NCBI GenBank assembly: GCA_026996895.1
Contig: JALWJX010000115.1
Span: forward strand, 1 to 36,998
Direction of reading: 5' to 3'
DNA from: Candidatus Kapaibacterium sp.
Lineage (GTDB): Bacteria; Bacteroidota; Ignavibacteria; Kapaibacteriales; WFXC01
DNA: 36,998 nucleotides
The notes under the pieces are model-generated. The model was not told the DNA's origin, did no database searches, and was given only the letters and a program-made list of their open reading frames with translations. A program made the translations under genes and the position numbers. Positions 1 through 36,998 of this stretch are shown piece after piece (the stretch's first letter is position 1; every line of letters starts with the position of its first letter).

Positions 1-1
1 C

Positions 2-67
2 CCCCTTCGACAACTGCACCCCGAAATGGAAAAGATCATTACCGCCTTAACCCCTTTGCCAGGCTAA
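2..67 (+). CDS. possible C-terminal end of an upstream gene (partial)
   Basis: Reading from base 2 there are 21 sense codons and a TAA at 65-67. The peptide ends in ITALTPLPG and has a plausible protein-like composition (LRQLHPEMEK before that). It would be the tail of a plus-strand gene converging on cheB. The segment is too short to name a family. Another frame, from base 3, also stays open until a stop at 48-50, so frame choice is uncertain. Confidence 0.3.
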   Translation, partial: PLRQLHPEMEKIITALTPLPG

Positions 68-457
68 GGCATTTGCAAATATACACACTTTTCAGCACGC
101 AACCAAAGATCCCTCAATCCGTGCGCAAAAGCGGGAGTGTTAACGAATACCCTATCACCAGTATTGTGTGCTTTACAAAAGGGATCGAAAACCACCCGCT
201 TTTGCGCAAAGCAGGCGTGTTAACGATTAACTCAAGATGATTATTGTCCTTGCGATGCTCGCTGATGAACAACAGCGTGAGAGATACTCCAGGGGTGTTC
301 AGCAACAGAGATGGAGAAAGGGTGGGCGATGCAATATGCATTGCTTTTTGCGTTCTGATTCAGAAGACTTCTTTCTTTCAAAGTCACCAGTGTCATTGTT
401 TCTCTGCGTACCAATAATAACCTGGACCTTTGGGAAACTTTGCAATGGAAAGATAGC
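68..457. other. intergenic gap downstream of cheB
   Basis: About 390 bases with no convincing gene; the ORFs that enter it are out-of-frame extensions antisense to cheB. It contains the repeat structure described at 108-226. I see no clear hairpin followed by a T-run that would serve as a terminator for the leftward chemotaxis operon. Confidence 0.6.
108..226. repeat. paired direct and inverted repeats around GTTAAC
   Basis: A 25-base segment at 122-146 (TGCGCAAAAGCGGG followed by AGTGTTAACGA) recurs as a 24-base near copy at 203-226, 81 bases away. In addition GCGCAAAAGCGGG (123-135) is perfectly complementary to CCCGCTTTTGCGC (195-207), and GATCCCT (108-114) to AGGGATC (180-186). The inverted pairs are interleaved (A-B-A'-B') with the same 15-base offset. 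It may be a paired protein-binding site or a structured RNA; the function is unknown. Confidence 0.6.
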
Positions 458-1558
458 TCACCGTACCGGCTGCGACACAAGATCGACCAACGTTTCAGCG
501 ATTTTTTCCAGTGGCAGAACATAGTCGGCAATTCCGGCTTCGACCACAGCCCGCGGCATACCGTATACGACACATGTTTTCTCATCCTGGGCAATAACGA
601 TTCCACCCTGTCGATGAAGTTCAATAAAGGCTTCTTTCCCATCACTCCCCATCCCGGTCATCATCACCCCAATGATGGCACCACCGAAGACTTTCAGGGC
701 AGAAAAGGTTGTAACATTAACCGACGGCTTAAAAATCTCTTTTTGCCCACGTTCGACGTGATCCACAACCGCTACGGTAGCAGTATGACCTCGATTTGGT
801 CGCAAAAGCATTTGCCGTCCACCGGGAGCAATGTAAACGGTAGCAGGATGCAATACATCTCCCTCGGCTGCCTCTTTCACTGTCACCTGCGAGAGAGTAT
901 TCAAGCGATCAGCCAGAGATTTGGTAAACTGTGGTGGCATATGCTGCACAATCACCACCGGCAGAGGAAAATCACCGGGAAGGAGCGGAATAACCTGTTG
1001 CAGTGATAGAGGACCACCTGTTGAAATACCAATAATGACCACTCGTGGACGATGCCTGCGATTGACTCGAGGAGATTCAGGCACGACTGGCACCGTCTTG
1101 CGGTGGCTTATTACTGCAGGGCGACGAAAGGGCCGAACTCGCTGGAAGCGCTCCTTGTGGGTTCCCACAACATGAATCTTCTCCACCAGCGTCTTCCGAA
1201 ATTCATCCACCGTTCCTGAGCCAATCAAAGATGCAGGCTTGGGGATGAAGTCCGCCGCTCCTTTTTCCAGAGCCTCAATCGTTGCCTCTGCCCCCTCTTG
1301 CGTCAGGGAGCTCACCATAATAACGGCTGCTTTCGAGACTTGCAAAATTTCCGGCAGCGCTTCCAGCCCGCTTTTTCGCGGCATCTCGACATCCAGCGTC
1401 ACAACGTCCGGCTGTAGCTGTGCCGCTTTTTGAATTGCATCCTCTCCATCGCGCGCAACGCCAACAACCTCAATCCGGGGATCTTTTTCCAGCGTTTGTC
1501 GGATAAAGGCTCGCACAAAGGCAGAATCGTCTACAATTAAAACCCGAATTTTTTCCAT
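458..1558 (-). CDS. cheB: CheB, chemotaxis protein-glutamate methylesterase/deamidase
   Basis: This 366-residue cytoplasmic enzyme removes methyl groups from chemoreceptor glutamates (and deamidates glutamines), giving sensory adaptation. An N-terminal receiver domain (about 1-125) carries the acidic pair D10/D11, the phospho-acceptor D56 in VTLDVEMP and the conserved K107 in IPKP. A linker of about 45 residues rich in Arg and Pro leads to the CheB catalytic domain (about 171-366). The Ser-His-Asp triad is visible as S179 (GISTGG), H206 (VQHMPP) and D306 (GMGSDG). Length and order are canonical. It is the last gene of the che operon, starting 4 bases after the cheA stop, so translation is probably coupled. 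Phosphorylation by CheA is expected to activate it. Confidence 0.97.
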   Translation of the reverse strand: MEKIRVLIVDDSAFVRAFIRQTLEKDPRIEVVGVARDGEDAIQKAAQLQPDVVTLDVEMPRKSGLEALPEILQVSKAAVIMVSSLTQEGAEATIEALEKGAADFIPKPASLIGSGTVDEFRKTLVEKIHVVGTHKERFQRVRPFRRPAVISHRKTVPVVPESPRVNRRHRPRVVIIGISTGGPLSLQQVIPLLPGDFPLPVVIVQHMPPQFTKSLADRLNTLSQVTVKEAAEGDVLHPATVYIAPGGRQMLLRPNRGHTATVAVVDHVERGQKEIFKPSVNVTTFSALKVFGGAIIGVMMTGMGSDGKEAFIELHRQGGIVIAQDEKTCVVYGMPRAVVEAGIADYVLPLEKIAETLVDLVSQPVR

Positions 1559-1562
1559 TGAT

Positions 1563-3551
1563 CTACGATGCTGTCGCTACATTACTCCCACGTAGTAACC
1601 GTGCCCGTTGAGCATTTCGAATCAGCTCGATAACATCAATAATTAAAATTACCCGCCCATCACCCAGAATCGTCGAGCCAGCGATGCCAGGAATTTGCTT
1701 AAGAAAATCTCCTAAGGATTTGATCACGATTTCTTTCTGTCCCAGCAACTCATCGACGACTAAACCAATCCGATGCTCGGCAAATCCAACAACGCACACG
1801 TAGCGATTTTCCAGATCTTCCCGAATGGTGGGTGTGTTCAGCATTTGATCCATTCGAACCAGTTGGATAATATCATCACGAATGCAGATAACTTCCTGCT
1901 GGTTAACAGTGTAAATCTCGTAGTCATTCGTACTCACAACCTCGATCACGGAACTCAGGGGAATGGTATACACCTCCCCCTGTACTTCCACCAGCAATCC
2001 CTGGATAATAGCCAGGGTCAGCGGAAGTTTAATGGTAAAAGTTGTTCCCTCACCCGGTTTTGAGTCGACTTCGATGATTCCTTTCAGCTTCTCAATATTG
2101 GTACGAACAACATCCATTCCAACCCCACGACCAGAAACACTGGTCACTTTGTCAGCCGTACTAAAACCTGGCAAAAAGATCAGGTTGTAGATCTCTTTAT
2201 CTCCCAACTGCGCAGCAACTTCAGGCGAAATCAGTCCTTTTTCCAGCGCCTTTTGCTTGATCTTTTCCGCGTTCAATCCTCGTCCATCATCCCGGATCCG
2301 AATAACGATGTGATTTTCCTGATGCTCGGCTTCCAGCCAGATCGTGCCATAGCGCGGCTTTCCCGCCTGAATGCGTTCTTCCGGTGGTTCAATTCCGTGA
2401 TCGCAGGAATTACGAATCATATGGACCAGCGGGTCCACCAGTTCCTCAATGATACTGCGATCCAGCTCCGTCTCCTCTCCTTTCAGCACCACCTTGATCT
2501 CCTTTCCAAATTCCCGCGCCAGATCCCGAACAATTCGCGGCGCCCGCTGGAACAACTTCGCAATAGGAACCATCCGGGTCTTCATAATAGCTGACTGAAG
2601 CTCCGTAGTAATAAAATTGATCTGCGCCATTGTTTCCTGTAATTTCTTAATGAGCTCGTGTCCCCGGAATTCCTGAACCAGCGACTCTGTGATCTGCGTC
2701 AGCCGATTTCGTCCCAACACCAACTCTCCCGAAAGGTCCATCAGCGCTTCCAGGCGACGGACATCGACCCGAATGGTATTGTCTGCCATTCCCCGGAGGC
2801 TGGCGCTGAGTTTCTTCGTTGACACTGCTGGCTGCGATGGCGCTGCCTTTGGTTTTGCTGGTGGCGTGGTTTTGACGGTCTCCCTACTGGGAGCTTCCGT
2901 CCCCCCACTTGCCGAAGCTGTCCCCTCAGGGGTTGATGAAGGCTCTTTTGATTCGCTCACCTCCGAGGGCGTTTGTTCCTTTTTCGCGAATTCTTCATTA
3001 ATCTCCTCAAATGCTTTGTCCAGCAATGCATATTCTTCGGGAGTAAAATCATCAGTCGCTCGCTTACCAAACTGGGGATCAGAGAGTACCTTATCCAGAA
3101 CCCGCTCCTGGTGCTCAGACACCGAAGCCGTTTGTGCCGACGATTCGGACTGCGCTGGTGTCTCCGGTTGCTGCTGTCGCAAGCGCCGAAGCGTTTCTAC
3201 AAGACCCTGATAATCAATCCCTCCATCATTTCCCTGCGTCGCCACCTGTTCTACCATATCTGTTAGCACCTGGTGGACATCCAGCAATGCATCAATGATT
3301 TCAGGGGTCACTTCCAATTCTCCTTTGCGCAATTTATTGAGCAGATCTTCTGCTTCGTGGGTTAAACTGGCAATATTTTCAAACCCCATAAAGCCAGCAG
3401 TTCCCTTGATCGTATGAAATCCCCGGAAAATGGCGTTGAGGGTGTCACCATCTGGATTGGTTTCCAGGCTCATAATTTCCTGATCCAGTGTCTCAAGAAT
3501 TTCGCGGGTTTCAACCAGGAAACTCTCCAACAGTTCTTTCATCTCATCCAT
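1563..3551 (-). CDS. cheA: CheA, chemotaxis sensor histidine kinase
   Basis: This 662-residue kinase autophosphorylates in response to chemoreceptors and passes phosphate to CheY and CheB. The HPt domain (about 1-105) has the phospho-accepting H46 in FRGFHTIKGTAGF. A long Ser/Thr/Pro/Glu-rich linker (about 125-250) follows, with an acidic helical patch (DDFTPEEYALLDKAFEEI) but no recognisable folded CheY-binding P2 domain. Then come the dimerisation domain (about 258-325), the GHKL ATPase with N-box HMIRNSCDHGIEPPEER and the DDGRGL and GRGVGMDVV glycine motifs, and a C-terminal CheW-like domain (about 500-650). It sits between cheZ and cheB. A GGGG-type ribosome site precedes the ATG; the alternative start at M4 differs by only three residues. 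Confidence 0.97.
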   Translation of the reverse strand: MDEMKELLESFLVETREILETLDQEIMSLETNPDGDTLNAIFRGFHTIKGTAGFMGFENIASLTHEAEDLLNKLRKGELEVTPEIIDALLDVHQVLTDMVEQVATQGNDGGIDYQGLVETLRRLRQQQPETPAQSESSAQTASVSEHQERVLDKVLSDPQFGKRATDDFTPEEYALLDKAFEEINEEFAKKEQTPSEVSESKEPSSTPEGTASASGGTEAPSRETVKTTPPAKPKAAPSQPAVSTKKLSASLRGMADNTIRVDVRRLEALMDLSGELVLGRNRLTQITESLVQEFRGHELIKKLQETMAQINFITTELQSAIMKTRMVPIAKLFQRAPRIVRDLAREFGKEIKVVLKGEETELDRSIIEELVDPLVHMIRNSCDHGIEPPEERIQAGKPRYGTIWLEAEHQENHIVIRIRDDGRGLNAEKIKQKALEKGLISPEVAAQLGDKEIYNLIFLPGFSTADKVTSVSGRGVGMDVVRTNIEKLKGIIEVDSKPGEGTTFTIKLPLTLAIIQGLLVEVQGEVYTIPLSSVIEVVSTNDYEIYTVNQQEVICIRDDIIQLVRMDQMLNTPTIREDLENRYVCVVGFAEHRIGLVVDELLGQKEIVIKSLGDFLKQIPGIAGSTILGDGRVILIIDVIELIRNAQRARLLRGSNVATAS

Positions 3552-3599
3552 TGCTGGTGCCCCTTTCTATTCGACTCAAATGTTCGCCTTTACGGTCAA

Positions 3600-4634
3600 C
3601 TAATCGAACAAAGCGTTAATGTCATCTTGGGCAATCGGCTTTTTTGCATCATCTTCCTGGGACGGGGATGAAGACTCCGACCCTGGTTGTTCACTTACTG
3701 GCGGTGCTTCTGTTGTTTGACTTTCAGCTGGTTGCGCAGATGCTGCCTGCGTCTGATCGGATTCAGCTCCAGATGAAGCTTCTTCCTTCGATTCGGTAGA
3801 AGCAGCTTCGGACAATCCTCCTCTTTCAAACTGCTCCATCAGCTCTTCAACCATTTGCTGCCGATGCTTTCCTCCTTCCTCTAATCCCACAATGGCTTCT
3901 TCATCGAATGCGATTTCTCGATGTAGTTTTGTAACCTTCGCTTTCTCGGTTGGCTGCTGCTCCGATTTTTGCCGAACCTCTACATCCAGATCATCCAGTA
4001 ACTTGTCCAGTCCCCGGGTATAGAAGCGCTCAACAATGCTACGCAGTTGCTTCTGGGTCTCTTCAATCAAATGATTGACCGCTGCCAGTTGCTGCGCTGT
4101 AATATCCTGCACCTGTAAGGTCATCATAATCTGGGTTGCATCATTACTGATGCTTTCCATCAAATTCGCTGCTTCCTCCGTTGCTTTCTGCACCTGGGTA
4201 TGGACATCCATTCGTTGTAACACCGTTTTAATTTCCCGGAGTTCATCTGCCGCCGGATTTCCTTCATCGATCAATCGCTGGATCCGATAAATAACCTGCT
4301 TCCGACTGGCTTCTTGCCGATCGATCAGTGCCTGAATCTCCCGAGCATTTGCCTGAATGACCGAGGCTTTATAGGTTATGCCTTCCAGCGTATTCAAAAT
4401 CTCTGTTGTCGCCATTTCTGTGGCTTTCGTCACCTGTTCCAGTTGCTTTGAAGCATTTGGTATGTTCTGCAGATTTTCCTCAATAGAACGACTGATCTTC
4501 GCTAATTGCGGCGTCAATTCCTGAATAAAGAGGAAGATTTCTTCTAAAAACGGAATCACTCGCTGTCCCAGAACAAAAAGAGCTCGCAGCTCTTCTGTTT
4601 TCTTGAGCAATGATACAATATCCAGCTCCTTCAT
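3600..4634 (-). CDS. cheZ: CheZ-like CheY-P phosphatase with C-terminal CheY-binding tail
   Basis: This is a 344-residue, largely helical and coiled-coil protein. The segment MTLQVQDITAQQLAAVNHLI (171-190) matches the CheZ active-site helix. D177 and Q181 have the i/i+4 spacing of the D143/Q147 pair that E. coli CheZ uses to dephosphorylate CheY-P. The helical hairpin before it is long (about 60-200). A low-complexity acidic/Ser-rich linker (about 255-330) ends in AQDDINALFD at the extreme C terminus, resembling the CheY-binding peptides of FliM (SQDEIDALL) and of CheZ. The protein is much longer than E. coli CheZ (214 residues), mostly because of the N-terminal extension and the linker. A strong AGGAGAGGGAG ribosome site overlaps the cheY stop. 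The CheZ call follows from motif and context, since overall similarity to proteobacterial CheZ is low. Confidence 0.8.
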   Translation of the reverse strand: MKELDIVSLLKKTEELRALFVLGQRVIPFLEEIFLFIQELTPQLAKISRSIEENLQNIPNASKQLEQVTKATEMATTEILNTLEGITYKASVIQANAREIQALIDRQEASRKQVIYRIQRLIDEGNPAADELREIKTVLQRMDVHTQVQKATEEAANLMESISNDATQIMMTLQVQDITAQQLAAVNHLIEETQKQLRSIVERFYTRGLDKLLDDLDVEVRQKSEQQPTEKAKVTKLHREIAFDEEAIVGLEEGGKHRQQMVEELMEQFERGGLSEAASTESKEEASSGAESDQTQAASAQPAESQTTEAPPVSEQPGSESSSPSQEDDAKKPIAQDDINALFD

Positions 4635-4645
4635 GGCTCCCTCTC

Positions 4646-5029
4646 CTACGCTTGTGCCTGAAGTTTTGCTAAAATCTTTTCAATTTTCTCTTTCAGGATG
4701 TTCGGGGTGAAAGGCTTTACAATGTAATTATTGACCCTTGCCTGAAGCGCCTGCAAAATGTCTTCTTTAAGCCCCCGGGTGGTTACCATCAGGATTGGCA
4801 GATTGGAAAACTTTGGATGGCTTCGAATCGCCTTGGTTAACTCTAAGCCCGTCATATTCGGCATATTCCAATCTGTGATCACAAAGTCAATATTGCCCTC
4901 ACTTTCCAGTTTCTGTAACGCTTCTTGTCCATCTGCTGCTTCGACAATGTCATCATACCCAAAGCTGCGCAAAGCGTTGATGACGATACGACGCATAGTC
5001 GGCGAGTCGTCGACAACCAAAAATCTCAT
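4646..5029 (-). CDS. cheY: CheY, single-domain chemotaxis response regulator
   Basis: This 127-residue receiver domain carries the chemotaxis signal from CheA to the motor. Key residues are D7/D8 (VVDDSPTMRR), the phospho-acceptor D53 (VITDWNMPNMTG), T83 (MVTTRG) and K105 (IVKPF). Their spacings of +30 and +52 from D53 match E. coli D57, T87 and K109. The reading frame is open up to an ATG at 5095. I chose the ATG at 5029 because GGAG lies 9 bases before it and the protein then begins exactly at the first beta strand; the longer version would add 22 unsupported residues. It lies between cheR and cheZ, putting the regulator next to its probable phosphatase. Confidence 0.95.
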   Translation of the reverse strand: MRFLVVDDSPTMRRIVINALRSFGYDDIVEAADGQEALQKLESEGNIDFVITDWNMPNMTGLELTKAIRSHPKFSNLPILMVTTRGLKEDILQALQARVNNYIVKPFTPNILKEKIEKILAKLQAQA

Positions 5030-5117
5030 AGTCGTACACTCCAGATTTATGACACTTCCGTCTTTCAAAAGTAATTGAAAGTTTTGTGCAGTCAATTATT
5101 TTGTCTCTGCCACTGTT

Positions 5118-5957
5118 TTATTCCTCAGGTTTGTAATACACCACTGTTCTGGGCAACTGGCGCATTCGGAATTTGGTATTCATTCCAATCAGCGATTCCG
5201 AATACCCAATAAACAAAAAGCCTCCAGGCTTTAGCGCTCGGTAAAAATTATTGACTATCTGTTCTTTGACTTCAGGAGAAAAATAAATGAGAACATTGGC
5301 ACAAAAAATTACGTCAATATTATGCATTCGCCGCATTTGTTGTTCATCCTTAAGATTCATTTGAAAGAATTTCACCATCTGGCGAATTTCATCCTTGATC
5401 ACATACGTGCCGTTCGGCGTCCGGGTGAAATACTTGTCCAGATACTCCTTCGGCAAACTCCGAATGGCATAAGTCCGATATTCTCCACGCTTGGCTTTTT
5501 CTAATACTGAGGGACTGATGTCATTTGCCAAAATCTCAAATCGCACTCGAGGAAAGCGGCGGAGAAAATGCTCTCGCACAATCATCGCGATAGTGTAAGG
5601 TTCTTCGCCGGTAGAACATCCTGCACTCCAGATTCGCACCGTCCCCTGCAACTTTTTACGCTGGAGGATTTCAGGCAAAATCACTGTCCGAAGAGCATTA
5701 AATTGGGCTTCATTCCGAAAGAAGTACGTCTCATTGATGGTAATGGCATCAAACAGCTTGTTAATCTCCGTTCGGGCATTGAGACTACTGCGTTGCAGAT
5801 ACTGGTAATACTCTTCGAACGACTGTAATCCCAACTCCTGAATGCGCGACCGCAAGCGATTTTCCAGTAAATACTTCTTATTATCGCTGAACACGATGCC
5901 TGTCAACTCGTGGATAAAATCCCGTAGCTTTTGATATGTCTGTTGTCTCAGTTCCAC
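5118..5957 (-). CDS. cheR: CheR, chemoreceptor glutamate methyltransferase
   Basis: This 279-residue SAM-dependent enzyme methylates glutamates on chemoreceptors, opposing CheB. The N-terminal helical CheR_N domain (about 1-75) has the substrate-binding arginines. The SAM domain shows the glycine motif SAGCSTGEEPYTIAM, the acidic ANDIS loop, FCANVLIYF and the late GGFLFIGYSESL. There is no C-terminal pentapeptide-binding TPR extension. The first codon is GTG (CAC at 5955-5957 on the plus strand); no in-frame ATG exists between it and the upstream stop, so GTG initiation is the best reading. It begins 12 bases after the cheW stop. Confidence 0.96.
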   Translation of the reverse strand: MELRQQTYQKLRDFIHELTGIVFSDNKKYLLENRLRSRIQELGLQSFEEYYQYLQRSSLNARTEINKLFDAITINETYFFRNEAQFNALRTVILPEILQRKKLQGTVRIWSAGCSTGEEPYTIAMIVREHFLRRFPRVRFEILANDISPSVLEKAKRGEYRTYAIRSLPKEYLDKYFTRTPNGTYVIKDEIRQMVKFFQMNLKDEQQMRRMHNIDVIFCANVLIYFSPEVKEQIVNNFYRALKPGGFLFIGYSESLIGMNTKFRMRQLPRTVVYYKPEE

Positions 5958-5969
5958 CGCAATGCTTAT

Positions 5970-6461
5970 TTATTCCGTTTCACTCTCACCCTCCAGATCC
6001 AGAAGCTTGGGCAGATCCAGCAGAATAATCAATCGTTCCTCCAGTTTTGCCAGACCTTCAACATATTTAGTATTCACGTTTTCCATTAACGCCGGCGGTG
6101 GCACGATAATATCTTTCGCTATGCGCTGCACCTCTGATACTGCATCCACCACAAATCCCACCAGGACATTATTGACCTGCACCACAATCACTTTGGTTTC
6201 ATCGGTAATTTCATCATTGCGTTCTACCCCCAGACGTTGTGTAATATCCACCACTGGAACAACCTTTCCGCGCATATTAAAGATTCCCAGCACATATGAT
6301 GGTGCATTCGGTACACGGGTAATCACTGGCATTCGGATGATTTCCCGGATGTACAAAATATCGATACCAAATTCTTCTTTCCCCAGCCGAAATGCCGTAA
6401 TCTGAAGGGTATCCCCATCAACATTCCGCGGCTGAAGCACTTCCGTTGTTGTTGCTCCCAT
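5970..6461 (-). CDS. cheW: CheW, chemotaxis coupling protein
   Basis: This 163-residue adaptor links chemoreceptors to CheA. The CheW fold spans about 20-155, with the typical segments FRLGKEEFGIDILYIREI, VLGIFNMRGKVVPVVDI and VGFVVDAVSEV. The frame remains open upstream to an ATG at 6572. I prefer the ATG at 6461 because it gives normal family length, GGGA lies 7 bases upstream, and the 37 extra residues are not CheW-like. It is the promoter-proximal gene of the leftward che operon. No chemoreceptor or flagellar gene lies in this window, so receptors must be encoded elsewhere. Confidence 0.95.
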   Translation of the reverse strand: MGATTTEVLQPRNVDGDTLQITAFRLGKEEFGIDILYIREIIRMPVITRVPNAPSYVLGIFNMRGKVVPVVDITQRLGVERNDEITDETKVIVVQVNNVLVGFVVDAVSEVQRIAKDIIVPPPALMENVNTKYVEGLAKLEERLIILLDLPKLLDLEGESETE

Positions 6462-6846
6462 TCCGCAATCCCACAAATTGTTCAACAGAAATTGTAATTT
6501 ACAAAACTCCATCCAAATAATGCCATCGGCAATCGTCCATAGAAACTTTGTAAGCAAGTACGAGTGTATCAAATGGATAACAAAGCAGCTATGCTCAACG
6601 CCGGAAATGAATTCTCATTGCACTGGAATTTATCACCATTGCAGAATTTTATCCTGCTAATGTTTCTGCGCCAGCCACATTCTGCAACAGAGAGGTGCTT
6701 GAAGCATCGTGCTTTCCTAATTTCCTTCTCTGCAATTGCTTGTCCCAGCAATAGGTCTTCAGTAACATTCAACGTCATTGCAGCACCACATCAGGCTGGT
6801 CTGGACAATTGGCGCCCCTCCTAACCAATATTACAATGGCAAGGCG
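6462..6846. other. divergent intergenic region between cheW and malQ
   Basis: About 385 bases separating the leftward che operon from rightward malQ; it must hold promoters for both. I find no exact TAnnTTTG box in either direction. Short ORFs here (for example 6569-6778 minus) lack ribosome sites and family features, and I consider them noise. Confidence 0.5.
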
Positions 6847-8421
6847 ATGAAAGCACCGTTATCTCTTGATCGGCGATACGGATGGTTAGTCCACCTGCCC
6901 TGCCTGCCAGCTCCAGACGGAATTGGAGACTTTGCCGCTGCCGCTCAGCTTATTGACGTCCTGCAGGCAGCGGGCGCTACCTTGTGGCAATTGCTGCCAC
7001 TCCATCCGCCCGGCTACGGTAACAGCCCTTATGCGGCGTTCTCTGCCTTCGCCCTTGATCCATTGTTGATCAGTCTTCAATGGCTGCAAGTTCAGGATCT
7101 GCTGCCACCTTCCCTATCGGTTCCGCCACCTTTGCCGAAAAATCGCATTGATGTTACTGCTGTCGCGCAGTGGAAGTATCCTATCTTCCGCGAGGCTTAC
7201 GAACGATGGCGCTATCGCGGGGAACGCACCGCCTTTGAGCGCTTCTATGAGCAAGAACGATTCTGGCTGGAAGATTTCACCTTGTTCTGGTTGCTGAAAC
7301 AATTGCACAATCACCAACCGTGGCATCAGTGGGAACCCGAAGCACGCAATCGGGAGGAATCGTTCCTCCGCAAATTGAAAAGAACCTACACACAGCAACT
7401 GGAATTTTTCGCCTTTCTCCAGTGGATCGCTGCTCAGCAACTGGATCGTGTGCGACACCGTGCCCGGCAGGCTGGAGTTCTGCTGATTGGAGATTTGCCG
7501 CTCTTTGTCGCTTACGACTCCGCTGACGTCTGGGCACATCCGCACCTGTTCAAGCTGGATCGTCACAAGCGACCGACTGTCGTCGCTGGCGTTCCGCCCG
7601 ATTACTTCTCACCGACCGGTCAACGCTGGGGCAATCCCCACTATCGCTGGCAGCACCATCGCCGGGAACGATTTCAATGGTGGACTCGCCGACTCCGGCG
7701 ATTGTTGCAGTGGTTTGATTACGTTCGGATTGATCACTTCCGTGGACTGGCGGCTGTATGGGAAATCCCTGCGTCAGCTCCCGATGCCCGTACCGGTCGA
7801 TGGGTCCGCACACCGGGTGCCAGCCTGTTTCGCCACTGGCTTCGAACCTTTAAAACCCTGCCGCTCCTGGCTGAAGATTTGGGAACGATCACCCCGGATG
7901 TTATCAAACTCCGCGATCGTTTTGGCATTCCCGGAATGAAAGTGCTTCAATTCGGATTGGAAAGTGCCGATCCCGCTCACCCATTTCTACCGCAAAATTT
8001 CGATTCTCCCCTGGTGGTTTTTTATACTGGCACGCACGACAACGACACAGCGGTGGGGTGGTTACAAACAATGAATCCCTCCACCCGCCAGTTCATTCAG
8101 GCGCTTGCCCAACGGGATGATCTTTTGTCCCTCGCTGAGTGGATGATCGATCAGGTACTCTTTTCCACCGCTCGCTTCGCCATCATTCCACTCCAGGACA
8201 TTCTCCATCTGTCCAGTGATGCGCGGCTGAATACGCCAGGGCGTGCTGAGGGAAACTGGATCTTTCGCTTCGCTGCTTTGCCCTCCCCGGATCGTTTATC
8301 CCAACTCAAGCACAAAAGCTTTCTGGCAAATCGCCTGCCGGCAGTTACTTCCCACCAAACAGGCGAAAAACCAGATTCAGCAGGATCGTTAAAAGCAGAC
8401 TCAGCAGGATCATCGTGGTAA
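6847..8421 (+). CDS. malQ: 4-alpha-glucanotransferase (amylomaltase)
   Basis: This 524-residue GH77 enzyme transfers alpha-1,4-glucan segments between maltodextrins or glycogen-derived oligosaccharides in the cytoplasm. The three catalytic acids are in place: nucleophile D296 (YVRIDHFRG), acid/base E343 (LLAEDLG) and D398 (TGTHDNDT), each +3 relative to Thermus amylomaltase numbering (293, 340, 395). The N-terminal LHPPGYGNSPYAAFSAFALDP and the C-terminal LNTPGRAEGNW are family hallmarks. The frame is open from an ATG at 6778. I chose the ATG at 6847 because the protein then begins just before the conserved RRYGWLVHLP; its ribosome site (AAGG) is unusually close. The last 77 bases overlap the convergent DUF2905 gene, and the final residues (about 495-524) look non-conserved. 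Confidence 0.93.
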   Translation: MKAPLSLDRRYGWLVHLPCLPAPDGIGDFAAAAQLIDVLQAAGATLWQLLPLHPPGYGNSPYAAFSAFALDPLLISLQWLQVQDLLPPSLSVPPPLPKNRIDVTAVAQWKYPIFREAYERWRYRGERTAFERFYEQERFWLEDFTLFWLLKQLHNHQPWHQWEPEARNREESFLRKLKRTYTQQLEFFAFLQWIAAQQLDRVRHRARQAGVLLIGDLPLFVAYDSADVWAHPHLFKLDRHKRPTVVAGVPPDYFSPTGQRWGNPHYRWQHHRRERFQWWTRRLRRLLQWFDYVRIDHFRGLAAVWEIPASAPDARTGRWVRTPGASLFRHWLRTFKTLPLLAEDLGTITPDVIKLRDRFGIPGMKVLQFGLESADPAHPFLPQNFDSPLVVFYTGTHDNDTAVGWLQTMNPSTRQFIQALAQRDDLLSLAEWMIDQVLFSTARFAIIPLQDILHLSSDARLNTPGRAEGNWIFRFAALPSPDRLSQLKHKSFLANRLPAVTSHQTGEKPDSAGSLKADSAGSSW

Positions 8422-8572
8422 TGGGAATGTAAACCGTCACATCATCCTTCTGCCACACAATATCGCCGGGCAGCCGTCCCAGGTGAAAAACTTTGCCCAG
8501 AAAAATCATCACCAATCCCACAAGCAGCAAAAAAGCACCAATGCCAACAATCCATTTCCCCATTTCTTGCAT
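8345..8572 (-). CDS. small DUF2905 membrane protein
   Basis: This 75-residue protein has two membrane segments (about 7-27 and 50-71) flanking the signature loop GRLPGDIVWQKDDVTVYIPI, which identifies the DUF2905 family of unknown function. An ATG at 8620 and another at 8578 are in frame. The one at 8572 has an ideal AGGAGG six bases upstream, and the protein then starts with the family-typical MQEMGKW. The 3' end overlaps the malQ 3' end by 77 bases in convergent orientation. No role can be assigned beyond inner-membrane location. Confidence 0.88.
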   Translation of the reverse strand: MQEMGKWIVGIGAFLLLVGLVMIFLGKVFHLGRLPGDIVWQKDDVTVYIPITTMILLSLLLTILLNLVFRLFGGK

Positions 8573-8717
8573 TGGCATCCTCCTGCTCATCCAACCGGGA
8601 CAGTCTAACGATCGATCCACTGCGGAATTTTCCTGACTTTCAGCCCAAAATACGGTTCCTGTTCAAGCGTTACTGTGTGGATAACTGAAGCTGTGCAAAT
8701 AAGGAGATGCAGGGACA

Positions 8718-11198
8718 ATGGCATTAACACGAGAGCGGATTATTCCGATTGCAATGGAAGACGAAATGCGGGATTCGTACCTGGACTACTCAATGTCGGT
8801 CATTGTTTCCCGGGCATTACCAGACGTCCGGGATGGGCTTAAGCCGGTGCAGCGGCGAATCCTGTATGGAATGCGAGAGTTAGGATTGTTCCCCGGAAAG
8901 CCGTATAAAAAATCAGCCCGGATTGTAGGAGAAGTGCTGGGAAAATACCACCCCCACGGCGACTCGGCGGTATACGATGCGATGGTCCGGATGGCACAGG
9001 AATGGTCGATGCGCTATCCGCTCATCGAAGGGCAGGGAAACTTCGGCTCTATCGATGGTGATTCTCCGGCGGCAATGCGATACACGGAAGCTCGGCTCGC
9101 ACCTATTGGTGCAGAAACAATGCGCGATCTGGAAAAAAACACCGTCGATTTCAAACTCAACTTCGACGACTCACTGCAAGAACCCACAGTCCTGCCAACG
9201 GTCGTACCACTGTTGTTAGCAAATGGTGCCAGTGGCATTGCCGTTGGGATGGCAACAAACATTCCGCCGCACAACCTCACGGAAGTCATCGATGCCCTGC
9301 TTGCAATGATCCGAAATCCTGAGATCACAACTGAAGAGCTGATGCAACATCTCATTGCACCGGACTTTCCCACCGGCGCCATCATCTACGGCTATGAGGG
9401 AGTGCGGGAAATGTATGAAACGGGAAAAGGGAAAATTATTCTCCGCGCCCGTGCCTCGATCGAAACGGGCAAAGGAGGGCGGCAGAGCATTGTCATCACG
9501 GAAATTCCCTATATGGTCAACAAAGCACATTTAATTGAAAAAATTGCCGACCTGGTACGCTCTAAAAAGCTGGATGACATCACCGACATTCGGGATGAAT
9601 CGGATCGGATGGGACTCCGCATCGTCTTAGAATTGAAGCGCGACGCTACACCGCTGGTTGTGCTGAACAATCTGTACAAGCACACGCAATTGCAGGTTAC
9701 TTTCGGGGCAATTTTGTTAGCACTGGTCAACGGCCGCCCCAAACTGCTCACGCTGCGGGATATGCTCAAGCTCTTTCTGGAATTCCGCAACGAAGTCCTC
9801 ATCCGTCGCATCCAATACGATTTAGAAGCAGCGCAACGGCGTGCCCATATTCTGGAAGGATTCATTATTGCACTGGACAACATCGATGAGGTCATCCAGC
9901 TCATCAAAAAATCCCCTGATACCCCAACGGCAAGCAAGCGATTGCAAAAACGGTTCGATTTGAGTGAAGTGCAGGCTAAAGCGATCCTAGATATGCGACT
10001 CCAGCGGCTAACGGGGCTGGAACGATCGAAGGTGCAGAAAGAGTACAAAGAACTGCTCCGAACCATCGAGCGGCTACGCAGCATCCTCAACAGTAAGGAC
10101 CTGCAAATGCAGGAAATTGCTCGTGAGCTGGAAGAAATTCGCGACAAGTATGGCGACGAACGGCGCACCGCCATTATCTATGAAGCCAGAGAGTTCACCA
10201 TCGAGGATATGATTGCCAACGAAGATGTCATTGTCACCATCACGCACAACGGCTATATCAAGCGAACGCCCGTTGTCAACTACCGACGCCAGGGTCGCGG
10301 TGGGCGCGGAAGCACCGGGGCACAACTGAAAGATGGCGACTATGTGGAACACTTATTCCGCGCAGCAACCCACCATTATCTGCTCTTCTTTACCAGCAAA
10401 GGGCGGTGCTATCGCGTGCGCGTTTTCGACATTCCTGAAGGAAGCCGCAATGCTCGTGGTCGATCCGTTGCCAACCTGTTAGCGCTGAGTGCGGACGAAA
10501 AGATCACGGCGTATCTGCCGGTTCAGGAATTCTCCGATAATCGCTACATCCTGATGGCGACGGAACAGGGATATGTCAAGAAGACCGCCCTTTCTGAATT
10601 TGCCAGAGTACGTTCCAACGGCATCATTGCCATCACTCTGCGCGAGGGTGACCGTCTGATCGCTGCTCGCATTACCGATGGTACGCAATACGTCCTGCTG
10701 GGCTCCTCTGCCGGCTATCTCTGCCGGTTCCGCGAAACGGAAATCCGCCCAATGGGCAGAAATACAATGGGTGTTGTGGGAATGAAACTGGGCAAAGAAG
10801 ATCGGGTGATTTCGCTGATAACGCTCAAATATCCTGAAACGCACATTTTGACTGTTGCCGAGAAAGGATACGGGAAACGAACGCCGGCGGCAGAGTACCG
10901 TCTGACCCACCGTGGTGCCAAAGGGGTCATTGCAATGAACGTCACGGAAAAAACGGGCAAGGTCGTGGCAATGCTGGACGTTGCAGACACAGATGATATC
11001 GCCATTGTCACGGTTAGAGGCATTCTTATCCGGCAGCCCGTGAAAAGCATTCGTGTCACTGGACGGAACGCACAGGGTGTCCGGCTCATTCGCCTGGAGC
11101 CGGGCGATATGATCGCTGATGTTGCAAAAATCCCGCACGAGAAAACGGCAGAACAAGCAGCGGCACCGTCGAGCAACGGCGAGCTCGTGGAAGCATAA
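8718..11198 (+). CDS. gyrA: DNA gyrase subunit A
   Basis: This 826-residue protein is the breakage-reunion subunit that introduces negative supercoils with GyrB and ATP. The catalytic tyrosine is Y122 (MRYTEARL), the same number as in E. coli. The quinolone-determining region reads [10 protein letters not shown] with S83 and D87, the usual drug-susceptible residues. A coiled-coil segment (about 365-490) precedes the C-terminal beta-pinwheel. The GyrA box at 525-531 is QGRGGRG rather than QRRGGKG, supporting GyrA over ParC although the second position differs. AAGGAG lies upstream of the ATG, about 11 bases away. The next gene starts 16 bases after the stop. Confidence 0.96.
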
Positions 11199-11214
11199 CG
11201 ACCGTTACCCGTGA

Positions 11215-13233
11215 ATGCGTCATTGGCAGCCATCCTTCCCTTTCTTTCTGCTGATCGCTGCCGTATGCTATTTAACACCACTGTACAGCTATGGATGGGC
11301 GCAACATAGCGGAGAGGGTGTGCCTCATTCTCCATCCATTGCTTCTACCTGCTCACAACCACCAACAGCACTCTGCCATCCCATCCGCTTTGCCATAATG
11401 CCTCCCCTTTCATCTCTTACCAGTACGACCCCATCCACTGAAGTTGCTACCACAACCCGGAATCTGGATCTTTCCCTTGTCCGTTCAGCTCACAGTGGGT
11501 GGAACGGCGCTTTGCCAGATGTGCAGATTGCCGCAGCACAATTCTTAGAAATGCAAAATCTCTTCTCACTTCCTGCGCTCATTGGCAATTTCTTTCCTTT
11601 TCTCCCGCTGCTGGTTTCCGACGAAGGGAATCCGGGTTTCCTCTGGTTCCCTGGATTTTTCATCTCTCCGGGCGGCGGTATCCTGCTCAATGGACGTCCT
11701 GCTATCGACCCATACACTTTGAGTTACAACTTGAGCTGGATCTCTCCGGAATCTATCGAGCAGGTTGAGATTTTTCTCGGATCGAAAGCCGTCGTTTTGA
11801 GCCCTTTCGCGCAGGGCATCGCCCTGAATCTTCGAAGCACAACGTTGAACACTCGCTATCCCTACACTCGCATCTGGTTCGCTCAAAGTGCCAACTTTTT
11901 TACTGCCTCCGACGCCACGTTCAGTATCAATCTTCTGCCGACACTCAATGTTTTTGCAGGGTATCGCCGGATCAGCCGGGAGAATCAGGCCCCCAATAGC
12001 TTTGTCGATCTGTGGAATGTTCGATGGGGACTGGCGTGGCAACCCAGTTCTACTCATACCCTGACCATCACCGACTTTTTCACCAATGATTTTGAAGGGA
12101 GCAATGGAGGGTTGCGATCGCCAGATTTCGATCAACTGCCCACCCTCCAGATTGCAGAAGTTCTGCTCCCAGCAACGCAGCAGCGCATCTACCGACACGA
12201 TCTCACGCTCAACTGGCAATGGCTCCTTGCACCGCGTTTTTCGCTTCGAACAACTGCTGGCTATAGCCCCGCAGAGTGGAACTTAAAACATTTCCCACGG
12301 CAGGACTCCGTAGCACGCCGGCAGGACCGTTCGCAACTGTTTTCGCTGCAAAGCACACTGCTATGGCAACGGGATCGCTGGAGCGGTGCTATTACGGGAT
12401 CAGTGCGGCAGCAAGCAGTAGCGACCGGTCAGCAATGGACGGCTTCTGCAGGATTATGGTCGACCGTTCACTTTGCTGGTGGCTCGCTCAGTGCCGGTGC
12501 ACGGCTATTTGCACAATCGTCTGCTGTTTACTGGAATGGCGGCATTCGACTTATGCTACCATTATCGAAGCAATGGACGGTATGGGTGGATGGCAGCAGT
12601 GCGTATGATCCACACCTGCCGGATTCTGTTGCTACCCGCCGTTTCCTTGGCATTGCCTGTATCCAATACCGTCATCCCGCTGTGCAGTGGGACCAATTTG
12701 TGCTCTACCATCAGCCGAGTGCTATACCACAAGGACAGCTCCTGATGGACTCTACCGGCACCGTAACAGGCATTCGATCCACGTACCAATCTGTTCCCGA
12801 TGCTATAGGTATTGCCGGATCCATCCGGGGGCGCTTAGCAGCGTGGCAATGGTATTTGCAGTATGGCTATTCCCATCCACTCCGCACATCCAGCGATGGG
12901 GCTGTTTCCCTTGCTTTTGCTCAACTGCACCTTTCCTACCACTTTGAAGCCTTCAAACACGCTGTCCACATTGCTGCGTTCCTCCAGTGGCGCAGCCGTC
13001 CTTTCCCGTACCGGTGGCTGCCAGTTCAATGGCAGTGGGTCCCTGAAACTGGCCCGTCCTCTCCCCTATGGAATGGACTCTCGCTGACAGCTACCGTCCG
13101 ATTCTCCACCGCGGTTGTAACCATCGGGATCAATAACCTGTTGAACCAAGCGTTCTACACGGTACCGATCTACCCGGATCGAGGTCGTTCGCTGGACATC
13201 ATTGTTCGTTGGGCAATGCAAGATAATGGATGA
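11215..13233 (+). CDS. TonB-dependent-receptor-like outer-membrane beta-barrel protein
   Basis: This is a 672-residue secreted protein with a signal peptide (about 1-29, hydrophobic FFLLIAAVCYLTPLYSYGWAQ). A plug-like region (about 130-210) has ILLNGRP, SPESIEQVEIFLGSKAV and GIALNLRSTT, as in TonB-dependent receptor plugs. The remainder is rich in alternating aromatic/hydrophobic strands. It closes with INNLLNQAFYTVPIYPDRGR and a strand ending near IIVRWAM, the usual last barrel strands of the superfamily. No TonB box or carboxypeptidase-like N-terminal domain is evident. It starts 16 bases after gyrA with no obvious Shine-Dalgarno, and its TGA overlaps the ATG of the next gene (ATGA). That coupling suggests a role tied to glycan assembly or export, but no substrate can be read from sequence. 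Confidence 0.75.
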   Translation: MRHWQPSFPFFLLIAAVCYLTPLYSYGWAQHSGEGVPHSPSIASTCSQPPTALCHPIRFAIMPPLSSLTSTTPSTEVATTTRNLDLSLVRSAHSGWNGALPDVQIAAAQFLEMQNLFSLPALIGNFFPFLPLLVSDEGNPGFLWFPGFFISPGGGILLNGRPAIDPYTLSYNLSWISPESIEQVEIFLGSKAVVLSPFAQGIALNLRSTTLNTRYPYTRIWFAQSANFFTASDATFSINLLPTLNVFAGYRRISRENQAPNSFVDLWNVRWGLAWQPSSTHTLTITDFFTNDFEGSNGGLRSPDFDQLPTLQIAEVLLPATQQRIYRHDLTLNWQWLLAPRFSLRTTAGYSPAEWNLKHFPRQDSVARRQDRSQLFSLQSTLLWQRDRWSGAITGSVRQQAVATGQQWTASAGLWSTVHFAGGSLSAGARLFAQSSAVYWNGGIRLMLPLSKQWTVWVDGSSAYDPHLPDSVATRRFLGIACIQYRHPAVQWDQFVLYHQPSAIPQGQLLMDSTGTVTGIRSTYQSVPDAIGIAGSIRGRLAAWQWYLQYGYSHPLRTSSDGAVSLAFAQLHLSYHFEAFKHAVHIAAFLQWRSRPFPYRWLPVQWQWVPETGPSSPLWNGLSLTATVRFSTAVVTIGINNLLNQAFYTVPIYPDRGRSLDIIVRWAMQDNG

Positions 13234-14729
13234 CTGTGGCGGTATCAACATCCGCTGTCACACCAAAAGCGACGCTTCAGAAACAAACTGCATCCGCACG
13301 CAAGCAGTCCCGGTTGTTCTCTCCTCCGTTTCTCCAGTTTGCCGCTGACTTCCTCACCTTTTTGCTCAGCTACGTTCTATACTTCCTAATCCGCATCGAA
13401 TCCGGATGGTTTGCAAACCGGTTACAGCCAGGCTGGGATGAGGCGATCCTGGCGGGATTGACCCTCAGCGTTTTCTGGCATCTTTTCTTCTGGATCGCTG
13501 GTCTCTATCGCAATTGGTATGTCCGTTCCCCTTTTGAAGAAATCGCCAGCATTTTTAAAACCACTTTCGTTGGTTGTATGCTCCTTTTCATTACGATCTT
13601 TCTGGACGACCTGAATCGATCGTCTGCTACATCAGCTGCTCTTAATTCTCGCTTCGTGCTGCTGATCTACTGGGCAATGCTGGTGATCTTTGTTTCTCTT
13701 GGTCGTATTGGATCGCGGATTCTCCAGCGAAAACTCCGAACCCGCGGTATTGTTGTCTATCCGACGGTGTTGATCGGAACGCCAGCAGAAGTTGCCAGTT
13801 TCTCTCACTCCTTAGCCAGAGCACCGGCGCTGGGCTATCGACCTATCGGTGCCATTGTGACTGAGTATCCAGCACAGCCTGAGCAATTTCCCCTGCCGAT
13901 CTTGGGAACGGTTAGCGAAATCCGGACGTTGCTCCAGCAGGAGCGTCCCAGCGTTGCGATTATTACGATGGAACACGGCCATTCGGAATCTCTGCTGGAA
14001 CTGGTGCACACTGCCCAGGAATTTGGCATTGCGGTCAAAATTGTACCCAATCTGTACGAGGTATTTTCGGGGCAGGTGCGCACGATGCAGATCTACGGCA
14101 CTCCGCTCATTGAGATTTCTTCGCACCTGATGAAACCGTGGGAAATGGCAGCAAAACGGCTGCTGGATATTACGGTTAGCGCCGCTATTTTGGTCGGGGG
14201 ACTGCCGCTGTGGCTGCTGATTGCCCTGCTGATTAAGCTGGATTCACCCGGCCCCATTTTTTACGTCCAGGAGCGGGTCGGTAAAGGGGGGAAGATCTTC
14301 CGGATGTACAAATTCCGCTCAATGGTGGTCAATGCGGAATCTCAGGGTCCTCAATGGGCGCAGGCGAATGATCCTCGAGTCACGCGCATCGGTCGCTGGC
14401 TCCGCAAAACGCACCTGGATGAAATTCCCCAGTTCTGGAACATTCTGAAAGGCGATATGAGCCTGGTGGGTCCCCGACCGGAACGTCCCCATTTTGTGGA
14501 GAAATACAGCAAACTCATTCCGTATTACAAACGCCGGCTGGTCGTTCGTCAGGGATTAACTGGATGGAATCAAATCAAGCGAACGGACTACGAACAGGAA
14601 ACCCTGGAGATCATCCGGGAACGGCTGCGTCACGACTTCTTCTACATCGAAAATATGTCGTTCAAACTGGATTTAGAAATTCTCATTCGGACGGTGTTCA
14701 TTATGCTACGGGGGAAAGGAACTGCATGA
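13230..14729 (+). CDS. polyprenyl-phosphate sugar-1-phosphate transferase (WbaP/WcaJ type)
   Basis: This 499-residue membrane enzyme attaches the first sugar-1-phosphate to undecaprenyl phosphate to start exopolysaccharide or O-antigen repeat synthesis. Four hydrophobic segments in about 30-165 precede a Rossmann-like CoA_binding_3 domain (about 165-300). A re-entrant hydrophobic stretch (about 315-340) leads to the bacterial sugar transferase domain, with [18 protein letters not shown], the catalytic Asp-Glu pair D397/E398 in THLDEIPQ, and [15 protein letters not shown]. It overlaps its neighbours on both sides by ATGA (13230 and 14726), so all three genes are probably translated together. 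The donor sugar cannot be determined. Confidence 0.92.
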
Positions 14730-15496
14730 AACGGGAAGGATTGATTGTCATTCCAACCTACAACGAACGGGAGAACATTCAGCAGTTGATCCCGCAATTG
14801 CTGGACATTCATCCGGGACTGGACATTCTGGTAGTTGACGACAATTCACCAGACCAAACGGCTGACGTTGTACGACAATTCCAGCGCCAAACCCAACGGG
14901 TGAAGCTGCTGGAGCGCCCGGCAAAAATGGGGCTGGGAACTGCATATACAGAAGGGTTTCGATTTGCCTTAGCCCACGACTATCCACTGGTGTTCGAAAT
15001 GGACGCCGATTTTTCCCACAATCCGGAAGACATTCCACGGTTCCTGGAAGCCATCGAGGATGCGGATCTGGTGATTGGTTCTCGGTATAAAACCGGCGTT
15101 AACGTCGTCAATTGGCCCATCTCCCGACTGCTGCTCAGTTACTTTGCCAATATGTACACCCGCATTATCACCCGGATGCCGGTTTATGATGCGACCAGTG
15201 GATTCAAATGCTTCCGCACCGAGATTCTCCGGCTCATCGATCTGGATAGCATCCATTCTAATGGCTACGCTTTCCAGATCGAGATGAACTACAAGGTATG
15301 GAAAGCGGGAGGCAGGATCAAAGAAATTCCCATTATCTTCATCGACCGCCGAAGCGGCGAATCGAAAATGAGTAAAGACATCGTGTGGGAAGCAGCGTGG
15401 ATTGTGTGGAAGCTTCGCCTGTTCTACCGCCCCCCAAAAACGCGACAGCCAGCGAAAGCAGTCCAGCCAGCCGTAGCGCCAGAACCGCCGCAGTAA
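14726..15496 (+). CDS. family 2 glycosyltransferase, DPM1-like polyprenol-phosphate mannosyltransferase
   Basis: This 256-residue enzyme has a GT-A fold and likely transfers a sugar (mannose or glucose) from a nucleotide donor to polyprenyl phosphate. Motifs seen are VIPTYNERENI at the N terminus, VVDDNSPDQT, and the metal-binding EMDADFSHNPEDIP (DXD-like) followed by DLVIGSRY. Near the C terminus are IPIIFIDRRSGESKMS, typical of DPM1 and PpmA proteins. There is no C-terminal membrane domain, as in the short DPM1 class. The open frame begins at 14564, but the ATG at 14726 overlaps the preceding TGA, has AAAGGA six bases upstream and starts the conserved domain. It is the last gene of the cluster. 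Confidence 0.9.
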   Translation: MKREGLIVIPTYNERENIQQLIPQLLDIHPGLDILVVDDNSPDQTADVVRQFQRQTQRVKLLERPAKMGLGTAYTEGFRFALAHDYPLVFEMDADFSHNPEDIPRFLEAIEDADLVIGSRYKTGVNVVNWPISRLLLSYFANMYTRIITRMPVYDATSGFKCFRTEILRLIDLDSIHSNGYAFQIEMNYKVWKAGGRIKEIPIIFIDRRSGESKMSKDIVWEAAWIVWKLRLFYRPPKTRQPAKAVQPAVAPEPPQ

Positions 15497-15622
15497 TCCT
15501 GTTTTTTCGATAACCGGTAATGCCATCAGGGATGTCGACAGCGTTGATACATCGGCACCAGGGGCGAAGAGCGCTTGTACCTGTGTGCATACTGAAAACA
15601 CATATTCTTAGGGGTGCACTAA

Positions 15623-15646
15623 CTGGGAGCGCACACTTCAGTGTGC
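15623..15646. repeat. hairpin repeat unit, CTCCCAGT family
   Basis: CTGGGAGC is followed by the stem GCACAC, loop TTCA and stem GTGTGC. In reverse complement it has the same plan as the units at 15804 and 36451: stem, short loop, stem, then GCTCCCAG. It faces the unit at 15804-15827 and with it forms a long inverted pair. Confidence 0.75.
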
Positions 15647-15709
15647 AAAGATGTCGGCCGACGCTGGCACTTTCGGTGGCGGCATCCATCCCCTCCCCAT
15701 TTCCCACCG

Positions 15710-15763
15710 GTAGGGGCGACCGGCCGGTCGCCCGTAGGGGGCGAAGCACTGCTCCGCCCCTAC
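15710..15763. repeat. GTAG...CTAC double-hairpin element, copy 1
   Basis: A 54-base element bounded by GTAGGGGCGA and CGCCCCTAC. It holds two consecutive hairpins: GGGCGACC/GGTCGCCC, then GGGGGCGAAGCA/TGCTCCGCCCC. Its reverse complement aligns along its full length with 36584-36636. It lies inside the span bounded by the two facing CTCCCAGT-type units. Confidence 0.8.
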
Positions 15764-15803
15764 AGATTGCGCTGGAAACGAACGCCCTTAGGCGTGCAAA
15801 GAT

Positions 15804-15827
15804 GCCGGCTAAAGCCGGCGCTCCCAG
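15804..15827. repeat. hairpin repeat unit, CTCCCAGT family
   Basis: A perfect stem GCCGGC, loop TAAA, stem GCCGGC, followed directly by GCTCCCAG. The same 16-base hairpin appears in reverse orientation at 36318-36333. Confidence 0.85.
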
Positions 15828-15832
15828 TTGTT

Positions 15833-15856
15833 GCCGACTGAAGTCGACGCTCCCGG
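15833..15856. repeat. hairpin repeat unit, CTCCCAGT family
   Basis: Stem GCCGAC, loop TGAA, stem GTCGAC (one mismatched pair), then GCTCCCGGT. It follows the previous unit after five bases. A decayed third unit (GTCGCC, GAAA, GTCGAC, GCCCACCGG) lies at about 15875-15899. Confidence 0.75.
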
Positions 15857-16045
15857 TAAAGCCTGCCAATGATTGTCGCCGAAAGTCGACGCCCACCGGA
15901 TTGGAAGCGTATGCTGCCACGCACAGACTGTCCTTAATTTCTGTTTATAGCTCACCCTGGCCTTCAGCAAGGTACTGGCTCCATAGCAGAAAATTCGTAA
16001 TTTCGTAGCACTGCTTAGGGTATATTCACAAGGGAAAGGGACAGG

Positions 16046-17374
16046 ATGCGACGTAGCGTATGCCTCTTTGCACTGGGATGGTTTCTTACGCTTTCCTGGA
16101 TGGCTGCCCAGGAAACGCTGTTGCAATCAGGTCCAATGGTAGGCTATGCAGACTATCGAGAAGTCGCGCTCTGGGTTCAAACAACGCAGGAAGCGACGGT
16201 ATACTTTGAGTATTGGGAAGTCGGGAAACCGGAGCAACGCTATCGGACAACCACTGTCCGAACCAAAGCGGCAGACGGCTTTACAGCCCGAGTCATTGCT
16301 GACCAACTGGAACCAGGACGTAAATACGAATATGCCCTCTTTATCAACGGGCAGGAGGTCCCACGTCCGTATCCGCTCCGTTTCCAGACCCTACCGCTGT
16401 GGCAATGGCGAACGGATCCTCCGAACTTTCGCATTGCTGTTGGAAGCTGCCTTTACATCAACGAGCCAGCATACGATCGCCCCGGTCGTCCTTACGGAGG
16501 TGATTACGAAATCCTAAAAGCAATCCACGAAAAGCAGCCAGACGCGATGTTATGGCTGGGGGACAATGTCTATCTGCGGGAAGTGGACTGGAACACTCGC
16601 TCAGGGATGATCAAGCGGTATACGCACACCCGTTCTACTCCCGAAATGCAGCCGTTGCTGGGTTCAGTTCATCACTACGCTATCTGGGATGATCACGACT
16701 ATGGTCCGAACAACAGCGATCGTAGTTTCTGGAATCGGAAAGCGGCGCTGGAAGTATTCAAACTTTTCTGGTGCAATCCCATTTACGGAGCTGATGGAAC
16801 AGACGATATTTCCGGACGCTTTGAATGGGGTGATGTCGAATTTTTCCTGTTGGACAATCGGATGCATCGTTCTCCCAACAATCGGCTTACAGGGAAGCGG
16901 GAAATTCTGGGTGAACAACAACTGGAATGGCTGATCGATGCCCTTACATACAGCAAGGCAACCTTTAAAATCATTGTGATTGGCGGACAGGTGCTCAATC
17001 CGGTAGCCCGGTGGGAAAACTATGCCACCTATGCTGCAGAGCGAGAAAAATTGCTGCGCCGAATCGAGCAAGAAGGAATTACCGGGGTTATCTTTCTTAC
17101 CGGTGACCGTCATCATACAGAGATCACGAAATTAGAACGTCCCGGCACCTATCCACTGTACGACATCACCGTTTCTCCTCTCACTTCACGCGCCTATAAT
17201 GCTGAAAAAGAGCCGAACTATTTACGAGTACCCGGTACAATGGTAGGCGAGCGGAACTTTGCGATCCTGGAGTTTTCCGGACCACGGAACGACCGAAAAC
17301 TCACCTGTCGGGTGTTCGACAAAGATGGCAAAGAGCTGTGGTCGTATGAGATCAAAGCATCGGAGCTCAAATAA
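16046..17374 (+). CDS. secreted PhoD-like metallophosphatase (alkaline phosphatase D family)
   Basis: This 442-residue exported phosphoesterase has a signal peptide of about 21 residues (hydrophobic LFALGWFLTLSWMAAQ). An N-terminal fibronectin-like domain (about 25-118, the PhoD_N region) precedes the calcineurin-like metallophosphatase core. Metal-ligand motifs visible are VGSC (start of core), WLGDN with D173, WDDHDYG with D215-D218, and GDRHHTEI with D354, H356 and H357. The family removes phosphate from phosphodiesters or monoesters outside the cytoplasm. A purine-rich AAGGGAAAGGGACAGG precedes the ATG. The next gene follows 9 bases after the stop. The substrate is not determined. Confidence 0.9.
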   Translation: MRRSVCLFALGWFLTLSWMAAQETLLQSGPMVGYADYREVALWVQTTQEATVYFEYWEVGKPEQRYRTTTVRTKAADGFTARVIADQLEPGRKYEYALFINGQEVPRPYPLRFQTLPLWQWRTDPPNFRIAVGSCLYINEPAYDRPGRPYGGDYEILKAIHEKQPDAMLWLGDNVYLREVDWNTRSGMIKRYTHTRSTPEMQPLLGSVHHYAIWDDHDYGPNNSDRSFWNRKAALEVFKLFWCNPIYGADGTDDISGRFEWGDVEFFLLDNRMHRSPNNRLTGKREILGEQQLEWLIDALTYSKATFKIIVIGGQVLNPVARWENYATYAAEREKLLRRIEQEGITGVIFLTGDRHHTEITKLERPGTYPLYDITVSPLTSRAYNAEKEPNYLRVPGTMVGERNFAILEFSGPRNDRKLTCRVFDKDGKELWSYEIKASELK

Positions 17375-17383
17375 ACGCTGGAA

Positions 17384-18175
17384 ATGGCGCACCGTTCAGA
17401 GCAACAGATCCAGGTGATCCGTGGCGTCGAATGCCGCATTCGCCGCATTCCCGCCGCTCGTCGGCTGACGCTGACAATCCACTATGACGGCACCGTGCTG
17501 GTGACTGTTCCCAAAAGGGTAACCAAAAACAAAGTGCTGTCGTTTGTCTGGAGCAATTTTTCCTTCATCGAAGACCAATTAACCCTGCTGGAAGAATATC
17601 GCCGACCGCTGTATGAATCGCCACCAAAAGTGCTGTATCAGGGACGGTGGTACCGGGTCCGATTGGTCAAAGGCAATGAGTGGAAATTGCGATTCTTTGC
17701 AACCCACTTTGTCTTCTGGCATCCGCGAATCGCCGATCTTGCAGTGCATTTGCAACAACACTGGATCGATTGGAGTCGGCGCAAAGCAAAGCGCATTCTG
17801 CCAGAATTGATTCGCAGCCTTGCGCAGGAGGTCGGTGTTCAGGTTGATCGCATCAGCATTCGCAACCAACGCTCGCGATGGGGCAGTTGTACGGCTGCTC
17901 GCCGCTCCATTTCCCTGAACTGGCGGGCAATTCTCTTTCCCACCAACGTTCTGGAATACCTGATTTACCACGAGCTGGCACATTTACGCTATCCCCACCA
18001 CGGCAAACCTTACTGGCAATTGGTCGAATCGTGGATGCCCAATTATCAGGAATGCGAGCGCTGGATTTCAGCCAACGGTCCAGCGATTATGGCACTAACA
18101 ACGGTCTCCAAACGCCGGCACCCCATCCAATTTGAACTTTTCGCGCAGCAATCAATGAACAGAGATCGTTCATAA
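17384..18175 (+). CDS. YgjP/DUF45-type zinc metallopeptidase
   Basis: This 263-residue protein has the zinc motif H196-E197-L-A-H200 and a third probable ligand H206 (HELAHLRYPHHGKPYW). It also has the upstream RWGSC signature (RNQRSRWGSCTAARRSISLNW) that defines the YgjP-like M48 relatives. The N-terminal half is a beta-rich domain as in YgjP. No signal peptide or membrane segment is seen, so it is probably cytoplasmic. The physiological substrate is unknown for the family. It lies between the phosphatase and kynA on the same strand. Confidence 0.88.
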   Translation: MAHRSEQQIQVIRGVECRIRRIPAARRLTLTIHYDGTVLVTVPKRVTKNKVLSFVWSNFSFIEDQLTLLEEYRRPLYESPPKVLYQGRWYRVRLVKGNEWKLRFFATHFVFWHPRIADLAVHLQQHWIDWSRRKAKRILPELIRSLAQEVGVQVDRISIRNQRSRWGSCTAARRSISLNWRAILFPTNVLEYLIYHELAHLRYPHHGKPYWQLVESWMPNYQECERWISANGPAIMALTTVSKRRHPIQFELFAQQSMNRDRS

Positions 18176-18190
18176 AAAAGGAGTTCTCCA

Positions 18191-19291
18191 ATGGCTGATG
18201 CATTGTATTACCGGGATTACCTGCAACTGGACAAAATTCTCAACGCCCAGCATCTCATCAGCGCTGATTACGGGCAACCAGCCCACGACGAGCTGTTGTT
18301 CATTATCACCCATCAAGCCTACGAACTGTGGTTTAAGCAGGTACTGGCAGAGGTGGATTCCGTCCGGCAACTGTTGACGCAGCGTCCCGTGCCGGAAAAA
18401 GACGTTGCAACAATCGTTTTCCGACTGGGACGGGTCAACCGCATTTTAGACCTACTGGTATCGCAGTTCGGCATTCTGGAAACCATGACCGCCCTGGACT
18501 TTATGCGTTTTCGCCAGTTTCTGTTTCCAGCCAGTGGCTTTCAATCGCTGCAATTCCGAGTGCTTCAGGCAAAAATGGGACTTCAGGATGCCCTACGGCA
18601 TACGATCAAACGCGAATTTTTCTATGCCGCTTTAGATGAACGCGATCGGGCAATCATTGACCAGGTGCTGCAGGAACCTTCCCTGTTCCGCCTGGTAGAA
18701 CGCTGGCTGGAAGCAATGCCGTTTATGGAAGCAGAAGACTATACGTTCTGGGAAGAATACCGCAAGGTGATTGAAGCAATCTACGCGCGTGATCGGGAAT
18801 TGATCCTTCAGGAGCCAACACTGACAGAGGCGGAAAAACAGGAACGTTTGCAGCAGGTAGAGCTGAACCGGCAAAGTTTTGAAGCACTTTTTGATGAAGC
18901 ACTGTATGCAGAACTGCAAAAACAGGGCATTTTCAGCTTCTCATTACGCGCCTTCCGAGCCGCTCTGTTCATTGCCCTGTATCGAGACTACCCCTTAATG
19001 CAACTGCCCTATCGCCTGCTGGATGGCTTAGCCGAATTCGATGAGCTAATGGGACTATGGCGCTATCGCCACGCTCGAATGGCAGCTCGAATGATCGGCA
19101 GCCGGATCGGTACCGGCGGCTCTTCCGGCGTGGAATATCTGATGAATGCCGCCGTGCGGCACAAGGTATTCGAGGACATTACCAATCTGAGCTCTTTCCT
19201 GATCCCACCGCAACAACTGCCGCCGCTGCCAGAGGATATCGCCAGACAACTACACTTTGTGTACGAGGTGAATGAAACGCAGCGCAATTAA
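18191..19291 (+). CDS. kynA: tryptophan 2,3-dioxygenase
   Basis: This 366-residue haem enzyme oxidises L-tryptophan to N-formylkynurenine. Signatures include DYLQLDKIL near the N terminus, HDELLFIITHQAYELWFKQ (substrate-pocket helix), SGFQSLQFR, and WRYRHARMAARMIGSRIGTG followed by GSSG. H294 in WRYRH is at the position of the proximal haem ligand, and GTGGSSG is the loop that contacts the substrate. It is somewhat longer than many bacterial homologues (about 280-300). A clear AAGGAG lies seven bases before the ATG. No other kynurenine-pathway gene is present in the window. Its end overlaps comF by 20 bases. Confidence 0.96.
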   Translation: MADALYYRDYLQLDKILNAQHLISADYGQPAHDELLFIITHQAYELWFKQVLAEVDSVRQLLTQRPVPEKDVATIVFRLGRVNRILDLLVSQFGILETMTALDFMRFRQFLFPASGFQSLQFRVLQAKMGLQDALRHTIKREFFYAALDERDRAIIDQVLQEPSLFRLVERWLEAMPFMEAEDYTFWEEYRKVIEAIYARDRELILQEPTLTEAEKQERLQQVELNRQSFEALFDEALYAELQKQGIFSFSLRAFRAALFIALYRDYPLMQLPYRLLDGLAEFDELMGLWRYRHARMAARMIGSRIGTGGSSGVEYLMNAAVRHKVFEDITNLSSFLIPPQQLPPLPEDIARQLHFVYEVNETQRN

Positions 19292-20039
19292 ACATCGCAT
19301 CAGGCAATTCTCACCCCTTCTCACCCTGAGCGCTGCCCTTCTGGATTTCCTCGCTCCGCAGCAGTGTGTGCACTGCGGGTGTCGGCTGCCTTCCTCCCAT
19401 CAGGAAGACCAAGAACACAGTACCAAGTCACAACGATCTGTGCCGCTCCTGTGCACGCAGTGCCAGAATGCGGTGCCATTCGTGGAACGATCCGTGATCC
19501 GGGAACTGCGGCAGCGGTATCCCGCACCGTGCACCATTGCTGATCTGTGGGTGCTATACCAATACACTGAACCCATCGCAGCCGTGATTTACGCCATTAA
19601 ATACCAGTTTCATCGACGCGCTGCTCGACGGCTGGGCAATATGCTGGGCACGATGCTCCAATCACAGCACCATCCCCCTCTGGATGCCATCGTACCGGTT
19701 CCGCTCCACCCTGCACGGCAGCGGGAGCGGGGCTACAATCAATCGGAGCTCTTAGCAATGGGAGTTGCCGATATCCTCCAGCTTCCCGTCCGTACCCGAT
19801 GGATCCGGCGCTCTCGGTGGACTGCATCCCAGACGCAGCTTTCCGATGCAGAACGTCTTGCCAATGTCCAGCACGCTTTCACCGCCGGGAAACAAGCCGA
19901 AGCGGCGCGTGGCAAAAACATCCTCTTGATCGACGACGTTGTCACCACCGGCGCCACGCTCTGCGCCTCTGCCGCCGCTCTGCAGCACCTTGGAGCACAT
20001 AAAATCTTCGCTGCTGCTGTTGCCATTGCGCCACGGTAA
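19272..20039 (+). CDS. comF: ComF-family phosphoribosyltransferase-like protein
   Basis: A 255-residue protein. Two CxxC pairs (C32/C35 and C61/C64) form the N-terminal zinc-binding region. The PRTase domain carries IVPVPLHPARQRERGYNQSE and the PRPP-binding loop ILLIDDVVTTGATL (217-230). ComF proteins are required for natural transformation in several bacteria, handling incoming single-stranded DNA in the cytoplasm. That function is known for the family and is not shown here. The start lies inside the end of kynA (20-base overlap, different frame), so translation is probably coupled. No other competence gene is nearby. Confidence 0.92.
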   Translation: MKRSAIKHRIRQFSPLLTLSAALLDFLAPQQCVHCGCRLPSSHQEDQEHSTKSQRSVPLLCTQCQNAVPFVERSVIRELRQRYPAPCTIADLWVLYQYTEPIAAVIYAIKYQFHRRAARRLGNMLGTMLQSQHHPPLDAIVPVPLHPARQRERGYNQSELLAMGVADILQLPVRTRWIRRSRWTASQTQLSDAERLANVQHAFTAGKQAEAARGKNILLIDDVVTTGATLCASAAALQHLGAHKIFAAAVAIAPR

Positions 20040-20373
20040 TCATTCACCCCTTTGCACTCCTGTTCCAATCGCCGACCGATCTTGCAGAACGCAGCCTGTT
20101 CGTGACCAACCTCTGAGTACCATTCCACGTTGCCCCACAAGTCCAGCAGGATCAACTCCTTACCATCGGTGCTCCTTTTGTCTTGCTGCGACCACCTTCT
20201 CTGGATCCTGCCGCTCTTGCTGCTGACATTTCAGCGGAAGCAGTTTCCATATTCTGAGCGTCAGCGGGCAAATCCAGATACCAGCAGATCGAACGCTCGC
20301 CAACAGCAACGGCTGCGGTGCAATCTTTCTTCGGGCTTTGCGACTGTACAATGAACTAAGAGACTGCGAACGG
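20040..20373. other. intergenic region without recognised features
   Basis: About 330 bases between comF and the AddB-like gene. Small ORFs on both strands show no family features or ribosome sites. A 17-base string, TCCAGCAGGATCAACTC, at 20142-20158 recurs inside the following gene (20453-20469), but nothing else links the two places. Confidence 0.5.
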
Positions 20374-22203
20374 ATGGCATACGTATTGTACAATGCACCG
20401 AGCTCGCAATTTCCCCTCCAGTGGGAATTACCCCAATGTCTGCAAGCAGCAATCCAGCAGGATCAACTCTCCGCCATTCTGATCATTGTTCCCACGCACC
20501 GGCTTGCCCGCCGATTGCAACGGCAACTGATTCAGCAATACTACGAAGTCCACCGCCGAGCGCTGGATACGTCTGTATTCCTCACTCTGGATCAGCTTGC
20601 TGCAACCATTTTAAGCCGTCTTGTGCACCGTCCCGCTTTGCGTCTGGTCTCCGACGCCTACCTGATGGTGCTGCTGCAAAAAGCCATCGAAACAGCACAG
20701 CCGCAGTACTACACAGCAGCATCCGTTGCCCGTTCTCCTGCAATCTTAGAACGCCTTTTCCGCATCATCCAGGGGCTCAAGGAAGACGGCATCACCCCTT
20801 ACCACTTAAAGCAGCAACTCGAAGATCCTCAACGGCACAAAATCATCAGTCGCCATCGGTTCAGCGATATCGCTCGCATCTACGAGCGCTACGAAGAACT
20901 CCTGGGCGATACGCTGTTAGATCCACCAGGACAACTGCTCCGGGCGATAGAATTTCTCCGGGGCGTTCGTGATCCGGTATCCCTCAAGCCGGTGCTGATC
21001 CCCGATACAACCAGAGAAGCCCAGCAGCGACGATATCGCCAGGCTTTTCCTGCCACGGAGCTCATTCTCCTTAGCGGTTTCAGCGATTTCAAGCCTCCGG
21101 AACAGGAACTGCTGCAATTGTTACAGGCTGCGCCGTTCCACGTTCGCATCGTGCTGGACTTTTCACCGAAAAATGGTCCGCTGTTCGGCAAATTCCAATC
21201 GGTTGTTGAGAGCCTGCGCGCCAGCGGCTATCAGGCTTTTACGGATGACGCCGAACCTGCGGAGGAAAGTCCGCCAGAAACGTGGGAGCGTCCGCTCTAC
21301 CTTCGGCGCTGGCTGTTCAATACGGAAGAAGCACTGGCTCATCCCGGCTTTTCCCGAATGTTCCGCATCTACCGGGTCGAAGATCGGGTTGAGGAAGTCC
21401 GATTCTTAGCCAGACTCATCCAGTGGGTGCATCACAACGAGCACGTGCCATACGAGCGGATGTGCATCGTCTCCCGAATTCCTGAGCAGTATGCTGACCT
21501 CTTTCGAGAAATTTTCCCGCACTACCGCATCCCCATCAACGTAACGGCTCGTTTCTTCCTCCACCACTCACCGGTTGTCACCGCTATTTTCGCCGTTCTG
21601 GATCTGCTGCTTTATGGCTTTCGCCGGGAGGATCTTCACCGGGCATTGAACACGCCATACCTGCGATTTGCAACGACGGAGAAATTGCCGCACACTGATC
21701 CCAACCTGCTGTACACTGTTGCTCTCAAACACCGCATTCGAGGCGGGTACTATCAGGAAGGGCTCGCTGGCTGGCAGCAACGGTTGGAGCAGCGATTGCA
21801 GCAACTGCGCCAGTATTTGCACCGTCTGGAAACAAAGCCGTATGCCGATCCGGATACCATCCGGCAACTGCAACAGGACATTACGCAATTGCAGCGGGCT
21901 CAATCCATTTTGCAAACCCTCCACCAATTTCCAGTGCAGTCCATTTCAGCGCAAAAAATCACTGCCCGCGAGTTTGTCGATTTTGTCCGCAACGCCATCC
22001 TCCACCACTTCGGCATTGCCGAGAGCATCCTGCGCTTCTATCGCCACGTCCGTTCGATTCCGGTCGACTCCCTTGCTGAACGGATTGTCCTGTTAGAAGA
22101 GGCGGGAAAAAGATGCGCGTGCCTATACCCGCTTTCTGGAAATTCTGGAAGAGATGCTCTTCATCGAATCCGAACTTTTCAATCTTCCCCGCCGCTCCTT
22201 TGA
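20374..22203 (+). CDS. AddB-like helicase/nuclease, N-terminal part (frameshifted)
   Basis: This frame encodes the helicase-like half of an AddB/PD-(D/E)XK family protein. Visible features are IIVPTHRLARRLQRQL, FLTLDQLA, ILLSGFSDFKPPEQELL and MCIVSRIPEQYADLF, the degenerate UvrD-like core of AddB. No Walker A (GxGKT) motif is present near the N terminus, so this half is probably not an active ATPase. I prefer the start at 20374 (MAYVLYNAP); the frame is also open from 20338. The reading is genuine only up to the A5 run at 22107-22111. The last roughly 30 residues (RCACLYPL onward) are out of frame, and the true continuation is the next entry. Confidence 0.75.
   Translation: MAYVLYNAPSSQFPLQWELPQCLQAAIQQDQLSAILIIVPTHRLARRLQRQLIQQYYEVHRRALDTSVFLTLDQLAATILSRLVHRPALRLVSDAYLMVLLQKAIETAQPQYYTAASVARSPAILERLFRIIQGLKEDGITPYHLKQQLEDPQRHKIISRHRFSDIARIYERYEELLGDTLLDPPGQLLRAIEFLRGVRDPVSLKPVLIPDTTREAQQRRYRQAFPATELILLSGFSDFKPPEQELLQLLQAAPFHVRIVLDFSPKNGPLFGKFQSVVESLRASGYQAFTDDAEPAEESPPETWERPLYLRRWLFNTEEALAHPGFSRMFRIYRVEDRVEEVRFLARLIQWVHHNEHVPYERMCIVSRIPEQYADLFREIFPHYRIPINVTARFFLHHSPVVTAIFAVLDLLLYGFRREDLHRALNTPYLRFATTEKLPHTDPNLLYTVALKHRIRGGYYQEGLAGWQQRLEQRLQQLRQYLHRLETKPYADPDTIRQLQQDITQLQRAQSILQTLHQFPVQSISAQKITAREFVDFVRNAILHHFGIAESILRFYRHVRSIPVDSLAERIVLLEEAGKRCACLYPLSGNSGRDALHRIRTFQSSPPLL
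22107..22111 (+). other. one-base frameshift site in an A5 run
   Basis: Removing one A joins the two AddB-like reading frames as EEAGKDARAYTRFLEILEEM, an uninterrupted helical sequence. The repaired gene, 20374-23905, would encode 1176 residues. This could be a real mutation, transcriptional slippage, or a homopolymer sequencing or assembly error. Confidence 0.85.
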
Positions 22204-23905
22204 AGAATTTGTGCTCCAGCTTCGCACCGCTGTGGAACACGCCCGATATCAGGTGCGGGAAAAAATAGGCTACGGCGTTACCATCACAGGCTTAGAAGAA
22301 ATTCGTGGCATTCCGTTCGATTACGTCTTTCTCTGCGGCGCTATCGAGAAAGAACTGCCGATCAGCTATGTTCCCGAAGCGTTTCTGGGACAGTCGCTAC
22401 CAGAATCAGAGGAGCATCACCTCCAGCAGGAACGAATGCTGTTTTACCAGGTACTGACCAACAATCCGGAAGCACTGCGATCGGGAACGTTCCGGCTGGT
22501 CATCACCTATCCGGGTTTCCAGGAAAGCCAGGAATTAGTCCGTTCCTCCTTCGTGGACGCGCTGCTCAAAATCACGACGCTCCAGCACGACGGCTGCGTC
22601 TGGGATATACCGGAGCTGCGGAAGCAATTGCTTCACCCTGAGCACCGCTCAACTGCTTACCAGCGACTTGAGCAACTCCAATTTCTTCAGGCATGCTACA
22701 CGCCTGCCGAAGCGATAGTTCAAGCAGCGCTGGCACAGGCTCGCGGGGATAAATCCGCTGCGGCGACGATCCTCTCACATCTTCCGGAAGCAGAACGCCA
22801 GCGAGCGCAAAGGGTAGTCACGTTCGTCAGGGAATACGAAACCCTTCAGCAGCAGCAACAGTACGTCCGGCTTCCCTCTGCGGTACTGGAACAATTTCCC
22901 CTGCTCAAACCTGCTGAACCGGTTTCTGTCTCAATGCTGGAGCAATTCCAGCGATGTCCCTATCAGTTTTTTGCTGAACGCGTGCTCCAGCTCCGTCCCA
23001 TCGAGAAACCCGACTTCGGCCTTTCGCCACTGGAGCGCGGCACGTTGCTCCACACCATCGTCTACCGATTCTTTTCCGAACTCCAGCAATCCTCCGGTGG
23101 TCAACCCATCGCGCTGGATCCTGCCCAGCAGGAAACATATCAGCAGCTTCTGACTCACATCGCCAATGAAGAACTGGATCGTCTGGCTTTCGACCATCCA
23201 TTTTTCCAGTTGGATCGGCAAGTACTGCTGGGAACAGCAGATCAGCCCGGTGCTCTGCAACGCTGGCTGGAAGCAGAATTACGGCTGGTCAGCCGTCACC
23301 ATTATCCTTTCCGCCCCGCCATTTTTGAACTTGCTTTTGGAACCAGCACCGAAACGCAAGCTCCACCACCGGTACTGCTGAGCGACTCATTGCTCCTGCG
23401 TGGCAAAATCGACCGCATTGACCTGCGAATTTCTGAAAGCGGCACTCTTGAGTTTGTCATCGCTGATTACAAGACGACAGACCGGGGCGTGCCCAAACAG
23501 GTTGAGCTGCGTCGTGGAACCGCTCTGCAAATGCCGCTGTATCTCTACGCTGCGCAGCAGCTTCTGGCACAGCAATACCACACTGAGACAATGCCCATCT
23601 CTGCCGTGTACATCGTACTGCTTCCTTCCCAAAAAGAGCCAGCGATCCATCGGTTTCTCTTCCCTGGCAGTGGCATTCCGCTGGATACGTCGAAGAAGAA
23701 AGGACTGATCAAGCCGGGAACCGCAGTGTATACCGCCATTGCCACTGCCAGACGGGTTGTGCAGCAAATCCGCGCAGGACATTTCCCCGTCAAACCGGAA
23801 ACCGCCCGCGTCTGCCAGCTTTGCCCCTACGCCAGCGTGTGCAGAATCAACCAGTTCCGATTTTCGGACAACGGCAAGTCTGTTGAATCAACGATGGAGA
23901 AATAA
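22154..23905 (+). CDS. AddB-like helicase/nuclease, C-terminal nuclease part (frameshifted)
   Basis: This is the C-terminal half of the AddB-like protein. A UvrD-like segment (GYGVTITGLEEIRGIPFDYVFLCG, in two adjoining blocks) leads to a PD-(D/E)XK nuclease of the RecB/AddB type. Catalytic residues are the Asp in GKIDRIDL (codon 23411-23413) and the Asp-Lys of ADYKT (23465-23473). The iron-sulfur staple is complete: one Cys in FQRCPYQFF (22955-22957) and three in CQLCPYASVC near the end (23813-23842), the C-x2-C-x5-C arrangement of AddB. AddAB-type complexes process double-strand DNA ends for recombination. No AddA partner is adjacent. The ATG at 22154 is internal to the real protein and probably not a start. 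Confidence 0.78.
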   Translation: MLFIESELFNLPRRSFEEFVLQLRTAVEHARYQVREKIGYGVTITGLEEIRGIPFDYVFLCGAIEKELPISYVPEAFLGQSLPESEEHHLQQERMLFYQVLTNNPEALRSGTFRLVITYPGFQESQELVRSSFVDALLKITTLQHDGCVWDIPELRKQLLHPEHRSTAYQRLEQLQFLQACYTPAEAIVQAALAQARGDKSAAATILSHLPEAERQRAQRVVTFVREYETLQQQQQYVRLPSAVLEQFPLLKPAEPVSVSMLEQFQRCPYQFFAERVLQLRPIEKPDFGLSPLERGTLLHTIVYRFFSELQQSSGGQPIALDPAQQETYQQLLTHIANEELDRLAFDHPFFQLDRQVLLGTADQPGALQRWLEAELRLVSRHHYPFRPAIFELAFGTSTETQAPPPVLLSDSLLLRGKIDRIDLRISESGTLEFVIADYKTTDRGVPKQVELRRGTALQMPLYLYAAQQLLAQQYHTETMPISAVYIVLLPSQKEPAIHRFLFPGSGIPLDTSKKKGLIKPGTAVYTAIATARRVVQQIRAGHFPVKPETARVCQLCPYASVCRINQFRFSDNGKSVESTMEK

Positions 23906-23907
23906 AA

Positions 23908-25269
23908 ATGCTTCTTCGACTGATGCTTCTGGGTGCGATGCTCGCCACGCCCGGCTTTGCACAATCCTGGACCGTTCGCAATGCGTCGCTTCTGATCTTT
24001 CGCGATGGCGCGATGGTTACAGAACAGCGAAAGATCCATCCTGATCGGGAACGCCGGGGATGGATTGTGCTCCCACCCGGTGCAGATCGATCCTCCATTC
24101 AGGTATGGCGACACAACCGTCCTGTCCGCTTTCTCCTCCATCCTGCCCAATCACCTGAGGAAAACTTCTGGAAGCAGCTATCCGGCAGGAAAGTCACGCT
24201 GCTTGATCCTGAGGAAACGGTTCGTTACACGGGCACGCTGCTTGCCGATCCCCGCCAATTGCCGCTGCTTCGATTCCCCGACGGTACCCTGCTGTACATC
24301 CCCAATTTCAAAAAGTACCATCTGCTCACCGATTCGCTACCGCTTCCGCCCGCAACGGGCGATTCGGTCGAATGCTTTTTCGATACCCGCCAGACAGCAG
24401 TTCCTCTGGAACTCCGATATTTCTTTCCGGAGCTCCGAACCCGTCTTGTTTACACTGCCCGGCTCAACGCCGACAACACCCATCTGGATCTGGCATTGAT
24501 GGCAGAGCTTTCCAATCGCAGCGAAAACGTTTCTTTCCAGAACATTCAAGCCGGACTATTGATCGGCGAAACCTTAACGCAACGTACTCCTCCGAGGGCG
24601 CTCTCTGCTTTCTCAAAAGCAGCGTTAGCACCGGGGGAATCGCAAATGGAATACCAACCAGAACCCACCTTTGAATACTACCGATTTACATTCCCGACCC
24701 CGCTGGATCTTCCTGCGAAGGCAACGCTGAGCCATCCGCTCCACTATGCTGCTCGAATACCGATCAAAGTGCAGTATCAGGCAACGGCATCCTATCACGA
24801 CACGCACCGCCAGCTTCGACCGACGATTTCGATCCGCTTTGTCAACGACTCTGCTTATGCCCTTGGAACCCCTTTGCCAGCCGGCGAAGTGCAGATCCTC
24901 TTTCAAGATAACGGCGGCATCATTCCGCTGAGCACAACTCGTTTTCCCCCGGCGGCGATCGGTGACACCATTATGCTGGTCGTTGGGCAAGCCTTTGATC
25001 TTCAAGGAAAACTCTGGCTTCACTCCCGAACGGCATTGAGCAAACAACTGGAAGAGCGCACCTTTGCTGCTACGTTCCAGAATGCGAAAAATCGAGATGT
25101 TACAATCACGCTGCGATTTGAAGTTCCCGACTACGGCGAGGTGTCGCTCCTTTCTTCGTCCATCGATACAGTAGTGCGCCGCGGCAATGCGTTCATTTTC
25201 CACATTCCCATTCCTGCCAGCGGGAAGCACAACGTGCAATTCCGCATCCGGTATCAGAAGCCGCGGTAA
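23908..25269 (+). CDS. secreted DUF4139-domain protein
   Basis: A 453-residue protein with a short signal peptide (MLLRLMLLGAMLATPGFAQ, cleavage near residue 19). The middle segment LRYFFPELRTRLVYTARLNA, then LALMAELSNRSENVSFQNIQ and the GLLIGE turn, match DUF4139, a beta-rich domain of unknown function found in exported proteins. The usual N-terminal coiled-coil DUF4140 region is not recognisable; in its place is a beta-rich stretch (about 20-150). The C terminus (ITLRFEVPDYGEVSLLSSSI onward) fits the end of DUF4139. It starts 2 bases after the AddB-like stop. A repeat hairpin lies downstream, before the convergent protease gene. Confidence 0.75.
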   Translation: MLLRLMLLGAMLATPGFAQSWTVRNASLLIFRDGAMVTEQRKIHPDRERRGWIVLPPGADRSSIQVWRHNRPVRFLLHPAQSPEENFWKQLSGRKVTLLDPEETVRYTGTLLADPRQLPLLRFPDGTLLYIPNFKKYHLLTDSLPLPPATGDSVECFFDTRQTAVPLELRYFFPELRTRLVYTARLNADNTHLDLALMAELSNRSENVSFQNIQAGLLIGETLTQRTPPRALSAFSKAALAPGESQMEYQPEPTFEYYRFTFPTPLDLPAKATLSHPLHYAARIPIKVQYQATASYHDTHRQLRPTISIRFVNDSAYALGTPLPAGEVQILFQDNGGIIPLSTTRFPPAAIGDTIMLVVGQAFDLQGKLWLHSRTALSKQLEERTFAATFQNAKNRDVTITLRFEVPDYGEVSLLSSSIDTVVRRGNAFIFHIPIPASGKHNVQFRIRYQKPR

Positions 25270-25306
25270 AAGGGGCAGCGAGGCTGCGAAGCACCGGGAT
25301 GAATGT

Positions 25307-25332
25307 GCCGACGAAAGTTGGCGCCTCCCAGT
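25307..25332. repeat. hairpin repeat unit between convergent genes
   Basis: Stem GCCGAC, loop GAAA, stem GTTGGC (with one G-T pair), followed by GCCTCCCAGT. It is a diverged copy of the CTCCCAGT family. A second, unrelated perfect hairpin, GATAGC-AGT-GCTATC, lies at 25365-25379. Neither is followed by a T-run. Confidence 0.7.
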
Positions 25333-25398
25333 AAAAGCGGCAATGCGGATGCGGTACTCTTCCTGATAGCAGTGCTATCGATCATCAACGTGAGTTTT

Positions 25399-28300
25399 CT
25401 ACGGCACCTGCGTTACCACAAAGGTATTGTTGCGAATCAGGGATCGATCGGAAGCATTGACCACACCGTCCAGCGTTGCATCTTCCGTCACATAGCCGGT
25501 AGAAAAGAGCGCATTCCGCGCCCGTACCCGATCCCGCGCATTGATGATCCCATCCAGCGCAACATCTCCACCATACGCAGCCGCTTTTCCGGATGGCAGA
25601 ATTGCTGCTGGAGCAGCAAAATCGGAAAAGAGATTGGCGGTAGTCGTCATCTCAAATGGAGTACTGCTCCCAATCTGGAGTGATACCGGGACATTGCTCA
25701 TCAACGGAATATGGTTGCGATGGTGCACACTGAGATAATAACTCCCGGCTGGAACAAGGGTGCTGGGCACCAGCGCCTGCGGAAAGCCGGATTCATCCAG
25801 AACGGTACCATCTGACCGCAGCAGTGCTGCCGTCGTCGCCACGATAATCGAAGCATTGGTGGCGGAACGAAAGCGGATGAGAATCCAATCAACAACATTC
25901 GTTGCCGCTGTACTTCGCTGCTCCATTCCAGCGTAGAAATAAGGAGCCGCTGTAAAGGGCTGGTTCAGCGGCAGAGAAGCTCCCAACAACGTCTGCATCG
26001 TGCCAGATGTTGTCGCCCCCTGAAGCATTACCCGCAAGTTGACGGCTGTCTGCGTGGAACTGTAAATGCTCAAAGATGCGGGCAACTCATCAGCGATAGT
26101 GGGATCGGTAGTAACAAAAATGCGGATCGATGCGCCGGTTGTCGGTGCATCGGGAACCGTCCACCCATAGCTGCCGGTATTCGGTACTGCTGCTGCAAGC
26201 GGCTGCCACGCCTGATGACTCCATCGCCGCCACTGCAGCGTGACCGATGGAATGCTTCCACTCCACGTCCAGGTGATCGATGTCACTGCTCCACTCCAGA
26301 GCACCGTCCCCGCCGTTGGCATAAGCAGCGTCAGGGTTGGAGCAAATGGCGTCGCCTGGACTGGTGAGGAGCGGTCAGAGGAAAAGCTGCCCACCAGCGT
26401 CCGAACCGCATATTCATACGTTGTCCCGTTCGTTACCGAGTGATCGGCAAACACCGTCTGGGTCGTTGTGGTAATTTGTGAAAAAGTACCGGTCGTCAGC
26501 CGGCGGTCGATCGCATATCCTGTGACACCACTGGAGGTCGATGCCAGCCACGACAGAGTAACAACGGCATTTCCTGCTGTTGCGACAACGGAAGAAGGCG
26601 GAAAGATTGGAACAATGGTAAAGAACCCATCGCTTTGATCGCTCACGGCTGGATCTCCTGCATCGGAAACCCGGATCAACGCCATTGTGGTTGGTTCGTC
26701 TGGCACTGTCCAGAGCATGCTTCCTGTTGTTGCCGCAGTGGTTGCGATGGTTGTCCAACTGCTTCCGCCCGTGGTGGAATACGCAACCGTTACGGTTGTC
26801 ACATTCACCGACTGCCACGTTACCGAGTAGCTCAATCCCACCTGCCACTGCTCACCACCATTAGGCTGATGGACCGTGATGGAAGCAGCCGTCGCCGGTG
26901 ATACGATCGTAAACGGTGCGTTGCTGCGATCTTCAACCATCGGCATATCAGCAAAAGCGATGCGGATCAGTGCGGTGGTCGTTGCAACGGCAGGGACCGT
27001 CCAGAGCAAGGAACCGGTGTTGCTGGTCGCCGACGCAATGGTACTCCACGATTGTCCACCATTGGAAGAAAACTCAATCCGAACCGGTGTACTGGTGCAA
27101 TTGGTACTCCACTGGATCACCTGCTGCGTTCCTGCTGTCAGCGTTTCGTACCCATTGGGATAGACCACCGTTGGTGGCAACACATATCGAAAGCGCATCA
27201 TTGGTCGGTAGTTCGATGTAAAACCACTGCTGAGCTGGCAGATATCCGTTGTTCCCCCTGCAACCACCGTTGCATTGAAACGCGCGTTGCTCATATAGGT
27301 CTGCGTGTTCTCTGTACCCGTGAAAGTGTTTTCAAAACAGGTCTGGACAATCAGATTGGAATCCGGGGACAAAGCGAAGGGCTGCGAAAAAGAATATTCA
27401 TTCCAGCCAGTGTGTGGAGTGGTCACGCTGAGCGAGGTAACCGTCGTAAAATTCGATGGGGCTGCGAAAGCAGTGCTCACTGCAGTATCCGACGTGTGTG
27501 CCAGTCCGATCGACCAGTTGGAATTTGGACTCGAACGGACGGTGGCAACATTAAAGGCTATCGCTGTCAGGAATACTGTGCCGGGGACCGGTATCTCGTG
27601 TCGGCGGATCAGCATCTGGTGCTTCGACCCGTTGACGCTATAAAATCCGTATGGCGCAGGGAAACCTTGTACGTAATTCACGTTCCTTGGCTCACCAACG
27701 ATGAATTCTGAAGTCGTAGCATTGACCACCTCAAACGCGCCGGTCAGCGAGTCATTCTCGACGTTTGCATCATCTGGATGGAGCGTGCGGGCAAAGCACA
27801 TATACTGGTGCGTATTGTTCAAATGCACCGGGGGTAACGTCAGCGTGTAGCTGGTACGCGGAAGCAGGGAAACCGGCAATGTGTCCTGATGTCGATAGAC
27901 GGTATCCCACGTGATCCGATCAACGATGGTATAGCGATACGGAATGGAAGAAATGGTGGAATCGCCTGCGTTGTGAACGGTGAACTCAGGAGCAAAACAG
28001 CCGCTGATCTTGCTCCAGGACGCAGGAAATACCAGATCCGTCACCTCCAGATCCACAGGGACGGTAATGCCGAACAACACACTCGTGGTCGAAACCGTGG
28101 GATTATCCAGTGCGGAAACTCGAATCCGTGCCTGCTGTGTTGAATACGCTGGCACTGTCCAGTCAAGGTGGACCGTCCCATAGCTTACCCTGACATAATA
28201 CCGATCCTCGATAAGCTGCCACGTCTTGCCATCGTCTGGACTCCACTCTACCGTCACGAACATGTCCGAAGAAACCGAAAAGCTGATCACCACAGAATCC

Positions 28301-29925
28301 CCTGCCGTGTAGGTCGTGGAAGATGTTGGTGCAACCAGTGTAATCGTTCCATTGAGTGGAGCGCTGGAGACGGCAAAGGGGAGAGTCAACTCGTTATTGC
28401 TCATCACCGGATCTGCCGACGCATTGGTCACAGTGGCGCTCACCTGATAGATGCCCGTAGCAGTGGTACTGAAATTCGCAAAACTGAGCGTCGCGGTTGA
28501 AAGCCCCGCTAAGGAGGCAAGGACCGCGGTAGAACTGTAGACCGTTGTCCCACTACTTGTCGCGATACGGACCGATACCGTCAGTGACGTTTCCGCCGTA
28601 TTCCCCCCATTTTGCACCACAACCTGTGGCGTAATGGTTGCTGTGGTCCCATAGACGCCGCCGGGCACTGGCTGGAGCATTGTGACCAGTCGGAGATCGT
28701 GGTTCTGCGGCTTTGACGTTGCGGTTAGGCACGCCGCCTGCTCAACCTTCTGGCGGATATATGCAGCAACGACCGGATGGAAATAGAGACTGCGGGAAGA
28801 GCAGTAACTCATAATCGTCCCCGCCCGAGCTACAGTCGTACTGAAACATCCCCCTGGGGGAACAGCACAGGAATCGATCGGGGGATTCCAGAAGCAGTCG
28901 TGAGTATGCCGCGATCCAAAGTTGTGTCCCAGCTCGTGCGACATTACAAAAGCATCCCACGTGTATGTGGAAGAGGGATAGTTGTAAGTCGCAAAAATTC
29001 CTGAAACTCCGTAGCCATAATTGCTGCTGCACAGCTTATCGATATAAGCACGTCCTCCAATATCGGCACGCACCAGCAAATGCGTCAGGGTACGGCGAAC
29101 GTGGGTCATATTCGAATTCCAGTAGGAGCGAAGCTGTGTCAGCAGCGTTGCGGTGTTGGTTCCAGTATATGGTCCAGTCGTTGTCCATATTCGCAAGAAA
29201 TTGATCCGGAGTTGGCATCGGACATCTCGCTGGTAGATCGCAGAGACAGCAGCAACCAGAGCAAAAGCATATCGAACAGCACGCCCCACACTCTGTCCCA
29301 GAAAATCATAGTACCGTTTGTCGCACTCAATGGCTAAATCTGCCCGGTACATCGTCGGCGACCATTGTTGTTGCTGTTGCCGCCGCTTTCGGAACTGCGG
29401 GATCTGCTCCGGCGCTACCGGTTCCGCCTGACAAAAAAGTTCTCGCTCCAGCGCCGTATCCACTACCAGCCGGTACGTTCGATCTGACGCCTGCTGGAAC
29501 GAAAACAACTGGCGAACCGGTTGCGCCAGCGAAAGAAATCCAAAAATCTCATCCTCAAACACCAGCAGATGCACAAAGCTCCCCGGAATCTCTGCAATAT
29601 CCCCCAGAAAGGCGCGATGCCGCGGTGGGGTGAGCATTGCAAACGCCGTGTCACTCGCGCGCAAAATTACTGCGGTTGGACTCAATAAAGCAAAAGAACG
29701 GAGTTGCAACGTAAGCTCGACCCCATTCCACCAGAGAGGAACGCAAACAGTTGTATCGGTAGCCCTCAACAACTTTCCCACCTCCTCACGTTGCAGAACA
29801 TACCGATGATCTTCTCCAGGCTGGAAAAGGTAGTAGCTAGGACACTTCTTTTTCGAGTCTCCTTCCTGTGCCCACATTGGCACACCATACGCCAAAAGGG
29901 CGACAAGTAACCATAGTGCCCACAT
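25399..29925 (-). CDS. large secreted M12B-type metalloprotease with Ig-like, FN3 and dockerin-like domains
   Basis: A 1508-residue exported protein with a signal peptide (1-20, ending MWAQ). A propeptide-like region (about 21-205) precedes a reprolysin-like zinc protease. Zinc ligands are H330, H334 and H340 with catalytic E331 (HELGHNFGSRHTHDC), and the Met-turn is TIMSYC near 371. Next come CARDB-like beta modules (about 405-515 and 622-735). Four Ig-like repeats each contain WTVP followed by an IR[IV] strand (about 524-620, 918-1010, 1015-1105 and 1195-1285), with an FN3 domain near 1105-1190. A VVDWILIRFRSA / AGSYYLSVHHRNH module (about 1292-1450) precedes two dockerin-like repeats at the end (DVALDGIINARDR and DATLDGVVNASDR). 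GGGGGA lies six bases before the ATG. It probably degrades extracellular protein; the C-terminal modules may anchor or sort it. Confidence 0.88.
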   Translation of the reverse strand: MWALWLLVALLAYGVPMWAQEGDSKKKCPSYYLFQPGEDHRYVLQREEVGKLLRATDTTVCVPLWWNGVELTLQLRSFALLSPTAVILRASDTAFAMLTPPRHRAFLGDIAEIPGSFVHLLVFEDEIFGFLSLAQPVRQLFSFQQASDRTYRLVVDTALERELFCQAEPVAPEQIPQFRKRRQQQQQWSPTMYRADLAIECDKRYYDFLGQSVGRAVRYAFALVAAVSAIYQRDVRCQLRINFLRIWTTTGPYTGTNTATLLTQLRSYWNSNMTHVRRTLTHLLVRADIGGRAYIDKLCSSNYGYGVSGIFATYNYPSSTYTWDAFVMSHELGHNFGSRHTHDCFWNPPIDSCAVPPGGCFSTTVARAGTIMSYCSSRSLYFHPVVAAYIRQKVEQAACLTATSKPQNHDLRLVTMLQPVPGGVYGTTATITPQVVVQNGGNTAETSLTVSVRIATSSGTTVYSSTAVLASLAGLSTATLSFANFSTTATGIYQVSATVTNASADPVMSNNELTLPFAVSSAPLNGTITLVAPTSSTTYTAGDSVVISFSVSSDMFVTVEWSPDDGKTWQLIEDRYYVRVSYGTVHLDWTVPAYSTQQARIRVSALDNPTVSTTSVLFGITVPVDLEVTDLVFPASWSKISGCFAPEFTVHNAGDSTISSIPYRYTIVDRITWDTVYRHQDTLPVSLLPRTSYTLTLPPVHLNNTHQYMCFARTLHPDDANVENDSLTGAFEVVNATTSEFIVGEPRNVNYVQGFPAPYGFYSVNGSKHQMLIRRHEIPVPGTVFLTAIAFNVATVRSSPNSNWSIGLAHTSDTAVSTAFAAPSNFTTVTSLSVTTPHTGWNEYSFSQPFALSPDSNLIVQTCFENTFTGTENTQTYMSNARFNATVVAGGTTDICQLSSGFTSNYRPMMRFRYVLPPTVVYPNGYETLTAGTQQVIQWSTNCTSTPVRIEFSSNGGQSWSTIASATSNTGSLLWTVPAVATTTALIRIAFADMPMVEDRSNAPFTIVSPATAASITVHQPNGGEQWQVGLSYSVTWQSVNVTTVTVAYSTTGGSSWTTIATTAATTGSMLWTVPDEPTTMALIRVSDAGDPAVSDQSDGFFTIVPIFPPSSVVATAGNAVVTLSWLASTSSGVTGYAIDRRLTTGTFSQITTTTQTVFADHSVTNGTTYEYAVRTLVGSFSSDRSSPVQATPFAPTLTLLMPTAGTVLWSGAVTSITWTWSGSIPSVTLQWRRWSHQAWQPLAAAVPNTGSYGWTVPDAPTTGASIRIFVTTDPTIADELPASLSIYSSTQTAVNLRVMLQGATTSGTMQTLLGASLPLNQPFTAAPYFYAGMEQRSTAATNVVDWILIRFRSATNASIIVATTAALLRSDGTVLDESGFPQALVPSTLVPAGSYYLSVHHRNHIPLMSNVPVSLQIGSSTPFEMTTTANLFSDFAAPAAILPSGKAAAYGGDVALDGIINARDRVRARNALFSTGYVTEDATLDGVVNASDRSLIRNNTFVVTQVP

Positions 29926-30241
29926 TTTCGTTCCCCCACATTGTTTCTATCCCAACACCTCAAAAAATCTCTGCATCTCAAGAAAAATCTCTGGCGAAAC
30001 AAATCGTTACAGTTGACGATGATAGCACTTCCCTGTTCCCACTGACCGATTTACTCGCTACTACTTCTGCTCACCTGTAAGTAGGACTCCTGCGTTTTCT
30101 TTCCTGCAACGACGGTCAAACTTCGATATTGCGGTCGATTTTCAGGATCCTCCCAGCGTATTGTTCCCATCCGCTACAACTCCGGCGATCGAAGCTCGTT
30201 AACTTGAGTTTTTAGCCAGTGCAAGAAGGACACAAGCAGCA
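29926..30241. other. divergent intergenic region, protease/aspS
   Basis: About 315 bases between the divergent protease and aspS genes; it should contain promoters for both. I see no exact TAnnTTTG box in either direction, and no hairpin or riboswitch/T-box-like structure that I can support by eye. Confidence 0.5.
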
Positions 30242-32026
30242 ATGCAATTCCTGAAAAGAACAGTCACGTGCGGTGAACTGCGAGAAAAGGATGCTGGACG
30301 AACGGTGGTGCTCAATGGATGGATTGCTCGAAACCGCGACTTGGGCGGGGTGATTTTCATCGACCTGCGCGACCGCTATGGTATTACTCAGGTTGTCGTT
30401 GAGCCAGAGCACCGTCCCGATCTGGCAGAATTTGTGCGTTCTCTGACGGTCGAAAGTGTGATCGCTGTTCGCGGTACCGTCCGACTTCGATCGAATCCCA
30501 ATCCAAAACTTCCAACGGGACTGATCGAAGTGGTAGCAGACGAAGTACAACTGCTGAACCCATCGAAAGTTCCACCATTTGAAATCAGCGATACTGTCGA
30601 GCTTGGGGAAGAAATCCGTTTGCGATACCGTTACTTAGATCTCCGCCGTCCGAAGATGCAACGCAATCTCCTGATCCGTCACCGGGCGTACCAGGTTGCG
30701 CACCGCTATTTCGATGCGCACAATTTTGTTGAAATCGAAACCCCGATGCTGACCCGATCCACGCCGGAAGGGGCACGAGACTATCTGGTACCCAGTCGGA
30801 TTCACAAGGGCAAATTCTATGCACTGCCCCAGTCACCGCAACTGTTCAAACAACTGCTGATGGTCGCCGGCTACGATCGGTATATGCAAATTGTCAAGTG
30901 CTTCCGCGATGAGGATTTACGTGCCGATCGCCAGCCGGAATTCACCCAACTGGATCTGGAAATGTCCTTTGTCACCCGCGAGGATGTGATGCACATCAGC
31001 GAGGGATTCATCCGCCAATTGTGGAAAGAAATCCACGATCTGGATATTCCAGCCCCATTTCCGGTTCTCCGGTATCGTGAAGCACTGGAACGATACGGAA
31101 CAGATAAGCCGGATCTTCGGTATGAATTGCCAATTGTCACGATCACCGATATGATGCAGAACGTTGAATTTCGGGTGTTTGCACAGATAGCGCAATCTGG
31201 TGGCGTCATTGCAGGATTGGTTGCCCCCGGCTGTGCCTCGTATTCCCGAAAGCAACTGGATGAATTAACCGAGCTGGTCAAACGCTATGGGGCGAAAGGA
31301 CTGGCGTGGTTTAAGGTGCAGGAAACAACGCTGCAATCGCCCATTGCAAAATTCTTTTCTGAAGCACAACTCCAGCAGTTGCGCGATCAACTCCAGGCTT
31401 CCCCCGGTGATCTCATTCTGATCGTTGCTGACCAGTATCCCACTGCATACGAAGCACTGGGCGCTCTGCGACAGGAAATTGCCCGACGCACCGGGATATT
31501 AGAACAGGTTGCAGGACAGTTCCAGTTTCTCTGGGTTGTTGATTTCCCCCTGCTGGAGTGGGACACGGAAGAACAACGGTACGTTGCGCTGCACCATCCG
31601 TTTACGGCGCCGCATCCTGAAGATCTTTCCCTGCTGGATTCCGATCCCCTGAAGGTTCGGTCCTTAGCATACGATCTGGTGCTCAACGGCTACGAAATCG
31701 CTGGCGGCAGCATTCGTATCCACCAGCAGGAATTGCAACAAAAAATCTTTCGATTGCTGGGGATTTCGGAGCAGGAAGCTGAAGAAAAGTTTGGATTTTT
31801 GCTGGAAGCCTTCCAGTATGGAGCACCACCCCACGGTGGCATTGCCTTTGGCTTCGACCGATTGGTGATGCTGCTTACTGGCGCCTCCAGCATTCGGGAT
31901 GTGATTGCGTTTCCCAAGACCACCAGCGCACTCTCGCTGATGGACCACGCACCAGCACCAGTGTCGCCGCAGCAACTGGAAGAGCTGCACATCCAGGTCC
32001 GGAGCAAAAATGGATCATCAGATTAA
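30242..32026 (+). CDS. aspS: aspartyl-tRNA synthetase (bacterial type)
   Basis: This 594-residue class II enzyme charges tRNA-Asp. The N-terminal OB-fold anticodon domain (about 1-105) has [19 protein letters not shown]. Class II motif 2 is [20 protein letters not shown] and motif 3 is [14 protein letters not shown]. The inserted GAD domain (about 285-420) marks the long bacterial form. L34 in RDLGG aligns with the leucine of discriminating enzymes such as E. coli's rather than the histidine of non-discriminating ones, so it may charge only tRNA-Asp (inference). AAGGA lies about 11 bases before the ATG. Confidence 0.96.
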
Positions 32027-32062
32027 ACGTTGTTTCGTGCGACAACGAACGGAAGAAAACTG

Positions 32063-32446
32063 ATGCTGCCGCTGGATCTTACACTGGATGACGTCGAAGT
32101 GATTCTGGTTGCCGATAAAGTATTGATCAAACCCCGTTCGGCGGAGGAGCGAACGAAAGCCGGTTTGTTTCTGCCGCCGGGAGTGCAGGAGAAAGAGAAA
32201 ATTTACGCTGGATATGTCATCAAAGTGGGTCCGGGATACCCCATTCCGGCAGTGATGGACTATGATGAGCCGTGGAAAAAAGCCGACGAAAAAATCCAGT
32301 ACGTTCCCCTCCAGGCACGCGAAGGCGATCTGGCTGTCTATATTCAGCGTGACACGTATCCGGTAGAAATCGCTGGTACGGCGTATGTGATCGTCCCCCA
32401 TTCTTCGATCCTCCTGCTGATCCGGGATGAACACCTGCTGGAATAG
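32063..32446 (+). CDS. divergent GroES-like co-chaperonin (Cpn10 fold)
   Basis: A 127-residue protein. VILVADKVLIKPRSAEER matches the first strands of GroES. KAGLFLPPGVQEKEKIYAGY occupies the mobile loop, with LFL where GroES has the GroEL-binding IVL. VIKVGPG, then EGDLAVYIQRDTYPVEIAGT and YVIVPHSSILLLI, match the remaining strands. About 20 extra residues (IPAVMDYDEPWKKADEKIQY) are inserted in the roof region before the GDLA strand. No groEL is adjacent. I chose the ATG at 32063 because GGAAGA lies seven bases upstream; an earlier in-frame ATG at 32030 would add 11 basic residues without support. It follows aspS by 36 bases. Confidence 0.8.
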   Translation: MLPLDLTLDDVEVILVADKVLIKPRSAEERTKAGLFLPPGVQEKEKIYAGYVIKVGPGYPIPAVMDYDEPWKKADEKIQYVPLQAREGDLAVYIQRDTYPVEIAGTAYVIVPHSSILLLIRDEHLLE

Positions 32447-32534
32447 CAGCATCCCTCCAAATCGTCGGTGGACGAAGCATCGCTGCACCGCTGCACACTA
32501 CACCGGAAATGCTCATTCCAGCGTGCATCCACCA

Positions 32535-32650
32535 GAAGCGCACGCTCCAGCGTGTATCAACTGGCAGCCCACACCTTAATGGGTATCTTCTTTGCCGACT
32601 AACGCCCCCGGTTCGTCCATCGTGGATGCCAGCTCAAGCCAGCGCCCCCG
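32535..32650. repeat. decayed hairpin repeats in the groES-like/maf gap
   Basis: The gap 32447-32714 holds degenerate relatives of the CTCCCAGT-family units: GCACGCTCCAGCGTG (about 32539-32553), TGCCGACTAACGCCCCCGGT (32593-32612) and a GATGCCAGCTCAAGCCAGC unit followed by GCCCCCG (32625-32650). Stems and flanks are recognisable, but several pairs are broken. Confidence 0.55.
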
Positions 32651-32714
32651 AAACTATCATTTTTGCAGCCGCATTCGTCAACAGAGAAACGGTTGAACAG
32701 GCAAAGCACGAATA

Positions 32715-33356
32715 ATGCTCGAACTGCCATTTCCTTTGATCTTAGCTTCTCAATCGCCGCGGCGAGCAACCCTGCTGCGCCAGATCGGACTTTCCTTCAC
32801 CGTTCGCCCCGCGCATTTAGAAGAAGAGCAACTGCCACTGCCACAGGATCAATACGATGCGTATGTTCTGGAGCTTTCGCACCGGAAAGCCGAAGCGGTG
32901 GCTGCACAGATTGATGATCCTGCCCTCATTTTAGCTGCTGATACCATCGTCGTGCTCGATGGGCGCATTCTGAACAAACCCGTCGATGAACAGCATGCCT
33001 ACCGGATGCTCCGGCAACTCAGTGGGCGAACGCATACGGTGTACACCGGCTACACCCTGCTGCCGGTCCAGCTCCCCTTACCCGTAATTCGCAACTTTCG
33101 GGCGACCGAGGTCACCTTCCGCTCGCTGGACGATGAAGAGATCCGGGCATACATCCGCACAGGTTCGCCGATGGACAAAGCAGGTGCGTATGGCATTCAG
33201 GATGACTTTGGTGCTGTCTTTGTCGACTCGATCCACGGCTGTTATTATACCGTTGTTGGATTGCCGCTTTCCGCCGTGTATCAGGATCTGAAACGGCTTA
33301 TTCACCAGTTCTACGCTGCTTCCTATGCGTCGGCGTCGCAATCATACCGGGGTTGA
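32715..33356 (+). CDS. maf: Maf-like nucleoside triphosphate pyrophosphatase
   Basis: This 213-residue protein hydrolyses non-canonical or selected nucleoside triphosphates (dTTP and UTP in the YhdE-type branch) to monophosphates. Motifs are LASQSPRRATLLRQIGL at the N terminus, LAADTIVVLDGRILNKP with the catalytic Asp, GRTHTVYTGY, and GSPMDKAGAYGIQ with FVDSIHGCYYTVVGLPL. All are standard for the family. The family name comes from septum inhibition when overproduced in Bacillus. The last 32 bases overlap the start of the ABC permease gene. Confidence 0.94.
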   Translation: MLELPFPLILASQSPRRATLLRQIGLSFTVRPAHLEEEQLPLPQDQYDAYVLELSHRKAEAVAAQIDDPALILAADTIVVLDGRILNKPVDEQHAYRMLRQLSGRTHTVYTGYTLLPVQLPLPVIRNFRATEVTFRSLDDEEIRAYIRTGSPMDKAGAYGIQDDFGAVFVDSIHGCYYTVVGLPLSAVYQDLKRLIHQFYAASYASASQSYRG

Positions 33357-34224
33357 CCGACCAACAACGGCGCTGGTTCTCCTGCTGCCGTGGTTGTTGA
33401 GCTTTGCCATCTTCTGGCTCTACCCCTTACTCTACGCCCTGTATCTGAGCTTTACCCACTATGCGACTCTGACCGGTGAAATTCGCTGGGTGGGATTGCA
33501 GAACTACCGGGCACTACTGGATGATCCTCTGTTCTGGAAAGCGATGCGCAACACCGTCTTCTTTACTGTCGGCACCGTGCCAATCACCACAGTATTTGCA
33601 GTGATCGTCGCGCTGGGCTTGAACCGCCTGCACCGACTGCGCCGATGGGTACAATCCGCATACTTTGTGCCTTCGATCACCTCGCTGGTAGTGCTGGCTC
33701 TGATCTTCAGCAACCTCTATGCGTACGATGGTTTGTTGAATCGCCTGCTGGCAGCACTCCACCTGCCCTATCCCGAAGAAGGATGGCTGCAGCATCTTTC
33801 TCTGGCGTTACCATCGATTATGGCGATGGATGTATGGGCTGCTATCGGGTATTATGCTCTGATCGTGCTGGCGGCACTTCAGACCATTCCCACAACGCTA
33901 TACGAAGCAGCGACGCTGTCGGGCGCCACTGCCTGGCAGCAATTCCGCTACATCACCTTTCCGGCACTGCGCCCCATTCTGACCTTTATCGTCATTCTGA
34001 ACACCATCAAATCGCTCCAGGTGTTCGTGGAAATTTACGTAATGACCCGTGGCGGTCCTCTGGGCGCCACTACCACCGGCGTGTACCTGGTTTACCAGTA
34101 CGCCTTTGAGCATTCTGATACAATGGGCATTGCTGCCGCCATCGCCTATATCCTTTTTGCGGTGATTGCCCTGTTTGCCCTGGTGCAATGGAAATGGTTC
34201 GATCGTACGGAGAAAGCCGGATGA
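33325..34224 (+). CDS. ABC sugar-transporter permease (MalF/UgpA type)
   Basis: A 299-residue inner-membrane protein with six hydrophobic segments (about 14-40, 80-100, 110-135, 160-180, 205-235 and 265-288). It carries the EAA loop EAATLSGATAWQQFRYITFP, where the ATPase subunit docks. It belongs to the binding-protein-dependent CUT1 permeases for oligosaccharides or glycerol phosphate. No second permease, ATPase or solute-binding gene is present in the window. It starts 32 bases inside maf, and its stop overlaps the helicase start (ATGA). Substrate cannot be predicted. Confidence 0.92.
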   Translation: MRRRRNHTGVDRPTTALVLLLPWLLSFAIFWLYPLLYALYLSFTHYATLTGEIRWVGLQNYRALLDDPLFWKAMRNTVFFTVGTVPITTVFAVIVALGLNRLHRLRRWVQSAYFVPSITSLVVLALIFSNLYAYDGLLNRLLAALHLPYPEEGWLQHLSLALPSIMAMDVWAAIGYYALIVLAALQTIPTTLYEAATLSGATAWQQFRYITFPALRPILTFIVILNTIKSLQVFVEIYVMTRGGPLGATTTGVYLVYQYAFEHSDTMGIAAAIAYILFAVIALFALVQWKWFDRTEKAG

Positions 34225-36191
34225 AGAAGATCGCTTTACAAAAAGACACAACGGTAACGACTTATCGCATTCACTACGAGCAGGAGCTCAATGCGGCACA
34301 ATTAGAAGCGGTGCTGCACACCGACGGACCGGCGCTGATCATTGCGGGAGCGGGAACCGGGAAAACCCGCACGCTCGTATACCGGGTCGCCCGACTGGTG
34401 GAAAACCGAATCCCGCCGGAAAACATTCTGCTGCTCACGTTCACCCGCAAAGCGGCGCGAGAAATGCTGCGACGAGCAGCCGTCCTGCTGGACGGACGCT
34501 GCCAGCGAGTAATGGGCGGCACCTTCCACTCCTTTGCCTATCTAATCCTCCGCCGCTTCGCCGAATTCATCGGCTTTTCCCCGAACTTCTCCGTCCTGGA
34601 CCAGACCGATGCCGCTGATACGATCCAGTTAGTGCGCACAGAGGTGCTGGGCAAACAGAAGCAGCGGTTTCCCACCAAAGAGACACTCCGCTCTCTATTC
34701 AGCGCCGTTGTCAATCTCCAGCGTTCGCTGTCAGACCTGGTCGAAGAGCGATACCCGCAATTTCTCGGCGTGGTGGATCGCATCGAGGAAGTTGCGCAGC
34801 GCTATCGGACCTACAAGCAGCAGCACCAACTGATGGACTATGACGACCTTCTGCTCTATCTGCTCCAGCTTCTTCAGGACTACCCCGACATTCGCCGGCA
34901 ACTGGGCAACGAATTCCGATACGTGATGGTCGACGAATATCAGGACACCAACTACCTGCAACACCAGATTGTCATCGAACTGGTTGCTGAACACCGCAAC
35001 ATCGTTGCAGTCGGCGACGATGCCCAGAGCATCTACGGCTTCCGCGGCGCCCGGATCGAAAATATGCAGGATCTCCCGGCAGTTTTTCCCGAATGCCGGA
35101 TCATCAAACTGGAAGAAAACTACCGCAGCACCCAGCCGATTCTGAATTTCGCCAACGTGATTCTCCAGAACTCTGTGGAATTGTTCCCCAAGCATCTGTA
35201 CACCCGCAAGCAGGGCGGCGACAAACCCGCTATTGTCAAAACAGAAACCGAGCAGCAGCAATCGCAATACATTGTGCAGCAGATCCTGGAGTTCGTCGAA
35301 GAAGGCATTCCGCTCAGCGAGATAGCCGTTCTGTTCCGCGCCGCCTATCACTCAATGGATCTGGAAATCGAGTTACAGAAAGCGCGAATTCCATTTCAAA
35401 AATTCGGGGGATTGAAATTTTCCGAAGCTGCGCATATTAAGGATGTCCTTGCCCACCTGCGGCTGATGTTGAATCCCACAGATGCTGTAAGCTGGCACCG
35501 CGTTCTGCTGCTGCTCAAAGGCGTTGGTCCACGCACTGCTCAGCGAGTGGTCGAAGCGGTTGCCAGCGGGAAACTGCAAATAGGACGTTCGAACGACTTT
35601 TCCTCATTTGGCAAAGCCGCATCGTCCATCGAATCCCTGTTCCGGTTGCTGGGCAAGAGCGCAACGGAACTATCTACCCCGGCAGATCAACTGTTTGCAG
35701 TCCTGGAGTACTACCGCCCCATTTTATGGGACAGATACGACGATGCGCAGCGTCGCTGGAACGATTTAGAAACGCTGCTCTCCATCGCCGATCGGTACGA
35801 ACATCTGGAAGGATTTCTCACCGACATTGCGCTGGAACCGATCGAAGGATCGCTGGAAGCCGTGCAACCAGTATCGCCGGAGGAAGAGATTCTCACGCTC
35901 TCCACCGTCCACTCAGCCAAAGGGCTGGAATGGAAAGTGGTGTTCCTCATCTGGATGGTTGATGGACGATTCCCGCCACCGCAGGCGCAGGAGAGCATCG
36001 AGCGGATGGAAGAAGAGCGCCGACTCTTCTACGTCGCCTGCACCCGTGCAAAAGAGCATCTCATTCTCACCTATCCAGAGCAGATGTACTCCCGCGAACA
36101 CGGGCGAGTTCTCACCCTTCCCTCGCCATTTCTTCAGGAACTCCCTCCCGACATTGCCGAGCACTACATCGTCGTAGAATCCGAAGAGTGA
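34221..36191 (+). CDS. UvrD/Rep-family superfamily 1A DNA helicase
   Basis: This 656-residue 3'-5' ATP-dependent helicase has Q-motif region ELNAAQLEAV, Walker A GAGTGKT (43-49), motif Ia LTFTRKAAREM, Walker B VDEYQDTN (D238/E239), motif III VGDDAQSIYGFRGA, motif IV LEENYRST, motif V STVHSAKGLEWKVVF and motif VI LFYVACTRAKEHL. It is shorter than typical UvrD (about 720), with only a brief tail after motif VI, so the usual RNA-polymerase or MutL-binding C-terminal extension is missing. Repair or replication restart is the general family role. I prefer the start at 34221 because its ATG overlaps the permease TGA; the earlier ATG at 34188 lies inside the permease gene. Confidence 0.94.
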   Translation: MKKIALQKDTTVTTYRIHYEQELNAAQLEAVLHTDGPALIIAGAGTGKTRTLVYRVARLVENRIPPENILLLTFTRKAAREMLRRAAVLLDGRCQRVMGGTFHSFAYLILRRFAEFIGFSPNFSVLDQTDAADTIQLVRTEVLGKQKQRFPTKETLRSLFSAVVNLQRSLSDLVEERYPQFLGVVDRIEEVAQRYRTYKQQHQLMDYDDLLLYLLQLLQDYPDIRRQLGNEFRYVMVDEYQDTNYLQHQIVIELVAEHRNIVAVGDDAQSIYGFRGARIENMQDLPAVFPECRIIKLEENYRSTQPILNFANVILQNSVELFPKHLYTRKQGGDKPAIVKTETEQQQSQYIVQQILEFVEEGIPLSEIAVLFRAAYHSMDLEIELQKARIPFQKFGGLKFSEAAHIKDVLAHLRLMLNPTDAVSWHRVLLLLKGVGPRTAQRVVEAVASGKLQIGRSNDFSSFGKAASSIESLFRLLGKSATELSTPADQLFAVLEYYRPILWDRYDDAQRRWNDLETLLSIADRYEHLEGFLTDIALEPIEGSLEAVQPVSPEEEILTLSTVHSAKGLEWKVVFLIWMVDGRFPPPQAQESIERMEEERRLFYVACTRAKEHLILTYPEQMYSREHGRVLTLPSPFLQELPPDIAEHYIVVESEE

Positions 36192-36252
36192 TCTCCAGCA
36201 GCAATCGCACGCCACCAGTGAGTGACAGGGGCACAGCGCTGGTGCGTCCCAC

Positions 36253-36277
36253 GGGCGATCCGGTGGATCATCCCTAC
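36253..36277. repeat. decayed GTAG...CTAC hairpin
   Basis: GGGCGATCC, GGTGGATCATCCC and TAC form an imperfect half of the GTAG/CTAC element; the right end CCCTACAG matches that of the copy at 36584-36636. Confidence 0.5.
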
Positions 36278-36309
36278 AGGCAGAGAGTTGGATAATCCGC
36301 CGATCACGA

Positions 36310-36333
36310 CTGGGAACGCCGGCTTTAGCCGGC
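36310..36333. repeat. hairpin repeat unit, CTCCCAGT family (reverse orientation)
   Basis: CTGGGAAC, then stem GCCGGC, loop TTTA, stem GCCGGC. It is the reverse complement of the unit at 15804-15827 with a single flank change. Confidence 0.85.
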
Positions 36334-36343
36334 AAAGAAAATA

Positions 36344-36391
36344 GTAGACAAGCCTGTGGCTTGTTCTGGACAATCCAGAGGATTATCCTAC
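36344..36391. repeat. GTAG...CTAC double-hairpin element with different stems
   Basis: Bounded by GTAG and CTAC, it has two hairpins: ACAAGCC-TGT-GGCTTGT and GGACAATCC-AGA-GGATTATCC (one mismatch). The architecture equals that of 15710-15763 and 36584-36636, but the stem sequences are unrelated. Confidence 0.65.
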
Positions 36392-36442
36392 CACGGAATG
36401 CAGTCTAAAGTGTGCACTCCCAGTGGCAAGCGAGCGTTCCTG

Positions 36443-36493
36443 CTGGGAGCGCCGACTTTAGTCGGCAATGCACGCTGAAGCGTGCGCTCCCAG
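36443..36493. repeat. 51-bp inverted-repeat element with two internal hairpins
   Basis: Ends CTGGGAGCGC (36443-36452) and GCGCTCCCAG (36484-36493) are perfect inverted repeats. Between them are GCCGAC-TTTA-GTCGGC (36451-36466) and CACGC-TGAA-GCGTG (36471-36484). The whole can fold as a three-way, cloverleaf-like structure. A partial unit, GCAGTC-TAAA-GTGTGC then ACTCCCAGT, lies just before it at 36400-36424. Confidence 0.85.
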
Positions 36494-36583
36494 TACGTGC
36501 ATCTTAAAGCGTGCGCCTCTCTTTTGGAGCGCCAACCTTCGCCGGCAAAGGATGCCCGCTATAGGGTGTACCTCAAGGAACGT

Positions 36584-36636
36584 GTAGGGACGAAGCAATG
36601 CTTCGCCCGATGGGCGACCAGCCGGGTCGCCCCTAC
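36584..36636. repeat. GTAG...CTAC double-hairpin element, copy 2
   Basis: GTAGGGACGAAGCA/TGCTTCGCCC, followed by GGGCGACC/GGGTCGCCCCTAC. It is the reverse complement, with few changes, of the element at 15710-15763. A third hairpin, CCCTCTC-CTTCCGG-GAGAGGG, follows at 36649-36669. Confidence 0.8.
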
Positions 36637-36725
36637 AGGGGGCAATTCCCTCTCCTTCCGGGAGAGGGTTCGGGGAAGGGAATTTGCCTGCTGAAATGTG
36701 CGCTCCCGGACCTCTTTCAACGGTC

Positions 36726-36756
36726 TTGCCTGTGTCCGGAATTTTTTGTATATTTG
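36726..36756 (+). promoter_or_regulatory. Bacteroidota-type promoter upstream of the (GT)n gene
   Basis: TATATTTG at 36749-36756 is an exact TAnnTTTG (-7) box, and TTG at 36726-36728 lies 20 bases before it, matching the -33/-7 spacing of the Bacteroides sigma factor. It is followed 44 bases later by the ATG at 36801. This is sequence evidence only. Confidence 0.45.
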
Positions 36757-36800
36757 CTCCATCCTTGAATAGTGAGTTTCACAATTTCAGGATCTGGAAA

Positions 36801-36998
36801 ATGATGAAACTGAAAACATTTTCTGCAAATCGTGTGTGTGTGTGTGTGTGTGTGTGTGTACACACTCCTGTTTGCGATGACCCTTCCAGCACTTGCCCAG
36901 GGCTTGCACGTCTTTGAACGCACCATCGGACTTTCCAACGCTGTGACCCGAACCTTTGATCTGGAAAAACCCGCCGTGGTCAGAGAAGCAATCGTGGG
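36801..36998 (+). CDS. 5' end of a secreted-protein gene with a (GT)14 tract in the signal peptide; currently out of frame (partial)
   Basis: The ATG at 36801 (AGGA eight bases upstream) encodes MMKLKTFSANR and then Val-Cys repeats from the GT tract. In the frame used by this ATG the product ends at a stop at 36915-36917, after about 38 residues. One base over, the sequence after the tract reads YTLLFAMTLPALAQ, then GLHVFERTIGLSNAV, and stays open to the window edge. This is a classical signal-peptide end with cleavage near ALA-Q/G, then a mature protein. With 15 (or 12) GT units the two parts join into one signal peptide. A GTG inside the tract could start the downstream frame but would lack the basic N-terminal region. 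The protein family is not recognisable from the 30 or so mature residues visible. Confidence 0.7.
36832..36859. repeat. (GT)14 dinucleotide microsatellite
   Basis: Fourteen perfect GT units, followed directly by ACACAC. It lies inside the coding start of a secreted protein. In every frame the tract encodes alternating Val and Cys, so length changes keep a hydrophobic stretch while shifting the frame downstream. Confidence 0.95.

Follow-up and report, generated by a model that had tools for sequence, protein, structure and literature searches.

Does a perfect run of 14 GT units between the start codon and the remainder of a signal peptide act as an on/off switch for the gene that contains it, as the original prediction for this locus proposed? 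The run lies near the end of the stretch of DNA analysed here (36,998 nucleotides of Candidatus Kapaibacterium sp., hereafter the window). Since the window is the complete contig C115, which ends 139 bases past the tract, the gene runs off the contig.

A re-reading of the sequence bore out the proposed split gene to the base. On the forward strand, the start codon and basic n-region of a signal peptide (ATG ... MMKLKTFSANR, 36801..36831) are followed by the (GT)14 tract (36832..36859, 100% perfect), which encodes Val-Cys in every frame and which repeat searches and comparison with paralogues and orthologues point to as the phase switch. The junction and the end of the signal peptide, TLLFAMTLPALAQ (36860..36900, forward strand), are one base off the frame of the ATG, as read from the sequence and from comparison of copies; signal peptides were judged by eye throughout. 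The mature secreted protein starts at 36901 and is cut by the contig end at 36998 (forward strand), and its residues there are identical to those of a second copy in the same genome, C27, whose mature protein is approximately 500 amino acids long. Translation from the ATG at 36801 with the assembled 14 repeats yields MMKLKTFSANRVCVCVCVCVHTPVCDDPSSTCPGLARL and stops at the TGA at 36915..36917 (forward strand), while the mature frame, one frame off this ATG, stays open beyond TLLFAMTLPALAQ. At this junction only repeat numbers divisible by three (n = 6, 9, 12 or 15) would join the ATG, the signal peptide and the mature frame, and with 13 or 16 repeats the product would end at the TGA at 36878..36880 (forward strand). 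Both of these points had been foreseen and are correct as read from the sequence, and copies C7 and C27 end in the same way as the latter. A first-order model of one strand expects 0.0004 tracts of (GT)≥8 per 2.7 Mb, and 2e-11 for 14 units, which rules out chance as the origin of the tract.

Promoters of Bacteroidota follow the pattern TTG / TAnnTTTG. A candidate promoter read by eye from the sequence at 36726..36756 (forward strand; TTG at 36726-36728, a 20-base spacer and TATATTTG at 36749-36756) fits this pattern, and it is near-identical across nearly all copies of the family described below. Further upstream, short degenerate intergenic repeats (GGAGCGCCGACTTTAGTCGGCAA, TGCACGCTGAAGCGTGCGCTCCC) occupy positions 36313-36550 and 36399-36707 of the window and resemble sequence located 5' of other copies.

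The original prediction treated the tract as a single locus. It is instead one of about eleven family members in the source genome, and the family is itself one of at least three families of secreted proteins that bear such tracts. In this genome (a draft of 138 contigs, 97.5% complete), the 309-base end of the window matched fourteen further places, the weakest of which were promoter or tract fragments only; many lie at contig ends, as expected of long repeats. Nine copies carried a tract of 5 to 16 units (C115, 14; C27, 12; C7, 13; C71, 16; C59, 6; C131, 8; C132, 13, at a contig end; C47, 9; C135, 5), and contigs C20 and C105 end inside the leader. Two congeneric genomes, also recorded as Candidatus Kapaibacterium, contained nine (G001) and three (G002) further tract-bearing copies, and matches in more distant members of the order were absent or weak. 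A search of plasmid records did not find the locus. All tracts of (GT)≥8 in G001 and G002 fell within this family, as did all but one in the source genome; the exception, (CA)11 in C64, is located in another signal peptide.

The promoter-like sequence, the ATG and the 31-base leader were conserved among the copies. In 21/21 tract-bearing copies from the three genomes, the ATG lay exactly 31 bases 5' of the tract and the n-region took the form M-x-x-x-K-T-F/L-S/A-A/T-N. The phase was readable in 20 of these 21 copies (by hand for C27 and C59), of which 4 were ON and 16 OFF, with OFF copies occupying both wrong frames. The ON copies (C135, n = 5; G001:C27, n = 12; G001:C45, n = 9; G001:C32, n = 10) have one uninterrupted frame that runs from the ATG across the signal peptide and on into the mature sequence, so that the predicted start and joined frame can be seen directly, for example in C135 of the source genome with (GT)5. 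The repeat number that gives the ON state varies by copy because the junction sequence that follows the tract is not the same in every copy. The OFF state was commoner than expected, although not significantly (ON share 4/20, versus an expected one third; P = 0.15).

Comparison among relatives, which had been suggested as a check, showed that repeat number differs between orthologues as well as between paralogues: C27 and G002:C90 carry 12 versus 13 units, C47 and G002:C50 carry 9 versus 12, and C131 and G002:C159 carry 8 versus 7 while being 98.7% identical over 3.7 kb. For the last two, the match extends no more than ~220 bases upstream of the tract, and these cassettes may therefore occupy different genomic places. 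Behind the tract, complete stop-free frames of 493-499 amino acids were present in seven copies, and dN/dS between orthologues ranged from 0.11 to 0.25. The values for C27/G002:C90 (0.11) and C131/G002:C159 (0.21) come from pairs in which both members are OFF. The frames behind OFF tracts are thus kept by purifying selection, which genes that are never read would not retain.

A survey of simple repeats in stretches totalling 1.2 Mb, and comparison with relatives, revealed that GT is not the only unit at this position. Two unrelated families of secreted proteins in the genus have repeats of CA, CT, TCCAT, 10-base or 13-base units there, and both include ON and OFF orthologues; none of the unit lengths, GT included, is a multiple of 3. 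In one of them, family C, the (CA)11 tract at C64:16804-16825 lies in the signal peptide and is in frame, and homologues carry CT at the same place, (CT)14 and OFF in G002 but (CT)13 and ON in G001. These two homologues are orthologous, with 93% DNA identity and a dN/dS of 0.20. The product of C64 is a candidate type A cargo of the T9SS: it and its relatives scored 21-22 bits against TIGR04183 (Por_Secre_tail), below the cut-off of 23, and the source genome encodes the core T9SS protein SprA. The third family consists of cysteine-rich proteins of about 200 amino acids with the tract in the signal peptide. Its member at C83:13271-13350 carries (TCCAT)16 and is ON, whereas a 96%-identical orthologue, G001:C43, carries (TCCAT)8 and is OFF (dN/dS 0.16). 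The longer units of this family, two of 10 bases and one of 13, occur in OFF copies with five repeats of AGCATTTCCA, four of GGAGTCTTTC and seven of the 13-base unit.

Related arrangements were present elsewhere in the order. G012, a single-contig genome from another family of the order, encodes three paralogous cysteine-rich proteins with (CT)13 OFF, (CT)11 ON and (CT)18 OFF (at C1 near 473692, 851169 and 2262520), the tracts following the start codon and an MNS leader. Similar OFF tracts precede large secreted proteins in G030 and G056. Where GT tracts occur elsewhere in the Kapaibacteria (G089, G044, G075 and others), they are mostly outside signal peptides and several are upstream of start codons, so they were not counted as support. 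Tracts of (GT)10-20 are numerous in G089, which represents a different family within the order; several are 5' of the starts of short secreted proteins (MKRFLFIAAATVIVAACS), and these are possibly promoter-type or leader-type switches. A 14-base poly-G tract in C136 (L137:19410-19423) is a possible further slippage site.

These observations are best explained by a contingency gene family whose members would be switched by slipped-strand changes in a GT repeat within the signal-peptide coding sequence, a reading to which we assign a probability of about 0.88 from the sequence comparisons. Slippage of DNA polymerase in (GT)n would add or remove 2-base units, one or several at a time. Because the start and n-region lie on one side of the tract and the remainder of the hydrophobic core on the other, the frame is continuous at only one repeat number in three. 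A repeat number in frame would lead to a secreted protein of ~500 amino acids and any other to a short aborted peptide. With about eleven copies, each of which would switch on its own, cells of one population would display differing sets of surface or secreted proteins. The prediction of phase variation by slippage is strongly supported by the coexistence of ON and OFF forms, by the agreement of the joined frame in ON copies with the predicted one, by the differing repeat numbers and by the selection acting behind OFF tracts; switching within a population, secretion, a surface role and coupling to the second gene described below are inferred. As a point against phase variation, the source genome encodes MutS, which could keep slippage rates low.

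Three other accounts of the tracts were weighed. The proteins might be produced constantly, with translation beginning at a GTG inside the tract and the repeat number being irrelevant, since a GTG is available in each frame of the tract and the mature frame of OFF copies is open back through it. However, this would leave unaccounted for the ATG and basic n-region placed 31 bases from the tract in every one of the 21 copies, and a signal peptide started within the tract would have no basic residues. An in-tract start also cannot explain the unrelated families with TCCAT, CT, 10-base or 13-base units at the same place, as those units contain neither ATG nor GTG. We therefore regard constant production as unlikely, although it is the strongest of the three.

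It is more improbable still that the copies are decaying pseudogenes whose repeat length drifts to no effect. The 16 of 20 copies that are out of frame and the truncated 3' cassettes (C82, G001:C36 and G001:C44) would agree with decay, but drift would neither keep the frame open behind OFF tracts nor yield intact ON copies, and both the seven complete frames and the dN/dS values of 0.11-0.25 speak against it. Least probable of all is that errors of assembly or sequencing account for the repeat numbers, all copies being in frame in the cell. The assemblies are draft metagenome assemblies and several copies do sit at contig ends; the source genome and G002 are drafts whose contigs often end at repeats, so that a single repeat count may represent the majority or an error. 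The tracts themselves are nevertheless no artefact, because they recur in three assemblies, inside contigs (C27, C131, G001:C2 and G002:C159) and in the single-contig relative, and the difference between (TCCAT)16 and (TCCAT)8 amounts to 40 bases.

Two full-length members of the GT family matched no Pfam family, and members showed only a weak match to a beta-propeller lipoprotein. A structure model of low confidence (mean pLDDT 55) was all-beta, and it matched propeller structures among others, which at this confidence are a hint only; the mature protein of ~500 amino acids is predicted to be all-beta and propeller-like. A second gene lay within about 60 bases 3' of the first in 7/7 copies that could be read past the stop, and wherever this gene read cleanly it began with a signal-peptide-like sequence; the longest frame at G002:C90 differs, so the second gene may be frameshifted there. 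The one copy of its protein that was tested contained PF17517 (IgGFc_binding, E 2.2e-29) and a choice-of-anchor D domain (E 2.9e-13). This gene may be co-expressed with the phase-variable first gene. In C82 (1-1400) and the two other truncated cassettes, 3' fragments of the first gene are followed by the second, IgGFc-binding-type gene, and these fragments are possible silent cassettes or recombination remnants. Elsewhere in the window, positions 25402-29925 of the reverse strand encode a 1508-amino-acid protein, probably secreted, with an M12B reprolysin-like metalloprotease domain and a Reelin-type subrepeat.

To our knowledge, almost all descriptions of simple-repeat phase variation of exported proteins concern host-adapted pathogens and commensals, mainly human pathogens such as Neisseria and Helicobacter, and our literature search found no paper linking Kapabacteria with phase variation. 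More tentatively, and at somewhat less than even odds, we suggest that Kapaibacteria have repeatedly and independently gained slippage tracts of different units in unrelated signal peptides, and that these, together with cassette recombination (of which the shared leaders, differing mature parts and 3' fragments may be signs), generate combinatorial surface variation of the Opa type. If so, such variation would operate in a lineage that we assume to be free-living, perhaps against phages and predators or for attachment. With several unrelated families in hand that have different units at one position of the signal peptide, public metagenome reads allow a direct test of what selects phase variation outside the classic pathogens, and of whether such switches favour the signal peptide owing to its tolerance of odd repeat-encoded sequence.

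The locus had been called unusual for a switch built into a signal peptide in such a host. What is unusual is indeed the lineage in which the switch occurs and how many unrelated repeat units are used; the position of the repeat is not in itself unusual, since opa and oipA provide precedents. In Neisseria, the opa genes number about 11 and have CTCTT repeated within the leader (PMC3745409), and the present family resembles them in having a short tandem repeat in the signal-peptide coding region whose number sets the frame, and in being multicopy (~11 genes) and spread over the chromosome with each copy independent. It differs in its GT unit, in the predicted all-beta, propeller-like product of ~500 amino acids where opa has CTCTT and the Opa beta-barrel, in the second secreted gene that follows, and in its host, an uncultured member of the Kapaibacteria. 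In Helicobacter pylori, oipA has CT repeats in its signal-peptide coding region (PMC10564699), and here too the repeat unit is a dinucleotide, lies at the 5' end where the signal peptide is encoded, and would determine the ON or OFF state by its number, with family C even sharing the CT unit. Unlike oipA, the family described here encodes an unrelated mature protein and has about eleven copies, with further families in the same genome. The proteins are related to neither Opa nor Hop; a check against the Opa beta-barrel found no Pfam family in the two full-length members and a low-confidence model that is propeller-like. Because the mechanism equals that of opa and oipA while the protein family is neither, the novelty of this system lies in its host and its breadth rather than in its mechanism.
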